A DNA stretch of 64,000 nucleotides from NCBI RefSeq assembly GCF_900116765.1, contig NZ_UETC01000009.1, positions 62,001-126,000 on the forward strand, written 5' to 3'. Below are positions 1 to 64,000 of this stretch, in pieces. The DNA is from Jannaschia seohaensis (lineage in GTDB: Bacteria; Pseudomonadota; Alphaproteobacteria; Rhodobacterales; Rhodobacteraceae). Position numbers and translations under genes: made by a program. Numbering within the stretch: position 1 is the stretch's first letter; every line of letters starts with the position of its first letter. The notes beneath the pieces were generated by a model. That model was given only the letters and a program-made list of their open reading frames with translations. It was not told the origin of the DNA and did no database searches.

Positions 1-74
1 CCCTCCTATGATACGGCAGGGTTTGCCCCCGGATGATGTCCTGGCCCGTTCGGCGGACCGGCTGTTCTTTGCTG

Positions 75-102
75 AAAACAAGACAGCCCCCATGCGGGGG
101 GC
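75..102 (-). terminator. Rho-independent-type terminator after trmD
   Basis: On the minus strand a 6-bp G/C stem (arms at 97-102 and 86-91, 5-nt loop) is followed by a T-rich run (TGTCTTGTTTT). It lies about 50 bases past the trmD stop and probably ends the ffh-trmD operon. Bases 1-74 beyond it show no convincing gene; the small frames there have no recognisable protein. Confidence 0.6.
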
Positions 103-152
103 GGTCCTGGATCGCCGGTGCATTAGCGCCACACGGCCCGCCGCGCAAGGGG

Positions 153-857
153 TCAGGCGCCCCGCTTGGCCCATAGATCGGGCCGGCGCGCGCGCGTCAG
201 CGCCTCGGCCTGGGCGCGGCGCCAGGCGGCGACCTTCGCGTGGTCTCCCGAGGTCAGGACCGGAGGGATGCCATGGCCGCGCCACTCCGCGGGCTTGGTG
301 TATTGCGGGTGCTCCAGCAGACCGGCGGAATGGCTCTCTTCCTCGGTGGAGGCCGCGTTGCCCAGCACCCCCGGGAGCAGCCGCACGGTGGCGTCCAGCA
401 TCGCTTGCGCCGCGATCTCGCCGCCGGTCAGGACGAAATCTCCCAGCGACACCTCCTCCAGGCCGTAATGGTCGATGACCCGCTGATCGACGCCCTCGAA
501 CCGGCCGCAGAGCAGGGTGACGCCGGGCGCGGCGGCCCAATGGCGCGCGGTGGCCTGGGTGAAGGGGGTGCCGCGGGGGCTGAGATAGACGAGGGGGCCG
601 GGCAGGCGCGCCTCGTCCAGGGCCGGGCCGACCACGTCCGGGCGCAGCACCAGGCCCGGGCCGCCGCCCGCGGGCGGAGCATCGACATTCCGGTGCTTGC
701 CCAGTCCGAAGCGGCGCAGATCGGTGACCCGAAGATCCCAGAGCCCGGCCTTGAGAGCGCTGCCCGTCAGCGACAGGCCCAGCGTGCCTGGGAAGGCGTC
801 GGGAAAGAGCGTCACGATGCTGGCAGTCCAAGCACCGGCGCGGGCGGTCTCGGCCAT
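153..857 (-). CDS. trmD: tRNA (guanine-37-N1)-methyltransferase TrmD
   Basis: Cytoplasmic SAM-dependent enzyme that methylates G37 next to the anticodon and prevents +1 frameshifting. The 234-residue frame shows the SPOUT (trefoil-knot) family hallmarks LCGRFEGVDQRV, LGDFVLTGGE and LLEHPQYTKP, and its length is usual. The start at 857 (MAETARAG) was chosen because homology begins shortly after it; an in-frame start at 923 would add 22 unconserved residues. The start codon shares a base with an upstream stop (TGATG), consistent with coupled translation. It is the last gene of the ffh-rpsP-rimM-trmD operon. rplS, often the next gene, is not seen here. Confidence 0.97.
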   Translation of the reverse strand: MAETARAGAWTASIVTLFPDAFPGTLGLSLTGSALKAGLWDLRVTDLRRFGLGKHRNVDAPPAGGGPGLVLRPDVVGPALDEARLPGPLVYLSPRGTPFTQATARHWAAAPGVTLLCGRFEGVDQRVIDHYGLEEVSLGDFVLTGGEIAAQAMLDATVRLLPGVLGNAASTEEESHSAGLLEHPQYTKPAEWRGHGIPPVLTSGDHAKVAAWRRAQAEALTRARRPDLWAKRGA

Positions 858-1190
858 CAGGTCGCGGGGCTGCGCGGTGAGCCGGATCTGCTTGGTTCCG
901 TGGGAGCGGGCGGGGGGTTCCATGTCCCCGGCTTACCCCGGAGGTCCGGAGGGCGGAAGGGTGGAAGGACCAGGTCGTCACGGCGCAACCGCCGATCGGC
1001 GACAGGGCCGATGCGCCGCGCGGGCATAACGGGGATCTCGGTCCTTAGACGCGTGACGCCGGATCGGCGTCCCTGCGGGGAATGCCGCGAAGGCGGTGAC
1101 GGCACCGGGAGTGGACCCCCGTTCGGGCGGAGGCTGCGGGTCTCTTTCGCGACGGCGCTTCGGGGGCGGGCGCCCCCATCCTCTCCGGTT
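858..1190 (-). other. rimM-trmD spacer, possible 82-codon frame
   Basis: This 333-base gap inside the operon holds a minus-strand frame of 82 codons (1105 down to 857) whose stop forms TGATG with the trmD start. The peptide is rich in Pro and Arg, has no recognisable domain and looks like G+C-driven noise, although the exact stop/start overlap is suggestive. A perfect 7-bp stem with a 2-nt loop (1162-1177) sits just after rimM but has no T run, so it may be an RNA-stabilising hairpin. Confidence 0.3.
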
Positions 1191-1706
1191 CTAGCCCTTG
1201 TCGTCCTCGTCCAGCAGGCCCGCCGGCGGGTCGACGACGAGTCGCCTGGCGGCCAGATCGACGGTCGGGACGACCGCGCGGGTAAAGGGGATCAGGACCG
1301 GCGCACCGCCCTTCGGGCGCAACTCCAGCAGATCGCCGGCGCCGTGGTCGTGGACGGCGTGAACCCGGCCCAGAGGCGCGCCGCCGGTGTCGTAGGCCTC
1401 CAGGCCGATCAGATCGGAATGGTAGAACTCGTCGTCGGGCAAGTCCGGCAAGGCCGCCCGCGGTGCCCATAGGCGCGTGCCGCGCAGCGCGTCGGCGGCC
1501 TCCTTGTGTGGCACGCCGGACAGGCGCACCGCATAGCCGCCCTTCACCGGGCGCAGCACGGTGACCGTGTAGGTCTTTCCGTCATCGCCGGTCAGAGGGC
1601 CGTAATCGCCGATGGCGGACGGGTCCGCGCAGAAGCTCTTGACGCGGACCTCGCCGCGCACGCCGTAGCTGCCGGTGACGGCGCCGAGGCAGACGTGATC
1701 CTTCAT
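1191..1706 (-). CDS. rimM: Ribosome maturation factor RimM
   Basis: RimM assists 16S rRNA processing and assembly of the 30S head, and binds ribosomal protein S19. The 171-residue product has an N-terminal RimM beta-barrel ([20 protein letters not shown] near residues 5-24) and a C-terminal PRC-barrel-like half ([18 protein letters not shown]). The start at 1706 is supported by GAGAGG a few bases upstream; the in-frame start at 1748 would add an unconserved leader. It lies between the 52-residue membrane protein gene and trmD. Confidence 0.95.
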
Positions 1707-1758
1707 GGGGCCTCTCGCTTGTGTCGGGACGGGACGGTTGCGCGCCACGCGCGACCGG

Positions 1759-1917
1759 TCAAGTCAGCAGCGCGATGGCGACCAGCATCGCGGCCCCGGC
1801 CAGGAGGCCCAGACCGATCAGCCGCGCGCGCGGATGTTCCGATTGCAGGGACAGGGCCGACCCGATCACGGCGAAAAGCACCGCTAGGATCAGGGGGGCC
1901 AGGGTCAGATGGGCCAT
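1759..1917 (-). CDS. 52-residue two-helix membrane protein
   Basis: A small frame between rpsP and rimM on the operon strand. The product starts [19 protein letters not shown] and has two hydrophobic stretches (about residues 5-24 and 33-51) joined by a short polar loop with SEHPRAR, which predicts a helical hairpin in the inner membrane. A GAGG ribosome-binding site lies 7 bases before the ATG. I do not recognise the family. Its position in a translation/SRP operon suggests co-expression with the membrane-targeting machinery, which is inference only. Part of its upstream region holds a copy of dispersed repeat family A. Confidence 0.6.
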
Positions 1918-1987
1918 TGGAGCCTCATGGAGGGGTTGGCCGACCCGGGAAGCCGCCCGACGCGATCTCGATCAGGAAACCCATGCG

Positions 1988-2018
1988 TCTTCTTCTGGCC
2001 GGAAATCCTCCGGGGGAT
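1988..2018 (+). repeat. Dispersed repeat family A, copy 1
   Basis: The core CTTCTTCTGGCC is followed by GGAAATCCTCCGGGGG. The same core occurs at 16595 and 25898 between other genes. Here it sits between rpsP and the small membrane protein gene. Function unknown; possibly a short intergenic mobile or structural element. Confidence 0.55.
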
Positions 2019-2071
2019 CGAGGGCCAAGCCCGAGCGGCCTGGCCCCCGGTCCGAACTCCGAAGCGCGCGA

Positions 2072-2443
2072 TTACTCCGCGCTTTCCTCGGCGGGAGCGG
2101 CCGCGGCGGCGGCCTTATCGGCCTTCTCCTTGGCGCGTTCCTGCGCCTTCTTGCCCGGCTCGGCCTTCTTCATGTTGGCGCGGGTCTTCTTGGGCGCCAG
2201 CTCGGCGGCCTCCAGGAAGCGGGAGACGCGGTCGGTCGGCTGCGCGCCCTGGCCCAGCCAGTACTGCACGCGCTCGACATTCATCTTCACGCGGTCTTCG
2301 CTGTCCTTGGGGAGCAGCGGGTTGTAGGTGCCGAGCTTCTCGATGAAGCGGCCGTCGCGGGCCATCCGGCTGTCGGCGGCGACGATGGCGTAATGCGGGC
2401 GCTTCTTGGAGCCGCCGCGGGCGAGACGAATTTTCATGGCCAT
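2072..2443 (-). CDS. rpsP: 30S ribosomal protein S16
   Basis: Structural protein of the small ribosomal subunit. The product (123 residues) opens [20 protein letters not shown], the classical S16 N terminus, and continues with [10 protein letters not shown] and the conserved [12 protein letters not shown] region. Compared with the roughly 80-residue E. coli protein it carries a Lys/Ala/Glu-rich tail of about 40 residues, as alphaproteobacterial S16 often does. The start at 2443 follows AAGGAA at a usual distance; ATG at 2437 is an alternative. It lies between chorismate mutase and the small membrane gene in the ffh operon. Confidence 0.97.
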
Positions 2444-2471
2444 GGATCTTGTTCCTTCGATTGGCAGGTGG

Positions 2472-2497
2472 GGTGGCGGGGTCAACCCCGCCCTACG
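2472..2497. repeat. Palindromic element, degenerate copy
   Basis: A near-palindrome with core GGCGGGG-TCAA-CCCCGCC and a right flank CTACG. It overlaps the chorismate mutase stop codon (TAG at 2493-2495 on the minus strand) and closely matches the perfect palindrome at 16886-16911. It may act as a hairpin between chorismate mutase and rpsP. Confidence 0.6.
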
Positions 2498-2795
2498 ATT
2501 GGTGTTTCCGGTGGTGACGGATGACTTCCTCGATGATGAAGGCGAGGAATTCCTTGGCGAAGGAGGGGTCCAGCCCCGCCTCCGTCGCGAGCCTCTCCAG
2601 GCGCGCGATCTGCTTGGCCTCCCGATCGGGATCGGAGGGCGGGAGAGCGTGCTCGGCCTTCAGCTTGCCCACGGCCTGAGTGTGGGCGAAGCGCTCGGCG
2701 AGCGTGTAGACGAGGACCGCGTCGAGGCGGTCGATGGAGGCGCGGTGCTCGGCCAGCAGAGCGGCGGCGCGCGCGGCGGTGTCGGTCTCGGTCAT
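2493..2795 (-). CDS. Chorismate mutase (AroQ type)
   Basis: Converts chorismate to prephenate at the entry to Phe/Tyr synthesis. The 100-residue protein is a single AroQ-type all-helical domain. The pattern R..ID.LD..LV..LAERF...Q.VG.LKAEH is visible in residues 19-50, followed by [12 protein letters not shown] and [18 protein letters not shown], the usual second and third helices. The stop lies within a palindromic element. Linkage of a stand-alone chorismate mutase to rpsP is typical for Rhodobacteraceae. No ACT or prephenate dehydratase domain is attached. Confidence 0.93.
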
Positions 2796-2846
2796 GGTCG
2801 GATGATCCCTGCGGGGCGGTGCGGGTGCCTAATGCGGGTTGCGGCG

Positions 2847-3449
2847 TCAGTCAACGGGCATGCCCTCCGGGCTGAGCTTGGGGTCGGCATAGTGCTCGAT
2901 CTCGCGCGCGATGGCCCAGGAAAGGCGCGTGTCGGCGAGCTCGGCCGGGCTGGGATGGCGGTAGACGAGGTCGTCGCCGGCGATGGTCTGCGCCTCGGGG
3001 TCGCGCTTGGCGCCGAGCCGCTCGCACAGACGGATGGAATCGAGGTTGCGGGAGCCGACATAGCTCACGGCCCCCTCCCAGCCGGTGCGGTAGAGATAGC
3101 GGCGCACGGCATCCGTGGCCTCCAGCGCGTACCCCTGGCCGGCTTCCTTGGGCCAGATGATCCAGGCCAGCTCCCGCTCCGGCCAGGCTGCGGGCTGCCA
3201 GCCGCCGGCCATGCCCAGGGTGCGGTCGTCGGCCTTGGCGTGGATCATCCACATGCCGAAGCCGCGGATGTCCCAATGGCCGATCTCGGCGGCGTAGAGC
3301 ATCCAGGCCTCATAGGGCGTGAGCGGCCCGCCCATGAAGCGCGAGCGGTAGGAGGCGAAGGTCGCCTTGAAATCGGGATAGTCCTCCGGCTCGGGCGCGC
3401 GCAGCACCAGGCGGCGGGTTTCGATCAACGGGATCTTCGCACGGGTCAT
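2847..3449 (-). CDS. GNAT N-acetyltransferase (array member 7)
   Basis: Last of seven tandem RimJ/RimL-like GNAT acetyltransferases; acetyl-CoA is the expected donor and the acceptor is unknown. The 200-residue protein starts MTRAKIPLIETRRLVLRAPE, has the family motif GGPLTPYEAW, and an acetyl-CoA loop KEAGQGYALEA. It is longer than its neighbours by a C-terminal extension of about 30 residues (LADTRLSWAIAREIEHYADP). The start overlaps the previous stop in ATGA. A spacer of about 50 bases separates it from chorismate mutase. Confidence 0.88.
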   Translation of the reverse strand: MTRAKIPLIETRRLVLRAPEPEDYPDFKATFASYRSRFMGGPLTPYEAWMLYAAEIGHWDIRGFGMWMIHAKADDRTLGMAGGWQPAAWPERELAWIIWPKEAGQGYALEATDAVRRYLYRTGWEGAVSYVGSRNLDSIRLCERLGAKRDPEAQTIAGDDLVYRHPSPAELADTRLSWAIAREIEHYADPKLSPEGMPVD

Positions 3450-3955
3450 GCCGCCTCTCCTTCGGGGTGGTGCCAACGCACGGTCTCGCCATAGGTCGGG
3501 TGGGGCATCGTCTCGCCGGGCGTGCAGCCCAGGCGGCGCGCGAGGGCGACGGAGCGGGTGTTCCGGGGCGCGACGTGGCTGACGAGCGCGGGCTTGCCCT
3601 GTGCGTGCCACCAGCGTCGTGCGGCGCGCGAGGCCTCGTAGGCGAGCCCATGGCCTTCGGAGCCGGGAAAGGTCGCCCAAGAAAGTTCGACCGCGGGCCA
3701 GTCAATCGGCTCGAAGAGGCCGACCAGTCCGCGCGGCGTGGGCTCCTCCCGGCGGGTGACGATCCAGCGGCCATGGCCCCTGAGCCGCCATTGCCCGAGG
3801 AGCGCGCAGAACTGGTGCCAGGCGGCCTCCCGATCGATGGGACCGCCGAGCCAGGCCATCGCGTGCGCATCGGCGCGGAAGGCGGCATAGGCGTCGAAAT
3901 CCGCAAGCTCGGGCACCCGAAGGATCAGACGGTCCGTCGTGAGCGTGGGGATCAT
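3446..3955 (-). CDS. GNAT N-acetyltransferase (array member 6)
   Basis: RimJ/RimL-like acetyltransferase, 169 residues from MIPTLTTDRLILRVPE, with GGPIDREAAWHQF, the cofactor loop GSEGHGLAYEASRAAR and the C-terminal NTRSVALARRLGC helix. The start at 3955 aligns with its paralogues. An in-frame ATG at 4084 overlaps the preceding stop in the usual ATGA and would add 43 residues (beginning MIAQSSLTVIERG) with no GNAT similarity. Translation may therefore begin there, or the spacer may be remnant sequence. Confidence 0.85.
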   Translation of the reverse strand: MIPTLTTDRLILRVPELADFDAYAAFRADAHAMAWLGGPIDREAAWHQFCALLGQWRLRGHGRWIVTRREEPTPRGLVGLFEPIDWPAVELSWATFPGSEGHGLAYEASRAARRWWHAQGKPALVSHVAPRNTRSVALARRLGCTPGETMPHPTYGETVRWHHPEGEAA

Positions 3956-4080
3956 CGGATCCTCTCCGGCTGTGCTGTCCCGATCGCGCGGGTCGGGCAG
4001 GATGCCGGTCTCCGCGTCACGTCTCGCTGCCGGAGCGCGCGGCGTGCCCCGCTCGATGACCGTGAGGGAAGATTGAGCGA

Positions 4081-4638
4081 TCATGCCCCCGCTCCCCAAT
4101 GCCGCCAGACTGTGACAGTGCCGTGAAGGAGCGTTCCGTCCGGTTGCGCTCCAAGCCGGGCCGCGATGCGCTCCGAGCGCGTGTTTCCCTGCGGGATGTA
4201 GGAGACGAGCGACGGCAGGGTCAGGACGTCGCGGGCATGGGCCAGGGCCGCTTGGGCGCCCTCGGTCGCGAGGCCGCGGCCCTCGAACTCCGCGGTCATG
4301 AGCCAGCCGAGCTCATGCTCGCGGTCGCCGGGTTCGGTTCCGATCAGAATGAAGCCCGCGGCCGCGCCGTCATGTTCCAGCGTCCACATGCCATGCCCGC
4401 GCAGGAGCCAGGTCGCCGTCATGGCGCAGAAGTCGGCCCAGCTCTCTTCGGGGGTGGAGGGCCCCCCCTCGAAACTGTTGCGGTCGGAGCCGGTGATGGA
4501 ATGCAGCACGCTGAAATCCGTCAGGCGGGGCGCGCGCAGCATCGTGCGTTCGGTCCGAAGGACCGGGACGACGGCGTCCAGCGCCGCGGCCTGGGCGGCG
4601 GCGGCGGGGACAACGGGGATGGTCAGCGGGGCGATCAT
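4081..4638 (-). CDS. GNAT N-acetyltransferase (array member 5)
   Basis: RimJ/RimL-like acetyltransferase, 185 residues. Homology starts at VPVLRTERTMLRAPRL, after an N-terminal stretch of about 25 residues rich in Ala and Val. Further motifs are GGPSTPEESWADF, ELGWLMTAEFEGRGLATEGAQAA for acetyl-CoA and NTRSERIAARLGA. It is the most divergent member (EGGPST, HGMWTLEH). Unlike the other members it is not directly joined to the upstream one: a decayed GNAT remnant and a repeat lie between it and member 4. Confidence 0.85.
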   Translation of the reverse strand: MIAPLTIPVVPAAAAQAAALDAVVPVLRTERTMLRAPRLTDFSVLHSITGSDRNSFEGGPSTPEESWADFCAMTATWLLRGHGMWTLEHDGAAAGFILIGTEPGDREHELGWLMTAEFEGRGLATEGAQAALAHARDVLTLPSLVSYIPQGNTRSERIAARLGAQPDGTLLHGTVTVWRHWGAGA

Positions 4639-4792
4639 CGGCACCCCCGCCGCAGGGGGCGGCCCGGCAGGGGCATCGAGCCCCCGCCGGCCCGGCGCGG
4701 GCCGCAGTCCGGCGCGTGCTGTCGATGGGGGCCCCGCGCAGGGGCGGCGGCATGCGGGGCGCGCCGCTGCCTGGGCTCCGCGTGGGGCGCGG

Positions 4793-4835
4793 ACGGGATT
4801 TGAGTATTTGGGAACCCGTGATGCGGGAGACGCGC
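4793..4835 (-). repeat. Dispersed repeat family A, extended form (copy 4)
   Basis: On the plus strand CGGGATTTGAGTATTTGGGA followed by ACCCGTGATGCGGGAGACGCG. A second copy at 60593-60634 differs at about four of 42 positions. The part AAATACTCAAATCCCG on the minus strand also matches the copy at 25897-25928. It lies within the region where the GNAT remnant loses similarity. Confidence 0.7.
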
Positions 4836-4929
4836 CTCCTGGGCGGTGTTGCGCGGGTTTTTGGAGGCGGGGGCTCGGAGGGGCCGGCCGTTCCGTCGGT
4901 CGGGCCGGTGGTGGAGGACTCGCCCGAAG

Positions 4930-5120
4930 CCGCGGCCCTCCCCATGATCGACGGTCCTGCGGAGAACTCGCCAGGCCCCGGTACCGTACAGGGGAGCGTC
5001 CGCCCAACGGGCGCGGGCCGATCCCGTGAAGCCGTGCAGGCTCGGCCAGCCGGAGGCCATCGCGGCGCGTGGGGTCGGGCGCTCGCTGCGCAGGACGGCG
5101 GTGGGGACGGGACGGATCAT
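4930..5120 (-). pseudogene. Decayed GNAT acetyltransferase remnant
   Basis: Starting at an ATG (5120) that overlaps the stop of array member 4 in ATGA, a frame aligns without gaps for about 59 residues to the N-terminal half of the GNAT paralogues. Matches include VLRSERPTPRAA to VLTTDRLTLRAP, SARARWADAPL to SPRSRFVGGPL, AWRVL to AWRAL and RGFGR to RGYGR, about 22 identities. Several changes are Leu-to-Pro or Trp-to-Gly. After that the similarity stops, the cofactor-binding half is missing, and the sequence to 4639 holds only a dispersed repeat and G+C-rich spacer. I read this as a dead eighth member of the array. Confidence 0.75.
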
Positions 5121-5629
5121 CGCGCCGCTTCCGAGGAGGGGGCGGGATGGCGCCAGACCGTCGCGGGGCCGAAGCGCTCATGGGTGAAGCGGCCGTCCGG
5201 GGCTGCGCCCAGGCGCTGGGCCACGCGGGCGGAGGCGTCGTTGCCGTCCCGGATCAGGCTGACGAGCGTGGGCCAGCCGAGCACGTCATAGGCATAGGCG
5301 CGGGCCGCGCGGGCCGCCTCGGTGGCGTAGCCCTTGCCCTCATGGCCGTCGAACAAGTCCCAACCGATCTCCCGTTCGGGGAAGCCCTCGGGGAACCAGA
5401 GGCCGACCATGCCGACCGGCGCGCCCGCGGCCTCGACCACCCACCGGCCGTAGCCGCGCAGCTGCCAGTGCCCCGCCTCCTGCGCGAGCGCGCGCCAGGC
5501 CAGCTCCCGCGTGAGCGGCCCGCCGACAAAACGGGAGCGCGGGGAGGCGTAGAACGCCGCCAGCGCCTCGAAATCCTGGAGCGTGGGTGCGCGCAGGGTC
5601 AGGCGGTCGGTGGTGAGGACCGGGATCAT
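5117..5629 (-). CDS. GNAT N-acetyltransferase (array member 4)
   Basis: RimJ/RimL-like acetyltransferase of 170 residues: MIPVLTTDRLTLRAPTLQDF, GGPLTRELAWRAL, HWQLRGYGRW, EIGWDLFDGHEGKGYATEAARAAR (acetyl-CoA pyrophosphate loop) and NDASARVAQRLGA. It is close in sequence to members 1 and 3, indicating recent duplication. The start overlaps the previous stop by 4 bp and its own stop overlaps the start codon of the dead copy. Substrate unknown. Confidence 0.9.
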   Translation of the reverse strand: MIPVLTTDRLTLRAPTLQDFEALAAFYASPRSRFVGGPLTRELAWRALAQEAGHWQLRGYGRWVVEAAGAPVGMVGLWFPEGFPEREIGWDLFDGHEGKGYATEAARAARAYAYDVLGWPTLVSLIRDGNDASARVAQRLGAAPDGRFTHERFGPATVWRHPAPSSEAAR

Positions 5630-6114
5630 GCGGCATGCTCCCAGATGGTGCAGTCCGGGTCGTGGGCCGGAGAGGCCTCCGTGTCCCGTGCGCCGAGCCG
5701 GGCGGCGACCCTCTGGCTCGCCGTATTGCCGCGGTCGATATGGCTGACGATGCGGGGCCAGGGTTGGCGCGTCTCCCGCGCCCAGGCGAGGGCGGCCCGC
5801 CCCGCCTCGGTGGCGTAGCCCTGGCCTGTGGCGGAGAAGAGCGACCAGCCCAACTCGACCTCGGGCCGCCCGGCGGGCAGGTGAAAGCCGCAGGTGCCGA
5901 TGCAGCCCGTCCCGTCGTCCAGCGCCCACCAGCCGAAGCCCCGCAGGTGCCAATGACCGACATCGTTGGCCAGCACCTTCCAGGCGGCGGTCTCGTCCCG
6001 CGGGCCGCCGATGATGTGGCTCCGCTCGGAGGCGTAGAAGGCGGCATAGGCCGCGTGATCGCGCGCCTCGGGGGCGCGGAGGGTCAGGCGCTTGCTGGTC
6101 AATGTCGGGATCAT
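5626..6114 (-). CDS. GNAT N-acetyltransferase (array member 3)
   Basis: RimJ/RimL-like acetyltransferase of 162 residues: MIPTLTSKRLTLRAPEARDH, GGPRDETAAWKVL, HWHLRGFGWWAL, ELGWSLFSATGQGYATEAGRAAL (cofactor loop) and NTASQRVAARLGA. It ends in TIWEHAA, corresponding to the VWRH C terminus of its paralogues. Both ends overlap neighbours by 4 bp, so the array should be translated in a coupled way. Confidence 0.9.
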   Translation of the reverse strand: MIPTLTSKRLTLRAPEARDHAAYAAFYASERSHIIGGPRDETAAWKVLANDVGHWHLRGFGWWALDDGTGCIGTCGFHLPAGRPEVELGWSLFSATGQGYATEAGRAALAWARETRQPWPRIVSHIDRGNTASQRVAARLGARDTEASPAHDPDCTIWEHAA

Positions 6115-6626
6115 GCCGCGACCTCGGGTGCGGGATGGCGCCAGGCGCGGACCGGTCCGCCGGGGAGCCGGGCCTCGGCGTCGACCGAGCAGCCCAGACG
6201 GCGGGCCAGGGCGGTGGAGCGGTGGTTGCCGTCCTCGATATAGCTGACCGCCGTGGTCCAACCGAGCCGGTCGTAGGCGTCCCGCCGCGCGGCGCGGGCC
6301 GCCTCGGCGGCGATGCCTCGCCCGGCGGCGGGGGCGAAGACGATCCAGGTGATCTCGCCCTCGGGCCAGCCGGCGGGGCGTTTGGGGCCGACGATGCCGA
6401 CGCAGCTGTCGTCCCCGGTCTCGGTCACGGCCCAAGGTCCGAAGCCCAGATGCATCCAGTGCCACATGATCGCACCGTAGCTGCGCCAGGCCGCCGTCTC
6501 GCTGCGGTGGCCCGCAAAGTGGCGCGCGGCGTCGGTTCGCATGAAGGCGGCATAGGGCGCCCAATCGGCAACGGTCGGGGGGCGGAGCGTAAGGCGCTCG
6601 GTCGTGAGGGCGAGACGGTCGGTCAT
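6111..6626 (-). CDS. GNAT N-acetyltransferase (array member 2)
   Basis: RimJ/RimL-like acetyltransferase of 171 residues: LALTTERLTLRPPTVADW, HRSETAAWRSYGAIMWHW, GEITWIVFAPAAGRGIAAEAARAAR and NHRSTALARRLGC, ending AWRHPAPEVAA. The GGP motif of its paralogues is replaced by AGH, and the partner residues in the middle strand differ, which may mean a different acceptor. ATGA overlaps at both ends. Confidence 0.9.
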   Translation of the reverse strand: MTDRLALTTERLTLRPPTVADWAPYAAFMRTDAARHFAGHRSETAAWRSYGAIMWHWMHLGFGPWAVTETGDDSCVGIVGPKRPAGWPEGEITWIVFAPAAGRGIAAEAARAARRDAYDRLGWTTAVSYIEDGNHRSTALARRLGCSVDAEARLPGGPVRAWRHPAPEVAA

Positions 6627-7144
6627 GCCGCAGGCCTGTCGTGACGCCAAATGTCGAAGGGGCCGAACTCCGGATGGGTCCAACCCCCGTCGCGACGGGC
6701 GCCGAGCCGTTCGGCCACGCGGGCGGAGCGCGGGTTGTCCGGCGCGCAGGAGGAAATCGCGGTCGGCCAGTCCAGCGTCTCGAACGCATGGGTTCGGGCG
6801 GCGCGGGCGGCCTCCTGTGCGACGCCCTTCCCGCGCCCGTCTCCCCAGACTGTCCAGCCGATCTCGGGCTCGGGCCAGTCGTCGGGCCGGTGCAGGCCGA
6901 CGAGGCCTATGGCGACGTCGCGGCCCGTCCAGGTGACGATCCAGCGGCCGAACCCGCGCAGCGTCCAATGGCCGATCACCTCGGCCAGGGACCGCCAGGC
7001 GCGGGCCCGCGAAATGGGGCCGCCCACGGGCGCGGAGTCCGGCGAGGCGTAGAAGCCGGCGAAGGCGTCCAGATCCTGCGGGCCGGGGGCGCGCAGGGTC
7101 AGACGCTCGGTGGTGAGCGTGGGGATATGCGTGGCCGCCGTCAC
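6623..7144 (-). CDS. GNAT N-acetyltransferase (array member 1)
   Basis: First RimJ/RimL-like acetyltransferase of the array, 173 residues: HIPTLTTERLTLRAPGPQDL, GGPISRARAWRSLAEVIGHW, EIGWTVWGDGRGKGVAQEAARAAR and NPRSARVAERLGA. The start is GTG and shares four bases with the stop of the NIPSNAP-like gene (GTGA). All seven intact members share the TTERLTLRAP opening, the AW..L..E.GHW...G.G.W centre and the R..A.RLG end, so they arose by local duplication. Confidence 0.9.
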   Translation of the reverse strand: MTAATHIPTLTTERLTLRAPGPQDLDAFAGFYASPDSAPVGGPISRARAWRSLAEVIGHWTLRGFGRWIVTWTGRDVAIGLVGLHRPDDWPEPEIGWTVWGDGRGKGVAQEAARAARTHAFETLDWPTAISSCAPDNPRSARVAERLGARRDGGWTHPEFGPFDIWRHDRPAA

Positions 7145-7398
7145 AGGACCAGATCATCGGCGGACGCGCCGTCCCGGACGGACCGGGTGAGGTTGCGGTC
7201 ATCGCGGCCGATGCCCTTGCCGCGCTCGGCGTGATCATGGGCGTGCAGATACGCCGCGGTCTCCCTCTCACGAAGCATGTGATAGCCGTGCCGCGTCCCG
7301 CCCTTGACGGGGATATCGGCCAGCCAGACGCGCTCACAGGTTTCGAATTCCGGCCGCGTGTCGGGATCGATCTCGTATCGGGTGGTGCAGGAGATCAT
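7141..7398 (-). CDS. NIPSNAP-like protein, truncated or decayed
   Basis: An 85-residue frame joined to ffh by an ATGA overlap. Residues 1-44 (MISCTTRYEIDP, FETCERVWLADIP, GGTRHGY) resemble the first half of short NIPSNAP-family proteins. The expected following strand (usually GxIAFxSLAAYE) is missing or shortened, and the C-terminal part is polar with no clear similarity. It could be a functional short variant or a gene damaged by an internal deletion. The role of bacterial NIPSNAP proteins is poorly known. Confidence 0.5.
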   Translation of the reverse strand: MISCTTRYEIDPDTRPEFETCERVWLADIPVKGGTRHGYHMLRERETAAYLHAHDHAERGKGIGRDDRNLTRSVRDGASADDLVL

Positions 7399-8882
7399 TT
7401 TTTGCCCCCGAAGCCCTTGGGCAGGCTCATGCCCTTGGGCAACCCGCCCATGCCCGGCATTCCGCCCATGCCGCCGAGCTGCTTGGAGGCGGCCTCCAGC
7501 GCGGCGGGGTCCATTTGCGACGGGTCGGGCATCCCGCCGCCCTTGCCGGTCATCATCGCCATGGCCTTCTTGAGCATCCCGCCCTTGCCCATCTTTTTCA
7601 TCATGTCCGCCATCTGGCGGTGCATCTTCAGCAACTGGTTGAGCTCGGACACTTCCAGCCCCGCGCCCTTGGCGATGCGCTTCTTGCGGCTGGCCTGGAG
7701 CAAGGCGGGATTGGCGCGCTCCTTTTTGGTCATGCTGTCGATCAGGGCCATCTGGCGCTTCAGGATGCGGTCGTCGAAGCCCGCCTTGTCCATCTGCTTG
7801 GCCATCTTGCCCATGCCGGGCATCATGCCCATGACGCCTTCCATGCCGCCCATCTTCTCCATCTGCTGGAGCTGGCCCTTGAGGTCGTTCATGTTGAACA
7901 GCCCCTTCTGGAAGCGCTTCATCATGCGCTCCTGGGCCTCGATGTCGGCGGTCTCCTGGGCCTTCTCGACCAGCGCGACGATGTCGCCCATCCCCAGGAT
8001 TCGGCCGGCGATGCGATCGGGCTCGAAGGTTTCGAGCGCGTCCATCTTCTCACCCAGGCCGACATAGCGGATCGGCTTGCCGGTGACGGCGCGCATCGAC
8101 AGCGCGGCGCCGCCGCGCCCGTCGCCATCCATCCGGGTCAGCACCACGCCGGTGACGCCGACTTTGGCGTCGAACTCCTCGGCGACCTCGACGGCGACCT
8201 GGCCGGTCAGGCCGTCGACCACCAGGAGGGTCTCGCGGGGGTTGACCGCGGCATGGACCTGCTGGACCTCGTCCATCAGCACCTGGTCGATCTGGAGCCG
8301 GCCGGCGGTGTCGAGAAGGTAGATGTCGTAGCCGCCCAGGGCCGCCTGCTGCTTGGCGCGCTTGGCGATGTCGACGGGCTTCTGGCCCATGACGATGGGC
8401 AGGGTGTCGACGCCGATCTGGGTGCCGAGAATCTTGAGCTGCTCCATGGCGGCGGGGCGGTTGACGTCCAGCGAGGCCATCAGCACGCGCTTGCCGTCCC
8501 GCTCCTTCAGGCGCTTGGCCAGCTTGCCGGTCGTCGTCGTCTTGCCCGAGCCCTGGAGGCCGACCATCAGGATCGGCGCGGGCGGGTTGTCGATCTTGAG
8601 CGGCGGGATGCCCTCCTCGCCGGCAAGCATCGCCTTGAGCTCGTCATGGACGATCTTGATGACCTGCTGGCCCGGCGTGATCGACTTGGTGACGGCGGCG
8701 CCGGTGGCCTTGGCGGTGACCTTCTTGACGAAGTCGCGCACCACCGGAAGCGAGACGTCCGCCTCCAGCAGGGCGACGCGCACCTCGCGCATGGCGGTGC
8801 GAACATCGTCCTCCGACAGGGCGCCCTGCTTGGTCAGGCGGTCGAAGACGCCGCCCAGGCGGTCTGACAGGCTCTCGAACAT
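7395..8882 (-). CDS. ffh: Signal recognition particle protein Ffh
   Basis: GTPase subunit of the signal recognition particle; with 4.5S RNA it delivers ribosomes making membrane proteins to FtsY. The 495-residue protein has an N domain (residues 1-90), a G domain with the P-loop GLQGSGKTTTTGK (108-120), DVNRPAA and DTAGR (191-195), and a Met-rich M domain followed by a Gly/Met/Lys-rich tail. A strong ribosome-binding site (AAGGAGAG) precedes the ATG at 8882. It is the first gene of the long operon. No SRP RNA gene was recognised in the window. Confidence 0.98.
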   Translation of the reverse strand: MFESLSDRLGGVFDRLTKQGALSEDDVRTAMREVRVALLEADVSLPVVRDFVKKVTAKATGAAVTKSITPGQQVIKIVHDELKAMLAGEEGIPPLKIDNPPAPILMVGLQGSGKTTTTGKLAKRLKERDGKRVLMASLDVNRPAAMEQLKILGTQIGVDTLPIVMGQKPVDIAKRAKQQAALGGYDIYLLDTAGRLQIDQVLMDEVQQVHAAVNPRETLLVVDGLTGQVAVEVAEEFDAKVGVTGVVLTRMDGDGRGGAALSMRAVTGKPIRYVGLGEKMDALETFEPDRIAGRILGMGDIVALVEKAQETADIEAQERMMKRFQKGLFNMNDLKGQLQQMEKMGGMEGVMGMMPGMGKMAKQMDKAGFDDRILKRQMALIDSMTKKERANPALLQASRKKRIAKGAGLEVSELNQLLKMHRQMADMMKKMGKGGMLKKAMAMMTGKGGGMPDPSQMDPAALEAASKQLGGMGGMPGMGGLPKGMSLPKGFGGKK

Positions 8883-8941
8883 CGGCGTCTCTCCTTCAGG
8901 TGGCCGACCCCAATGTGGGGCCCAACCGGCGAATGCACAAA

Positions 8942-8994
8942 CGCCCCCGTGGGCGCAACGCGCTGACGGGGGGCGATCCCCGCACGGCGCGGGG
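8942..8994 (-). promoter_or_regulatory. Structured leader of the ffh operon
   Basis: Between the promoter and ffh the transcript contains two stable hairpins. One has a 6-bp G/C stem (arms 8978-8983 and 8989-8994, 5-nt loop). The other is longer: CGCCCCCGT at 8942-8950 pairs with 8966-8975, allowing one bulge, and on the minus strand it is followed by TTTGTG. The second could act as an attenuator or be an autoregulatory site. No known riboswitch consensus was recognised. Confidence 0.4.
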
Positions 8995-9027
8995 ACCGGA
9001 GGCGCAAGGCATCCGGGTACGGTGCGC

Positions 9028-9057
9028 CGGATAGGCCGGGGGCGGGGGGTGTGTCAA
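9028..9057 (-). promoter_or_regulatory. Promoter of the ffh operon
   Basis: On the minus strand a perfect TTGACA (9052-9057) is followed, after 18 bases, by TATCCG (9028-9033). This fits a housekeeping sigma-70 promoter and would give a leader of about 140 bases before ffh. Confidence 0.65.
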
Positions 9058-9201
9058 GGCGAGGCTCTCGCGGCCAAAGGGCCCCCAAGCGCGCCTCGAC
9101 GGGCCGAGGCGCGGCCCGTCGAGGCGCCGCATCTGACAGAGCCGTATGCCGTTTCGCGCAAGGCTTGGCAGGGGCCCTGGTCCTTCCGAGCCTCTCCGGC
9201 C

Positions 9202-9990
9202 CTACACCCGCACCGTGAACCCGCGCGAGATGTGGTTGCGCACGAACCAGATCATCACCAGCCCTGGGATGAGCGACAGCACCGTCATCGCCATCACCAG
9301 CCCGATATCGGTCCGAAAGCCGAACAGGCTGCCGATGGCGGTGGTGATGGGCTTGCCGTCGGTCACCGTCAGGGTGCGGGCGAAGACGACCTCCACCCAG
9401 GAGAACATGAAGCAGAAGAACGCCGTTACCCCGATCCCCGGCGCGATCACCGGCAAGAGTTGCGTCACGACGAAACGCGGCGTGGAGTAGCCGTCGAGGA
9501 ACGCCGTCTCGTCCAGCTGCCGCGGGACGGCCGAGATAAAGCTTTCCAGGATCCAGATCGCGATGGGCACGTTGAAGATGCTATGCGCCAGCGCCACGCC
9601 CACGGGCGTGTTGAGCAGGTTCAACTCGGAGAAGACCAGAAACACCGGCAGCGACAGCACCACCGGCGGCGTCACCCGGAAGGCGATCAAGGTAAAGAAC
9701 GCCGCCCGCGCCCCCCGGAAGCGGTAGCGCGAAAAGGCATAGGCCGCCGGCAGCGCCACGGCGATGCAAAGGCCCACATTCAGCGTGACGTAGATCGTGG
9801 AATTGACCAGCGACGCGGCCAGCCGCTCGGTGGCGAAAACATTCGCGAAGTTGAGCCAGGTCGCGCTGCCCAGGACGACGTCCTCGCGCGTGATCGTCGA
9901 GGTGAAGCTCAGCAGCACCACCTGCACCAGCGGCAGCAGCACGAACAAAGTCAGCGCGGCGAAGCCCAACGTCTGGAAGACCCGCTTCAT
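9202..9990 (-). CDS. ABC sugar-type permease (MalG-like)
   Basis: Inner-membrane permease subunit of a CUT1-type carbohydrate importer, 262 residues with about six membrane helices. The start MKRVFQTLGFAALTLFVLLP contains helix 1, and the EAA loop for ATPase contact is visible as LDETAFLDGYSTPRFVVTQLLPVIAPG. The start at 9990 overlaps the stop of the partner permease by 4 bp. No binding protein or ATPase gene lies nearby, so the transporter must be completed from elsewhere or be defective. Confidence 0.88.
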   Translation of the reverse strand: MKRVFQTLGFAALTLFVLLPLVQVVLLSFTSTITREDVVLGSATWLNFANVFATERLAASLVNSTIYVTLNVGLCIAVALPAAYAFSRYRFRGARAAFFTLIAFRVTPPVVLSLPVFLVFSELNLLNTPVGVALAHSIFNVPIAIWILESFISAVPRQLDETAFLDGYSTPRFVVTQLLPVIAPGIGVTAFFCFMFSWVEVVFARTLTVTDGKPITTAIGSLFGFRTDIGLVMAMTVLSLIPGLVMIWFVRNHISRGFTVRV

Positions 9991-10856
9991 GCCGCCTCCG
10001 CCCGCTCGGCGGTCATCGCGCGCCAGAAGGCGAAGGCGATCGCCAGGGTCATGGCGAAATACACGACCGAGCGCGCGGCGGCGGGGCCGTAATCGAAGGC
10101 CTTGATCTCCTCGCCGAGATCCAGCGACAGGAAGGTCGTCGCGCCGCTCGGCCCGCCCGCATTGATGCCGAACGCCTCGGTATAGATCATGAAGCTGTCC
10201 ATGAATCGCAGCATCACCGCCATCAGCAGCACACCCCGGAGCCGGGGCAGCTCGATGAAGCGGAACACCTGCCAGCGCGACGCCCGGTCGATCGCGGCGG
10301 CCTGGTAATAGGCCGCAGGGATGCTCGCGAGCCCGGCACAAGACAGGATCGCCACCAGGCCCACCCAGTGCCAGGTGTCCATCACGATCAGAAGGATCCA
10401 GGTGTGCAGCGCCTTGAACCTGTGGTCGAAATCGATCCCGGCCCAGGCCATGGCCTGGCCCAGCAGGCCCGTCTCGGGGTCGATCAGGCTGAGCCAGATC
10501 ATCGGGATCATGTTCCAGGGCACCATCAGCGGCACCGCCAGTAGGACCAGCCCCAGCGAGCGCAGCCAGCCCGCGCGCGGCAGGTTGAGCGCGATCAGCA
10601 GGCCCAGGGGCACCTGCACCGCGAGGACGGCGGCCGAAAAGACGAGGCTGCGCCCGAAGCTTTCGTAGAAGCGGGCAGAGGTCAGGATCTCCCTATACCA
10701 GTCGAGGCCGACCCAGAGCTTGCTGTCCAGCGTGAAGACGTCGAACAGCGAATGCCACGCATTGATCGCCATCGGCAGCGCACCGAACAGGGCGAGGAGG
10801 GAGAACGCGGGCAAGAGGTATAGCCACGGGCGACCGCGGTTTGGGTCCTTCGTCAC
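9987..10856 (-). CDS. ABC sugar-type permease (MalF-like)
   Basis: Partner permease of the CUT1 pair, 289 residues with about six membrane helices (PWLYLLPAFSLLALFGALPM near the start) and an EAA loop YYQAAAIDRASRWQVFRFIELPRL. A GTG start at 10856 (VTKDPNRGRP) is preferred because GGAGCG precedes it and the hydrophobic homology begins right after; an upstream start at 10940 would add a basic unconserved leader. Substrate unknown. Confidence 0.88.
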   Translation of the reverse strand: MTKDPNRGRPWLYLLPAFSLLALFGALPMAINAWHSLFDVFTLDSKLWVGLDWYREILTSARFYESFGRSLVFSAAVLAVQVPLGLLIALNLPRAGWLRSLGLVLLAVPLMVPWNMIPMIWLSLIDPETGLLGQAMAWAGIDFDHRFKALHTWILLIVMDTWHWVGLVAILSCAGLASIPAAYYQAAAIDRASRWQVFRFIELPRLRGVLLMAVMLRFMDSFMIYTEAFGINAGGPSGATTFLSLDLGEEIKAFDYGPAAARSVVYFAMTLAIAFAFWRAMTAERAEAA

Positions 10857-10901
10857 AAGGGCGCTCCGAAATCGATGGGGACGCGCCCCGACACGGGGCC
10901 G

Positions 10902-10931
10902 ACCATAGGCGCTGCGCGTTGGTCGCCGCAA
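10902..10931 (-). promoter_or_regulatory. Candidate promoter of the ABC permease pair
   Basis: Minus strand TTGCGG (10926-10931), an 18-base spacer and TATGGT (10902-10907), about 45 bases before the GTG start. A promoter here implies that the pair is a free-standing operon and not the tail of a larger lost one. Confidence 0.45.
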
Positions 10932-11079
10932 GCGGCCCACCCCAAATCGCAGTGCATTCAGTCGGTTGGGGGCTGGTGGGATGTGTCGCGCCGGGCACTC
11001 CCCCGGGAGTGGGGCACCGCGCGGCGAGACGCAGCGGCTCCCGTCCGCGCAACGGTCACGCGTGATGAGCCCCGGTCAT

Positions 11080-11440
11080 GGCGACGGGGGGCGCCGCCGC
11101 GTTCCCTACGGGTCGGACGTGATTTCCCGGTTCGGTGCGTTGGTCCGGGCCATGGGGGACATGAATGGGCACGGCTGGACCGGCTTCGCCTTTTTAGCGA
11201 CGGATACGGGCAACGGATACGGGGTCGGCGATAGGCAAACTCTCGACCGGGCCGCGCAGCCGGACGAGGGGCTGCTCTCGACGATCGAGGGCGATCTGGC
11301 CGACGCGCGGGATGGGGGTGACGATGAACCTGGCGGGTGACGTCAACGGCAAAGGATTTGGCGCTGTGAAGCTCTGGCGGTGTGAATATGAGGCCGTGGG
11401 TGACGACATCATCCTGTTTCGGCGGGTCGGACGATAGAGT
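11080..11440 (+). pseudogene. FG-GAP repeat protein remnant
   Basis: In an otherwise empty stretch of almost 900 bases, two frames carry pieces that resemble FG-GAP (integrin-alpha type) repeats. One frame has PYGSD, RFGALVRAMGDMNGHGWTGF and AFLATDTGNGYGVGD (about 11100-11240). After a frame change, MNLAGDVNGKGFGAVKLWR lies at about 11324-11380. The signature GDxNGxG is preserved twice, with FG before it. No intact start, signal peptide or complete repeat remains. A single-frame product is impossible without frameshifts, so I call it a decayed gene. The rest of 10932-11754 shows nothing else codable. Confidence 0.5.
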
Positions 11441-11461
11441 TAGGGAGAACTCCATCGTCCG
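11428..11461. repeat. Long inverted repeat (stem-loop)
   Basis: CGGACGAT, one base, GAGTT, a 6-base loop, AACTC, one base, ATCGTCCG: 13 paired bases over 34 nt, broken only by one internal A/C mismatch. It lies directly after the FG-GAP remnant. It has no T run, so it is either a terminator relic or a protein-binding or recombination site. Confidence 0.6.
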
Positions 11462-11754
11462 GCGCCCGCCGCTGTGGGCGCGGCGCGCAGCCGGGCGTGT
11501 CGCTCCCCTGGGCCGCGCCAGAGCGGTGGGCGCTGGGGGGCGGCGCGGGGCGGTGCCGATACGGCGGTGCGCGGCGTCGGAGGCGGGTGGTTCTGCGGCC
11601 TGGGCGTCGACGGGGTGGGGGGCGGTGCGTGCGCACACGCACCCTATGGGCGTCGCGTATGACGGTTTCATGTCGGCCCACCACCTAGCCGCGCGAGAGA
11701 CGTTGCGCGTGGGGCGCCTTGCCCGCAAGGTCGATGCAAGCCAGGGGAGCCGCC

Positions 11755-13149
11755 ATGACCGACACCGCCCTCCGCCGCCGGGTGCGCGGCTGGATGATGT
11801 TCGACTTCGCGTCGCAGCCCTTCTACACCCTGTGCCTGACCTTCGTCTTCGGTCCCTATCTGGCCGGCGTGCTGGCCGAGGCCTACCGGGCCGACGGTCT
11901 GGACCCTGCCGCCGCCAACGCCGCGGCGCAGTCGCTCTGGTCCGGGACGCAGACTTGGATCGGGGTTGCCATCGCCCTTTCGGCGCCGGTGATGGGCGCC
12001 CTGGCCGACCGGGCGGCGCGGCGGATGCCCTGGATCTGGGCCTTTTCGGTGCTTTACGTGGTCGGCACGGCGGGGCTCTGGCTCATGGTGCCGGATGCCA
12101 GCCAGACCACGCTGGCGCTGATCGCCTTCGCGCTCGCCATGGTGGGGGCGGAGATGACGACGCTCTACACCAACGCGATGCTGCCCTCGCTCGGGCCGCC
12201 GGGCGAGGTCGGGCGGATCTCGGGCTCGGGCTATGCGCTGGGCTATGCGGGCGGCGTGGCGGCCCTCTTTATCATGCTGCTGGTCTTCGCCGAGAACGAG
12301 GCGGGCGTGACGCTGCTGGGGAACCCGCCGCCTTTCGGGTTGGACCCGGAGGCGCGGGAGGGCACGCGCTTCGTCGGCCCGTTCACGGCGCTGTGGTTCG
12401 CGGTCTTCATGATCCCCTTCTTCCTCTGGGTGCGGGAGCCGCGCGCCCCCGCTCTGGGCCGGCTGTCGCTGCGGGGCGCGGTGGGCGACGTGGTCACGCT
12501 GGTCCGCGCGCTGCCCGGCCGTCCCTCGCTGACGGCGTTCCTGCTCGGCTCGATGCTCTACCGCGACGGGCTGGTGGCGCTATACGCGTTCGGAGGCGTC
12601 TACGCGCGGCTGGTGCTGGACTGGTCGACGGTCCAGATCGGGATCTTCGGCATTGTCGCGGCGATCACGGCGGCCATCGCCTCTTGGGTCGGGGGGCGGC
12701 TGGACCGGCGCTTCGGGCCCAAGCCCGTGATCGTCGGCGCGGTCCTGTCGCTGACCGGCGCGCTGCTCGCCATCTGCTTTACCGACCGGACGATGGTGCT
12801 GGGCCTGCCGGTGGCCGAGGGGTCGGGCGCGCCGGACATGCTGCTTTATGTCACGGGCGCGGTGATCGGCGGCGCGGGCGGCGTGGTGCAGGCCGCCTCG
12901 CGCACGATGATGGCGCTGCATGCCAACCCCGCGCGGCCAACCGAGGCGTTCGGTCTTTACGCCCTCTCGGGCAAGGCGACGGCGTTCCTGGCGCCCGCGA
13001 TGATCTGGATCGGCACGGAAGTCACGGGCTCGGCACGGCTGGGCTATCTGCCTGTGGCGGGCCTGTTCATCGCCGGGCTCGTGCTGCTAGCCTGGGTGCG
13101 ACCCAAAGGGGAGTCCGACACATGGTCCGCGCCGCCCTCATCTGCCTGA
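11755..13149 (+). CDS. MFS transporter, UMF1 (Atg22-like) type
   Basis: Inner-membrane transporter of 464 residues with about twelve hydrophobic segments. The opening RGWMMFDFASQPFYTLCLTFVFGPYL is the characteristic N terminus of the UMF1/Atg22-like branch of the major facilitator superfamily, and GALADRAARRMPW is the loop 2-3 motif. The start at 11755 follows AGGGGAG at ideal distance; an earlier in-frame ATG at 11719 lacks this. Substrate unknown. Its end overlaps the mepA start by 28 bases, so the two are co-translated. Confidence 0.9.
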   Translation: MTDTALRRRVRGWMMFDFASQPFYTLCLTFVFGPYLAGVLAEAYRADGLDPAAANAAAQSLWSGTQTWIGVAIALSAPVMGALADRAARRMPWIWAFSVLYVVGTAGLWLMVPDASQTTLALIAFALAMVGAEMTTLYTNAMLPSLGPPGEVGRISGSGYALGYAGGVAALFIMLLVFAENEAGVTLLGNPPPFGLDPEAREGTRFVGPFTALWFAVFMIPFFLWVREPRAPALGRLSLRGAVGDVVTLVRALPGRPSLTAFLLGSMLYRDGLVALYAFGGVYARLVLDWSTVQIGIFGIVAAITAAIASWVGGRLDRRFGPKPVIVGAVLSLTGALLAICFTDRTMVLGLPVAEGSGAPDMLLYVTGAVIGGAGGVVQAASRTMMALHANPARPTEAFGLYALSGKATAFLAPAMIWIGTEVTGSARLGYLPVAGLFIAGLVLLAWVRPKGESDTWSAPPSSA

Positions 13150-13979
13150 TCGCGCTGATCGCGCTGCCTGCGCAGGCGCAGCTCGCCAAGGAGCTGTTCG
13201 GCGCCGCCGACCGGCCCAGCGACCACCGGCCGGAGCCGCACGGCTCCTACGCGCGGGGATGCGGGGCGGGGCTCGTCGAACTGCCGGAGACCGGGCAGAG
13301 TTGGCAGGCCATGCGCCTGTCTCGCAACCGCAACTGGGGCCACCCCGATCTGATCGACCTGGTGCAGGATATCGGCCGCCACATGGACCGGATCGGCTGG
13401 GGCGGCATCTATGTGGGTGACCTGAGCCAGCCGCGCGGCGGGCCGATGCTGACGGGCCATCGGTCTCATCAGATCGGGTTGGACGCCGATATCTGGCTCT
13501 ATCCGGCGACCGACATGACCCTGAGCCGCCGGGAGCGCGAAGAGATCTCCGCCATCTCGATGCGCCGGGCCGAGGGGGCCTATGTCAACTCGAATTGGTC
13601 CCGCGGTCAGCACGAGTTGGTCAAGAAAGCCGCGCAGGATCCGCGCACGGCGCGCATCTTCATCTTCCCCGGCGCCAAGGTTCAGATGTGCAACGACGAG
13701 ACCGGCGACCGGAGCTGGCTGCGCAAGGTGCGGCCCTGGTGGGGGCATCACTATCACATGCATGTGCGCATCGCCTGCCCGCGCGGCGCCCGCAACTGCG
13801 AGGATCAGGCCGCGCCGCCGCCCGGCGATGGCTGCGCCGAAGCGCAGGACTGGGTGAACAACATCCTCAACCCACCCCCGCCCGACCCCAACGCACCGCC
13901 GCCCAGCCCGCGCCGCGAGCTGACGATGGCGAACCTGCCGCAGCAATGCGCCTCCGTTCTCTCCGCGCCGGCGCGCTGA
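13122..13979 (+). CDS. mepA: Penicillin-insensitive murein endopeptidase MepA
   Basis: Periplasmic LAS-family zinc peptidase that cuts D-Ala-meso-DAP cross-links of peptidoglycan. The 285-residue precursor has a signal peptide (MVRAALICLIALIALPAQAQ) and the mature start AKELFGAADRPSDHRPEPHG typical of MepA. The zinc ligands are visible as SHQIGLDAD (H-x6-D) and HYHMHVRI (HxH); several Cys residues fit disulfides. The C-terminal tail is Pro-rich. It overlaps both the MFS gene and the downstream esterase gene. Confidence 0.95.
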   Translation: MVRAALICLIALIALPAQAQLAKELFGAADRPSDHRPEPHGSYARGCGAGLVELPETGQSWQAMRLSRNRNWGHPDLIDLVQDIGRHMDRIGWGGIYVGDLSQPRGGPMLTGHRSHQIGLDADIWLYPATDMTLSRREREEISAISMRRAEGAYVNSNWSRGQHELVKKAAQDPRTARIFIFPGAKVQMCNDETGDRSWLRKVRPWWGHHYHMHVRIACPRGARNCEDQAAPPPGDGCAEAQDWVNNILNPPPPDPNAPPPSPRRELTMANLPQQCASVLSAPAR

Positions 13980-14803
13980 TCGCAGCCCTCGCCGCCGCCC
14001 CCGCCCTCGCCGCCGATTACCTGGGCAGCCACACCTGGCGCCCGAACTGGCATGGCGCGGGCGGGTTCTCGGCGCTTTGGCTCGGACCGGAGGGGCGCGA
14101 CTTCGTGGCTCTTTCGGATCGGGGCAGCTGGGTGCGCGGGCAGCTTTCGCGCGATGCCGCCGGGGCGGTCAGCGGCGTCGAGGTTCAGGCTCGCGGGCCG
14201 CTTCTGCATTCCACGGGGCGGCGGTTGCGCGGCTACGAGACGGATGCCGAGGCCATAGCCCGGGTGGGCGATACCTGGTTCATCGCCTTCGAGGGCATCC
14301 ACCGCGTCATGCGCCATTCCGCGCTCGACGCCGCCCCGGACCGAATGCCGCGCCCCGAGGCGTTCCTCGGGTTGCAGGAAAACGCGGGGCTGGAGGCGCT
14401 GGCCGCTGCGCCGGACGGCACGCTCTATGCCATCCCCGAGAGGTCGGGCCGGATCGACCGTCCTTTCCCGTGCTGGCGCTTCCGCGACGGAGTGTGGGAC
14501 CAGCCCTTCACTCTGCGCCGCGACGGCCGCTATCTGGTGGCGGGGGCCGATGTCTTCGAGGGTCGGCTGTATCTGCTGGAGCGGGACTTCGCGCTGATTG
14601 GCTTCCGCACGAGGTTGCGCAGCTTCGACCTGACCGGCGGGGATGAGCGGTTGGAGATGGAGAGCACTTTGGGCCAGCATGACAATCTGGAGGGGCTGGC
14701 GCTTTGGCGCGACGTGGCGGGGCGCCGCCGTGTGACCTTCCTTGCCGACGACAATCTCCGCGCGCTCCAGCGCACGGAGTTCGTGGATTATGTGCTCGAC
14801 TGA
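13946..14803 (+). CDS. Exported esterase-like protein of the phytase family
   Basis: 285-residue precursor with signal peptide MRLRSLRAGALIAALAAAPALAA. The mature part shows GGFSALWLGPEGRDFVALSDRG, LLEALAAAPDGTLYAIPE-like and EGLALWRDVAGRRRVTFLADDN blades, the pattern of the 'esterase-like activity of phytase' beta-propeller domain (PF13449). The start codon lies inside the end of mepA (34-base overlap), so translation is coupled. The substrate is unknown; a phosphate ester or phosphodiester is conceivable. Confidence 0.85.
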   Translation: MRLRSLRAGALIAALAAAPALAADYLGSHTWRPNWHGAGGFSALWLGPEGRDFVALSDRGSWVRGQLSRDAAGAVSGVEVQARGPLLHSTGRRLRGYETDAEAIARVGDTWFIAFEGIHRVMRHSALDAAPDRMPRPEAFLGLQENAGLEALAAAPDGTLYAIPERSGRIDRPFPCWRFRDGVWDQPFTLRRDGRYLVAGADVFEGRLYLLERDFALIGFRTRLRSFDLTGGDERLEMESTLGQHDNLEGLALWRDVAGRRRVTFLADDNLRALQRTEFVDYVLD

Positions 14804-14903
14804 TGCGCCGGACGATGTCCCGAAGGCCCGGGGAGACGGGCCGCTCCCCCGGGGTCGAGACCGGGAATGGCCGTTCCGGGGCAACCGGCGCGTGGTGGCA
14901 TAG

Positions 14904-16553
14904 ATGAACCGTCTCGTCGTCCCGGGCCTCGCCTCCGGCCCGGTCTTGGCCCTGGACGAGCCGATCAGCTTCTGGGGCGGGGTGGACCCTGCCACGGGCC
15001 GGATCGTGGACGCCTTCCACCCCCAGCGGGGCGAGTGCGTGTCCGGCTGTGTCCTGGTTCTGCCCGGCACCCGCGGCTCCTGCACCGGGAGCGGAGTGCT
15101 GCTGGAACTGGCGCTGACGGGACGGGCGCCCGCCGCGCTGGTCTTCCGCGACGCAGAGGACGTGGCGACGACCGGGGCGCTGGTCGCGGCAGAGCTGTTC
15201 GGGCTCGCCCTCCCGGTGGTCCGGCTGGAGCCGGGCGCGTTCGCCCAGGTCGCGCGGGCGGACGATCTCCGGATCGAGGGGGCGACCCTGACCGCCGACG
15301 GGGAAGCGATCCCGCTCCGCGCCGGGGGCGCCGATGCCCTGGAGCTCTCGCCGCAAGATCGCGCGATGCTGGACGGGGCCGAAGGCCCCGCGCCCGCCTT
15401 CGCCATGCGCGTCCTGGTCGCCTTGGCCGCCGTTCAAGGCGCGCCTCGCCTGATCCCGATCACCCGCGCCCATATCGACGGCTGCATCCACGCCGCGCCC
15501 GCCTTCCTTCGCTTCGCCGAGGCGATGGTGGCGATGGGCGCGAAGGTGCGGGTGCCGACGACGACCAACGCGATCTCGGTCGACCGGGAGGGCTGGCGCG
15601 CCCAAGGCGTGGCCGAGGCGGTGGGCGCCCCTGCCGCCCGCCTCGCCGACGCCTATGTCGAGATGGGCGCGCGGCCCAGCTTCACCTGCGCGCCCTACCT
15701 GCTGGAGGACGCGCCAGCCGAGGGCGAGGCGGTCGCCTGGGGCGAGTCGAACGCGGTAATCTATGCGAATTCGGTGTTGGGCGCCCGGACCGCCAAGCTG
15801 CCGGACTTCATGGACCTCTGCGCCGCCGTCACCGGCCGCGTGCCCTTGGCAGGCATGTATGCGGAGGCGGCGCGCGCGCCCCAGATGACGGTGGCGGTCG
15901 ACTGGCCGGAGGGGGCGGAAGATGCCATCTGGCCGCTGCTCGGCTGGCTGATCGGACGGGCGGCGCCCGACCGCGTGCCGCTGGTCACCGGATTGGAGGC
16001 GGCGGACCGGTCGCCCGACGATCTCAAGGCCCTCTGCGCGGCCTTCGGCACGACGTCGGCCGCGCCGATGCTGCGCCTCGCCTCGGGCGCGGAGGAGCGG
16101 CCTGGCCCGGTGGTCCGGATTGACCGAGACAGCTTGCGCGCGGGCTGGGACCGGCTGGCCGCGGGGCCGGAAGCGGTGGATCTGGTCGCCATCGGCTCGC
16201 CCCATGCGTCCCTGGCGGAGATGCGGCGCCTGGCGGATCTCCTGGACGGGGCGCGCTGCGCCATCGACTGCCTGGTGACGGTCGGGCGGGACGTGGCCCG
16301 TGTGGCCAGCCGGGAGGGCGTGATGCCGCGCCTGCTGCAAGCGGGCGTCCGCGTGGTGCCGGATCTCTGCTGGTGCTCGATTTCGGAGCCGGTCTTTCCG
16401 CCCGCTGCGCGTGAGGTGCTGACGAATTCCGGCAAATACGCGCATTACGGCCCCGGTCTGCATGGCCGCCGCGTGCGTCTGGCGCCGCTAGACGCCTGCG
16501 CCGAGGCGGCCTGCACGGGCCGCGCGCCGACCGCGCGCCCGCCCTGGCTCTGA
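14904..16553 (+). CDS. Aconitase X, single-chain (AcnX) hydro-lyase
   Basis: 549-residue protein fusing the small swivel domain (DUF126-like, residues about 1-140, with GTRGSCTGSGVLLELAL) to the large AcnX catalytic domain (DUF521-like). Visible motifs are VPTTTNAISVDREGW, MGARPSFTCAPYLLED, WGESNAVIYANSVLGART and the C-terminal NSGKYAHYGPGL. Characterised bacterial AcnX enzymes dehydrate cis-3-hydroxy-L-proline; others act on related hydroxy acids. It converges on the catabolic operon ending at 16649. No proline racemase or pyrroline reductase gene is adjacent, so the substrate is open. Confidence 0.88.
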   Translation: MNRLVVPGLASGPVLALDEPISFWGGVDPATGRIVDAFHPQRGECVSGCVLVLPGTRGSCTGSGVLLELALTGRAPAALVFRDAEDVATTGALVAAELFGLALPVVRLEPGAFAQVARADDLRIEGATLTADGEAIPLRAGGADALELSPQDRAMLDGAEGPAPAFAMRVLVALAAVQGAPRLIPITRAHIDGCIHAAPAFLRFAEAMVAMGAKVRVPTTTNAISVDREGWRAQGVAEAVGAPAARLADAYVEMGARPSFTCAPYLLEDAPAEGEAVAWGESNAVIYANSVLGARTAKLPDFMDLCAAVTGRVPLAGMYAEAARAPQMTVAVDWPEGAEDAIWPLLGWLIGRAAPDRVPLVTGLEAADRSPDDLKALCAAFGTTSAAPMLRLASGAEERPGPVVRIDRDSLRAGWDRLAAGPEAVDLVAIGSPHASLAEMRRLADLLDGARCAIDCLVTVGRDVARVASREGVMPRLLQAGVRVVPDLCWCSISEPVFPPAAREVLTNSGKYAHYGPGLHGRRVRLAPLDACAEAACTGRAPTARPPWL

Positions 16554-16594
16554 GCGCGGCGTTCGACCGTGCCACGAGATGCGGAGCGCTCCGC

Positions 16595-16620
16595 CTTCTT
16601 CTGGCCTGAAATACTCAAGG
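16595..16620 (+). repeat. Dispersed repeat family A, copy 2
   Basis: CTTCTTCTGGCCTGAAATAC followed by TCAAGG, between the convergent aconitase X and flavoprotein genes. Compare 1988 and 25897. Confidence 0.65.
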
Positions 16621-16648
16621 GCGGCGGCTTCCGCGTCCCAAGATCCGA

Positions 16649-18010
16649 TCAGCGCGTTGCGTCTGCGGCCGCCGCCCGCCCCGCCACACGCCCCAGCGCT
16701 ACCGCCGAAAGCAGGCCGTTGCCCGAGAGATACCCGCTATCGCCCTTGCCCGACACGCCAAGCGCCGCGCCGCCCGCGGCGAAGAGGCCAGGGATCGGCC
16801 CGTCCGCGCCCACCACGCGGGCCGCGTCGTCGACCTCCAGCCCGCCTTGGGTGTGGAACAGCGCGCCCGTGACTTTCACGGCCCGGTAGGGCGGGGTTAA
16901 CCCCGCCCTACGGAAACGCCGCCCGAACCGGTCCGTCCCCGAGAGCGCCGACAATTCCGCGGCGAGCCGGTCCTCAGGCAGGTCGCAGGTGGCGGCGAGG
17001 GCCGCGATGTCCTCGGCCTCGCGGACGGCGCCCGCCGCCTCTGCCGCGCGGAAATCCTCGAACTGCCGGGCCACGCCGGCGATGCGCGCATCGAAGATCG
17101 TCCAGGCCACGCCGCCCGGCTGCGCCAGCACGGCGCGCGCGGCCTCGGAATAGCCCTGGCTCTCGTCCCAGAACCGCTCACCGCGGGTGTTCACCTGGAC
17201 CCCGCCTTCGGTGATCGTGGCCCAGGTGATCAGGATGCCGTGGGGGTGCGCGACATTGCCATGGCCCTGATAGGCGCCCAGATGCCGGACCCGCGCGCCC
17301 AGAGCCCGGCCCCAGGTCACGGCGTCGCCGCGATTGCCATCATGGCCGAACCAGATCGCATCGGCGATGGCGGGCATCTCGGCGGCGACCATCTCCCGGT
17401 TGCCTCCATAGCCGTTGCAGGCGAGCACGACCGTCTGCGCCCCGATCCGCTCTGTCCCTTCGGGCGCGGCGATTTCGGCGCCGGTGACGCGGCCCGCCTC
17501 GGCATAGAGCGCCACCGCCCGCCGGTCGCAGACGATGTCGATGCCGCGCGCCTCGCAGAGGCTGCGCAGACGGTCGATCAGCTCCCGCCCCGCGCGCGAG
17601 GGCAAGCCATGCATCCGGTGCCGCGAATGGCCCGGGTAGTCGAAATCGTCCACCACCGAGAAGGGCAGCCCCAGATCGCAGAGCCAGTCCACGGCGGGCG
17701 CCGCCTCCCGCGCCAGCAGGTCGACCAGCGCCTGGGGGTTCTCGCCCTTGGCCTTGGCCTGGATGTCGGCGGCGAAGCGGGCGGGGTCGTCCGCGATCCC
17801 GGCCTCCGCCTGGAGCCGCGTGCCCGCCGCCGGGATCAACCCCGCCGAGAGCGCGGTGGAGCCCGACGGGACCGGATCGGCCTCCAGCACCAGCGGCTCG
17901 GTGCCCGCCTCCTGGGCGGCGAGGGCGGCGACCATGCCGCAGGCCCCCGCGCCGATGATGAGCACCGGCACCTCCAGGTCGACGGCCTCCGGGGGCGGCA
18001 GGACGCTCAT
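16649..18010 (-). CDS. FAD-dependent fumarate reductase/TcuA-like flavoprotein
   Basis: 453-residue flavoprotein of the fumarate reductase / 3-oxosteroid dehydrogenase / tricarballylate dehydrogenase superfamily. It has the Rossmann motif LIIGAGACGMVAALAAQEAG (residues 17-36), GSTALSAGLIPAAGT, TGALFHTQGGLEVD and the C-terminal GGAALGVSGKGDSGYLSGNG. Such enzymes oxidise or reduce a C-C bond next to a carboxylate or carbonyl. The coding sequence contains a perfect 26-bp palindrome (16886-16911) read in frame as RAGLTPPYR. It is the last gene of the six-gene operon; its start overlaps the lyase stop by 4 bp. Confidence 0.88.
   Translation of the reverse strand: MSVLPPPEAVDLEVPVLIIGAGACGMVAALAAQEAGTEPLVLEADPVPSGSTALSAGLIPAAGTRLQAEAGIADDPARFAADIQAKAKGENPQALVDLLAREAAPAVDWLCDLGLPFSVVDDFDYPGHSRHRMHGLPSRAGRELIDRLRSLCEARGIDIVCDRRAVALYAEAGRVTGAEIAAPEGTERIGAQTVVLACNGYGGNREMVAAEMPAIADAIWFGHDGNRGDAVTWGRALGARVRHLGAYQGHGNVAHPHGILITWATITEGGVQVNTRGERFWDESQGYSEAARAVLAQPGGVAWTIFDARIAGVARQFEDFRAAEAAGAVREAEDIAALAATCDLPEDRLAAELSALSGTDRFGRRFRRAGLTPPYRAVKVTGALFHTQGGLEVDDAARVVGADGPIPGLFAAGGAALGVSGKGDSGYLSGNGLLSAVALGRVAGRAAAADATR
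16886..16911. repeat. Perfect 26-bp palindrome inside the flavoprotein gene
   Basis: GTAGGGCGGGG, TTAA, CCCCGCCCTAC: each half mirrors the other exactly. A degenerate copy lies at 2472-2497 between rpsP and chorismate mutase. Here the element lies in coding sequence, in frame and without a stop, next to the family's conserved PPYxAVKV segment. Confidence 0.85.
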
Positions 18011-18864
18011 CCCTCGTAGCGCCGCCCCGCCGCCAGCATCTCCGCGGTGCCCAAGCGCCGGTTCAGCCCGTCGAAATCGTCCATCCGATCCGCGAAGGGC
18101 CGGTTGGAGCCATGGGCGCGCAGGCTGGCATAGTAGTCGGCCGCCGTCCGGGCCAGGGCGCGGACGATGCCGCCGGGGAAGATCACCAGCGAATAGCCCA
18201 GCGCCTCCAGGTCCGCGGCTGACTGGATCGGGGTCGCGCCGCCTTCGACCATGTTGGCGAGCAGCGGCACGCGGCCCGCGAAATGCTGCGCCACGCGCGC
18301 CAGTTCCTCGCCCGAGCGCGGCGCCTCGACGAAGAGCACGTCGGCCCCGGCTTCGAGATAGGCCTCGGCGCGCTCCAGCGCGGCGTCGATGCCTTCGACG
18401 GCGATGGCGTCGGTACGGGCGATCACCAGCGTCTCCTCCGAGGCGCGCGCATCCACCATGGCGGCGATCTTGCCGGCCATCTCGATCTTCGGGATCAGGG
18501 TCTTGTCCGACAGGTGGCCACAGCGCTTGGGAAAGGTCTGATCCTCGACCTGCAAGGCGTTCGCCCCCGCCCGTTCGTAGAGGCGCATGGTCCGCTGCGC
18601 GTTCAGCGCATTGCCGAAGCCCGTATCGGCGTCGATCACCACCGGCACCTCCACCCGGTCGCGGATCAGCGCCATTGTCTCGGCCATCTCGGTGACCGAG
18701 GTGAGCCCGATATCCGGGCGGCCGAGCCGCGTATAGGCGACCGCGGCGCCGGAGAGGTAGAGCGCTTCGAACCCCGCGTCTTGTGCCAAGGCGGAGGTCA
18801 GCGGGTCGAAGACGCCCGGAGCGACCAGGATGTCGCGCTGGGCGAGGCGGGTACGCAAGCTCAT
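18007..18864 (-). CDS. Isocitrate lyase / PEP mutase family C-C lyase
   Basis: 285-residue TIM-barrel enzyme. The Mg-binding IDADTGFGNA (residues 78-86), VEDQ and the catalytic loop KRCGHL (Cys115) mark the ICL/PEP mutase family. The complete KxCGH loop suggests a true lyase of the 2-methylisocitrate or 2,3-dimethylmalate type and not a PEP mutase. It would cleave a substituted malate or isocitrate to pyruvate or glyoxylate plus a smaller acid. ATGA overlaps at both ends place it between the isochorismatase-fold gene and the flavoprotein gene. Confidence 0.88.
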   Translation of the reverse strand: MSLRTRLAQRDILVAPGVFDPLTSALAQDAGFEALYLSGAAVAYTRLGRPDIGLTSVTEMAETMALIRDRVEVPVVIDADTGFGNALNAQRTMRLYERAGANALQVEDQTFPKRCGHLSDKTLIPKIEMAGKIAAMVDARASEETLVIARTDAIAVEGIDAALERAEAYLEAGADVLFVEAPRSGEELARVAQHFAGRVPLLANMVEGGATPIQSAADLEALGYSLVIFPGGIVRALARTAADYYASLRAHGSNRPFADRMDDFDGLNRRLGTAEMLAAGRRYEG

Positions 18865-19463
18865 TGCAGTCGCTCCGTCATCTCGGCGCAGGTGACGGCC
18901 GGGCAGATCGAGCCCAGCGAGACCAGCGTCGCTTCGTGCACCTTGGGATCGAAGGCCGCGCAGCCATCCGACAGGATCACGGTGTGAAGGTTGCGCAGAT
19001 GGGCGTCGCGGATGGTGCTGGCGACGCCGCCATTGGTGACGATCCCGCCCAGGATGAGCGTGTCGATGTCAAGCGCACGCAGGATATATTCCAGCCGCGT
19101 TTGGTAGAGCGCCGAATAGGCGACCTTTTCGACCGTGTAGTCGGCGGGGGCGAGCGTATCGACCAGACCGTGGCCCCAGGCGCCTGGGGCGAAGTCGCCT
19201 TTCCCGAGGAAGGGGCGTAGCGTCTTCAGATGCGGCGCGATCAGGGGCTCTCCGCCGGGACCGGGGACCAGCGTGAACTGCGCGCTGATATAGGTGCCGC
19301 CCTTCGCGCGCAGCGCGTCGCGGAGGGGGGCGATTCGGGCGGGCAGGGCGGCGATGGCCTCGGAGCTTTGTCCCGCGCGGCCATAGGCGCCGTCTGGGTG
19401 CAGGAAATCGTTCTGCAGGTCGATGGTCAGCAGCGCGGTGCGCTTGGGGTCGATCTCGGTCAT
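18861..19463 (-). CDS. Isochorismatase-fold hydrolase lacking the cysteine
   Basis: 200-residue member of the isochorismatase-like hydrolases. Asp15 (LTIDLQNDF) and Lys113 (VEKVAYSAL) of the usual triad are present. The nucleophile motif is changed: TNGGVASTIRDA has Gly146 where amidases of the family have Cys. Isochorismatases proper (PhzD, EntB) also have Gly here and use a non-covalent mechanism, so amidase or carbamoylase function is unlikely but hydrolysis of another bond is possible. It is translationally coupled to hyuA and the lyase gene. Confidence 0.85.
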   Translation of the reverse strand: MTEIDPKRTALLTIDLQNDFLHPDGAYGRAGQSSEAIAALPARIAPLRDALRAKGGTYISAQFTLVPGPGGEPLIAPHLKTLRPFLGKGDFAPGAWGHGLVDTLAPADYTVEKVAYSALYQTRLEYILRALDIDTLILGGIVTNGGVASTIRDAHLRNLHTVILSDGCAAFDPKVHEATLVSLGSICPAVTCAEMTERLQ

Positions 19464-21499
19464 GCCGGTTCCACTATGGTGTTGCCGAAGTGGTCGACCC
19501 GGGCCACGAGGCCGGGGTCGACCAGGACAGTCGTGTCGGGCTGGACCAGGATGGCGGGGCCCGGGATCTCGGCGCCGACCGGCAGCGTCAGGCGGTCGTA
19601 GATCGCCGTCTCGTGCCAGCTGTCGCCGAAATGGACCTGGCGGTGGGCCTTGGGCGCGGTGGTGCCGCCTTCGGGGGCGAGGGTCGCCAGGTCGAATTTG
19701 GGACGGCGGCCGGTCACGGCGCTGCGCAGGTTCATCACCCGGCGCGTGCCGCCGTCCAGCAGCCGGCCATAGGTCGCCCGGTAGGCGGCGTCGAAGGCGG
19801 CCTCGATCTCGGGCACGGTGACAGGGGCGACGCGGCCGTTCTCCACCGCCACGGCCAGCGGCACGGCCACCGTATGGGTCTGGCCGAGATAGGCCATGTC
19901 GAGCTCGAAAATGGCCTCCCGCGCCTCGAAGCGGGAGCGGGCGGCGTCGAGCAGCGCCATGCCGTCATCGACATGGGCCTGCATCGTCGCGCGCAGGGCG
20001 TCCACGTCCAGCGCCGCTGTGGCCGCGTTGATCGTCTGCACGAAGTCCTGGCGCATATCCGCGATGACGCAGCCCATGGCCGAGGTCACGCCGGGATAGC
20101 GCGGCACGATGGCCCGCGCGATGCCGGTCTCGGCCAGCATCGCGCCCACATGCAGCGCGCCGCCGCCGCCGAAGGGCATGAAGGCGAAGCGCTTCGGGTC
20201 GAAGCCGCGCTCGATGGAGACGAGACGCAGCGCCCCGGCCATACGCGAATTGGCCACCCGCAGGATCGCCTCGGCGGCCTGCATGGTATCGAGCCCCAGC
20301 GGTTCGCCGACATGGATGTCGATGGCGCGCGCGGCGCCCTCCACATCCAGCCGGTCCAGCGCGCCGCCGATCGGCGCGTCCGGGTCGATCCGGCCCAGCA
20401 CGACATTCGCGTCGGTGACGCTGGGGCGGTCGTTGCCCTGGCCATAGGCGACCGGGCCGGGCGTGCTGCCCGCGCTTTCCGGCCCGATATTCAACAGCCC
20501 GCTCTTATCCACCCAGGCGATGGAGCCGCCGCCCGCGCCGATGGTTGTGATCTCGATCATGGGCGTGCGCACGACCATGCCGAAATCGATGGAGGTCTGA
20601 GGGCTCAGGCCCGGCTGGCCTCCGGCGATCAGCGCCACGTCGAAGCTGGTCCCGCCCATATCGCCGGTGATGACGTTCTCGAACCCCGCCGTCGTCGCGA
20701 TATGGGCCGCGGCGATCACGCCCGCGGCGGGACCAGAGAGCGCCGTGCGCACGGGCAGGCGGCAGGCCGTGGCGGTGTCCATGACGCCGCCATTGGATTG
20801 GACGATCAGGAACTCCCCGCCAAAGCCGCCGCCGGTCAGCGCCGCCTTGAGGCGGTCGAGATAACCGCTGACCTCGGGTTGCAGATAGGCGTTGAGGGAC
20901 GCTGTCGAGAAGCGCTCGAACTCCCGGATCTCCGGCAGGATCTCGGAGGAGACGCTGACATGCGGGTTGGGCCAGAGGGCGCGGACGGCCTCGGCGGCCC
21001 GCGCCTCGTTCTCCGGATTGGCATAGGCGTTGGCGAAGAGGATCGCGACGGCCGCGCAGCCCTGGTCGAGTAGCGCGCGGGCTGCCGCACGCACCGCGTC
21101 GAGATCGACGGGCGTCCGGACCGTGCCATCGGCCAGCGTGCGCTCCGGCACCTCCAGGCGCAGGTCGCGGGGCACGACCGGCTGAAAGTCGCCGCGCAGG
21201 CCCCAGGTGCGGGGGCGGTCGCGGCGGCGCATCTCCAGCACGTCGCGCAGGCCTTCGGTGGCGATGACGCCCGTTTTCGCGCCCTTGCGCTCCAACAGAG
21301 CGTTGGTGCCGGCGGTGGTGCCATGCACGACGACGGAGAGGCTCGAGAGATCGGGCGCCAGCTGGCCGATCCCGGCCAGGAACCCGCCCGACTGGTCAGG
21401 GCGGGTGGTTGGAACCTTGGCGACCTCGGCGCGGCCCGTCGCTTCGTCGAGCAGGAACACGTCCGTGAAGGTGCCGCCGACATCGATGCCGATCATCAT
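19460..21499 (-). CDS. hyuA: Hydantoinase/oxoprolinase subunit A (HyuA)
   Basis: 679-residue ATP-binding subunit of the HyuAB / 5-oxoprolinase / acetone carboxylase superfamily. It begins MMIGIDVGGTFTDVFLLDE (actin-like phosphate loop), with HGTTAGTNALLERKGAKTG, the ITGDMGGTSFDVALI loop and TTIGAGGGSIAWVD. With HyuB it would couple ATP use to opening of a cyclic amide such as a hydantoin or oxoproline-like ring. The start at 21499 is preferred because GGAGGA lies 7 bases upstream; ATG 21496 is an alternative. Its stop overlaps the isochorismatase-fold gene. Confidence 0.93.
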   Translation of the reverse strand: MMIGIDVGGTFTDVFLLDEATGRAEVAKVPTTRPDQSGGFLAGIGQLAPDLSSLSVVVHGTTAGTNALLERKGAKTGVIATEGLRDVLEMRRRDRPRTWGLRGDFQPVVPRDLRLEVPERTLADGTVRTPVDLDAVRAAARALLDQGCAAVAILFANAYANPENEARAAEAVRALWPNPHVSVSSEILPEIREFERFSTASLNAYLQPEVSGYLDRLKAALTGGGFGGEFLIVQSNGGVMDTATACRLPVRTALSGPAAGVIAAAHIATTAGFENVITGDMGGTSFDVALIAGGQPGLSPQTSIDFGMVVRTPMIEITTIGAGGGSIAWVDKSGLLNIGPESAGSTPGPVAYGQGNDRPSVTDANVVLGRIDPDAPIGGALDRLDVEGAARAIDIHVGEPLGLDTMQAAEAILRVANSRMAGALRLVSIERGFDPKRFAFMPFGGGGALHVGAMLAETGIARAIVPRYPGVTSAMGCVIADMRQDFVQTINAATAALDVDALRATMQAHVDDGMALLDAARSRFEAREAIFELDMAYLGQTHTVAVPLAVAVENGRVAPVTVPEIEAAFDAAYRATYGRLLDGGTRRVMNLRSAVTGRRPKFDLATLAPEGGTTAPKAHRQVHFGDSWHETAIYDRLTLPVGAEIPGPAILVQPDTTVLVDPGLVARVDHFGNTIVEPA

Positions 21500-23181
21500 G
21501 GCGCGGTCCTCCATGCGGGTCCGTAGGCGGCATCGGCGGCGGCCTCGGTCAGATAGCCAAGCGCCACGTCGCGCGCGACCTGTTCGGGCGGTCGTTCCGA
21601 GGCGGGGCCGTAGCCGCCGCCCCCCGGTGTCTCCAAGCGAACGGTCTGGCCGCGGGTCAGCTTGATGCCGGTCATCTTCGAGACCAGCGGGGGTGTCGCG
21701 CGGCCATCCGCCGTCTCGTAGTCGAAGTGGTTCATGGCCCCGTCGCCGCCGCCCGCCACGCCCTTGGGCGCAAAGGCGCCCCGTTCGCCGAAGAGAAACG
21801 CCTCGGCCCGCTCTTCCAGCAGTTCGATCTCATAGATGGCGCCCAGGCCCCCGCGATGCCGCCCCGCCCCCGCGCTGTTGGGGCGCAGGGCCCATTGGCG
21901 GAACATGACGGGATAGGCGGCTTCCAGGATCTCAAGCGGTGGGATCGTCGCGGTCGAGATCGGCGCGTTGCCGTGGTTCAGCCCGTCGCCCTCGGGCGTG
22001 CCGCCATGGCCGCCGCCATAGAAGCTGAACATCACCCAGCGCGTGCCGTTCGCCCGCCGCCCGGCGATGCTAAGCGCGTTGATCGTGCCATAGGCATTGG
22101 CGACGACCCGGTCAGGCACGGCTTGCGCCGCGGCGGAGAAGATCACGTCGATCATGCGCAGGATCGTCTCGGTATAGCCGCCGACCGGGGCCGGAAACTC
22201 GGCCGCCAGCAGGGAGCCCTCGGGCACCCGCACATCCACCGGCCGCATCACCCCGGCATTCGCGGGCATGTCCGGAAAGACGTGCTTGATCGCGACATAG
22301 GCGGTAGCAACCGCCGTCGGCAGCGCGATGTTGACCGGGCCCGCAGTGACCGGTGCCGTGCCCGCGAAGTCGAGGGTCATGCGGTCGCCCGCGATCTCCA
22401 GCGCGACGCGGATCGGGAGGGGATCGGCGCTGATCCCGTCATTGTCGAGGAAATCCTCCGCCTCCCAGCGCCCATCGGGCAGGGCGGCGATTTCGGCGCG
22501 CATCAGCGTTTCGGCCCGGTTGCTCAGCGCGTCCAGGGCCGCGCCGACGGTCGCGGCGCCATACTCGTCCAGCACCTCGTCCATGCGGGTCTCGCCCAGA
22601 TCGAGCGCGCCCAACTGCCCGTTCAGATCCCCCTGGGCCGAGGCGGGCAGGCGCGTGTTTCGCATCAGGATGTCGACCACGTCCCGCTGCATCTCGCCGC
22701 CGCGGATCAAGCGGACCGGGGGCAGGATAAAGGCCTCCTGAAAGGCCTCGGTGGCCTGCGGATTGTAGTTGCCGGGCACCGCGCCGCCGACGTCGTGCCA
22801 ATGGCCGACCGAGGCCAGCCAGCAGAACAGTTTCCCGTCCCGGAAATAGGGCCGCACCAGCCGCATGTCCGATAGATGCGTGCCGCCCAGATGCGCGTCG
22901 TTGAAGATCCAGGTATCTCCTTCGCGCGGGCCTCCCTCCTCCGCGCAGCGGTCGATCACGGCCTTCACGGCGAAGCTCATCACTCCGACGAAGATCGGCA
23001 GGCCCGACTTGCCCTGCACCAGCGTGTCGCCGGTCTCGGCATGGTAGAGCCCGTGGGAGGCGTCATGCGCCTCGGCGATGATGGGGTTGAAGGCGGCGCG
23101 GAACAGGGTCGCGTCCATCTCGTCGGCGATCTGCTCCATCCGTCCGGCGAGCACGGCGAGGGTGACGCCGTCGATGCTCAT
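21496..23181 (-). CDS. hyuB: Hydantoinase/oxoprolinase subunit B (HyuB)
   Basis: 561-residue partner of HyuA. Visible family features are MEQIADEMDATLFRAAFNPI, NDAHLGGTHLSDM, the metal-site region GHWHDVGGAVPGN, PVGGYTETILRMID and GAGRHRGGLGAIYEIELL near the C terminus. The start at 23181 overlaps the stop of the SnoaL-like gene (ATGA), and its end overlaps the hyuA start. It acts in the cytoplasm on the imported substrate; the substrate is unknown. Confidence 0.93.
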   Translation of the reverse strand: MSIDGVTLAVLAGRMEQIADEMDATLFRAAFNPIIAEAHDASHGLYHAETGDTLVQGKSGLPIFVGVMSFAVKAVIDRCAEEGGPREGDTWIFNDAHLGGTHLSDMRLVRPYFRDGKLFCWLASVGHWHDVGGAVPGNYNPQATEAFQEAFILPPVRLIRGGEMQRDVVDILMRNTRLPASAQGDLNGQLGALDLGETRMDEVLDEYGAATVGAALDALSNRAETLMRAEIAALPDGRWEAEDFLDNDGISADPLPIRVALEIAGDRMTLDFAGTAPVTAGPVNIALPTAVATAYVAIKHVFPDMPANAGVMRPVDVRVPEGSLLAAEFPAPVGGYTETILRMIDVIFSAAAQAVPDRVVANAYGTINALSIAGRRANGTRWVMFSFYGGGHGGTPEGDGLNHGNAPISTATIPPLEILEAAYPVMFRQWALRPNSAGAGRHRGGLGAIYEIELLEERAEAFLFGERGAFAPKGVAGGGDGAMNHFDYETADGRATPPLVSKMTGIKLTRGQTVRLETPGGGGYGPASERPPEQVARDVALGYLTEAAADAAYGPAWRTAP

Positions 23182-23588
23182 GCCTGGACCTCGGCGGGGC
23201 GGGCGGCTCGCATCTCGGCGAGATCGTTCCAGACCTGCTGGTCGGTGATACGCCCGTCCACGATCTCGAACCGGTCGATGAAGCGGATCCCGTCGAAAGG
23301 CGTGCCGTCCGGCCAGTCTCCGGCCAGCGTTCCGCGGGTATAGACCACCGATTTGGCTTCGTCGGCGAAGCTCTCCACCGCGTCGATCGTCTTGCCGACC
23401 CGGCGGTAGCGGCCTGCGGCCCAGTCCATCAGCTCGGCGAAGTCGGTCATCGCCCCGGTGCCCGGAAAGCGCATCTCGAAGCCCGGTCCGGTCAGCGCGC
23501 GTGCCGTGTCGAGATCGCGGGCCTCTAGTGCGGCGAGAAACGTCCGTACGACGCGCTCGGCCTCGCTCTGGCTTTTCGTGTCGGTCAT
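23178..23588 (-). CDS. SnoaL/NTF2-like protein
   Basis: 136-residue protein of the nuclear transport factor 2-like fold: VVRTFLAALEARDLDTARAL, then GFEMRFPGTGAM, GDWPDGTPFDGIRFIDRFEIVDGRITDQQVW, the typical SnoaL-like closing strand. Members are small isomerases, cyclases or dehydratases. It is the first gene of the six-gene operon, about 18 bases after the predicted transcription start and right behind the operator. A role as ring isomerase or dehydratase in the pathway is inference. Confidence 0.8.
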   Translation of the reverse strand: MTDTKSQSEAERVVRTFLAALEARDLDTARALTGPGFEMRFPGTGAMTDFAELMDWAAGRYRRVGKTIDAVESFADEAKSVVYTRGTLAGDWPDGTPFDGIRFIDRFEIVDGRITDQQVWNDLAEMRAARPAEVQA

Positions 23589-23596
23589 CCCTTACC

Positions 23597-23632
23597 CCCA
23601 AAATCTGTCCTTTCCATAGGACAGGTTTTGGG
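23597..23632. promoter_or_regulatory. GntR operator between divergent catabolic operons
   Basis: A 36-base inverted repeat: CCCAAAA, one base, CTGTCCT, a 6-base centre TTCCAT, AGGACAG, one base, TTTTGGG. Fourteen pairs match with one mismatch. On the minus strand TTGGCT (23637-23642) and TATGGA (23613-23618), 18 bases apart, form a candidate promoter whose -10 box lies in the operator centre, so binding would repress the hyu operon. The adjacent GntR gene is the obvious ligand-responsive repressor. Confidence 0.75.
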
Positions 23633-23681
23633 CTAAAGCCAAGACAAATCGACGCGCTGCGAGAGTAAGGGGACCAACTGG

Positions 23682-24476
23682 GTGACGGTGCAGCCTGAGC
23701 AGATGACGCCGCAGAGCGGGCCGGCCGGAGGCAAGGCCCGCAGCGTATACCTGTCTCTGCGCGGCGAGATTTCCAGCGGAACCTATGCGCCTGGCGCGAC
23801 GCTCCCTTCCGAGGCCAAGCTTGCCGCCGCCCATGACGTCAGCCGCGTGACGGTGCGCCGCGCGCTCGCCGCGCTGTCCGATGAGGGGCTGGTCGAGACC
23901 CGGGGTGGGGCGGGAACGCGAGTGACCGGCGGCACCGGGGGTGTGCCGCTTTCGGCCGATATCGCGCTGCCGCACTTGTTTCAGATGGGGCGCGAGACGA
24001 CGGCTCGGCTGCTGTCCTTTTCCTATGTCGCGCCGCCCGCGCCGGTGGCCGCCGCGCTCGATCTGCCGGCGGGGGCGCGGGTGCAACGCGCCACCCGTAT
24101 ACGCCTGTCCGAGGGGCGTCCGTTCAGCCACCTCACCACCTATGTGCCCGAAGAGATCTCGAGCCACTATGACGAGACCGATCTCGCGCAGTCTCCGCTC
24201 CTGCAGCTTCTGGAACGGTCGGGCACCCGGATCGAGGCCGCCGCGCAATCCGTCACCGCCACCGCCGCCACGCCCGATGTCGCCGAGGCGCTGGGCGTGA
24301 CGCTCGGCGCGCCGCTGCTGTCGCTGACTCGGACCGTTCGGGACGCGGGCGGGCGCGGCGTGGAATATCTTTCCGCGCTCTACGTGCCCGAGCTGTTCCG
24401 CCTGGACATGACGCTGTCCCGCGTGCGGGATGGGGGTGAGGGCCATTGGCGGCCCGTGATCGGGGAGGGGGCATGA
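23682..24476 (+). CDS. GntR-family (HutC/UTRA) regulator
   Basis: 264-residue repressor type: an N-terminal winged helix ([20 protein letters not shown], about residues 42-61, then [19 protein letters not shown]) and a C-terminal UTRA ligand domain ([20 protein letters not shown] through [17 protein letters not shown]). GTG start at 23682; AAGGGGA lies slightly far upstream, and a GTG at 23688 is an alternative. The gene is divergent from the hyu operon and shares four bases with the LeuC-like gene (ATGA), so it is made together with the hydro-lyase and importer it probably controls. Confidence 0.92.
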
Positions 24477-25843
24477 CCACGCTGCTGGACCGTCTCTGGA
24501 GCGCGCATGAGGTGCTCCGCCGCGAGGACGGCGCTTCGCTGCTCTGGGTGGACCGGCATCTGGTGCATGAGGGCTCTCATCACGCTTTCGCCAAGCTCGA
24601 CGCGCGCGGCCTGCCGGTGGCGGAGCCCGGCCTGACCTTCGGTGTGGCCGACCATTATGCGCCCACGCGTGGGGCGCCCAAGGATGCCGCCGTGGCCCGG
24701 ATGATCGAGACGCTGGCCGCCAACACGGCCCGTCACGGGATCACCTGTTTCGGCCTGGACGACCCGCGCCAGGGAATCGTCCATGTCATCGGGCCGGAGC
24801 AGGGGCTGACCCTGCCGGGCCTCCAGGTGAATTGCGGCGACAGCCATACCTCCACCCATGGGGCCTTCGGTGCGCTGGCCTTCGGCATCGGCGCCACCGA
24901 GGTCGCGCATGTGCTGGCCACCCAGACCATCTGGCAGCGTAAGCCTAAGGCGATGCGCATCACCGTCGAGGGCCAACTGGCCCCCGGTGTCGGCGCCAAG
25001 GATCTGGCGCTGGCCTGGATCGCGCGGCTGGGTGCGGGCGGGGCGACCGGCCATGCGGTGGAATATGCCGGGAGCACCGTGCGCGGCCTGTCGATGGAGG
25101 CGCGCATGACCCTGTGCAACCTCTCAATCGAGGGCGGGGCGCGGTTCGGCATGATCGCCCCGGACGAGACGACCTATGCCTATGTGGAGGGCCGCCCCTA
25201 CGCGCCCGCCGACATGGGGCGCGCGGTGGCCGATTGGCGTTCGCTCCGTTCCGACGCCGACGCGCGCTTCGACCGGGAGGTGACCCTGGACGCCGCCGAA
25301 ATCGCCCCCATCGTCACTTGGGGCACATCGCCCGAGGACGCGCTGCCCATCACCGAGTCGGTGCCCGAACCTCGGAGCGACCACGCCCGCGCCGCGCTCG
25401 ATTATATGGGGCTGACGCCGGGCACGCCCTTGGCCGCCATTCCGATCGACCGGGTCTTCATCGGCTCCTGCACCAATGCAAGGATCGAGGACCTGCGCGC
25501 GGCCGCCGCCGTGCTGGCCGGGCGCCGCGCCAAGGTTCCCGGCCTCGTCTCCCCGGGCTCACGCCTCGTCAAGCAGCAGGCGGAGCAGGAAGGACTGGAC
25601 CGCATCTTCACCGAGGCAGGGCTCGACTGGGTCGGCTCCGGCTGTTCGATGTGCGTGGCGATGAACGGAGATTCGGTCGCCGCCGGAGAACGCTGCGCCT
25701 CCACCACCAACCGCAACTTCCGTGGCCGCCAGGGCAAGGGCGCGCGCACCCATCTGATGTCACCGGCCATGGTCGCCGCCGCCGCCGTCGCGGGCCATCT
25801 GACCGACCTGCGTCCCATGCTGAACGGGAGGGACGCGGCATGA
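24473..25843 (+). CDS. LeuC-like hydro-lyase large subunit
   Basis: 456-residue [4Fe-4S] subunit of the isopropylmalate isomerase/aconitase family. Cluster ligands are Cys333 ([16 protein letters not shown]), Cys391 and Cys394 ([13 protein letters not shown]), with [20 protein letters not shown] upstream. The start at 24473 overlaps the GntR stop. The sequence is of LeuC type, but its neighbours are a GntR regulator, a TRAP importer and a catabolic operon, and no leuB is present. A catabolic dehydratase or hydratase of the dimethylmaleate or methylmalate type therefore seems more likely than leucine synthesis. Confidence 0.88.
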
Positions 25844-25896
25844 CGCTCCTCTCCCGACCCTTCTGCTTCGCCCGGCCCGGCGCGCACCCGGTCCTG

Positions 25897-25928
25897 TCTT
25901 CTTCTGGCCAAAAATACTCAAATCCCGG
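25897..25928 (+). repeat. Dispersed repeat family A, copy 3
   Basis: CTTCTTCTGGCCAAAAATAC followed by TCAAATCCCGG, in the 127-base spacer between the LeuC-like and LeuD-like genes. This links the CTTCTTCTGGCC form to the AAATACTCAAATCCCG form seen at 4793 and 60593. Confidence 0.7.
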
Positions 25929-25970
25929 CCTCTGCCAGCACGCGGCGGCATCGGCCGGAAAGGCACGCCC

Positions 25971-26564
25971 ATGACCGGCTGGACCACCCATACCGGTCGC
26001 GCCGCCGCCCTGCCGCTGGCCAATGTGGACACGGATCAGCTGATCCCGGCCCGCTTCATGTCGACCCCGCGCTCCGAGGGGTATGGTCGCTTCCTGCTGC
26101 ACGACACCGACGCGCGCATCCCCGAAGGTACGACGATCCTGGTCGCCGGGCCCAATTTCGGCTCCGGTTCCTCGCGGGAAGCCGCGGTCTACGCCCTCGT
26201 CGATTTCGGCATCCGCGCGGTGATCGCGCCCAGCTTCGGCGACATCTTCGCGGCCAATGCCGCCAATAACGGACTGCTCCCCGCCTGCATCCCCGAGGCC
26301 GAGACGCTCTGGCCCCGGCTCCCCGCCGAGTTGACGATCGATCTGGCCGCGGGCACCGTGACCGGGCTGGGCGAGACGCTCCGCTTCACGCTGGACGAGA
26401 CCCGGCGCGACAAGCTGATTCATGGCTGGGACGATATCGACCTGACGGCGCGCCACGCCGCCGCCATCGCCGCGTTCCGGGGCGACCACCACAACAAACA
26501 CCCCTGGGCCGTCCCGGCCCGGGACAACAACGGATCGGGACACCCGACAGGAGAGGAAATATGA
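25971..26564 (+). CDS. LeuD-like hydro-lyase small subunit
   Basis: 197-residue swivel subunit partner of the LeuC-like protein: NVDTDQLIPARFM (residues 19-31), GPNFGSGSSREAAVYAL and GIRAVIAPSFGDIFAANAANNGLLP. In ordinary LeuD the loop reads GCGSSREHA; here it is GSGSSREAA, a change next to the substrate pocket that fits a different substrate. The stop overlaps the binding-protein start (ATGA). A spacer of 127 bases containing a dispersed repeat separates it from its large subunit, unlike the tight junctions elsewhere. Confidence 0.88.
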   Translation: MTGWTTHTGRAAALPLANVDTDQLIPARFMSTPRSEGYGRFLLHDTDARIPEGTTILVAGPNFGSGSSREAAVYALVDFGIRAVIAPSFGDIFAANAANNGLLPACIPEAETLWPRLPAELTIDLAAGTVTGLGETLRFTLDETRRDKLIHGWDDIDLTARHAAAIAAFRGDHHNKHPWAVPARDNNGSGHPTGEEI

Positions 26565-27562
26565 GACTTACGCTGACCGCCGCCCTTATCGCGGCCCCCA
26601 TCGCGGCGAGCGCGCAAGACACGATCACCGCCGTCCACGCTTTCCCGGAGACGCTGATCTACACCCAGTCCTTTCTGGAGTTCGTCGACAAGGTGAACGA
26701 GGCCGGCGAGGGCGTCGTCCAGATCGAGGTTCGCGGCGGCCCCGAGGCCATCGGCATGTTCCAGCAGCCCGACGCCGTGCGTGACGGGATCGTCGACATG
26801 GTCTACACGCCGGGTTCCTTCTACGGCGGCGCGCTGCCCGAAAAGGACGCCCTGGTCGCCTCCAACCTGACCGCCATCGAGACCCGCGAGAATGGCGGCA
26901 TCGCCCTGATCGACGAGATCCACCAGGAGAAAATGGGCCTGAAATATCTCGGCTGGTTCGACTCGGGTGTCTGCTACAACCTCTGGACACGAAACGCGCC
27001 CGAGTTCGACGATGCCGGCAACTTGGAGGTCGAGGGGCTCAAGCTACGCGGCAACGCGGTCTACAACGCCTTCTTCACCAACTATCTCGGCGCCCAAGTG
27101 ATCGACCTGCCCACCGGCGACGTCTATGCGGCGCTCCAGCGCGGCGTGGTCGACGCGACCGGCTGGACCCAGATCGGCCTGATCGACCTGAAGTGGAACG
27201 AGTTCCTCAACTACCGGATCGAGCCCTGCTTCTTCTCCACCGACCTGGGCGTGATCGTGAACCTGGAGAAGTGGAACTCCCTCTCGGAGGAGGCCCGCCA
27301 GATCGTCCAGGACGTCGCCATCCAGCATGAGATCGACTCGGTCGAGGCCCTGCGCGCCAAGCGCGACGAGGATTTCGCCGCCCTGGAAGAGCAGGGCATG
27401 CAGGTCGTCGAACTGGAGGGCGAGGCCCGGGCCAACTACCTCGCCGCCGCCCGGGAGAAGACCTGGGAGCGCATGAAGGAGTTGATGGCCGAAAGCCCGC
27501 AGGGCGATGGCAATTACGACCGTCTGATCGAGTTGTTCTACGACCCCGAGGCGGACAGCTGA
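26561..27562 (+). CDS. TRAP transporter substrate-binding protein (DctP family)
   Basis: 333-residue precursor with signal peptide MRLTLTAALIAAPIAASAQ. The periplasmic receptor captures an organic acid for the DctQM permease. The family core is visible: FVDKVNEAGEGVVQIEVRGG, DAVRDGIVDMVYTPGSFY, GLKLRGNAVYNAFFTNYLGA (Arg region for carboxylate binding) and LPTGDVYAALQRGVVDATGW. Its start overlaps the LeuD-like stop, so importer and enzyme are one transcription unit. Substrate unknown, probably a carboxylate. Confidence 0.93.
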   Translation: MRLTLTAALIAAPIAASAQDTITAVHAFPETLIYTQSFLEFVDKVNEAGEGVVQIEVRGGPEAIGMFQQPDAVRDGIVDMVYTPGSFYGGALPEKDALVASNLTAIETRENGGIALIDEIHQEKMGLKYLGWFDSGVCYNLWTRNAPEFDDAGNLEVEGLKLRGNAVYNAFFTNYLGAQVIDLPTGDVYAALQRGVVDATGWTQIGLIDLKWNEFLNYRIEPCFFSTDLGVIVNLEKWNSLSEEARQIVQDVAIQHEIDSVEALRAKRDEDFAALEEQGMQVVELEGEARANYLAAAREKTWERMKELMAESPQGDGNYDRLIELFYDPEADS

Positions 27563-27566
27563 GTTT

Positions 27567-27658
27567 GGGCGGCGCAGAGCACTCGTCCCGCCGCGCCGCC
27601 CGCATCGGGCTCCGGCCCGAACGTCCCCCGCCGATCACTCACATCACGGCGGGGGGCG
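27567..27658 (+). terminator. Two hairpins between dctP and dctQ
   Basis: First hairpin: a 9-bp G/C stem (27567-27575 with 27593-27601). Second: a 12-bp stem (27622-27633 with 27647-27658, one G-U pair, 13-base loop) followed by CCTCTATATA. Stem-loops after a binding-protein gene often stabilise the upstream message and reduce read-through, which would give more receptor than permease. A partial terminator is the alternative. Confidence 0.5.
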
Positions 27659-27792
27659 ACCCTCTATATATGGGCCACCCGCAGTGGCTCCCAGACTTGA
27701 CAGGCGACAGAGATGCGGTGTGACAGACCCTTTTCCGGCCTCGATGCGCGCCAATGGCTAAGAGAGCCGTCAAGGCTCGATGAGCGGCCCCC

Positions 27793-28299
27793 ATGCGCCT
27801 TGTGATCCGCCTCTACGACCTGCTCGTGCAGGCCATGGCTCTGATCGCGGCGCTGACGCTCGTCTGGCTGATGGTCTCGGTGGTGACGTCGGTCGCGATG
27901 CGCAATTTCGGGATGCAGCCCTTCGCCTGGCTCTTCACCTCGACGGAATACGGCCTGCTCTACATGACGATGCTCGGCGCGCCCTGGCTCGTGCGCGAGC
28001 GCGGCCATGTCCATATCGAGCTTGTCACCGCCGCGCTGCCCGGGCGTGCCCGCCGCGCCGTCTCCCGCGCCATCGCCGCGCTCTGCGTCGCCGTCTGCCT
28101 GGTGCTGGCCTGGTATGGGCTGGAGCTGTTCCTGACCAATCTGGAGCGCAACGATTTCGACGTGCGCGCCTATTTCTACCCGCGCTGGATGCTCACCATC
28201 ACGTTCCCCATCAGCTTTACCGTCATGGCCATCGAATTCGGGCGCTTCGTCTTCGGGCCCGAGCTTCTCCACTCCGGCGAAGCGGGGATTCACGAATGA
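27793..28299 (+). CDS. TRAP transporter small permease (DctQ family)
   Basis: 168-residue membrane protein with four hydrophobic segments (about residues 12-34, 48-66, 88-110, 131-152) and the DctQ signature EYGLLYMTMLGAPWLVRERGHVHIELV. It forms the permease with the large subunit encoded next. The ATG is at 27793; the preceding 230 bases hold the double hairpin. Confidence 0.92.
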   Translation: MRLVIRLYDLLVQAMALIAALTLVWLMVSVVTSVAMRNFGMQPFAWLFTSTEYGLLYMTMLGAPWLVRERGHVHIELVTAALPGRARRAVSRAIAALCVAVCLVLAWYGLELFLTNLERNDFDVRAYFYPRWMLTITFPISFTVMAIEFGRFVFGPELLHSGEAGIHE

Positions 28300-28321
28300 C
28301 CCCCTGGATCGGAGCCCGCTG

Positions 28322-29629
28322 ATGGAGTGGTTCGAGGCGCTCGGCCTTCTGATCGGCACGATCATGCTGCTGATGGCGCTCGGCATGCCCGTGGCGCTGG
28401 CCTTCCTGGCGGCCAATATCGTCGGCGCCTGGGTCTTCATGGGGGGCGAGCGCGGGGTTGTGCAGCTTCTCAACAACGGCTGGGGCGCGCTGACCAGCTT
28501 CGCGCTGGTCCCCATCCCGCTCTTCCTGCTGATGGGAGAGCTGTTCTTCCATACCGGCCTGGGCGGCCGGATGTTCTCGGCCATCGACCGGCTGCTGGGC
28601 AAGCTGCCGGGACGGCTGAGCTATGTCACCGTGCTGGGCGGCACGGGCTTTTCGACGCTCTCGGGGTCGTCGATGGGGTCCACGGCGCTGCTGGGCTCGC
28701 TGATGGTGCCCGAGATGAACAAGCGGGGCTACAAGTCCCATATGTCGATCGGCCCGATCCTCGGCACCGGGGGGCTTGCTATCATCATCCCGCCCTCGGC
28801 GCTGGCCGTGCTGCTGGCGACGCTGGCGCAGATCGATGTGGGCGCGCTGCTGATCGCGGGCGTGATCCCCGGGCTGATTCTGGCCGGCTTCTATCTGGCG
28901 ACCATCTACCTCCAGACCCGGCTCGACCCGGAGGCCGCGCCCCCCTACGAGGTCGATGACCGCACGATGGGCGAAAAACTGGCCCTGCTCCTCCGCGACG
29001 TGGTGCCGATGATCGGCCTGATGGTCGTCATCGTCGCGATGATGATCGGCGGCATCGTCACCCCCTCCGAGGCGGCGGCCTTCGGGGCGCTAGGCGTGAT
29101 AATCCTGGCCGTCTTCTACCGCTGTCTCACCTGGGCGGCCCTGCGCGCCTCGGTTCGCGGCACGCTGCGGGTCACGTTGATGGCCTATCTGATCGTCTTC
29201 GGCTCGGCGACGTTCTCGCAGCTCTTGGCCTTTTCCGGCGCATCCCGCGGTCTGATCGACTGGGCCACAGGGTTCGAGCTTGCGCCGGTCGTCATGCTCC
29301 TGGTGATGTTCGGGGTTCTGCTGATCCTCGGCATGTTCATGGAGCAGATCTCGATGATGCTGCTCACCGTTCCGATCTTCTTTCCGCTGGCGACGCAACT
29401 GGGCTACGATCCGATCTGGTTCGGCCTGATCATGCTGCTGGCGCTGGAGATCAGCTTCACGACGCCGCCCTTCGGGCTGTTGCTATTCGTGATGAAGGGG
29501 GTCGCGCCCGAGGGGACGACCATGCGCGAGATCTATCTCGCTGCGATCCCGTTCATCCTCTGCTCGCTCGCGGTGGTGGCGTTGCTGATCCTGATGCCCG
29601 GTCTGGCGCTCTGGCTCGCGTATCTGTGA
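28322..29629 (+). CDS. TRAP transporter large permease (DctM family)
   Basis: 435-residue membrane protein with about twelve hydrophobic helices. Conserved features include LGMPVALAFLAANIVG, the LSGSSMGSTALLGSLMVPEMNKRGY segment of the Na+-coupled elevator core, ILGTGGLAIIIPPSALAVLL and, near the C terminus, LEISFTTPPFGLLLFVMKG. It completes the importer of the catabolic cluster and ends that operon. Confidence 0.95.
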   Translation: MEWFEALGLLIGTIMLLMALGMPVALAFLAANIVGAWVFMGGERGVVQLLNNGWGALTSFALVPIPLFLLMGELFFHTGLGGRMFSAIDRLLGKLPGRLSYVTVLGGTGFSTLSGSSMGSTALLGSLMVPEMNKRGYKSHMSIGPILGTGGLAIIIPPSALAVLLATLAQIDVGALLIAGVIPGLILAGFYLATIYLQTRLDPEAAPPYEVDDRTMGEKLALLLRDVVPMIGLMVVIVAMMIGGIVTPSEAAAFGALGVIILAVFYRCLTWAALRASVRGTLRVTLMAYLIVFGSATFSQLLAFSGASRGLIDWATGFELAPVVMLLVMFGVLLILGMFMEQISMMLLTVPIFFPLATQLGYDPIWFGLIMLLALEISFTTPPFGLLLFVMKGVAPEGTTMREIYLAAIPFILCSLAVVALLILMPGLALWLAYL

Positions 29630-29671
29630 TCGCGGGTTGGAGGGGGCGGATCGCCGCCTAGCTCCTGTCCC

Positions 29672-30661
29672 ATGAGACAGTTGACCCGTCGCACCGCTCT
29701 TTTCACCGGAGCCGCCGCTCTGGCCGCGCCCGCCGCGCTGCGCGCGAGCGCCGCGCTCGACGCCGTGGCCGCGGAGGCCGCCGCGCTCGATCAGCTCCAT
29801 TCCTTCCAGCTTGTGCAGGGCGGCGCGCCGCTGCTGTCGCTTGCGCCCCGGGGGCCGGGGTTGGAGCGGATCGCCAACGTCAAATCCGTCTCCAAGACGC
29901 TGTTGTCGCTGCTCACCGGGATCGCCGTCGACCGCGGCCATCTGTCCGGTCCGGAGGTCCGGGTGCTGCCGCTCCTGGGCCGTGCGCCCGCCGGAGACGC
30001 CCGCGACGCGCTGACGGTCGGGCATCTTCTGTCGATGCGCACCGGTCTGCCTTCGACATCCGGTCCGCGTTATGGTGCCTGGGTCGAGAGCCGCGACTGG
30101 GTCTCCTACGTGCTCGACGCCGAACCGGAGGGCCGCCCCGGCACCGGCTTCACCTATTCGACCGGCACATGGCACGTGCTGGGGGCGGTGCTCGCGCGGG
30201 TTACAGGGCGCGACCTTCACGCGCTGGCCTCCGACTGGCTGGCCGATCCGCTGGATATCGCGCTGCCGCGCTGGGATCGGGACCCGCAGGGGTTCTATCT
30301 GGGCGGCAACCAGATGGCGATGACGCCCCGCGCTCTGGCCCGCGTGGGTGAGATGGTGCGCCAGGGCGGGCGCTGGCAGGGCCGGCAGGTCGTGCCCGAG
30401 GCCTGGATCGACGCCTCCTGGGAGCCGCGCGCGCGGTCGCCCTGGTCGGGAGACTCCTATGGCTACGGCTGGTTCCTGACCCAACTCGACGGGGTGCGGG
30501 CGGCCTATGGGCGCGGCTATGGCGGTCAGGTGCTGGCCGTCGTTCCGGCGCGTGGGCTGACGCTGGCCGTGACCTCGGACCCGAACCGGCCCGCCCGCTC
30601 GCGCGGCTATTTCGGCGACCTCAAGCGGCTGATGGCGGCGGCGGCCGAAGCGGCCGCCTGA
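29672..30661 (+). CDS. Exported serine hydrolase (beta-lactamase/class C fold)
   Basis: 329-residue protein with a twin-arginine signal (LTRRTALFTGAAALAAP, cleavage near residue 27). The serine-based motif SVSK (Ser72, Lys75) and a Tyr in FTYSTGTWH (Tyr162) match the SxxK and YxN pattern of class C beta-lactamase-like esterases; GRGYGGQV near residue 284 may serve as the third box. It probably acts in the periplasm; the substrate is unknown. It occupies the place before cmk where aroA is common in relatives. Confidence 0.85.
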   Translation: MRQLTRRTALFTGAAALAAPAALRASAALDAVAAEAAALDQLHSFQLVQGGAPLLSLAPRGPGLERIANVKSVSKTLLSLLTGIAVDRGHLSGPEVRVLPLLGRAPAGDARDALTVGHLLSMRTGLPSTSGPRYGAWVESRDWVSYVLDAEPEGRPGTGFTYSTGTWHVLGAVLARVTGRDLHALASDWLADPLDIALPRWDRDPQGFYLGGNQMAMTPRALARVGEMVRQGGRWQGRQVVPEAWIDASWEPRARSPWSGDSYGYGWFLTQLDGVRAAYGRGYGGQVLAVVPARGLTLAVTSDPNRPARSRGYFGDLKRLMAAAAEAAA

Positions 30662-30671
30662 GCGCGGCGGG

Positions 30672-30700
30672 TGGACGGATGGACGGTGGCGGCCTAGACG
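30672..30700 (+). promoter_or_regulatory. Candidate promoter of cmk
   Basis: TGGACG (30672-30677), a 17-base spacer and TAGACG (30695-30700), 30 bases before the cmk ATG. A moderate match only. Confidence 0.35.
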
Positions 30701-30729
30701 GCTGCTGTCGTTAGAAAGGGATCCGCCGC

Positions 30730-31341
30730 ATGAGCTTCACCGTCGCCATCGACGGCCCGGCCGCCTCGGGCAAGGGCACAATCTCCCGCGCGCTGGCCGC
30801 GCGTTTCGGGATGCGGCATCTCGATACCGGGTTGCTCTATCGGGCCGTTGGCGCCCGTGTGGACGCGGGGGAAGAGGCCATCGCCGCTGCCCGCACGCTG
30901 ACGCCCGAGGATCTCGCCCGCGACGATCTGCGCGGTCCGGCCGCCGCTTCCGCCGCCAGCCGCGTCGCCGTGATCCCGGAGGTGCGCGCCGCCTTGCTGG
31001 ACTTCCAGCGCAGCTTCGCCCGCGCGCCCGAAGGGGCGGTGCTGGACGGGCGCGACATCTGCACGGTGATCTGCCCCGATGCCGAGGTGAAGCTCTATGT
31101 CACCGCCGCGCCCGAGATCCGGGCCGAGCGCCGCTATGCCGAGCTCGTCGCCCGCGGCATGGACGTGACCCGCGAAGGAGTGCTGAAGGATGTGCTGGCC
31201 CGTGACGCCCGCGACATGGGCCGCGCCGACGCGCCGCTGGTCGCCGCGCCTGACGCCACCGTTCTCGATACCTCGGAGATGGGCATCGAGGAGGCCGTCG
31301 CCGCCGCCGTCGACCTGGTGGCACGGGCCCGCGGCGGCTGA
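30730..31341 (+). CDS. cmk: Cytidylate kinase
   Basis: Phosphorylates CMP and dCMP with ATP. The 203-residue protein has the P-loop [17 protein letters not shown] (residues 7-22), [37 protein letters not shown] and [19 protein letters not shown], all typical of Cmk. A ribosome-binding site AAAGGG precedes the ATG. In relatives cmk is next to rpsA; here five genes and about 3.8 kb lie between them. Confidence 0.97.
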
Positions 31342-31342
31342 G

Positions 31343-31720
31343 ATGGGGCTGGCGCGCCAACTCGGTCGAGTGTGGCGCAGGGCGTGGCGTAGGCCGCCGC
31401 TGGCCCCGCCCGATGCGGTGCTGATCCTGCGCCGTCCCGGTACCCGCTGGGGGTATCTGGGCCGCGCCTGGACCGTCGAGTTGGATGGTGTGCGGGTGGC
31501 CAAGCTGCGGGCCGGGACCGTACTGCGGCTGGAGCTGCGCTCGGGTCGCCACAGGCTGAACGTCTGGTTCGGCGACGAGGGGAGCCTGCCGATGGCGCTT
31601 ACCCTCGCCCCCGGCGAGACGGCGCGTGTCGAGGCGATGACCATGGCTCGCGCGGTGCGTCTGGGCCTTGTGGATGGGCGCTTTGCGCCCGATCCGCTGC
31701 TCCTGCGGCGCATGAGCTGA
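31343..31720 (+). CDS. Hypothetical protein, Arg-rich, beta-rich
   Basis: 125-residue frame starting one base after the cmk stop codon (TGAGATG). The N terminus is strongly basic (LGRVWRRAWRRPPLAPP), followed by a predicted small beta domain (AVLILRRPGTRWGYLGRAWTVELDGVRVAKLRAGT, with SGRHRLNVWFGDEGSLPMAL). No signal peptide or family was recognised. The alternating pattern resembles PEGA-like or lipoprotein-type beta domains. Codon use matches neighbours and the tight spacing supports a real gene. Confidence 0.65.
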   Translation: MGLARQLGRVWRRAWRRPPLAPPDAVLILRRPGTRWGYLGRAWTVELDGVRVAKLRAGTVLRLELRSGRHRLNVWFGDEGSLPMALTLAPGETARVEAMTMARAVRLGLVDGRFAPDPLLLRRMS

Positions 31721-31801
31721 GGGGCGCTCGCGGGAACGTGCCTGTTCCGGGCGGCCCCTCCGGGCGTATCGTAGGCCCTGTCACTGCCGAAAGGAGCCGC
31801 C

Positions 31802-32332
31802 ATGCCGATCCTCGCCGTCTTGCGTGCCTTTGTTCTGGCCCTTCTTTTCGCGGGCACCGCTGCCGCGCAGGAGGTCCCGGCGGATATGACGCTGGACCGG
31901 ATGGAGGCAGTGCTGACCCGCCTCGATCCGGCGACCGAGCGGGCGGGCGTGGCCTTTCGCCTGACCGTCGAGGACGTGCCGCTGATCGTCATCACCGACC
32001 CGCGCGCGGACCGGATGCGCGCCATGGTCCCGATTCGTTCAGCCGAGGGGCTGACCCCCGAGGACCTGCGCCGCATGATGCAGGCCAATTTCGACAGCGC
32101 GCTCGATGCCCGCTACGCCGTGGCCGAGGGGCGACTCTGGGCGGTCTATATCCATCCGCTCTCGCCGCTGCGCGACGACCAGCTGATCTCGGGAATCGGG
32201 CAGGTGGTGAACGTGGCGCTGACCTATGGCACGCTCTATTCCTCCGGCGGGGCCCAGTTCGGGCGCGGCGACAGCCGGGGCGAGCAGCAGAAGCTGCTGG
32301 AGCGGTTGCAGGAGCAGGGGCGCGACCTCTGA
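31802..32332 (+). CDS. Exported hypothetical protein, possible YbjN/CesT-like fold
   Basis: 176-residue precursor with signal peptide MPILAVLRAFVLALLFAGTAAAQ. The mature part has the alternation expected of the YbjN/type III chaperone-like fold: an early helix (MTLDRMEAVLTRLDP), strands (GVAFRLTVEDVPLIVI, MRAMVPI), the helix LTPEDLRRMMQANFDSAL, strand RLWAVYIHPL and a long final helix. This fold assignment is by eye. ATG with AAAGGAG upstream. Confidence 0.6.
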   Translation: MPILAVLRAFVLALLFAGTAAAQEVPADMTLDRMEAVLTRLDPATERAGVAFRLTVEDVPLIVITDPRADRMRAMVPIRSAEGLTPEDLRRMMQANFDSALDARYAVAEGRLWAVYIHPLSPLRDDQLISGIGQVVNVALTYGTLYSSGGAQFGRGDSRGEQQKLLERLQEQGRDL

Positions 32333-32334
32333 GC

Positions 32335-32364
32335 TTGCCCATGTCCCCCGGCTCTCGCTAGGGT
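32335..32364 (+). promoter_or_regulatory. Candidate promoter of the dienelactone hydrolase gene
   Basis: TTGCCC (32335-32340), an 18-base spacer and TAGGGT (32359-32364), 26 bases before the ATG at 32390. Confidence 0.45.
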
Positions 32365-32389
32365 ACAGCCAAATCGGCAGGAGTGGATC

Positions 32390-33076
32390 ATGGGCGAGCG
32401 GCACAGCTACGATGCGGGCGGGACAGAGATGCTGGGCTACCGCGCCCGGCCCGAGACGCCGAACGGCGCGGGAATTCTCGTGATCCCGGCTTTCTTCGGG
32501 CTTCGCGACTTCGAGATGGCGGAATGCGACCGCTACGCCGCGATGGGCTACGAGGCGCTGGGTGTCGACTATTATGGCGGCGGCTGGGTCGCCTCCGACA
32601 TGGAGGAGGCGGGCGCCGCGATGGGCAAGCTGAACTCTGACCGCGAGACGCTGCTGGTGCGCACCCGCGCGGCCCTGGCGGCGCTGGGCACGGCCCGGAC
32701 CGGCGCGGTCGGTTTCTGCTTCGGCGGCAAGGCGGTGATCGACATGGCCCGCGCGGGCGACCTTCAGGCGGGGGTCTCAATGCACGGGATCTACGACCGC
32801 CCGCCCTGGGAGACCGTGACGATGCCCCCGGTTCTGCTGTGCCATGGCTGGCTCGACCCGCTGGCAACGCCGGAACAGTTCGTCGAGATGACCAACGAGT
32901 TGGAGGCCCATTGCTCCGACTGGCACGCGCTGTGCTTCGGGGGCACGGGCCATGCGTTCACGAACCCCGCGCAGGTCTCGGACGATCCGGGCATGGGCTA
33001 TGTCGCCCGCTCGGCCGAGCGGGCGCAGGCGGCGGCGGCGGCGTTTTGCGCGGGCCATCTCACCGGCAAAGGCTAG
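32390..33076 (+). CDS. Dienelactone hydrolase family protein
   Basis: 228-residue cytoplasmic alpha/beta hydrolase. The nucleophile elbow is GFCFGGK with Cys110, typical of dienelactone hydrolases and not of Ser esterases; Asp (HGWLDPLA) and His (GGTGHAFTN) complete the triad. The classical substrate is 4-carboxymethylenebutenolide, but many members act on other esters. It is followed by an MFS gene 27 bases later. Confidence 0.9.
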   Translation: MGERHSYDAGGTEMLGYRARPETPNGAGILVIPAFFGLRDFEMAECDRYAAMGYEALGVDYYGGGWVASDMEEAGAAMGKLNSDRETLLVRTRAALAALGTARTGAVGFCFGGKAVIDMARAGDLQAGVSMHGIYDRPPWETVTMPPVLLCHGWLDPLATPEQFVEMTNELEAHCSDWHALCFGGTGHAFTNPAQVSDDPGMGYVARSAERAQAAAAAFCAGHLTGKG

Positions 33077-33103
33077 GCGGCGCATGGCCCGCCGGAGCGC
33101 GGC

Positions 33104-34255
33104 GTGAACCGCTGGGCGATCCTTGGCGTGCTCTTCGTGGCGCGCATGGCCATGGCATTCCAGTTCCAGTCGGTTGCCGCGCTCTCTCCGCTGATGCTGG
33201 AGGTCTACGGCCTGACGCTGGTCGATATCGGGCTGCTGATCGGTCTCTATCTCGCCCCCGGGATCGTGGTGGCGATCCCCGGCGGTGTGCTGGCGGCGCG
33301 GATCGGGGACAAGCGCATCGTCGGCTGGAGCCTCGTCCTGATGCTGGCGGGCGGCGCGCTGCTGGCCTGGGCCCCGGGAGACTGGGCCTTGGGCGCGGGG
33401 CGCGTGTTGGCCGGGATCGGGGGTGTGGTCGTCAATGTGGTCATGACCAAGATGGTCGTCGACTGGTTCGCGGGGCGCGAGATATCCACGGCGATGGCGG
33501 TCTTCGTCAATTCCTGGCCGGTCGGCATTGCGCTGGCGCTGGCAACGCTACCCTGGGTCGCGACGCTGGGCGGGCTCGGGGCCGCCTGGGGCACGGTGCT
33601 GGCCATCGTGGGGATCGGCTTGGTCCTGTTCGCGCTGGGCTATCGCGCACCCGCGCAGGCGGCCTCCGGGCCGACGGTCCTGGCGGTCCGCGCCTTTCCT
33701 GTCGCGCCGCTGGTCTTCGCGGGGGCGATCTGGGCGCTCTATAACGGGGCGTTGGCGATGGTCTTCGGCTTCGGCCCGGCGCTGCTGACCGAGCGGGGGC
33801 TGGACGGGCCGTCGGCCAGCGGCGCGACCAGCCTGTTCATGTTCGCGCTTTGCCTCACGGTGCCGTTGGGCGGGATCGTGGCCGACCGGCTGGGGCGGCC
33901 GGGCGCGGTCATCGCCGCCGGGCTCGCGGGCTTCGCGCTGCTGCTGCCGCTGACGGTCCTCGTGCCGCCCGGCTGGGCGGTCGCGGTACTGGTCGCCGCG
34001 GGCCTCCTGGTCGGGCTGCCCGCCGGGCCTGCGATGGGCCTGCCCGCGACCTTTCTCGCTCCCGAGGCGCGGGCCTTCGCCATGGGCGTCTTCTTCACGA
34101 TCTACTATGTCTGGATGATGGCCGCGCCGCCCTTGGCCGGGCTTCTGTCCGACGCAATCGGATCGGCCGGCGCGGCGATGGGATTCGGGGTGGTGATGTG
34201 CCTGGCCGCACTGGCCTGCCTGGCGGCGTTTTTCGCCCGGCCCCGGGCGGGTTGA
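33104..34255 (+). CDS. MFS transporter
   Basis: 383-residue membrane protein with about twelve helices. The start is GTG at 33104 with GGAG upstream. The motif GVLAARIGDKRIVGWSL after helix 2 corresponds to the MFS loop 2-3 signature, and IVADRLGRPGAVIAAGLAG to the repeat in the second half. It resembles the CynX/NimT-like group in layout, which would suggest anion or drug efflux; the substrate is not determinable from sequence. Confidence 0.85.
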   Translation: MNRWAILGVLFVARMAMAFQFQSVAALSPLMLEVYGLTLVDIGLLIGLYLAPGIVVAIPGGVLAARIGDKRIVGWSLVLMLAGGALLAWAPGDWALGAGRVLAGIGGVVVNVVMTKMVVDWFAGREISTAMAVFVNSWPVGIALALATLPWVATLGGLGAAWGTVLAIVGIGLVLFALGYRAPAQAASGPTVLAVRAFPVAPLVFAGAIWALYNGALAMVFGFGPALLTERGLDGPSASGATSLFMFALCLTVPLGGIVADRLGRPGAVIAAGLAGFALLLPLTVLVPPGWAVAVLVAAGLLVGLPAGPAMGLPATFLAPEARAFAMGVFFTIYYVWMMAAPPLAGLLSDAIGSAGAAMGFGVVMCLAALACLAAFFARPRAG

Positions 34256-34260
34256 AGGCA

Positions 34261-34291
34261 GGCCCGCGGCGGGTCCGTCGGAAATTTTTTC
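34261..34291 (+). terminator. Terminator after the MFS gene
   Basis: A short G/C stem (GGCCC with GGGTCC, one bulge) followed within a few bases by GGAAATTTTTT. It lies 6 bases after the MFS stop. Confidence 0.4.
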
Positions 34292-34423
34292 CAGGGCGTT
34301 CATGAACCCAGTCCGGCTTGACGGTTGTCAAAGGGTGTCCCCGGTCAGGCGTTACGGTGACGTATAAGGGATGGCTGGTTTGATGGCTGTCCCGAACCAC
34401 TGGAACCAGCACTGGAGAGAAAG

Positions 34424-34951
34424 ATGAAGACCGCGCTGTACCTGTCCGCCGCAATGGCAGTCGCCCTGACCCAAGGGGCGTTCGCGCAGACCCTGGAGGA
34501 GATCGAACGCTCCACTGCCGAGCAGATTGCCGGGCATCTCGGCGTCGAGCCCGACGCCTACACGCTGTCTGAGCTGACGCGGCTCAACTGCCTCGTGGAA
34601 TCCGCGTCCACCGAAGCGGAGCGCCAGCGGCTTCTCAGCGACCCGCTCAGCATGGAGCCGACGGTGGATACCGGAACCACCCAGGGCGACGAGCAAATTG
34701 CCGCGAGCCTGGGCGTCAATGCGGGAGACTACACCACCAGCCAGCTCGCGCTGCTCAAGACGCTTTCGGAGGATGACTCCTGCAACGTCGGCGACATCGA
34801 GGCCTTTGCGGCTGGAGGCGAGCAAGTCACGGTTGGTTCGGCGCGGGCGAAGCTTCAGCTCGCCACCTCCCTGGGTGTCGACCCGAGTGAGCACACGCTT
34901 GCTGAACTCGTGAAGATGCGCTTCGACACCGAGCGGCACGAGAACAACTGA
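34424..34951 (+). CDS. Exported three-repeat protein, family unknown
   Basis: 175-residue precursor with signal peptide MKTALYLSAAMAVALTQGAFAQ. The mature chain contains three copies of a unit of about 25 residues: IAGHLGVEPDAYTLSELTRL, IAASLGVNAGDYTTSQLALL and LATSLGVDPSEHTLAELVKM. The consensus is hydrophobic-A-x-x-LGV-4 residues-(Y/H)T-x-x-(E/Q)L. Two Cys residues (LNCLVE and DDSCNVG) could form a disulfide. Upstream lies the inverted repeat TTGAC-GGTT-GTCAA (34318-34331), a possible operator, and AGAGAAAG as ribosome-binding site. Function unknown. Confidence 0.75.
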   Translation: MKTALYLSAAMAVALTQGAFAQTLEEIERSTAEQIAGHLGVEPDAYTLSELTRLNCLVESASTEAERQRLLSDPLSMEPTVDTGTTQGDEQIAASLGVNAGDYTTSQLALLKTLSEDDSCNVGDIEAFAAGGEQVTVGSARAKLQLATSLGVDPSEHTLAELVKMRFDTERHENN

Positions 34952-34959
34952 ACCCAGCC

Positions 34960-34978
34960 GCGCCGGCCCTGCCGGCGC
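34960..34978 (+). terminator. Stem-loop after the three-repeat protein gene
   Basis: A perfect 8-bp stem GCGCCGGC / GCCGGCGC with a 3-base loop, 9 bases after the stop. It lacks a T run, so termination is uncertain. A second stem (35078-35094) lies in the rpsA leader. Confidence 0.45.
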
Positions 34979-35179
34979 GCCGAACCGGGAGGAGGGCGCG
35001 CGTGCTGCCCTCTTCCCCTTGCGCTCGAACGGCCAATATCCTAGGCAGCGCGCGTCACCTGACAAGCTAGAGGCAAAGGGCGCCCAGGCGCCCCTCTGCT
35101 CGTTTCAGACCAACGTCAAGACCGGCGGAGACAACCGCACGGCCAGTCAAATCGCAACGAATAGGATACCCACAGCCAC

Positions 35180-36859
35180 ATGGCTCAGAACGCGACCATG
35201 GAGGAGTTCGAGGCCCTCCTGAACGAAAGCCTCGAAATCGACACGCCCACCGAGGGCAGCGTCGTCAAGGGCAAGGTCATCGCCATCGAGGCGGGCCAAG
35301 CCATCATCGATGTCGGCTACAAGATGGAAGGCCGCGTCGATCTCAAGGAATTCGCCAATCCCGGCGAGGCTCCCGAACTGGAAGTCGGCGACGAAGTCGA
35401 AGTCTACCTCCGCAACGTCGAGAACGCCCGCGGCGAAGCCGTCATCTCCCGCGAGATGGCCCGTCGCGAAGCCGCCTGGGACCGCCTGGAGGAAGCCTAC
35501 GGCAAGGAAGAGCGCGTCGAGGGCGCGATCTTCGGCCGCGTCAAGGGCGGCTTCACCGTCGATCTGGGCGGCGCGGTCGCGTTCCTGCCCGGCTCGCAGG
35601 TCGATGTCCGCCCGGTGCGTGACGCCGGCCCGCTGATGGGCCTCAAGCAGCCCTTCCAGATTCTCAAGATGGATCGCCGCCGCGGCAACATCGTCGTCTC
35701 GCGCCGCGCCATCCTGGAAGAGTCCCGCGCCGAGCAGCGCGCCGAGGTCATCGGCAACCTGGCCGAGGGCCAGAATGTCGATGGCGTGGTCAAGAACATC
35801 ACCGAGTACGGCGCCTTCGTCGACCTGGGTGGCGTCGACGGCCTGCTGCACGTGACCGACATGGCCTGGCGCCGCGTCAACGACCCGCGCGAGATCCTGT
35901 CGATCGGCGAGACTGTCAAGGTCCAGGTCATCAAGATCAACAAGGAGACCCACCGCATCTCCCTGGGCATGAAGCAGCTCCAGGAAGATCCTTGGGATAC
36001 CGTGATCGCCAAGTATCCGCTGGATTCGGTGCATACCGGCCGCGTCACCAACATCACCGATTACGGCGCCTTCGTGGAGCTGGAGCCGGGGGTCGAAGGT
36101 CTGGTGCACGTCTCCGAAATGTCCTGGACCAAGAAGAACGTCCATCCGGGCAAGATCGTCTCCACCTCGCAAGAGGTCGAGGTCATGGTCCTGGAGATCG
36201 ACACCGCCAAGCGCCGCGTCTCGCTCGGCCTCAAGCAGACCATGCGCAACCCCTGGGAAGTCTTTGCCGAGACCCATCCCGAGGGCACGCTGGTCGAGGG
36301 CGAGGTCAAGAACATCACCGAGTTCGGCCTGTTCGTCGGCCTGCCCGGCGATATCGACGGCATGGTCCACCTCTCCGACCTGACCTGGGAAGGCCGGGGC
36401 GAGGATGTCATCGGCGACTACCGCAAGGGCGACATCGTCCAGGCCGTCGTCTCCGAGGTCGATATCGAGAAGGAGCGCATCTCGCTCTCGATCAAGGCGG
36501 CCGGCGGCGATCCCTATGCCGAGGCGATCGGCGGCGTGAAGCGCGGCTCGATCATCACCGTCACGGTGACCAAGATCGAGGATGGCGGCATCGAAGTGGA
36601 ATATGAGGGCATGAAGTCCTTCATCCGCCGCTCCGACCTGGCCCGCGACCGCGCCGACCAGCGGCCCGAGCGCTTCCAGCCGGGTGACAAGATCGACGTG
36701 CGCGTGACCAACGTCAACTCCAAGGACCGCCGTCTGGGCCTCTCGATCAAGGCGCGCGAGATCGCCGAGGAGAAGGAAGCCGTCGAGCAATACGGGTCGT
36801 CCGACTCGGGTGCCTCGCTGGGCGACATCCTGGGCGCCGCGCTCAAAGGCGACGACTGA
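35180..36859 (+). CDS. rpsA: 30S ribosomal protein S1
   Basis: Ribosomal mRNA-binding protein, 559 residues with six S1 (OB-fold) repeats. The repeat signature (I/F)G(R/A)..F(V).L.G.V.GLVHVSDM is visible several times, for example ITEYGAFVDLGGVDGLLHVT, ITDYGAFVELEPGVEGLVHV and ITEFGLFVGLPGDIDGMVHL. The ATG at 35180 follows the long leader from 34979. A clear terminator follows. The cmk partner lies 3.8 kb upstream. Confidence 0.98.
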   Translation: MAQNATMEEFEALLNESLEIDTPTEGSVVKGKVIAIEAGQAIIDVGYKMEGRVDLKEFANPGEAPELEVGDEVEVYLRNVENARGEAVISREMARREAAWDRLEEAYGKEERVEGAIFGRVKGGFTVDLGGAVAFLPGSQVDVRPVRDAGPLMGLKQPFQILKMDRRRGNIVVSRRAILEESRAEQRAEVIGNLAEGQNVDGVVKNITEYGAFVDLGGVDGLLHVTDMAWRRVNDPREILSIGETVKVQVIKINKETHRISLGMKQLQEDPWDTVIAKYPLDSVHTGRVTNITDYGAFVELEPGVEGLVHVSEMSWTKKNVHPGKIVSTSQEVEVMVLEIDTAKRRVSLGLKQTMRNPWEVFAETHPEGTLVEGEVKNITEFGLFVGLPGDIDGMVHLSDLTWEGRGEDVIGDYRKGDIVQAVVSEVDIEKERISLSIKAAGGDPYAEAIGGVKRGSIITVTVTKIEDGGIEVEYEGMKSFIRRSDLARDRADQRPERFQPGDKIDVRVTNVNSKDRRLGLSIKAREIAEEKEAVEQYGSSDSGASLGDILGAALKGDD

Positions 36860-36881
36860 GCGCTGGCCGAATTGCAATTGG

Positions 36882-36908
36882 AAAGGGCCCCCACGTGGGG
36901 CCCTTTTT
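36882..36908 (+). terminator. Rho-independent terminator of rpsA
   Basis: AAAGGGCCCC pairs with GGGGCCCTTT around a 5-base loop and is followed by further T residues: a textbook intrinsic terminator 23 bases after the rpsA stop. Confidence 0.9.
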
Positions 36909-37172
36909 CGTGACGGGCTGGGCGCAGACCACCGGAAGGCGGGTTTGCGCGAATCGCCAAGCCGCATCCGGGGCGGGACGGGGGTGAGACCTCGCGTCGC
37001 AGGGCCGACTTGCAACTTAAGGTTGATTTAACGGTCGGTTGCCCGCTTTTTTTGTCCTAATAGAAGCTGTTCCAACCTTTCCTGAACCCACGGAATAGGG
37101 GTATAGAACAATAGCCTGCATCGATCACAAAGCCGTTAGAGCGGCGCTCACAGCAGCGGGGGAAGGGCGAAC
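36909..37172 (+). promoter_or_regulatory. ihfB upstream region
   Basis: A comparatively A+T-rich stretch (GGTTGATTTAACGG, CTTTTTTTGTCCTAATAG, GGGGTATAGAACAATAG) before ihfB. TATAGA at 37102-37107 is a plausible -10 box, though no good -35 lies at the right distance. The T-rich tracts could be bent DNA or IHF sites for autoregulation. No gene is seen in it. Confidence 0.4.
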
Positions 37173-37457
37173 ATGATCCGTTCGGAGCTGATCCAGAAGG
37201 TCTCAGAGGAAAACCCGCACCTGTACCAACGAGACGTCGAACGGATCGTGAGCACCATCTTCGACGAGATCGTCGAGGCGCTTGCCAATGGCGACCGGGT
37301 CGAGCTGCGGGGTTTCGGTGCTTTTTCGGTCAAACATCGCGATGCCCGGACCGGGCGCAACCCACGCACCGGCGAAGCCGTCGAGGTCGAAGAAAAGCAT
37401 GTTCCGTTCTTCAAGGCCGGAAAGCTTTTGCGCGACCGGCTCAACGACAAGGCGTGA
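37173..37457 (+). CDS. ihfB: Integration host factor subunit beta
   Basis: 94-residue DNA-bending protein of the HU/IHF family: [40 protein letters not shown], then the conserved arm [31 protein letters not shown] and [15 protein letters not shown]. It pairs with IhfA. A GGGGGAAGGGCGAAC stretch provides the ribosome-binding site. Order rpsA-ihfB-lapA-trpF is as in relatives. Confidence 0.97.
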
Positions 37458-37518
37458 GCCCGGCGCGCGCTGCCATGGCGTCTGGACAGTCGCCTGAGAC
37501 GGGGCTAGGTCGAGACCC

Positions 37519-37869
37519 ATGACCTTCATCAGATACGTTTTCCTCGGTCTGCTCGGCCTCGTCCTCGTCACGCTGATGTTGGCGAACCGTGAGATGGTGT
37601 CGTTGCGGCTCATTCCCGATGAGCTCGGCATTCCCCCTCTGGTCGAGGGCGGGATTTCAATGCCGCTCTTTCTCGTGATCTTCCTGGCGATCGCTCTGGG
37701 CTTGCTGATCGGCTTCACCTGGGAATGGATGCGCGAGCATAAGCATCGGGCCGAGGCCCGCTCTCAGCGCGCTGCGAAGGAGCGTCTCGAGAAGGAGCTG
37801 GCCAAGACGAAGGCGCGCGCCGAGCCGGAGGACGACATCCTCGCCCTCGTCGAGCGCAAGCGCGCCTGA
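37519..37869 (+). CDS. LapA-like (DUF1049) membrane protein
   Basis: 116-residue inner-membrane protein with two helices (residues 4-23 and 49-69) and a charged C-terminal coiled-coil tail ([19 protein letters not shown]). [12 protein letters not shown] between the helices is the usual DUF1049/LapA pattern. E. coli LapA works in lipopolysaccharide assembly control. It ends 4 bases before trpF. Confidence 0.85.
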
Positions 37870-37873
37870 GCCC

Positions 37874-38530
<657 letters not shown>

Positions 38531-38536
38531 GCCGCG

Positions 38537-39589
38537 ATGCGTACGCTCATCCTCCATCTCGGTATGAACAAGGCGGGGTCGTCCACCTTGCAGGCCGCGC
38601 TGCAAGGGACGGAGACCGCTACGCTCCGCTACCCGGATCTGGGCGGCACCGGGCACGCCCATGCGTTAGTCATGGCCTATATGGAGGGCACGCCGCCGCG
38701 CTTCGGCCCCATGCCTGGCGGGCGTGAGGCAACGCGCGTGGCCGCCCGCGAGCGGATCGTCGCCGCCTATGAGGCGGACGACCGAGATGTGCTGCTGAGT
38801 TCGGAATATCTCTCGATCTTCCGGGATCCGGCGGAAATCGAGGCGCTACTGGCCGATGCGCGTCCGCGCTTCGACCGCATCCGCGCGCTCGCCTATCTGC
38901 GGGAGCCGCAGGCCTACATGACCAGCACGCTGCAACAGGCCGCGCGGCATAATGACGTCCCCGACGACCCGTTCGAGCGCATGTATCCCCGCTACCGCCC
39001 CCGCTTCCACCCCTGGATGAAGGCGCTCGGCAAGGAGGCGCTGGACTTGGTTTGCTTCGACCGGGCGGCCTTTGCGCAGGGTGACCTGCTGGTGGATTTC
39101 GCCCAACGGGTCGGGCTGCCCGAAGGGACGCTCCGCGCCGCCCGCCCGGTCAACGAATCCCTGACCGCCGAGGCGGTCGCCGTGCTGCTTTGCCGTCATC
39201 GCGCGCGGGCCGGACGCGCGCCCGGGCGAGGCCATGGCGAGCTGCTCCAGGCGCTCGCCGGGTTCGGAGAGACCCGCCTGGCGTTCGTCCCGGCTCTGCT
39301 GGACAAGACCATCGCGACCCGCGCGAGGGACGTGGCCTGGGCGGAGGTGCATATGGGACGCGCCTTTCCCCCACCTCCCGCCGATCGGGGCCGGAGCTGG
39401 CCGGACGTCCCCGCCTTGCGCGCCTATGGCGAAACGCTGGCCGAGCCGCTCTTGGCATGGCAACGCCGCACCGTCCCGGATGCGCGCCCGCCGACCGACA
39501 CCGTTCCCGACATCATCGACGCCATGGCCCACGCCCTGGCCCCGCGCCGCGGCCCCCTGTCGCTTGTCCGCCGGGTGCTGGGCCGCTAG
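38537..39589 (+). CDS. Sulfotransferase-like protein
   Basis: 350-residue protein whose opening LILHLGMNKAGSSTLQAAL matches the PAPS 5'-phosphosulfate loop of sulfotransferase-like P-loop proteins (usual HxGxHKTGSSSLQ). A second region, RIRALAYLREPQAYMTSTLQQ, fits the 3'-phosphate site (R.P...S). The acceptor, possibly a cell-surface glycan, is unknown. It sits between trpF (6 bases before) and trpB (33 bases after), so it is probably transcribed with the trp genes although it has no obvious place in tryptophan synthesis. Confidence 0.8.
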   Translation: MRTLILHLGMNKAGSSTLQAALQGTETATLRYPDLGGTGHAHALVMAYMEGTPPRFGPMPGGREATRVAARERIVAAYEADDRDVLLSSEYLSIFRDPAEIEALLADARPRFDRIRALAYLREPQAYMTSTLQQAARHNDVPDDPFERMYPRYRPRFHPWMKALGKEALDLVCFDRAAFAQGDLLVDFAQRVGLPEGTLRAARPVNESLTAEAVAVLLCRHRARAGRAPGRGHGELLQALAGFGETRLAFVPALLDKTIATRARDVAWAEVHMGRAFPPPPADRGRSWPDVPALRAYGETLAEPLLAWQRRTVPDARPPTDTVPDIIDAMAHALAPRRGPLSLVRRVLGR

Positions 39590-39622
39590 CAAGGCCGGGA
39601 CCCGAGACCAGAGGCCAGGCCC

Positions 39623-40855
39623 ATGCCAGACGATCTTCTCAACAGCTTCAAAACCGGCCCCGACGAGAACGGGCGCTTCGGCGATTTCGGCGGGCGGTTC
39701 GTCTCCGAAACGCTGATGCCGCTGATCCTGGAGCTGGAGCGGCAATACGAGCACGCCAAGACCGACGAGAGCTTCTGGGCGGAGATGCACGATCTCTGGA
39801 CCCATTATGTCGGTCGGCCCTCGCCCCTCTACTTCGCCGAGCGGCTGACCGAGCGACTGGGCGGCGCCAAGATCTATCTCAAGCGCGACGAGCTGAACCA
39901 CACCGGCGCGCATAAGATCAACAACGTGCTAGGCCAGATCATCCTGGCGCGGCGCATGGGCAAAAGCCGCATCATCGCCGAGACCGGGGCGGGCCAGCAC
40001 GGCGTCGCCACCGCGACGGTCTGCGCCAAGTTCGGCCTGAAATGCGTGGTCTATATGGGCGCCCATGACGTGGAGCGGCAGTCGCCCAACGTCTTCCGCA
40101 TGAAGCTGCTCGGCGCGGAGGTCGTGCCCGTGACCTCGGGGCGCGGAACGCTGAAGGACGCGATGAACGACGCACTGCGGGACTGGGTGACGAATGTCGA
40201 CGAGACGTTCTACTGCATCGGCACCGTCGCCGGGCCGCATCCCTATCCGGCCATGGTCCGCGATTTCCAGGCGATCATCGGCAAGGAAGCCAAAGAGCAG
40301 ATGCTGGCCGCCGAGGGGCGCCTGCCCGACACGATCATCGCCGCCATCGGCGGGGGGTCGAATGCGATGGGCCTGTTCTACCCGTTCCTCGACGACAAGG
40401 AGGTTTCGATCATCGGGGTCGAGGCCGGCGGCAAGGGCGTGAACGAGAAAATGGAGCATTGCGCCTCGCTGACCGGCGGGCGGCCCGGCGTGCTCCATGG
40501 AAACCGGACCTACCTTTTGCAGGATGCGGATGGGCAGATCCTGGAGGGGCACTCGATTTCGGCGGGGCTCGATTATCCGGGGATCGGGCCGGAGCATTCC
40601 TGGCTGCACGATATCGGGCGGGCTCAATACGTATCGATCACGGACGTGGAAGCCTTGGAGGCGTTCAAGCTCTGTTGCGAGATGGAGGGCATCATCCCCG
40701 CGCTGGAGCCGTCCCACGCGCTCGCTCATGTGATGAAGATCGCGCCGGAGCTGCCCGCCGATCACATCATCTGCATGAATATGTGCGGCCGGGGCGACAA
40801 GGATATCTTCACCGTGGCTCGCGCCCTGGGCTGGGAGATGGGCGAGGTTCAGTGA
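39623..40855 (+). CDS. trpB: Tryptophan synthase beta subunit
   Basis: PLP enzyme joining indole and serine to tryptophan. The 410-residue protein has [20 protein letters not shown], the PLP lysine in [11 protein letters not shown] (Lys98), [13 protein letters not shown], the phosphate-binding [16 protein letters not shown] and [20 protein letters not shown]. Length and all motifs are normal (TrpB1 type). trpA is not in the 3' neighbourhood; the gene is followed by unrelated sequence. Confidence 0.98.
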
Positions 40856-41157
40856 GCCCGCCCGCGTGGTCCCCGCGCCGCGCATCCCTCGCTCCGCGCC
40901 CGGTTCGGCCCCCCGGCGGCGAGCGGCACCAATTGTCCAAGGCCATGCGTCGGAAGCGATGGGCGGCGCCGGATTTGAGCGCGGCCGGTGGGCTGGGCCC
41001 CGCGCTGAGACGCTCCCGATTGCCGTAAACTTCGGTTTAGGCCCTTCGGTCTGGGGTTTGCGGGACCCGGCGCAAACCCTCGGCCCATAGTGGCGGGGTG
41101 CGGGAACGCTCCATGCCCATCATACGGCACTTCGCCGCGCAACCGATGGAGCATCCC
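40856..41157 (+). other. Spacer with hairpin after trpB
   Basis: A 302-base gap. A 9-bp stem GGGTTTGCG / CGCAAACCC (41054-41062 with 41071-41079, 8-base loop) lies about 80 bases before the PepSY-like gene. It may be a terminator for upstream transcription or a leader structure. Nothing codable was recognised. Confidence 0.5.
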
Positions 41158-41700
41158 ATGACCAAATCCCTGACCCTTTCCGCTCTGGCCGCGCTCTGCC
41201 TGGCCCCTGCGGCTGTTGGGGCGCAGACGACGACCGATCTTCTGGTCGAACGTCTGCGCTCCGACGGCTATACGTGGATCGAGATCAAGAACGGACCGAA
41301 CCAGACGAAGGTCGAGGCGGTGCGGGGCACCGAGGAACTGGAGTTCGTCTACGACAACGTGACCGGCGCGATCCTGGAGGAAGAGCGCGGGCGCGCCGAT
41401 GCGGAGGAAGTGGGGCGCCAGGGCCTGGAGGTCGGGCGCCGGGATCGCGACTTCGTGGACGTGGCGGAGGCGCGGCAGGCGCGCGACGACGATGATGACG
41501 GGGATCGCGGCCGGGGCCGCGGTCGCGATGATGATGACGACGACGACGACGACCGGGGCCGGGACCGAGATCGCGACGACGATCATGGGCGTGGCGATGA
41601 TCGGGACGATGACGACGACCACGATGAAGACGACGATGATGAAGATGAAGATGACGATGATGAAGACGACGATGACGACGAGGATGATCGGGACGATTGA
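41158..41700 (+). CDS. Exported PepSY-like protein with polyaspartate tail (1)
   Basis: 180-residue precursor: signal peptide MTKSLTLSALAALCLAPAAVGAQ, a PepSY-like domain of about 65 residues (TTDLLVERLRSDGYTWIEIK, VEAVRGTEELEFVYDNVTG, ILEEERGRA), then about 75 residues made almost wholly of Asp with Arg, Gly, Glu and His, including runs of nine Asp. The tail is extremely acidic and should bind divalent cations such as Ca2+ in the periplasm or outside. The ATG at 41158 follows GGAG. A paralogue follows after 21 bases. Confidence 0.8.
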   Translation: MTKSLTLSALAALCLAPAAVGAQTTTDLLVERLRSDGYTWIEIKNGPNQTKVEAVRGTEELEFVYDNVTGAILEEERGRADAEEVGRQGLEVGRRDRDFVDVAEARQARDDDDDGDRGRGRGRDDDDDDDDDRGRDRDRDDDHGRGDDRDDDDDHDEDDDDEDEDDDDEDDDDDEDDRDD

Positions 41701-41721
41701 TCGCGGGCGGGCGGGTTCGGC

Positions 41722-42117
41722 ATGCGACGCTTGACCCGAGCGGCCTCGGCCCTCGCCCTTTGCCTCTGTTTGCCCACCGCCGTGGCGGCCGATGCGACTC
41801 AGGACATCATCGGGAGACTTCAGGCCGAAGGCTTCGAGCAGATCAGGATCAGTCGGACATTCCTGGGCCGGACGCGAATCGTCGCGTCCGGCCCCTCTGG
41901 CGAACGGGAGATCGTGCTCAACACGCGGAGCGGCGAAGTCCTCCGCGACTATTTCGATGAAGACGACGACGACCGCGGCGGCAGGGGAGGTCGTGACGAC
42001 GATGACGACGATCGCCACAGCAGCGGCAGCGGCTCCGGCCGTGAAGACGACGATGATGACGACGACGATGACGATGACGACGACGATGACGATAACGACG
42101 ATGACGATGACGATTGA
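41722..42117 (+). CDS. Exported PepSY-like protein with polyaspartate tail (2)
   Basis: 131-residue precursor with the same plan as its upstream paralogue: signal peptide MRRLTRAASALALCLCLPTAVAA, a PepSY-like domain (DIIGRLQAEGFEQIRISRTF, RIVASGPSGEREIVLNTRSG, EVLRDYFDED), then an Asp tail with one run of sixteen Asp, interrupted by a short Ser/Gly linker. The domain pattern GFExIxxxxxxxGxxxIxAxxxxxExE-NxxTGEVL is that of bacterial PepSY-like modules. A membrane-bound LuxR-type regulator follows 33 bases downstream. Confidence 0.8.
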   Translation: MRRLTRAASALALCLCLPTAVAADATQDIIGRLQAEGFEQIRISRTFLGRTRIVASGPSGEREIVLNTRSGEVLRDYFDEDDDDRGGRGGRDDDDDDRHSSGSGSGREDDDDDDDDDDDDDDDDNDDDDDD

Positions 42118-42150
42118 GTTCGCCGCGCGACGGCGCGGCCTCCGCGTCTG

Positions 42151-42717
42151 ATGAAGGGCCAGGCCGCCATCGCCGGTATCGTTGCCGTTCAGGCGGCCTG
42201 TGCGCTGATGGTGGTGTCGGATACGGTCGTCTCGGTCCTGGGTCTGCGCGCCACGCCGCTCGACTGGCAGCTGCGCGAACTTTTGGAGGTGGGAGCGGCG
42301 CTAGGCCTCGTCCTCGGCACGGTCATGGGGGTCGTCGCGCTCCGGCGTTCGGATGCGCGCCGCCGCAAGGTGGAGGACCAGTTGCGGATCGCGTCCGGTG
42401 CGTTCTCGGCCCTGATGGAGCAGCGCTTCGCCGAATGGGGGCTGACGCCTGCGGAGCGGGATGTCGCGCTGTTCTCGATCAAGGGTCTGACCCTATCCGA
42501 TATGGCGGCCACGCGGGGCACGTCCGAAGGCACAATCAAGGCCCAGACCGCCGCCGTTTACCGTAAGGCGGGCGTGACAAGCCGCACACAGCTTGTCTGC
42601 CTGTTCATCGAGGACTTGATGGGCGAGCCGCTGGTGCCCCTACCAAAGAAGGCGGGCGACGCGGTGGAGGCGCACCGGGTCGAGACGCTCCCGCTGGACG
42701 GCGCCGGGGTACGCTGA
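42151..42717 (+). CDS. Membrane-anchored LuxR-type transcription regulator
   Basis: 188-residue protein with two N-terminal membrane helices (about residues 5-30 and 45-63) and, after a charged linker (RRSDARRRKVEDQL), a C-terminal LuxR/GerE helix-turn-helix: LTPAERDVALFSIKGLTLSD, then AATRGTSEGTIKAQTAAVYR and KAGVTSRTQLV. There is no receiver domain, so a signal would be sensed in or near the membrane. The position directly after the two polyaspartate PepSY-like genes suggests it controls or is controlled by them. Confidence 0.88.
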   Translation: MKGQAAIAGIVAVQAACALMVVSDTVVSVLGLRATPLDWQLRELLEVGAALGLVLGTVMGVVALRRSDARRRKVEDQLRIASGAFSALMEQRFAEWGLTPAERDVALFSIKGLTLSDMAATRGTSEGTIKAQTAAVYRKAGVTSRTQLVCLFIEDLMGEPLVPLPKKAGDAVEAHRVETLPLDGAGVR

Positions 42718-42721
42718 GCGC

Positions 42722-43309
42722 TCAGCCGATGCGCGGGATGTGGGGCGCGGCGTCCGGTGGCAGCGTCCCGTCGGCGCGCGGATCGCGCACGACCTCTACC
42801 TCCTGGCGCACGGGGACGAAGCCGGAGCGCATGTAGAAAGGCAGCGCGACGGGGCTGTCGAAGGTGCAGGTGTGCACCGTCATCTCCGGCACGCCCCGCG
42901 CGAAGCCATGATGCAGCGCCGCCTGCATCATCCTGCGCCCCAGCCCCTGGCCTTGCAGCGCCGGAGCGAGGCCGAAAAAGGCCAGCTCGCAGGTGCCGGT
43001 TGTCCGAAAGTCGAGCTCCATCAGGCCCTCGGCGCGGCCATCGCGTTCCAGCACGCGGATCTCCACATCCGGGTCGTGGAGGATGGCGCGCAGTTCCGCC
43101 TCGGACATCCTCAGCCGTGAGAACCAGAGCCAGTCGACGGCGCCGACCCGGGTGAATAGGTCGCGATACCAAGCCGGGTCCGGCGCGGGCACGTGCCGCA
43201 GGTCGAGTTCCGGCGCCGGTGGCGCGGCGGGCGGGCGGTCCATGCGCAGATGGGTGACGATGGCGGCGACGCGGCCGGGCGGGATCGGGTGAAAGCCGTC
43301 GGTGAGCAT
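42722..43309 (-). CDS. GNAT N-acetyltransferase
   Basis: 195-residue acetyltransferase, convergent with the LuxR gene (4 bases between the stops). The cofactor loop is ALQGQGLGRRMMQAAL, preceded by the beta-bulge strand ELAFFGLAP; the C-terminal ALPFYMRSGFVPV is the standard GNAT helix/strand. It is unrelated in detail to the RimJ-like array at 2847-7144, being a stand-alone MarR/RimI-like type. Substrate unknown. Confidence 0.88.
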   Translation of the reverse strand: MLTDGFHPIPPGRVAAIVTHLRMDRPPAAPPAPELDLRHVPAPDPAWYRDLFTRVGAVDWLWFSRLRMSEAELRAILHDPDVEIRVLERDGRAEGLMELDFRTTGTCELAFFGLAPALQGQGLGRRMMQAALHHGFARGVPEMTVHTCTFDSPVALPFYMRSGFVPVRQEVEVVRDPRADGTLPPDAAPHIPRIG

Positions 43310-43350
43310 GGGACGGGCATAGGCCGCGCCGCGCCCCGGCGCCAGCGGCC

Positions 43351-44130
43351 TCAGCGTAGGAAGGCCGCGATCGCTTCCGCCACAAGCTCGGGCGCCAGGA
43401 AGTGGTCGTCCCCCTCGATCCAGATGGCGCGCGCGTCCGGCATTTGCGCCGCCAGCGCGCGGCCATGATGGACGGGGATGATCTCGTCCTCGGTGCCGTG
43501 GAGGATCAGGATCGGCGCCGCAACCTCGGGGAGGATCGCGGCGGTGTCGAACCTGTGCCGGTTCAGGGCGTGGACCGGGACCCAGGGATAATGCTCCGCC
43601 GCGCGGTCGGCCACCGAGGTGTAGGGCGCGTCCAGCACCAGCGCCCGCCAGCCCGCGTCGCGCCTGGCCATCCGCGCGGCGACCCCCGTACCCAGCGATT
43701 CGCCATAGAGCACGGTGTCGGCGGGGGCGAGGCCCGTCGCCGCCGCATGGGCCAGAACTGCCTCGGCATCCGCATAGAGCCCCGCCTCGGAAGGCGCGCC
43801 CGAATTGCCCGCAAAGCCACGATAGGCGGCGATCAAGATGCCCCAGTCACGGGCGGCGAAGGCCTCCAGCTGCGACCATTGCGTGCCGGCATTTCCGTGG
43901 AACACGACGATCGTCGGCGCGCCGGGGCCCGGGGGCCGCGTCCAGGCGCGCAGCGGCACCTCACCCGGGATCACGATTTCCTCCAGGCCGGGGACGGCCG
44001 CGACCTGCGCGGCGCTGGGGCCGTCCCATCCGGGAAAGATGAAAGTTTCCTGAAACGCCCAGAGGCCCCCTACCGCCAGGAGATAGAGGCCGGCGCTCAG
44101 GGCCAGCAGACGGGAGATCAGGCGTCTCAT
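43351..44130 (-). CDS. Membrane-anchored alpha/beta hydrolase (BEM46-like)
   Basis: 259 residues with an N-terminal membrane helix (LISRLLALSAGLYLLAVGGL) and an alpha/beta hydrolase domain: oxyanion region VVFHGNAGTQW, the nucleophile elbow LYGESLGTGVAA, the Asp in LHGTEDEIIPV and His in GDDHFLAP. RGFAGNSGAPSE is typical of the BEM46/ABHD13-like family. It starts inside the stop of the upstream 188-residue gene (ATGA). Confidence 0.9.
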   Translation of the reverse strand: MRRLISRLLALSAGLYLLAVGGLWAFQETFIFPGWDGPSAAQVAAVPGLEEIVIPGEVPLRAWTRPPGPGAPTIVVFHGNAGTQWSQLEAFAARDWGILIAAYRGFAGNSGAPSEAGLYADAEAVLAHAAATGLAPADTVLYGESLGTGVAARMARRDAGWRALVLDAPYTSVADRAAEHYPWVPVHALNRHRFDTAAILPEVAAPILILHGTEDEIIPVHHGRALAAQMPDARAIWIEGDDHFLAPELVAEAIAAFLR

Positions 44131-44693
44131 CGCGTCAGGTAAAGGAGGTCGAACCGCGACTCGAGCAGCGGCGCGGGCAGCATTAGGCGCGCCCGGTCGG
44201 GCGACAAAAGCTCGAAGCGGCCGACATCGGCGGTGGTCTGGTTGGGCTCGACCGGGGTCTGGTCGAGCGGGGGCAGGCCCGCATAGTCGGTCGCGGGCGC
44301 GGTGCCGACATGGCCCACGCCGAGGAAGGTGCCATCCTCCAGGATTCGGCCCTTGAGCCGCTGGCTCCCCGTTTCCTTGATGAGGACCAGCCCGTCGGAC
44401 CCGCGGCTGATGCGGCAGCGGAAATTCGGATAGACGGTCAGATCGGTGATCCCGCCCAGTTTCAGCGTCCGGCAGGCCCAAGCGCCCTCGGCTCCGACCA
44501 GGGGGCCTGCCGCGCCCGACAGCGTCTCCACCAGAACGGCGCGGTCGGCCGCCGTCCCGCGGGCAAGCGCTACATGCAGGGCCAAGCCCAGATGGTGATG
44601 GAACGCCTCCAGCCGGGCGGCGTCGGGCGGCCGAACCGTCTGTGCGTAGGCCGGGGCGGCCAGCATCAGGGCGAGGAGGAGAACGGATCGCAT
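44127..44693 (-). CDS. Exported hypothetical protein (possibly DUF4893)
   Basis: 188-residue precursor with signal peptide MRSVLLLALMLAAPAYAQ. The mature part has GAWACRTLKLGGITDLTVYP, NFRCRISRGSDGLVLIKETG, SQRLKGRILEDGTFLGVGHV, with a Cys pair (WACR and FRCR) likely forming a disulfide. The layout recalls DUF4893 proteins of alphaproteobacteria, but this is recognition by eye. It overlaps the hydrolase start by 4 bp. Confidence 0.65.
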   Translation of the reverse strand: MRSVLLLALMLAAPAYAQTVRPPDAARLEAFHHHLGLALHVALARGTAADRAVLVETLSGAAGPLVGAEGAWACRTLKLGGITDLTVYPNFRCRISRGSDGLVLIKETGSQRLKGRILEDGTFLGVGHVGTAPATDYAGLPPLDQTPVEPNQTTADVGRFELLSPDRARLMLPAPLLESRFDLLYLTR

Positions 44694-44705
44694 GGCCGGG
44701 CCGCC

Positions 44706-45086
44706 TCAGTCGACGCGGTATTGCTCCAGCACGGCGCGGGGCACGATGTCGAGCGCGCGGGCATGCGTGGAGGACAGATGGACCTGGGGGGCCACGCCCT
44801 CTTCGTGGGCCTGAAGGAAGCGCGCGGCGCAGAGGCACCAGCGGTCGCCGGGCTTGAGGCCCGGAAAGCGGAATTCGGGGCGCGGGGTGCTCAGATCGTT
44901 GCCGAGATACTTGGAATGGGCCAGGAACTCGGCTGTCATCACGGCGCAGACCGTGTGCTGGCCCGTATCCATCGGCCCTGTATTGCAGCAGCCATCGCGG
45001 AAAAAGCCGGTCACGGGGTCGGTCGAGCACGGCTCCAGCGGGTTGCCGTCGACGTTGAGGCTTTCGGTCATGCCGGGAAATGTCAT
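44706..45086 (-). CDS. DUF2237 family protein
   Basis: 126-residue cytoplasmic protein with the strongly conserved DUF2237 sequence: NVDGNPLEPCSTDPVTGFFR, DGCCNTGPMDTGQHTVCAVM, GNDLSTPRPEFRFPGLKPGD and RWCLCA. The many Cys residues (CC, HTVC, WCLC) suggest metal binding. The function of the family is unknown. The start is 45086 (MTFPGMTESL); ATG 45071 is possible. Confidence 0.92.
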   Translation of the reverse strand: MTFPGMTESLNVDGNPLEPCSTDPVTGFFRDGCCNTGPMDTGQHTVCAVMTAEFLAHSKYLGNDLSTPRPEFRFPGLKPGDRWCLCAARFLQAHEEGVAPQVHLSSTHARALDIVPRAVLEQYRVD

Positions 45087-45110
45087 GGGCAGGTCCTCCT
45101 GATCCAGAGG

Positions 45111-46286
45111 CTAGGGCTTTGCGGCCCGCGCGCCAGGCTGCGCGTCGGCGATGGCGCGGAACATCTCTATGCTGCCCGCCCGGACCCCCGGTTCGCGGAA
45201 GGCCCGATCGGCGGCGTTGACCGCGATCACCACGTCCCGCGCCCGGTCGATATAGAGCCATTGCCCGTAGACCCCGCGCCCCAGCACCTCGCCCGGGCGC
45301 GCGTCGGGGGGCAACCACCATTGATAGCCATAGCCCATCTCGCCCTCGGCGGTGTTGGCCGTGGCGGCGGTGCTCGCCTCGATCCAGTCTGCGGGTACGA
45401 TCTGGCGGCCTTCCATGACGCCGCCTTGGGCGACCAGAAGGCCCAGGCGCGCATAGTCGCGGGTGCGCATGTTCAGCCCGCCCAGCACGAAGGCCACGCC
45501 CTCGCCGTCGGTCAAATAGGTGGCGGGGCCGATCCCTGCGGGGACCAGCACGCGCTCGGCCAGCAGGTCCGGGATGCGGCGGCCGGTGGCGCCCCGGATC
45601 GCCATGCCGAGCACATGGGTATCCATGGAGACATAGGCCCAGTCCCCGCCCGGCGTGCGGTTACGCTCGACCAGCTCGGCGGTGAAGTCGTCCAGCGCCC
45701 CGCCCAGAGCGATCACGCGGCCCATGCGGTTGATGTCGCTGTCGCGGTCGAAATAATCCTCGTCGAAGGCGACGCCCGACTCCATCTGAAGGATGTCCTG
45801 AAGGGAAGCGCCGTCATAGGCGGAGCCGGCCAGTTCCGGCGCGTGGAGGATGACCGGGTCGTCCAGTGCCAGCGTCTTGTCGGCAACCAAAGTGCCCGTC
45901 AGCAGGGAAAGCGCCGATTTGGCGACCGACCAGCTGACCCGCAGATCCTCGGCCTCGGTGCCCAGGTGATAGCTCTCATGGGTGATCGCGCCGTCGTCCA
46001 GGACGACGAGCCCGGTGACGGCGCGCGCCGCGATCCACTCTTCCGCGCCATCCGGCAGCGGCACGGGATCGGTGATCGGCAAGGGGCGCCCCTCGCCGGT
46101 GGGGAGCGGCACCCAGAGGAAGGCGCGGTCCATATGCGAGAAGTTCTCGACGATCTTCTCGGCGGCGAAGAGGCTGTTCACCGCCATCAGCCGCGCGATC
46201 TCCTCGCGCATGAGCGCGGCGGCGATCCCTGCGGTCAGCACCACGGCGACGAGGCCGATGCCCGCACGTTTGACCCATTTGCCCAT
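45111..46286 (-). CDS. Serine hydrolase, beta-lactamase fold
   Basis: 391 residues with an N-terminal membrane anchor (AGIGLVAVVLTAGIAAAL). SxxK motif is SVAK (Ser120, Lys123); the YxN-like box is WAYVSMDTH; further features are LQDILQMESGVAFDEDY and GYGYQWWLPP. It belongs to the class C beta-lactamase-like esterases/peptidases, probably facing the periplasm. Substrate unknown. It is unrelated in detail to the other hydrolase at 29672. Confidence 0.88.
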   Translation of the reverse strand: MGKWVKRAGIGLVAVVLTAGIAAALMREEIARLMAVNSLFAAEKIVENFSHMDRAFLWVPLPTGEGRPLPITDPVPLPDGAEEWIAARAVTGLVVLDDGAITHESYHLGTEAEDLRVSWSVAKSALSLLTGTLVADKTLALDDPVILHAPELAGSAYDGASLQDILQMESGVAFDEDYFDRDSDINRMGRVIALGGALDDFTAELVERNRTPGGDWAYVSMDTHVLGMAIRGATGRRIPDLLAERVLVPAGIGPATYLTDGEGVAFVLGGLNMRTRDYARLGLLVAQGGVMEGRQIVPADWIEASTAATANTAEGEMGYGYQWWLPPDARPGEVLGRGVYGQWLYIDRARDVVIAVNAADRAFREPGVRAGSIEMFRAIADAQPGARAAKP

Positions 46287-46302
46287 CGAGTTCCCCTTTC
46301 CC

Positions 46303-47367
46303 CTACGGGATCACATCGACCCGGATCGGTCCAGTCGCGCATTGCGGTAAGCGCCAATGGACCCAGCGGCCATGGAAGTCGACACGCCCGGCCTCCTGGG
46401 TTGTCCCGCCCGGCCAGAGTCGCAGGGTCAGCGCCGCGCCTGGGCCGGTGCCGTCGGGCTCCATCCCGAACCAGGCCAGCGGCGTCGCGTCGGTGGCGGC
46501 CCTCCCCGCGCGTTGGATCGCATCCTCGGCGCGGGCGGCGGTGTCGGGTGGGAAATACTGCCAGGCGATGGTGTGGGCGATCAGGCGGCAGGTGCCGGGC
46601 GTGGGCGGCTCCGCGAGGCGCATCTCCAGCCAATCCGCGGCGTCGGCGCGGTCGACGGTCTGGGGCGGCAGGGCGAGGGCGGCATGCAGCCGCGCCATCC
46701 GGTCGGGCTGATCGGGCCAAGTATAGGCGCGCAGGCGAAGGGCATCGCGGATGGGATCGATCGGGGCCAGATCGACGCCCCGGCGGGCGGCGATGCGCGG
46801 CTCGGTGTCCGGGGGGAGGGGCCCCTCCCAATCCGGGGTCAGGGTCAGGGTGGCGGGATCGGGGCCGAAGCGCTGACCGCCGGCGACCAGGGCGAAGCGG
46901 TCCCAATGGAGGTTCAGCCCGGCCGAAGCGCCCAGTTCCAGCAGTTCCAGCGGCAGGCCGTAGCGCGCGGTCAGCCATTGGCCGGCGGCCCGCAGCACGG
47001 CGGCACGGCGCAGCTCGTTGGTTTGCGGCGGGCTGTCGAGCCAATGGCCGAGGGTCTCGGTTTCCGACCGGATCGTGTCCGACACAGCCGCCCAGAGCGC
47101 CGCATCGCTGACGTCCCGCGGGGGGTAGACGGCGGCAAGGCAGGGATGGCCGTGCAACAGAAGGGCGTGCAACCCGCCCGCAAGACGCAGCGGAAGGGAC
47201 TGGCCGGCGGCGGAGACGTCGCCCTCCCAGGCGAAGAGCCGGGCGGCGACCGGGCCGTGATCCGGCGTCAGCCGATCCGCCAGGAGACGCATCAGGCGGG
47301 CCATGAAGGGCGAGCCCAGAGCGCCGCAGGCGTGGCCTTGTGTGCGGAACGCCTCCGTCAGCCTCAC
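46303..47367 (-). CDS. DUF2332 family protein
   Basis: 354-residue cytoplasmic protein of the DUF2332 type: a variable N half and the conserved LLELGASAGLNLHWDRF segment, then RRGVDLAPIDP, RLRAYTWPDQPDRMARL and a closing HGRWVHWR. The GASAGLNL glycine motif resembles a SAM-binding fold but the activity is unknown. Its start overlaps the pth stop by 4 bp. Confidence 0.9.
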   Translation of the reverse strand: MRLTEAFRTQGHACGALGSPFMARLMRLLADRLTPDHGPVAARLFAWEGDVSAAGQSLPLRLAGGLHALLLHGHPCLAAVYPPRDVSDAALWAAVSDTIRSETETLGHWLDSPPQTNELRRAAVLRAAGQWLTARYGLPLELLELGASAGLNLHWDRFALVAGGQRFGPDPATLTLTPDWEGPLPPDTEPRIAARRGVDLAPIDPIRDALRLRAYTWPDQPDRMARLHAALALPPQTVDRADAADWLEMRLAEPPTPGTCRLIAHTIAWQYFPPDTAARAEDAIQRAGRAATDATPLAWFGMEPDGTGPGAALTLRLWPGGTTQEAGRVDFHGRWVHWRLPQCATGPIRVDVIP

Positions 47368-48065
47368 TTGAACCTGGCCGCCAGCCGTTGGAGCGGCGTG
47401 AGACTTGGTTCGGGATCCGGTGCTTGCTCGGCCTTCGGCGCGCTCTCCGAAGCGGCCTTTGTCGGCGATTTATCGGGTTTCGCCGTCGCGGAGGAGCGCG
47501 GCGGCGCCACCCGGAGCGAGATCGCGTTCATGAAGCCGCCGCCATCGCCCGCCGCCAGCTTGGGCGCGCCGTCGACGATCCCGCGCAGGAGATTGTCCAG
47601 CATCTCCCCTTCGGATTTCGCGAAATCGGACAGCACATAGCCCGACACCCGGTCCTTGTGGCCGGGATGGCCGATGCCCAGCCGCACGCGCGCATAGTCC
47701 GGCCCGATATGCTGGTGGATCGAGCGCAGCCCGTTATGCCCGGCATGGCCCCCGCCCTGCTTGAGGCGCACCTTGCCGGGGGCCAGATCCAACTCGTCGT
47801 GAAACACGGTCACATCGCCGGGCTCCAGCTTGTGGAAACGCATGGCCTCGCCCACGGACTGGCCCGAGAGGTTCATGAAGGTCGTGGGCTTGAGCAGCCA
47901 GACCTTCTCGGAGCCGAAGCGCGCCTCGGCGATCAGGCCCTGGAACTTGGACCGCCAGGGCGCGCCCTGATCCTCGGCGATGCGGTCCAGCGCCATGAAG
48001 CCGATATTGTGCCGGTTGCCCGCGTATTTCGCGCCCGGATTTCCCAGGCCGACCCAGAGTTGCAT
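47364..48065 (-). CDS. pth: Peptidyl-tRNA hydrolase
   Basis: Recycles peptidyl-tRNA released from stalled ribosomes. 233 residues: MQLWVGLGNPGAKYAGNRHN (catalytic His19), KPTTFMNLSGQSVGEAM, VFHDELDLAPGKVRLKQGGG and HNGLRSIHQHIG. Compared with the roughly 194-residue E. coli enzyme it has about 40 extra C-terminal residues, low-complexity and rich in Ser, Ala and Lys. rplY, frequent before pth, is not here. Confidence 0.97.
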   Translation of the reverse strand: MQLWVGLGNPGAKYAGNRHNIGFMALDRIAEDQGAPWRSKFQGLIAEARFGSEKVWLLKPTTFMNLSGQSVGEAMRFHKLEPGDVTVFHDELDLAPGKVRLKQGGGHAGHNGLRSIHQHIGPDYARVRLGIGHPGHKDRVSGYVLSDFAKSEGEMLDNLLRGIVDGAPKLAAGDGGGFMNAISLRVAPPRSSATAKPDKSPTKAASESAPKAEQAPDPEPSLTPLQRLAARFK

Positions 48066-48092
48066 TGATGCCTCCTGCGGTTTCCCGTGGCT

Positions 48093-48686
48093 CTAGCCGA
48101 TCCCGCCGTCGGGCGAAACGCCGCGCGACAGCACGAGGTGCTGGATCAGCACCACCGTCTTCGCATCCGAGATGCGCCCGTCGCGCACCATGTCCAGGGC
48201 CTGCGGCAGGGGGATGTGGAGCACCTCGATGTCCTCCCCTTCCTCCGCGGCGCCGCCGCCCGCCCCGGACGGGGCGTCGCGGGTATAGGCGCCGATGAAG
48301 CAGGCGATGTGTTCCGTCACCGAACCTGGCGACATGACCAGGTCGATCACATGGGTCAGGCCGCGCGCTTCGTAGCCCGTCTCTTCCATCAGTTCGGCGC
48401 GCATGCGCTCGGCCGGGGCGGCATTCTCCAGCAGGCCCGCGGGGGCCTCGATGGGGTAGGGGTCCTGTCCCGCGAGCTTCAGCGGCAGGCGAAACTGGCG
48501 CACCAGCAGCACGGTATCGGCCTCGGGGTCGTGGAGCAGGGCCGCGGCGCCGTGGCCGTGGTCGTAGACCTCGCGCACCTGCTCATCCCATGTTCCGTCG
48601 CGCCGGCGCAGGGCGAAGCGGTGGCGGGTAAGCGCCCCCCAAGCATCGGAGAGCGTCTCGGTCGAGATCGGGCGGAAGTCATCCAT
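48093..48686 (-). CDS. NUDIX hydrolase, ADP-ribose pyrophosphatase-like
   Basis: 197 residues. The body VLLVRQFRLPLKLAGQDPYP, IEAPAGLLEN and the Nudix helix AELMEETGYEA place it with ADP-ribose/sugar-nucleotide pyrophosphatases. The Nudix box is one residue short and the usual Arg of the REUxEE part is Ala, while the metal-binding Glu residues of EETG remain. The start at 48686 (MDDFRPIS) is preferred over TTG at 48695. Confidence 0.88.
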   Translation of the reverse strand: MDDFRPISTETLSDAWGALTRHRFALRRRDGTWDEQVREVYDHGHGAAALLHDPEADTVLLVRQFRLPLKLAGQDPYPIEAPAGLLENAAPAERMRAELMEETGYEARGLTHVIDLVMSPGSVTEHIACFIGAYTRDAPSGAGGGAAEEGEDIEVLHIPLPQALDMVRDGRISDAKTVVLIQHLVLSRGVSPDGGIG

Positions 48687-48759
48687 GCGCCGCAAGCTAG
48701 GCGGGCACGGGTTTGGGGTCGAGGGGGCCGCTCATCGAGCCTGTTCGGCTCTCTTCGCC

Positions 48760-49212
48760 TCAGTTCAGAACGCCCGGCCAATTCGCGTCGGCGCGCGAGA
48801 TGTTGCCCGGGATGTCCCGCTCCCACCGGCGCTGGATGCGGCGCGAGTAGTTGAGGTAGAGCTTGCCGTCGACGATCTCCCACGCCTCGGGGACGGTCGA
48901 GGCGGTATAGCCCTCGGCGACGGCCCAGGCGCAATAACCGCCATATTGCGGGGCATAGGCCTCGGGGTCGGCGGCGAAATCGGCGCGGTTCGCCTCGGTC
49001 GAAAAGCGCCAGGTCGCGCCGTTCCAGTCATGGGTGATGGCGGCATCGCCCGCCACGGGGCGGCCCTCGGTGAAGTAGGCGACCGGGTCGGTGCCGTCGA
49101 TGGCCACGCCGCCCTCGGCATAGACGGACTGGGCGGCGGCGACGCGGGGCAGCGCCACGGCGGCCAGAGCGGCGGCGGTGGCGATCAGGACGGCGCGGCG
49201 GGTGTGGATCAT
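48760..49212 (-). CDS. Exported YHS domain protein
   Basis: 150-residue precursor with a twin-arginine-like signal (MIHTRRAVLIATAAALAAVA). The YHS domain has DGTDPVAYFTEGRPVAGDAA, WRFSTEANRADFAADPEAYA and PQYGGYCAWAVAEGYTAS, including the usual Cys. It is expected in the periplasm; related proteins may bind a metal, but the function is unknown. Confidence 0.9.
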   Translation of the reverse strand: MIHTRRAVLIATAAALAAVALPRVAAAQSVYAEGGVAIDGTDPVAYFTEGRPVAGDAAITHDWNGATWRFSTEANRADFAADPEAYAPQYGGYCAWAVAEGYTASTVPEAWEIVDGKLYLNYSRRIQRRWERDIPGNISRADANWPGVLN

Positions 49213-49457
49213 CGGACAATCTCCTGGTCGGCCTATGCGACCAGGGATGACACGCCGCCCCCTGTCCGGCCAGTGGCACGCACGGGGATGTCATTCGCCG
49301 CGAGGCGCTCGACCTGGGCCGCCGATGCGCCCCGGAGCCGTGGATTTGGATCGCTTCGGAACCTTTCAGACCGCTTTAGGCCCGCCTTAAGGACGTTTCG
49401 CAGGGCGAAGGTCATGCTGAAGGCGACACAGCACCCCTCATCCCAAGGAAACAAGCG

Positions 49458-49640
49458 ATGGCCTATCTCAATACGAACGCAAGCGCAGCGACCCTCGGAC
49501 GCCTCCTGGAGGCGGTGCGCAGCCTGGCTCCCGCCATCCTCCAAAGGATGCGCCCGCAGGAGTTGGATGGCCAGTCCCTCCTGGAGGCCCAGGCCCGCGC
49601 GGAGCAGGCCCGCGCCCGGGTCGACCGGCTGCTGCGCTAA
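49458..49640 (+). CDS. Small 60-residue protein, family unknown
   Basis: MAYLNTNASAATLGRLLEAV continues into a basic amphipathic helix with ARAEQARARVDRLLR. AAGGAAACAAGCG precedes the ATG, a convincing ribosome-binding site, and codon use is like its neighbours. The stop overlaps the stop of the convergent regulator gene (49637). No family was recognised; the composition resembles small stress- or membrane-associated proteins. The 245 bases before it carry no other gene. Confidence 0.6.
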   Translation: MAYLNTNASAATLGRLLEAVRSLAPAILQRMRPQELDGQSLLEAQARAEQARARVDRLLR

Positions 49641-51142
49641 TCCGGAAAGCCCGTCCCGCGCAGCGCGTCGACCATGAGGGCGTTGTAATCCTCGCCGTGA
49701 TGGGGCCGCGTCCGCAGGAAGGTATCGACCGTCATATCGGGCACCTTCCGCCGCAGGTGATCCGCCATGCGTTTGGCATCGGCCTTGCGGCCGACCGACC
49801 AATAGGCGCCGATCAGCATCAGTTGGTTGGATGCGAATTCGGGATATTCGGTCACCGCCTGTTCCAGGTGGCGGATGGCCGTTTCCGTCTCGCCCATTTG
49901 CAGATGCGCGTTGCCGATCCCGCCATTGATGACGCCGATATGGGGGTGCAGCGGGCTGAGCCGCTTCGCCCGCTCCAGATGGGTGATCGCGGGGCGGCAG
50001 TCGTTGATATAGGTATGGACCCAGCCCAGCAGCATCTGCACCGTGCCGGAATTGGGGTTCAGCCGCTCGGCGCGCTCCAGCGCGGTCAGCCCTTCCCGGT
50101 AGGCGTGCTTGAGATAGGCGATGTAATGGCCCGCATAGGCGAGGGCGAGCGCGTCATCAGTGTCGCTATCCAGCACGCGGCGCGCATGGGGCTCCGCCGC
50201 GCCGGCCTTCTCGAAGCTCCACCATCGCGTGGCGAAAGCGCTGGTGTGGGAATAGGCATAGAGCGCATGGGCCTGAATGAAGTCCGGGTCGAGGGCCAGC
50301 GCCTTGTCCAGCAGCGCCAGCCCCTCGTCCAGAAGCTCCGGCGCGTGCAGCTTCAGCAGGAGCGGCGTGGCGCGCAGGCACAGGTCGTAGGCGGCGAGAT
50401 TCTCGGTCGGCTGGGCCTGGGCACGCGCCACTTCGGCCCATTGCAGCTTGGGCTCCAGCGCGCCCGCGACGGATTGGGCGACCTCGTCTTGCAGATCGAA
50501 GATATCCGCGTCGGTGCCGTCGAAGCGCTCCTGCCAGAGGGTGTGCCCGCTTTCCGCCTCAACCAGCTGGGTGAAGATCCGGATGCGGTTGCCCGCTGTC
50601 TGGATCGAGCCTTCGAGCACATAGCGCACGCCCAGTTCCTGCCCGACCTCGGCAAGGTCCACGCTGCGGCCCTTGTAAGTGAAGGTCGAGGTAGAGGAGA
50701 TGACGAAAAAGCCCGACACCCGGCTCAGCGCCGAGATCACTTCTGTCACGATGCCATCGACGAGATAGTCCTGCTCTGCCGAGCCGGTGAGATTGGTGAA
50801 GGGCAGCACGGCAAGCGACGGGATGCTGGGCAGGCTGGGCTGGTCCGGCTGGGCTTGCGGCGGGGCCGAGGTCGCCGCGCGGATCAGTCGGTAGCCGATG
50901 CCCGGCACCGTCTTGATCCGCTCCTTGCCGAGCGCCTTGCGCAGTGCCGCGATCTGGACCGAGAGGTTGCCTTCCTCGACGATCAGGTCGGACCACACAT
51001 GGCTGAGCAACTCCGCCTTGGAGACGACGCGGTCGGAATGGGCGAAGAGATAGGCGAGCACGTCGAAGGCGCGCGCGCCGAGGGCGATTTCCCGCCCGTC
51101 GAGCTTCGCCAGACGCTGGGGTTCGGATATCTCCAGAGCCAT
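49637..51142 (-). CDS. Winged-helix regulator with TPR-type domain (CadC/AcyC-like)
   Basis: 501-residue protein: an OmpR-type winged helix (residues 10-90; LGARAFDVLAYLFAHSDRVV, VWSDLIVEEGNLSVQIAALR, GYRLIRA), a Pro/Gln linker, a middle alpha/beta domain (SLAVLPFTNLTGSAEQDYLV, DGIVTEVISALSRVSGFFVI) and C-terminal TPR-like helices (AYREGLTALERAERLNPNSG and HLQMGETETAIRHLEQAV). This domain order is common in alphaproteobacteria, with or without a cyclase. No membrane segment was seen, so it is soluble. Ligand and targets unknown. Confidence 0.9.
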   Translation of the reverse strand: MALEISEPQRLAKLDGREIALGARAFDVLAYLFAHSDRVVSKAELLSHVWSDLIVEEGNLSVQIAALRKALGKERIKTVPGIGYRLIRAATSAPPQAQPDQPSLPSIPSLAVLPFTNLTGSAEQDYLVDGIVTEVISALSRVSGFFVISSTSTFTYKGRSVDLAEVGQELGVRYVLEGSIQTAGNRIRIFTQLVEAESGHTLWQERFDGTDADIFDLQDEVAQSVAGALEPKLQWAEVARAQAQPTENLAAYDLCLRATPLLLKLHAPELLDEGLALLDKALALDPDFIQAHALYAYSHTSAFATRWWSFEKAGAAEPHARRVLDSDTDDALALAYAGHYIAYLKHAYREGLTALERAERLNPNSGTVQMLLGWVHTYINDCRPAITHLERAKRLSPLHPHIGVINGGIGNAHLQMGETETAIRHLEQAVTEYPEFASNQLMLIGAYWSVGRKADAKRMADHLRRKVPDMTVDTFLRTRPHHGEDYNALMVDALRGTGFPD

Positions 51143-51669
51143 GGTTCCCCTTCCGATCGCGCAGCCAAGTCTCAGCGATGCACGGCGCTTCGGACGCTGT
51201 CAAATGGGGCGGATGAGGCGCGTCGCGCGAGTCCCCGGCGCGTCGTCGCGCGTCAGCCCGGCAGGGTCTTCTTCCCATGCCCCAGAGGAGACGGGGGATG
51301 TGTCCGATCTGATCGTGAACGCCGATCGCCGCCGCGAAAACCAATCAGAGCAGCAACCCGACTCCGTCCCGGATCCGGATCGCATCGTCCGTGGCCGAAC
51401 GCTATCCCTTGACGGCGCCCGGGACGATGACGGCGGCCATGATGACCTTCGCAAACCGGCAGAGGGTCAAAGAGGGGGGCGACCGATCATTTCTGTTCGA
51501 GATCCTTCTGAGAACCTCGTGACGGCCTCATCGAGCGCCCTCCGCTCCCTTCTTCCCTGCATAAATATCCCGGGGGTCCGGGGGCTGGCCCCCGGCTCTG
51601 CCCTCTCCGCAGGCGGACCGGGGGAGAACATCATCCATCGTCACCCCTTCGTCCACCGCGGCCACGGGC
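51143..51669. other. Long intergenic region with repeat B
   Basis: 527 bases between the regulator start and the pepF stop. Apart from the repeat-B copy at 51545-51596 and G+C-rich hairpin-forming sequence, no gene is convincing: several small frames on both strands have no recognisable content. It includes the regulator's upstream control region, in which no clear promoter stood out. Confidence 0.5.
51545..51596 (-). repeat. Dispersed repeat family B, copy 1
   Basis: On the minus strand a G/C stem CCGGGGGC / GCCCCCGG is followed by ACCCCCGGGATATTTATGC and AGGGAAGAAGGGAG. The copy at 58507-58556 is nearly identical over about 50 bases in opposite orientation. Confidence 0.75.
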
Positions 51670-53493
51670 TCACCCGTCCATCGCCTCAAGCTGGTCGATG
51701 AACCCCTCGATCATGCTCAGCCCCTTGTCCCAGAAGGCCGGATCGGAGGCGTCCAGGCCGAAGGGGGCGAGCAGCTCCTTGTGGTGCTTGGAGCCGCCCG
51801 CGCGGAGCATCTCGAAATACTTTTCCTGGAAGCCCTCGGGCGCGTCCTCGTAGGCGGCATAGAGCGCGTTCACCAGCCCGTCGCCGAAGGCATAGGCGTA
51901 GACGTAGAAGGGCGAGTGGACGAAATGGGGGATATAGGCCCAGAAGTGCTCGTAGCCGGGCATGAACTCGAAGACGGGCCCGAGGCTTTCAGCCTGAACG
52001 GACATCCACAGCGCGTCGATATCCTCCGGCGTCAGCTCCCCCTCGCGGCGGGCGGCGTGGAGCTTGCACTCGAAATCGTAGAACGCGATCTGGCGGACGA
52101 CCGTGTTGATCATGTCCTCGACCTTGCCGGCCAGCATCACCTTGCGCTGGGCGTCGTCCTTCGCGCCGTCCAGCATGGCGCGGAAGGTCAGCATCTCGCC
52201 GAAGACCGACGCGGTCTCGGCCAGGGTCAGCGGCGTGGAGGCCAGCATCTCGCCCTGGGCCGCCGCCAGCACCTGGTGGACGCCGTGGCCCAACTCATGG
52301 GCAAGGGTCATCACGTCGCGCGGTTTGCCGAGGTAGTTCAGCATCACGTAGGGGTGCACCGTCGTGACGGTGGGATGGGCGAAGGCGCCGGGGGCCTTGC
52401 CCGGCTTGACACCTGCATCGATCCAGCCCTTGTCGAAGAACGGCTCCGCGATCTCGGCCATCTTCGGGTCGAACCCGGCATAGGCGTCCATCACCGTCTT
52501 GCGCGCCTCGTCCCAATTGACGATCCGCGTCTCCTCCATCGGCAGCGGCGCGTTGCGGTCCCAGACCTGGAGCGTGTCCAGTCCCAGCCACTTGGCTTTC
52601 AGCTTGTAGTAGCGGTGGCTGAGCCGCGGATAGGCGGCGACCACGGCGTTGCGCAGGGCCTCGACCACCTCCGGCTCGACATGGTTGGCGATGTGGCGGC
52701 TGGCCTGGGGCGACGGCAGGCCGCGCCAGCGATCGTCGATCTCCTTCTCCTTGGCGAGCGTGTTGTGGACGCGGGCGAAGGTGCGGACGTTCTTGCCGAA
52801 GACCTCGGCCAGGGCGCGCGCGCCCGCTTCGCGCTTCGAACGGTCGGAATCGGTCAGCAGGTTCAGCGTCGACTCGATGCCCAGCGCCTCGCCGTCAACG
52901 TCGAAGGTCAGGCCCGCGATGGTCTCGTCGAACAGCTTGTTCCAGGCCGAGGCGCCGACGACCGAGGTGTCGTGGAGGTATTTCTCCAGCTCGTCCGACA
53001 GCTGATACGGCTTCATCGCACGCAGCCGGTCCAGCGCGGGGCGGTAACGGGCGAGGTCCGCATTCGCGGCCATCAGCGCCTCGTAGCGGTCGTCCTCGAT
53101 CCGGTTGAACTCCAGCCCGAAGAAGACGAGCGGCGTGGAGATCGTCGTGATCTTGTCCTGCATGTCGGACAGGAACTTGGCGCGGGAGGCGTTGGTCGTC
53201 TCCTGGTAGTACCGCAGGCCCGCGAAGGACATGATCCGGCCCGCGACCTCGTCGATCTTTTCGTGGCGCTGGATCACGCGGAGCATCTCGGCTGCATCCA
53301 GCGTCGCCAGCTTGCCCTCGTAATCGGCGGCATAGCTGGCCGCCTCCTCCTGCAGCCAGGCCAGGTCGCGCTTGAGTTCGGGCGCGTCCTCGCCGGTATA
53401 GAGGTCGTCGAGGTTCCAGTCGGGCAGGTCGCCGAGCCCTTTGTCGGAGGGCTCTCCGCCCGGGGTGGCGTTGGCGTCGCGGAGAAGGGTCAT
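51670..53493 (-). CDS. pepF: Oligoendopeptidase F (M3 family)
   Basis: Cytoplasmic zinc peptidase that degrades oligopeptides. 607 residues from MTLLRDANATPGGEPSDKGL. The zinc motif HELGH lies at about residues 397-401 (MTLAHELGHGVHQVLA), and the third ligand region is AETASVFGEMLTF. FPCT-like regions YIPHFVHSPFYVYAYAFGDG also fit the pepF/M3B branch. The start at 53493 agrees with the promoter 24 bases upstream; an in-frame earlier start (53667) is unlikely. Confidence 0.95.
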   Translation of the reverse strand: MTLLRDANATPGGEPSDKGLGDLPDWNLDDLYTGEDAPELKRDLAWLQEEAASYAADYEGKLATLDAAEMLRVIQRHEKIDEVAGRIMSFAGLRYYQETTNASRAKFLSDMQDKITTISTPLVFFGLEFNRIEDDRYEALMAANADLARYRPALDRLRAMKPYQLSDELEKYLHDTSVVGASAWNKLFDETIAGLTFDVDGEALGIESTLNLLTDSDRSKREAGARALAEVFGKNVRTFARVHNTLAKEKEIDDRWRGLPSPQASRHIANHVEPEVVEALRNAVVAAYPRLSHRYYKLKAKWLGLDTLQVWDRNAPLPMEETRIVNWDEARKTVMDAYAGFDPKMAEIAEPFFDKGWIDAGVKPGKAPGAFAHPTVTTVHPYVMLNYLGKPRDVMTLAHELGHGVHQVLAAAQGEMLASTPLTLAETASVFGEMLTFRAMLDGAKDDAQRKVMLAGKVEDMINTVVRQIAFYDFECKLHAARREGELTPEDIDALWMSVQAESLGPVFEFMPGYEHFWAYIPHFVHSPFYVYAYAFGDGLVNALYAAYEDAPEGFQEKYFEMLRAGGSKHHKELLAPFGLDASDPAFWDKGLSMIEGFIDQLEAMDG

Positions 53494-53523
53494 GGAGTGG
53501 GCCTCGTGGTGTGTGTCGCGTCC

Positions 53524-53552
53524 TAGGTAGGGGCGACGGGCGCGAGGGGCAA
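53524..53552 (-). promoter_or_regulatory. Promoter of pepF
   Basis: Minus strand TTGCCC (53547-53552), a 17-base spacer and TACCTA (53524-53529). The predicted start would be about 24 bases before the ATG. The rest of 53553-53805 holds no gene. Confidence 0.5.
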
Positions 53553-53805
53553 ACGGGTCGGGGGCCTCGGAGTCCAGGTCTGGCGTCAGCCTGATGCGGG
53601 TCTGATATGGATCATACCGAAATTCCGCACCATTGGGCACCTCAGTCGGCAGTTCAGTGCGCGGCATAGCGGAGGGGAGTGGACCTCGCCCAGCCCAAGG
53701 AGGCCGGGCGTTGGCCCCTGTGCCGGACGTCCCGGTCCATCCGCAGGCTGCATCCGGGAGGGGCGGCGTCAGGCCGGGACGCTTCCGGTGCCGCCGCGCG
53801 CGGAC

Positions 53806-54432
53806 TCAGGTCCGGCGGCGGAAAAGGGCAAGCCCGCCAAGCGCGGCGAGAAGGAGAGGAAGCGCTGCGGGTGTCGGCACCGGAGTCGGCGCGACGATGA
53901 AGGTGACGTCGTCTTCAGGCGCCAGGACGCCGATGCGGTTAAGACTAGACCCACCGTTCGTGTAGGTCCCGTAGTTGAAGGACGTGATATCGAGAGCGAT
54001 GGTCCCGGAACCCGAGAAGGTGACGGTCTGACCTGACGAATAAACCAGCTCCGACCCCACGCGGAGGCCAAGATCGTCCGAACCACTCAAAGTGCCGGCA
54101 TCCGAGTCGAGAAAGAGTTGCGTCAGCGTCCGCGTTTCGGCCCCGATCGTGAGTGTCGGCGTCCCGGTCAGCGTGTAGATCACATCCTGAATGGTGGTGT
54201 CCGAGAGGAACGGGATCGAATCGCTTCGAAAGGGCTGAAACGCGTCGGTCTCGCTCCAACCAAGCGCGCCTGTCGCCCTGACGCTGCCATTGCCCTGAGT
54301 CTGCGTCGATCCCGAGAAGGTCAGTGTCGTGGACCCGCCACCCTCGACCCCGCCGATATTGATGACGACCGCCGATGCCGCAGGACCGGCGAGGGACACG
54401 GCAAGAGCCGCAATTGGAAGGAAGGCGCGCAT
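53806..54432 (-). CDS. VPLPA-CTERM sorting domain protein
   Basis: 208-residue exported protein. It has a signal peptide (MRAFLPIAALAVSLAGPAASA), a Thr/Ser/Gly-rich beta body (GGGSTTLTFSGSTQTQGNGS, GTPTLTIGAETRTLTQLFLD) and a C-terminal tripartite signal: VPTPAALPLLLAALGGLALF followed by an Arg cluster. This is the VPLPA type used with rhodobacterial exosortases. No exosortase gene is in the window. Function unknown; perhaps a surface or extracellular matrix protein. The start is at 54432 since it fits the signal peptide. Confidence 0.85.
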   Translation of the reverse strand: MRAFLPIAALAVSLAGPAASAVVINIGGVEGGGSTTLTFSGSTQTQGNGSVRATGALGWSETDAFQPFRSDSIPFLSDTTIQDVIYTLTGTPTLTIGAETRTLTQLFLDSDAGTLSGSDDLGLRVGSELVYSSGQTVTFSGSGTIALDITSFNYGTYTNGGSSLNRIGVLAPEDDVTFIVAPTPVPTPAALPLLLAALGGLALFRRRT

Positions 54433-54560
54433 TGGAAACTCCGGAACTCGAACTTGGTGGGCAGACAGGCACAAGTGCTCGAAGGTAGCAAGGCTTATGA
54501 AGATCATGGCGGTATCAGGACCGGGCAGTGACGATCACGCGATCCCCAAATGCGCGCGTC

Positions 54561-55280
54561 TCAGCCGCTCGCATCCAACGACACCGCCCCCGCCGCACTC
54601 TCCATCCCGTCTGCCCGGTCGAAGCGCAGGTAGGCGAGGGCGCGGTCGCCCGAGATCGTGTGGATGGTCCCCGCAGGGCGGCCTCCGGAGGTGATCTCGC
54701 CCGGAACCACCGCGCCTGTCACGCGGGCGAGGCCCTTTCGGAGCTCGGTCTTGTGCTTCATGCGGGCGGTGACCTCTTGGCCGACATAGCAGCCCTTCTT
54801 GAAGTCGACGCCGCCGAGGCGCTCGAAGCCCATCTCCAGGATGTAGCTCTCGTTCGGGATGAGCTCGATGCCGGTCTCTGGGACGAGGTGCTCGACCCGG
54901 ACCGCGTCCCAGTCGGTCTCGTCCGAGGCCGCGCCATCGTAGTGGCGCCAGCCCATGCCGGGGCGCGGGTCGCTCATCGCGCCTGTCGGCGCCTCTTCGC
55001 CAGTTCCCCTCGCCACGGGGCGGTCGGTGGGCTCGATGGCCACATCGGCGCGGAGTTTGTACATCGAGAGCCGCTTGACGAGGCCCGGGGCGAGGTCGCT
55101 GGCCACGTCGAGGAAGATCGCGTCATCTTCACGAAACGTCAGGAAATCGGCGAGATACTTCCCCTGCGGACTGAGCAGGGCGGCATAGCCGAGCCCCGTT
55201 TCGGGAACGTCCCGGGTCAGCAGGCCGTGGAGAAACTTCGTCCGGTCGGCGCCGGACACGCGGAGGAGGGTGCGGGTCAT
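54561..55280 (-). CDS. YgfZ/GcvT-like folate-binding protein
   Basis: 239 residues of the YgfZ (IbaF-like) family that supports iron-sulfur enzyme assembly with tetrahydrofolate. The hallmark KGCYVGQEVTARMKH contains the family's Cys. Other regions: RVSGADRTKFLHGLLTRDVP, LLSPQGKYLADFLTF and a C-terminal barrel (GRPAGTIHTISGDRALAYLR). The start at 55280 (MTRTLLRVSG) is preferred. Confidence 0.93.
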   Translation of the reverse strand: MTRTLLRVSGADRTKFLHGLLTRDVPETGLGYAALLSPQGKYLADFLTFREDDAIFLDVASDLAPGLVKRLSMYKLRADVAIEPTDRPVARGTGEEAPTGAMSDPRPGMGWRHYDGAASDETDWDAVRVEHLVPETGIELIPNESYILEMGFERLGGVDFKKGCYVGQEVTARMKHKTELRKGLARVTGAVVPGEITSGGRPAGTIHTISGDRALAYLRFDRADGMESAAGAVSLDASG

Positions 55281-55322
55281 GCCCCCAGACATAAGGATCC
55301 GTGAACGCGGGCCAAGGGCCGA

Positions 55323-55351
55323 TTGACCCCCGCCGGGCGGGGGGCTAGCTC
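55323..55351 (+). promoter_or_regulatory. Promoter of the aminotransferase gene
   Basis: TTGACC (55323-55328), a 17-base spacer and TAGCTC (55346-55351), 28 bases before the ATG at 55380. Confidence 0.5.
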
Positions 55352-55379
55352 CCTTCCATAGCGTGCAGGAGGGACGACG

Positions 55380-56597
55380 ATGCGCGACGAGATTGCGAGC
55401 CGGGTCAGCTTGGCCAAGGGACCCCATGCGCTCTCCATCCCCGGTCCCTCCATGGCGCCGGAGCGGGTGTTGCGGGCCATGCATCGGCCCAGCCCAAATA
55501 TCTATCAGGGTCCGTTGATCGAGATGACGCATTCCCTGTTTCCCGACCTCAAGCGCGTCGCCCGGACCGAGCATCACGCGACGATCTACATCGGCAACGG
55601 CCATGCCGCCTGGGAGGCCTGCCTGGCCAACACCCATTCCCGCGGCGATCTGGTGCTGATCCCCAAGACCGGCTCCTTCGCCGATGGCTGGGCGACGATG
55701 GCCGAGGGGCTGGGGCTGCGGACCGAGATCATGGATTTCGGCAATCGCGGGCCGATCGATCCGGCGGCCGTGGGCGAGCGGCTGCGCGCCGATAAGGGGC
55801 ACGAGATCCGCTCGGTGCTGATGGTGCATGTGGACACCTCGTCCTCGGTACGCTCGGACGCGGCCGCCCTGCGGCGGGAGTTGGATGCGGCTGGGCACCC
55901 TGCGCTGCTCCAGGCGGATTGCATCGCCTCCATGGGCTGCGACCGGTTCGAGATGGACGAATGGGGCGTCGATGTCGCCGTCACCGGCTGCCAGAAGGGG
56001 CTGATGACCCCGCCGGGGCTGGCCTTCGTCTTCTACAACGACAAGGCCGACCGCGCGCGGGAGCGGGCGGATTGCGTGACCGGCTATTGGGATTGGCGTC
56101 CGCGCACCAACCCGGAGGTCTATTTCCGCTATTTCAACGGCACCGCCCCGACCCATCACCTCTACGGCCTGCGCGAGGCGTTGGACATGATCCACGAAGA
56201 GGGGATGGAGGCTGTCTGGGCACGTCACGCGGCCCTCGCCCGCGCCGTCTGGGCTGCGTTGGAGGCGTGGGAGCGGGACGGCCCGCTGGAGATGAACGTC
56301 CGCGACGCGGCTCATCGCAGCCACGCCGTCACCTCCGTCCGCCTGCCCGAGCGCGGGACGGAGCTGCGCACTTGGTGCGAAGAGCAGTTCGGCCTGACCC
56401 TGGGGATCGGGGTCGGGATGGCGCCGATGGGCTCGCCGGAATGGGATGGTTTCTTCCGGATCGGACATATGGGCCATGTCAACGGCCATGTCGTGATGGG
56501 CACATTGGGCGGGATCGAAGCGGGGCTGGACGCGCTAGGCGTGCCCCATGGCCCCGGTGGGCTGTCGGCCGCCGCGAAGGCGCTGGCCCAAGCCTGA
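55380..56597 (+). CDS. Alanine/serine-glyoxylate aminotransferase family protein
   Basis: 405-residue class V PLP aminotransferase. IPGPSMAPERVLRAM, the PLP-contact region ADCIASMGCDRFEMDEWGVD and the lysine in VTGCQKGLMTPPGLAFV (Lys206) are visible, as are NGTAPTHHLYGLREAL and GFFRIGHMGHVN near the C terminus. Such enzymes transfer the amino group from Ser or Ala to glyoxylate (serine cycle or photorespiratory-type metabolism). Amino-donor preference cannot be read from the sequence. Confidence 0.93.
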   Translation: MRDEIASRVSLAKGPHALSIPGPSMAPERVLRAMHRPSPNIYQGPLIEMTHSLFPDLKRVARTEHHATIYIGNGHAAWEACLANTHSRGDLVLIPKTGSFADGWATMAEGLGLRTEIMDFGNRGPIDPAAVGERLRADKGHEIRSVLMVHVDTSSSVRSDAAALRRELDAAGHPALLQADCIASMGCDRFEMDEWGVDVAVTGCQKGLMTPPGLAFVFYNDKADRARERADCVTGYWDWRPRTNPEVYFRYFNGTAPTHHLYGLREALDMIHEEGMEAVWARHAALARAVWAALEAWERDGPLEMNVRDAAHRSHAVTSVRLPERGTELRTWCEEQFGLTLGIGVGMAPMGSPEWDGFFRIGHMGHVNGHVVMGTLGGIEAGLDALGVPHGPGGLSAAAKALAQA

Positions 56598-56903
56598 GCT
56601 CATCGCGCCTGCCGGCGCTCTTCGCCCGTTGGTGGGGCGGGGGAAGGACAGGCGGGCCGTAAGGGGAGCCGGTCCGCCTGCCGACCGGCTAGCGGGATCG
56701 GAGCGGCACTCGCAGAGGGGATGCGGGAGCGCGGATCCTCCGTCGTTGTCGGTCGGGGGCTCGGCTTCAGACGCGCCGGGATCGTTGAAGAGACCCCTTC
56801 GTGCCAACCGTCTCGCCCCGTGTCAGCCTATCCGGGTCTGTTCTGCGGTGGACGGGACCGGACAGGCTCGGCGACCTCCCGCCGCGGCGTCCGGGACCGG
56901 GGC
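56598..56903. other. Intergenic spacer
   Basis: 306 bases of G+C-rich sequence between the convergent aminotransferase and small membrane protein genes. No gene, clear terminator or repeat of the families noted elsewhere was seen. Confidence 0.5.
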
Positions 56904-57155
56904 TCAGGGGCGATCTTCGCGCGCGCGGGCTCGGGCGATGGCCGCGGCGACGCGGGCATCCCAATCCGCTTCGGCGCGGGCGCGGGCGACGGACCAGCGG
57001 GTGATGGCCCAATGCAGGCCGGCGCAGGTGAGGAGCGCGATCAGATAACCCCAGAGCCCCCAGATCAGAACGAGCCCGACGACGAGGATCATGTAGGCCG
57101 TCCACAGGAACGCCTCGGTGTAGTCCTCGACCTTTCCGGGGTGGTCGTCGCGCAT
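56904..57155 (-). CDS. Small membrane protein
   Basis: 83 residues with a polar N terminus (MRDDHPGKVEDYTEAFLWTA), one or two adjoining helices (YMILVVGLVLIWGLWGYLIA, LLTCAGLHWAITRW) and a charged helical tail (ARAEADWDARVAAAIARARA). The start at 57155 has GGAGGG upstream. It resembles small uncharacterised roseobacterial inner-membrane proteins. Function unknown. Confidence 0.7.
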   Translation of the reverse strand: MRDDHPGKVEDYTEAFLWTAYMILVVGLVLIWGLWGYLIALLTCAGLHWAITRWSVARARAEADWDARVAAAIARARAREDRP

Positions 57156-57281
57156 GGGCGCCCTCCGCAGGTTAGCTCGCCCGGAGGGTAGGGCGGTGCG
57201 CGAAGGCAGGCAACGCGCATGAGCCGCGGCTGGGCGGGAATGCGCCCGCCCCGGAGTCACATCCGCGTGTGTGGCGGGCCG

Positions 57282-58391
57282 TCAGGCCGGGGTCGCGGCA
57301 TCGACGAGCGCGAGCGGCAGGGCCGCGGCCAGCGCCTCCATATCCGCCGGGGTGCCGCAACTGATCCGGACGCAGCGGTCCAGTGGAGCGACGCCCGGCA
57401 TCCGCACGAAGATACCCCGCTCGATCAGGCGCTCCAGGACCCGCCGGGCAAAGGCGCCGTCCCGCCCGCAATCGAGCGTCACGAAATTCGTCGCCGATGG
57501 GATCGGCGTGAGCCCGTTGGCCCGGCCAATCGCGGCGATGGCGTCCCGCGACTGCGCCACCTGCGCCAGGACATGGCTGTGCCACGCGGTATCGGCCAAG
57601 GCTGCCCGGGCGCCCGCTTGTGCCACGCGGCCCAGGCCGAAATGGTTGCGAACCCGGTCGAAGGCGCCGATCAGATCGGCATGGCCCAGCGCATAGCCCA
57701 CGCGCAGCCCCGCCAGCCCGTGCGCCTTGGAGAAGGTCCGCATTCGGATCAGCCGCCCGTCGCTCGTGTCGAGGGGGGGCACCGCCTCGGGCGGGGCGAG
57801 ATCGGCATAGGCTTCGTCGAGGCAGAGCAGGCATCCCTCGGGCAGGGCGTCGAGCATTCGCGCGATGGCGTCGACGGGCAGCCAGGTGCCCATCGGGTTG
57901 TCCGGGTTGGCGAGGTAGACGAGCTTGGCCCCCATCTCCCGCGCCTTGGCGGCGAGCGCCTCCGGGTCTTCATGATCGTCGCGATAGGGCACCGTATGGA
58001 TCGTGCCGCCATAGCCGGTCACGTGATAGCCGAAGGTGGGATAAGCGCCCGCCGAGGTGACCACGGCGTCTCCCGGCCCGACCAGCAGGCGCACAAGATA
58101 GCCCAGCAGGCCGTCGATCCCTTCGCCGCAGACCACCTCCTCGGGGCGGACGCCGTGATGGGCAGCCAGATCGTGGCGCAGGTCGAAATATTCGGGGTCG
58201 CCATATTTCCAGACATCGCGGGCAGCGGCCTCCATCGCGGCCACGGCTCGGGGGGACGGGCCGAAGGGGCTCTCGTTCGCGCCCAGCCGCGCGGTGAAGG
58301 GGGCGCCGCGGGCGCGTTCCTGCGCTTCGGGGCCAACGAAGGGGACGGAGGCGGGCAGGCTGGCGGCCAGGTCGGTGAGGCGATGGGTCAT
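57282..58391 (-). CDS. HisC-like PLP aminotransferase
   Basis: 369-residue class I/II aminotransferase. LGANESPFGPSPRAVAAMEA, KYGDPEYFDLRHDLA, GEGIDGLLGYLVRLLVG, LANPDNPMGTWLPVD, DEAYADLAPPEA and the PLP Lys region RTFSKAHGLAGLRVGYALGH are typical of histidinol-phosphate aminotransferase and close relatives. It could serve His synthesis or aromatic amino acids; no other his genes are close, so no symbol is given. The start is at 58391. Confidence 0.9.
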   Translation of the reverse strand: MTHRLTDLAASLPASVPFVGPEAQERARGAPFTARLGANESPFGPSPRAVAAMEAAARDVWKYGDPEYFDLRHDLAAHHGVRPEEVVCGEGIDGLLGYLVRLLVGPGDAVVTSAGAYPTFGYHVTGYGGTIHTVPYRDDHEDPEALAAKAREMGAKLVYLANPDNPMGTWLPVDAIARMLDALPEGCLLCLDEAYADLAPPEAVPPLDTSDGRLIRMRTFSKAHGLAGLRVGYALGHADLIGAFDRVRNHFGLGRVAQAGARAALADTAWHSHVLAQVAQSRDAIAAIGRANGLTPIPSATNFVTLDCGRDGAFARRVLERLIERGIFVRMPGVAPLDRCVRISCGTPADMEALAAALPLALVDAATPA

Positions 58392-58506
58392 GGTTTGACG
58401 GCGTAGCGCGACGGCGCGGGTTGATCCAGAGGCGCGCGCGCGCGAAGAGGGGCCGGAGAGGTCCGCTCGCGACCCCCCGACCGGCGCCCCTGCGTTTTCT
58501 GCGGGA

Positions 58507-58556
58507 CCGGGGGCCAGCCCCCGGACCCCCGGGATATTTGAACAGGGAAGAAGGGA
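58507..58556 (+). repeat. Dispersed repeat family B, copy 2
   Basis: CCGGGGGC-CA-GCCCCCGG, then ACCCCCGGGATATTTGAACA and GGGAAGAAGGGAG, in the divergent spacer between the HisC-like and GST genes. It is nearly identical to the copy at 51545-51596. Confidence 0.75.
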
Positions 58557-58608
58557 GGGATGTCGATCCGAGCCGACGTTCGGACGGACGCGTCGGAGGA
58601 GGCACGCG

Positions 58609-59193
58609 ATGTTGAGATTGCACGGGGAGGTCAAGAGCCGCGCGCTGCGCCCGCTCTGGCTGTTGGAGGAACTCGGCATACCCTTCGAATGGGTTCCGAC
58701 GGCGCCCCGGTCCGAGGGGGCGCGGGCCGTGTCCCCCCTGGGCAAGATCCCGGTTCTGGTGACGGAGGAGGGGCCGGTCTTCGATTCGGTCGCGCAGATG
58801 ACCTTTCTCGCCGACCGGGCGGGGCGGTTCACCCATCCCGCGGGCAGCTATCTGCGCGCCCGCCAGGACGCGCTGACCAACACCATCAACGAGACCTTCG
58901 ACGCGGTGCTCTGGGCCTATGCCAAGCACAGCTTCGTCCTGCCGGAAGAGCACCGGGTGCCCGCCGTGAAGGACTCGCTGCGCTGGCAATTCGGTCGCTA
59001 TGCGGAGGTGATGGCCGATTTGATCGAGGGGCCCTTCCTGATGGGCGCGGAGCCGCTGGTGCCGGATTTCCTGCTCGCCCATTGCTGCGGCTGGGCCGAG
59101 GGGCTGCGGTTCGACCTGCCTGAGGGATTGCGGACGCATATGACGGCAATGCGCGCGCGCCCGGCCTTCCAAAGGGCCATCGCCCATGGCTGA
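58609..59193 (+). CDS. Glutathione S-transferase family protein
   Basis: 194 residues: an N-terminal thioredoxin-like domain (MLRLHGEVKSRALRPLWLLE, EWVPTAPRSEGARAVSPLGK, IPVLVTEEG with the cis-Pro) and a C-terminal all-helical domain. The usual SRA/RALRPLWLLEE start suggests Ser/Cys-lacking chemistry of the beta/nu group. Its end overlaps the OtnC-like start by 8 bases, so it is coupled to the tetronate genes. Confidence 0.88.
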   Translation: MLRLHGEVKSRALRPLWLLEELGIPFEWVPTAPRSEGARAVSPLGKIPVLVTEEGPVFDSVAQMTFLADRAGRFTHPAGSYLRARQDALTNTINETFDAVLWAYAKHSFVLPEEHRVPAVKDSLRWQFGRYAEVMADLIEGPFLMGAEPLVPDFLLAHCCGWAEGLRFDLPEGLRTHMTAMRARPAFQRAIAHG

Positions 59194-59827
59194 GGCGGTG
59201 CTGCGGGAACAGATGTGCCTGCTGGCGCGCTCGCTCTATGAGCGCGGGCTGACCCATGGGTCGACCGGCAACATCTCTGCCCGGACCGAGGATGGCGGTC
59301 TGCTGGTTTCGCCCACGGGGACCAGCTTTGGCCGGCTCGATCCGGGGCGGTTGTCGCGGTTCGACGCGGACGGGCGGCATATCGGGGGCGACAAGCCGAC
59401 CAAGGAGATGCCGCTGCATGCGGCCTTCTACGACACGCGCAATTGCGGGGCGGTGGTGCATCTGCATTCCTGCCACTCCGTCGCGCTCTCGATGCTGCGG
59501 GAGCCGGGGGAGACGTTCCTGCCGCCGCTGACGCCCTACGCGGTGATGCAATTGGGGCAGGTGGAGTTGCTGCCCTATTTCATGCCGGGCGACCCGGCGA
59601 TGGGCGCGGCGGTGCGCGGTCTGGCGGGCAAGCGCTCGGCGGTGATGTTGGCCAATCACGGGCCGGTCGTGGCGGGCAAGGATGTGGAAGCCGCTTGCAA
59701 CGCCATCGAGGAGTTGGAGGCAACGGCCAAGCTGGTGCTGCTGACCCGCGGGATGGGGCCGCGGGCCCTGACCGACGGTCAGGTGGCGGGTCTGGTAACC
59801 AAGTTCGATCTGGAGTGGGACGCATGA
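59186..59827 (+). CDS. otnC: Class II aldolase/OtnC-like 3-oxo-tetronate 4-phosphate decarboxylase
   Basis: 213 residues: LARSLYERGLTHGSTGNISA, LLVSPTGTSFGRLDPGRLSR, KEMPLHAAFYDTR, VVHLHSCHSVALSM (metal-binding HxH), LANHGPVVAGKDVEAACNAI. This matches OtnC (YgbL) of the tetronate/D-threonate or L-threonate catabolic route. Its stop overlaps the isomerase gene by 4 bp. The matching kinase (OtnK) and dehydrogenase are not in the window. Confidence 0.85.
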   Translation: MAEAVLREQMCLLARSLYERGLTHGSTGNISARTEDGGLLVSPTGTSFGRLDPGRLSRFDADGRHIGGDKPTKEMPLHAAFYDTRNCGAVVHLHSCHSVALSMLREPGETFLPPLTPYAVMQLGQVELLPYFMPGDPAMGAAVRGLAGKRSAVMLANHGPVVAGKDVEAACNAIEELEATAKLVLLTRGMGPRALTDGQVAGLVTKFDLEWDA

Positions 59828-60564
59828 AATTCTCCGCCAATCTCGGGTTTCTTTGGGCCGACCGACCCTTGCCGGATGCGATCCGCGCGGCCAAGGCGGC
59901 GGGTTTCGACGCGGTCGAGTTGCATTGGCCCTATGAGACGGACGCGGCCGAGGTGAAGGCCGCGCTGGACGAGACCGGGCTGCCTTGCCTGGGGCTCAAC
60001 ACCCGCAGGGGCGAGACAAACGGTCTGTGCGCCTTGCCCGGCAAGGAGGCGGAGGCCTGGGCGGCGATCGACGAGGCGATCGTCTATGCGCGCGCCATCG
60101 GGGCCGGGGCGGTCCATGCCATGGCGGGCTTCGCCCAGGGGATGGCGGCCGAGGCGACGTTTTGCGATGCGCTGCGCTATGCCTGCGACGCCGCGCCCGA
60201 CCTGATGATCCTGATCGAGCCGCTCAACCGCTACGACGCGCCGGGCTACTTCCTGACGACGACCGGGCAGGCGCTGAAGCTGATCGATGCGGTCAAGAAG
60301 CCGAACCTCAAGCTGATGTTCGACTGCTACCATGTGCAGATCATGGAGGGCGACCTGACCCGCCGGTTTGAGTCGCTGCGACACGCGGTCGGGCATGTGC
60401 AATTCGCCGGCGTGCCCGCGCGGGGGCGGCCGGACGAGGGAGAGATCGCGTTCGATCGCCTGCTGCCCGCGCTCGGCTGGGATGGGCCGCTGGGGGCGGA
60501 GTACAAGCCGGGCGGTGACACGGATGCGACCTTGGGCTGGCTCGACGGGTATCGGGCGCTCTGA
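59824..60564 (+). CDS. otnI: OtnI-like 2-oxo-tetronate isomerase / hydroxypyruvate isomerase
   Basis: 246-residue TIM-barrel isomerase of the Hyi/OtnI family: MKFSANLGFLWADRPLPDAI, RAAKAAGFDAVELHWPYETD, GLNTRRGETNGLCALPG, IEPLNRYDAPGYFLTTTGQA, LKLMFDCYHVQIMEGDLTRR and GHVQFAGVPARGRPDEGEI. All catalytic Glu, Asp and His positions appear intact. It starts in the stop of otnC (ATGA). Confidence 0.9.
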   Translation: MKFSANLGFLWADRPLPDAIRAAKAAGFDAVELHWPYETDAAEVKAALDETGLPCLGLNTRRGETNGLCALPGKEAEAWAAIDEAIVYARAIGAGAVHAMAGFAQGMAAEATFCDALRYACDAAPDLMILIEPLNRYDAPGYFLTTTGQALKLIDAVKKPNLKLMFDCYHVQIMEGDLTRRFESLRHAVGHVQFAGVPARGRPDEGEIAFDRLLPALGWDGPLGAEYKPGGDTDATLGWLDGYRAL

Positions 60565-60592
60565 CCTAGCCATTCGTGCCTGCGAGGGCGAG

Positions 60593-60634
60593 CGGGATAT
60601 GAGTATTTGCGAACCCGTGATGGGGGAGGCGCGC
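60593..60634 (-). repeat. Dispersed repeat family A, extended form (copy 5)
   Basis: Plus strand CGGGATATGAGTATTTGCGA then ACCCGTGATGGGGGAGGCGCG. It matches the copy at 4793-4835 at about 38 of 42 positions. It lies between the convergent otnI and flavoprotein genes. Confidence 0.7.
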
Positions 60635-60656
60635 TGTCCGAAGGGGCGCGTTAACC

Positions 60657-61832
60657 CTAATCGGTGGTTACCCTGTTGGCTGCCCATGCGGCAGCGGCCC
60701 GGCCCGCATGGCGGCCCGTGGCGAGGCAGGCGGTGATCAGCCAGCCGCCGGTGGGCGCCTCCCAGTCGAGCATTTCGCCCACAGCGAAGGTGCCGGGGCG
60801 GGAGGTCAGCATCAGGCTTGGGTCGAGCGCGTCCCAGCGGAGACCGCCCGCCGTCGAAATCGCCTCGTCGAGCGGGCGGAGACCGGCATGGGGGACGGGC
60901 AGGCGCTTGATCAGGGGGGCGAGGTCCTTTGGCAGGGGGCGGGCGAATTCCTGGAGCAGGGCGATCTGGGCGGGGCCCAGGCCCAGGGCGCGGCGGAGAC
61001 GGTCCTTGACGCTGCGCTTGGCCAGCGGGGCCAGGCGGTCACGGATGGTCGCCTCGGTCAGGTCGGGCTTGAGGTCCAGGGCGAGGGGGGCGCCCGCGCG
61101 CAGGGCGGGTGTATGGGGGTAGAGGCCGCCGCCCTCCAGGCCCTTGGCGGAGAGGACGATCTCGCCGCGATAGGTCGTGCCGCCGACGATCAGGCCGACA
61201 TTCTTCAGGGCGGCTCCGAAATGTCTGCGCATGTGGGGCGACCAGTCGATCCGCAGCCCGACATTGGACGGGGCGAAGGGCGCGACGAGGGGGGCGAGGT
61301 CCGGCAGGTCGGCCCAGGCTCCGTCCGAGCCCAGCCGCCGCCAGGACGCGCCGCCCAGCGCCAGCACGGTCGCTTCGGGGTGGATGCGGGTGCCGTCGGC
61401 GAAGGTCAGCGCGGGGCCGTCCCAGCCGGTCCACCGAGCGCGGCGGTGAAGCGTGACGCCTACCGCGTCCAGCCGAGCCAGCCAGGCGCGGAGCAGGGGC
61501 GAGGCCTTCATCGCATGGGGGAAGACGCGGCCGGTCGAGCCTTCGAATGTCGTCTGGCCGAGCCCCGCCATCCAGGCGCGCACCTCCGCCGGGCCGAAGG
61601 TCTCGACCATCCGGGCCAGCGACGGGCAGTTGTAGCGCGCGGCGAAATCGGGCGCCGTGTGGGTGACGTTCAGGCCTGACTTGCCCGCCATCAGCAGCTT
61701 GCGCGCGGGGCTTGGCATGTGGTCGTAAATCGTCACCACAGCGCCCGCGGCGGCCGCGGCCTCCGCCGCCATCAGGCCGGCGGGGCCGGCGCCGATCACG
61801 GCGACGCTTGGCTTCAGGGTCTCGCGCTCCAT
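60657..61832 (-). CDS. TIGR03862-like NAD(P)/FAD oxidoreductase (HI0933 type)
   Basis: 391-residue flavoprotein: dinucleotide-binding VAVIGAGPAGLMAAEAAAAAG, then RKLLMAGKSGLNVTHTA, GLGQTTFEGSTGRVFPHAMK, LALGGASWRRLGSDGAW and TAGGLRWDALDPSLML, typical of HI0933-like proteins (TIGR03862 branch). The function is unknown. The start at 61832 is preferred; a longer one (61844) overlaps the divergent HNH gene start at 61843. Confidence 0.88.
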   Translation of the reverse strand: MERETLKPSVAVIGAGPAGLMAAEAAAAAGAVVTIYDHMPSPARKLLMAGKSGLNVTHTAPDFAARYNCPSLARMVETFGPAEVRAWMAGLGQTTFEGSTGRVFPHAMKASPLLRAWLARLDAVGVTLHRRARWTGWDGPALTFADGTRIHPEATVLALGGASWRRLGSDGAWADLPDLAPLVAPFAPSNVGLRIDWSPHMRRHFGAALKNVGLIVGGTTYRGEIVLSAKGLEGGGLYPHTPALRAGAPLALDLKPDLTEATIRDRLAPLAKRSVKDRLRRALGLGPAQIALLQEFARPLPKDLAPLIKRLPVPHAGLRPLDEAISTAGGLRWDALDPSLMLTSRPGTFAVGEMLDWEAPTGGWLITACLATGRHAGRAAAAWAANRVTTD

Positions 61833-61842
61833 TCTTCGGGGC

Positions 61843-62169
61843 ATGTCAGACGCCGACGCTCCCGACCAGCCCCTCTGCGCGCTCTGCGAGCGCCCTATCC
61901 TGCCGGGCACGCCGCAGAGCCTGCACCATCTCGTGCCGAAGCTGCGCGGAGGGAAGGGCGGGCCGACGGTGTTGCTGCATCAGATCTGCCATAACGAGAT
62001 CCATGCCAGCGCTTCGGAGGCGGAATTGGCGCGGCTCTGGAACACGCCCGAAGCGCTGCGCCGCCATCCCCGGTTGGAGAGATTCATCGAATGGGTCCGC
62101 AAGCGGCCCGCCGACTTTCATTCCAAGACGCCCGGGGCGCGGCGCGGGGGCAAGCGGCGGGCGCGATGA
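61843..62169 (+). CDS. HNH-type zinc protein
   Basis: 108 residues: LCALCERPILPGTPQSLHHL (CxxC followed by HH), VPKLRGGKGGPTVLLHQICH and NEIHASASEAELARLWN, the betabetaalpha-metal/HNH layout with a CHNEIH core. A basic tail (PGARRGGKRRAR) suggests nucleic acid binding. It is divergent from the flavoprotein gene, with the two starts nearly touching. It could be a nuclease of unknown role. Confidence 0.8.
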   Translation: MSDADAPDQPLCALCERPILPGTPQSLHHLVPKLRGGKGGPTVLLHQICHNEIHASASEAELARLWNTPEALRRHPRLERFIEWVRKRPADFHSKTPGARRGGKRRAR

Positions 62170-62201
62170 CCCTGCCGTTCGGTGCGGACCCGACGGGCGG
62201 A

Positions 62202-62259
62202 GGGGGCTCTGCCCCCGCTTCGCCCCCCCCCGGGGATATTTGAGCAGGGAAGAAGGGGG
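62202..62259 (+). repeat. Dispersed repeat family B, copy 3 (divergent)
   Basis: GGGGGCTCTGCCCCC hairpin followed by C-rich sequence and CCGGGGATATTTGAGC, AGGGAAGAAGGGGG. The second part matches the copies at 51545 and 58507; the hairpin arm differs. It lies just before the end of msrA. Confidence 0.7.
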
Positions 62260-62264
62260 CGGCG

Positions 62265-62894
62265 TCAGCTGCCGGATGCTTTCGCGAAGGGGGCGTCGGA
62301 GCCCCAGACCTGACGAACGCGCGCGTCCCTGCCGCAGCCCTGGCGGTAGCGCTTATAGGCGTCTGCCTTGGTGACGAAGAGACCTACGGAGGTCACGCCC
62401 AGCCGGTCGTCGGACTTGTAGTAATCCTGGTGATAGTCGCCAACGGGATAGAACCGGCTTGCGTCACGGATCGGCGTCACGATCTCGCGGCCGAGCTCGG
62501 CTTCGGCGGCGGCCACGGCGGCCTCGGCGGCGGCGCGTTGCTCGGGCGTCTCGACCCAGATCGCGGCCGTGTATTCCAGGCCCCGGTCGCAGAACTGCCC
62601 GCCCGCATCGAACGGATCGATGGAGCGCAGGAAGAGGTCGTAGATCTGCCGGTAGGAGATCACCTCGTCGTCGAAGGGGATGCGCACCGCCTCGATGTGA
62701 TCGCCGGAGCGGCGATAGACGGGATCGGGCGTCGTGCCGCCGGTGAAGCCCGAGACGACATCGCCCACGCCCCGGACGGACTCGAAATCGGCCTCGACGC
62801 ACCAGAAGCAGCCTCCCGCCACATAGGCGGTCTGGATGTCGGCGGCGGCGGGGAGCGGGGCCAGGGCGAGGCTGGCGAGGATGAGATGTTTCAT
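62265..62894 (-). CDS. msrA: Exported peptide-methionine (S)-S-oxide reductase
   Basis: 209-residue precursor with signal peptide MKHLILASLALAPLPAAA, so the enzyme should work in the periplasm. Catalytic Cys29 lies in AGGCFWCVEADFESVRGVGD; GFTGGTTPDPVYRRSGDHIE, IYDLFLRSIDPFDAGGQFCD and YHQDYYKSDD follow. It reduces the S-sulfoxide of methionine; a recycling Cys is likely near the C terminus (RQGCGRD). AAAGGAGG precedes the ATG. Confidence 0.95.
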   Translation of the reverse strand: MKHLILASLALAPLPAAADIQTAYVAGGCFWCVEADFESVRGVGDVVSGFTGGTTPDPVYRRSGDHIEAVRIPFDDEVISYRQIYDLFLRSIDPFDAGGQFCDRGLEYTAAIWVETPEQRAAAEAAVAAAEAELGREIVTPIRDASRFYPVGDYHQDYYKSDDRLGVTSVGLFVTKADAYKRYRQGCGRDARVRQVWGSDAPFAKASGS

Positions 62895-63014
62895 GGGGCC
62901 TCCTTTGAGCCGTCAACGCGGGGCCGGCCAATGACGTTTCATCGCGACCGGGTGACCGCGCCGGGCGATGGCATCGCCCGCTCGCTCAAAACCGTCGCGG
63001 GACGCTCCCTTTCT

Positions 63015-64000
63015 CTATTTCATCGTCCGGCGCTGAAGCCAGCGGAAGACGAAGGGCGCGCAGGTGATGACCAGCACGATGCGGGTGACGTGATGCAGGA
63101 TGACATAGGCCACGTCGGCCCCCGCGACGATGGCCATCAGCGCCATCTCGGCCTGCCCGCCGGGCGAGAAGGCCAGGATGGCGTCGATCTGGGGTGCGAG
63201 GCCCAAGAGGACCACGCTTTCGGCGAAGAGGGCGGCGATGGCCGTGAGGATGACGGCATGGCCCAGCCCCGCCGTGAGGAAGCGGCGGACTTCGGTGAGG
63301 GTGATGCCGGAATATTTCACGCCCACCACCATGCCGATGAAGAACTGCGCGGCCTGGATGGCCTCGGCCGGGGGGCGCTGGGTGACGAGCCCGGAGAGCG
63401 ACAGGACGGCGGTCAGCAGCATCGGGCCCAGGATGGACGCGCCGAAGAGGCCCACGCGCGCGGCGATCTTCCAGCCGAGGATGCCCGCGATGGCGAGGAT
63501 CGCAAGCTCGCTGGGCGGGAAGCTGGCGGCAGGGGCCCCGGGGGTCTGGGTCAGGTCGATGGACCAGATCAGCGTCAGGAGGGCCGGGACGATGACCACG
63601 ATCAACAGCACGCGCGTGGCGTGGAGCAGCGACAGCGCGCGGGGGTCGCCCCCCGCCTCCTCGCCGAAAAGGAGCATGTCCTGGAGGCCGCCGGGCATGG
63701 CCGCGTAGAACGCCGTGGCCCGGTCGAAGCCGCAAAGCCTGCGCAGATAGGGATAGCCCGCAAGGCCGGAGGCCAAGAGGAAGAGCGGCGCGAGCAGGAG
63801 GCTGAGCGCCATGGAGGGCAGCTGGCCCACCAGGGCGGGGGTGATCGAAGCGCCGACGGCCACGCCCAGGATCGTGCGCATCAGGTCCGTCAGCGGCGTG
63901 TAGGCGGCGAGCCGCATGCCCGCGAGCGCAGCCATCAGGCAGGCGAGCAGCGGGCCCAGCAAGAAAGGCAGCGGCAGGGAGAGCGCGCGGAAGACGAGCA
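63015..64000 (-). CDS. AbrB-type membrane protein (partial)
   Basis: Membrane protein with about ten helices of the AbrB family (TIGR03082-like internal duplication). Repeat halves are seen as LLGPLLACLMAALAG, ILGWKIAARVGLFGASILGP and SPGGQAEMALMAIVAGADVAY. The reading frame stays open to the window edge (LVFRALSLPLPFLLGPLLA), so the N terminus lies outside; a TTG at 63962 is not taken as start. Related proteins are of uncertain transport function. Confidence 0.88.
   Translation of the reverse strand, partial: LVFRALSLPLPFLLGPLLACLMAALAGMRLAAYTPLTDLMRTILGVAVGASITPALVGQLPSMALSLLLAPLFLLASGLAGYPYLRRLCGFDRATAFYAAMPGGLQDMLLFGEEAGGDPRALSLLHATRVLLIVVIVPALLTLIWSIDLTQTPGAPAASFPPSELAILAIAGILGWKIAARVGLFGASILGPMLLTAVLSLSGLVTQRPPAEAIQAAQFFIGMVVGVKYSGITLTEVRRFLTAGLGHAVILTAIAALFAESVVLLGLAPQIDAILAFSPGGQAEMALMAIVAGADVAYVILHHVTRIVLVITCAPFVFRWLQRRTMK

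Follow-up and report, generated by a model that had tools for sequence, protein, structure and literature searches.

DbfQ, an exported PepSY protein of Vibrio cholerae, acts on the sensor kinase DbfS, and the accessible sections of the same report describe PepSY genes beside two-component systems as widespread (PMC12714742). They also describe the PA2659-PA2658-BqsRS locus of Pseudomonas aeruginosa, which has two PepSY proteins, the nearer being predicted to bind BqsS, itself reported to respond to iron (PMC12714742). Metal-binding PepSY proteins appear in reviews as well, namely UipA (uranium, iron) and LanP/Lanpepsy (lanthanides). Membrane regulators with a PepSY protein next to them are widespread.

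The three-gene unit studied here, A-B-C, is like DbfQ-DbfRS in having one or two small exported PepSY genes 5′ of a membrane signalling gene. In DbfQ-DbfRS-like modules, as presented in those sections, the nearer PepSY is the predicted partner, and the operon affects its own expression as judged by its own promoter reporter (PMC12714742). The two differ in that DbfQ-DbfRS has a histidine kinase and a response regulator, whereas A-B-C has a single membrane LuxR-type protein; moreover, A and B have acid tails, of which the accessible sections on DbfQ give no description (PMC12714742). UipA and LanP/Lanpepsy are, like A and B, exported or surface PepSY proteins, and their metal-binding face or residues are acidic; however, in the review passages at hand their metal binding lies within the PepSY domains, and those passages mention neither a poly-Asp tail nor a membrane LuxR-type partner. 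On this comparison the best reading of A-B-C is as a self-regulating one-component counterpart of DbfQ-DbfRS, which would work alike without being a member of that group. An earlier note on this DNA had called the unit undescribed; our literature text search likewise found no paper on it, the nearest description being, in the portions of text retrieved, that of the DbfQ PepSY-kinase-regulator module.

The trio was present where the earlier note had put it in the window (the whole stretch of DNA analysed, 64,000 nucleotides from Jannaschia seohaensis): two exported PepSY-like proteins with Asp tails and a two-helix LuxR-type protein, encoded in tandem (Table 1). The genes share one strand and are separated by 21 nt (A to B) and 33 nt (B to C); trpB (39623-40855) precedes A, and past C there is a GNAT gene on the opposite strand. 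Scanning 40840-42800 for promoters and terminators returned none. A and B both have a signal-peptide-like segment at the N-terminus and are predicted on that basis to be exported. Opposite A and B lies an antisense ORF of 389 aa (window 40849-42018, strand -), rich in Ile and Val, which is a product of the Asp codon repeats and a trap for gene callers.

Table 1. Features of the A-B-C locus, in window coordinates.
Feature	Position	Strand	Description	Size or basis
Gene A	41158..41700	+	exported PepSY-like protein, acid tail, longest Asp run 9	180 aa
Gene B	41722..42117	+	exported PepSY-like protein, acid tail, 16-Asp run, most constant neighbour of C	131 aa
Gene C	42151..42717	+	regulator with two membrane helices and a LuxR-type DNA-binding domain, no receiver	188 aa
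Sixteen consecutive Asp codons in B	42046..42093	+	GAC and GAT mixed	
C codons 31-46	42241..42288	+	predicted outside loop plus beginning of helix 2; includes P36, W39, E43, E46	model, residue counts
Palindrome 1, TAAACTTCGGTTTA	41026..41039		operator-like site, 118 bp 5′ of the A start codon	
Palindrome 2, GGGTTTGCG-N8-CGCAAACCC	41054..41079		variant form of conserved element 2, GGTTTA-N12-TAAACC	

The GerE/LuxR helix-turn-helix of C scored over the Pfam cut-off (E 4e-6; 26.8 bits vs 23.5), and the domain scan gave no receiver or kinase match in C, the sole regulator of the operon. Its hydrophobic segments fit two membrane helices, and all 31 C relatives examined showed at least two hydrophobic peaks; the split copies of L049 and L059 were excluded from that set. 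In these two loci (genomes G024 and G030) C is divided between two ORFs with a B homologue still 5′, possibly as decaying copies or through sequence errors. The structural model of C consists of a helix (2-30), a loop (31-38) and a long helix (39-95) followed by the LuxR-type domain, which resembles those of NarL, DosR and StyR; the presence of a DNA-binding domain would put the C-terminus inside and the loop outside. The best NCBIfam match, to the LIC13292 family of regulators (NF047608), reached 52.2 bits against a cut-off of 200, so that C is not a member; the likeness is that of the DNA-binding part, only profile positions 90-164 matching C. The window's genome has one full-length C, the only other match being a 25-bit hit to a DNA-binding domain. 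ToxR and CadC are also membrane-held one-component regulators, with a DNA-binding domain tethered without kinase or receiver. In those two, a single membrane helix is combined with a sizeable outside domain and a winged-helix mode of DNA binding; C instead combines two helices with a short loop and a LuxR-type domain.

A and B are named PepSY-like because, as single sequences, A matched PepSY_2 (PF13670) at 16.7 bits, under the cut-off of 24.3, and B had no PepSY match in the Pfam scan. At family level, PepSY_2 was found at E ≤ 0.1 in 32 of 67 B rows (best 3e-5), and comparison of the B profile with 12 aligned PepSY homologues that lack a tail gave a 97.7% match, to which the signal peptides present in both profiles may contribute; the one member of the 12 that was scanned carried PF13670 at 44.7 bits. 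The predicted B structure, with a mean pLDDT of 85.9, consists of four strands and one helix. Foldseek with this model returned nothing at E ≤ 0.001 among solved structures, YpeB and YpmB being among the middling rows, and the B profile reached a best E of 0.36 against the sequences of solved structures. NCBIfam supplied no name for A or B, and PF11396 had no match in the window's genome, as it had none for the controls.

We read A-B-C as a self-contained envelope-sensing module in which B sets C, C regulates its own operon and the tails tune the input, and give this reading a probability of about 0.5. A and B would be exported. B, which adjoins C, would probably set the activity of C by acting on its short outside loop, on the model of DbfQ, an exported PepSY protein, acting on a sensor kinase. 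C would be a one-component regulator, its two membrane helices running into a cytoplasmic LuxR-type domain, and by binding the pair of palindromes ahead of A would make the operon self-controlling. Tuning of the input would probably fall to the acid tails, most simply via cation loading. Contact between B and C, DNA binding by C and the sign of control are steps that we infer, and placing Ca2+ first among the loading cations is a weaker guess. The recurrence of PepSY beside C relatives (20/30 loci of genomes with C alone, 10 distinct loci of the class sample) counts for the module; C relatives without PepSY, B tails of low charge and missing palindromes count against it.

Named loci were fetched by match to C alone, and the best 80 of a larger set were compared. 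At 79 of these best 80 a B-type PepSY-like gene lies directly 5′ of C on the same strand, with B homologues at 66 to 95 bits (profile of 18 B sequences); in the exception, L111, the sequence begins at C, at a contig end. The linkage is therefore conserved, as the suggestion of a unit had implied. trpB is upstream in 75 of the best 80, and DUF2237 or pth downstream in many; because the trpB neighbourhood is common to 75/80, much of this linkage represents one inherited locus. These neighbours are what would be seen if the genes stood together only through a stable trpB region, but that explanation is very improbable, given that B occurs without C in just 1 of 187 genomes, that G010 and G016, of the same genus, keep the trpB neighbourhood with no C match and no A-B-C there, and that B-C pairs are found away from trpB (L045, L049, L050) and in another family (L237, L238). 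Some genomes of the genus have no C match. An exported PepSY-like protein lacking poly-Asp is encoded 3′ of C in G002 (L038, L008), and a like gene occurs at the trpB neighbourhood of G016 and G010 (L175:3791-4297; L176:3645-4319).

Joint presence was scored in a family sample of 394 genomes, with thresholds of E ≤ 1e-20 for C and E ≤ 1e-5 for B. C was found in 236 and B in 187; 186 genomes had both, one had B alone (G247), 50 had C alone and 157 had neither (Fisher p 9e-64, relatedness ignored). With B in 187/394, the unit is common, not rare, in this one family of mostly aquatic bacteria.

The gap between trpB and A holds both palindromes. An exact TAAAC-N4-GTTTA was present in 62 of the 75 trpB-operon gaps from the best 80 named loci and missing from 13; the same loci had none in 579 kb of other sequence. 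Alignment of 76 sites gave the consensus CATAAACt..GGTTTATg and a second element, gGtTTA-N12-tAAAcc, 29 bp from the TAAAC start. A palindrome lay within 1.8 kb 5′ of C in 60/80 of the best named loci, 13/33 loci of relatives, 6/30 C-alone loci and 0/24 class loci, 11 of the 24 class rows nonetheless having PepSY. The best 80 named loci had 11 further hits beyond the 1.8-kb span, and four control palindromes gave 0 in every locus set. The site also occurs 5′ of C relatives with no trpB within 12.5 kb (L045, L048) and of others with shorter visible flanks (L194, L196). Since it accompanies C, it is best explained as a binding site for C. A role as trpB terminator was considered and is unlikely, the terminator scan being empty and the palindrome occurring at the trpB-less L045 and L048.

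In the window's genome the exact palindrome occurs once, 5′ of A; the reversed control equally occurs once, so that place, not count, matters. A search for a wider regulon by near-matches to palindrome 1 gave 27 places vs 76 for the reversed control, and none was seen. At least one palindrome was found in 227 of the 394 family genomes; the reversed control is frequent too, which makes genome-wide counts uninformative, and the case rests on position. That the sole operator-like site in the window's genome is the operon's own would also suit a different arrangement, in which A and B form the output and buffer cations or charge in the periplasm, and C senses something else, via its own helices, and merely switches them on. 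The shortness of the predicted C loop (some 8 modelled residues) and the freedom of the tails to vary in length and make-up would be in keeping with this; yet C relatives keep tail-less PepSY partners, which fit a PepSY sensor better than a buffer, and we regard the output arrangement as doubtful.

Most B orthologues carry an acid tail. Runs of at least seven Asp codons had 14 placements in the 4.84-Mb genome, 13 of them at A/B (the longest of A at 41527-41553) and one in rpoD; a reversed-pattern control gave 0 over the whole genome. Among the best 80 named loci, 74 of the 79 B tails have a net charge of −5 or below, so the tails are not missing from orthologues, an outcome that the earlier note had thought would point to a repeat-expansion artefact. 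At least 20% Asp was found in 53/79, an Asp run of at least 5 in 36/79 and of at least 8 in 25/79, whereas 5/79 have little charge; lengths run from 38 to 219 (median 74) and Asp runs from 1 to over 30. Many other B tails are Gly/Ser-rich with Asp or Glu. In L077, L081 and L115 the B tail continues into a non-acidic end, e.g., FNYLTGGLGDDIFF.

All but one of the 91 Asp runs of at least 7 combined GAC with GAT, and neighbouring Asp codons were about as independent as expected (0.500 vs 0.505), which argues against recent slippage of one triplet. The tails might still be neutral disordered repeats, the PepSY domain and C alone mattering; their spread in length and Asp run, the several with little charge and the existence of paralogous partners without tails all sit well with this. 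We nevertheless consider it quite improbable, since 74 of 79 B tails are still acidic, the Asp codons are mixed, and the A slot keeps its tail while its domain changes (the domain-less A-slot proteins having been chosen partly by acidity).

Of the best 80 named loci, 57 showed an A-slot protein, and 33 of 59 A-slot proteins had an Asp run of at least 5. Eight have no PepSY match, some being EF-hand-like and some domain-less. Those of L064 (Jannaschia aquimarina), L092 and L112 were judged EF-hand-like by eye; the L064 protein, the same as that of L036, matched EF-hand_6 at 25.6 bits (cut-off 25). No known domain was found in those of L065, L066, L068 and L126, and that of L094 was masked; as the domain-less proteins were chosen partly by acidity, their tails cannot count as independent evidence. 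In the loci of relatives, an EF-hand-like stretch occurs at L033 and the motif DTDGDGILD at L034. At L191, in a C-alone genome, an acid-tailed protein adjoining C matched EF-hand_5 at 25.5 bits (cut-off 25.9). It appears from these sequences that the A slot retains its acid tail whether it holds a PepSY domain, an EF-hand-like domain or none that is known, and that EF-hand proteins with a like tail can fill either slot. The tails may plausibly bind cations; the EF-hand-like stand-ins for PepSY and the metal-binding PepSY proteins of the reviews speak for this indirectly. Of the envelope metal-sensing or mineral-interacting unit that the earlier note had suggested, the conserved acid-tailed PepSY-like/LuxR unit stands (79/80 linkage), but nothing was found in support of a mineral-interacting role.

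PepSY is a partner of many, not all, C relatives. In 27 of 33 loci of relatives there was a PepSY match within 1.5 kb 5′ of C and in 6 none, the sequences of several of the 33 having built the PepSY profiles and so matching by construction. The C-alone genomes gave 56 C matches, and 30 loci were examined. PepSY lay 5′ of C in 20 of them, two A-type and eighteen tail-less or short-tailed (L200 and L201 belong to the PepSY profile by construction); none was visible at L189, L190, L192, L193, L194, L212 and L213, and L188 and L195 are interrupted by contig ends. The class sample yielded a C match in 20 of 385 genomes, at 24 loci, with PepSY in 11 rows (10 distinct), eight of them in six other families; at L237 and L238 it was B-type PepSY with acid tails.

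A b561-like ORF lies between PepSY and C in 11 of the 18 tail-less or short-tailed loci (PF01292 in the one scanned, L203), and in the class sample two exported CxxCH proteins are encoded directly 5′ of distant C relatives in three genomes (L228, L229, L230). Together with the reported iron response of BqsS, in the accessible sections of PMC12714742, these genes could mean that it is iron, copper or electron flow that the module monitors instead of Ca2+, the tail being an accessory. This seems unlikely for A-B-C itself, because the window has no b561 or cytochrome gene between A/B and C and EF-hand-like domains occupy the slot in some loci.

These partners also permit an extension of the module reading, which we put forward tentatively: one-component envelope sensors of a new alphaproteobacterial class, in which interchangeable exported sensors serve a two-helix membrane LuxR-type regulator. 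The sensors would be acid-tailed PepSY, acid-tailed EF-hand, and tail-less PepSY with cytochrome b561. In the version seen in the window the poly-Asp tail would itself be what senses: the charge state of the disordered tail, set by Ca2+ or another multivalent cation, would reach C through B; and the circuit would be private and self-regulating, with one operator in the window's genome. New here are the palindrome 5′ of the operon, the recurring C relatives with other PepSY proteins, often plus b561, and the EF-hand swaps, and it is sound to say that the unit is more general than the earlier note could see. The family offers a compact, kinase-less version of a PepSY-regulator system. Its candidate operator has a single occurrence in the window's genome, and at some loci its sensor domain is exchanged naturally while the acid tail is retained. 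Two questions thereby become testable: how exported PepSY proteins signal through the membrane, and whether cations can be sensed by a poly-acid tail that is disordered.

The residues of the C loop bear on contact with B. P36, W39, E43 and E46 are identical in 80/80 of the best 80 named loci, which were picked by similarity to C, a choice that favours residue identity; W39, E43 and E46 are kept in 18/18 C relatives beside B. We compared these three residues in the nine genomes that have C alone and match it at E ≤ 1e-61. All three are kept in L187 (A-type partner), L191 (EF-hand-like) and L188 (partner not visible), and together in 0/6 close relatives without visible PepSY (L189, L190, L192, L193, L194 and L195, the last with only 368 bp visible). 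All six have lost E46, in what may be few independent events. Beside tail-less PepSY, E46 is present in 31/31 rows (30 distinct places; L053 = L201). The residue pattern suggests that B may contact the C loop. A narrower idea, that E46 tracks the PepSY partner, was withdrawn because E46 also persists in 16 C relatives that are more distant and lack a PepSY within 1.5 kb (L055, L056, L060, L062, L212, L213, L222, L223, L227-L231, L234, L235, L239).

At L189, L190, L193 and L194, which lack a visible PepSY, a small exported protein of 86-90 aa with no clear family is encoded 5′ of C; it is a possible alternative partner of C relatives.
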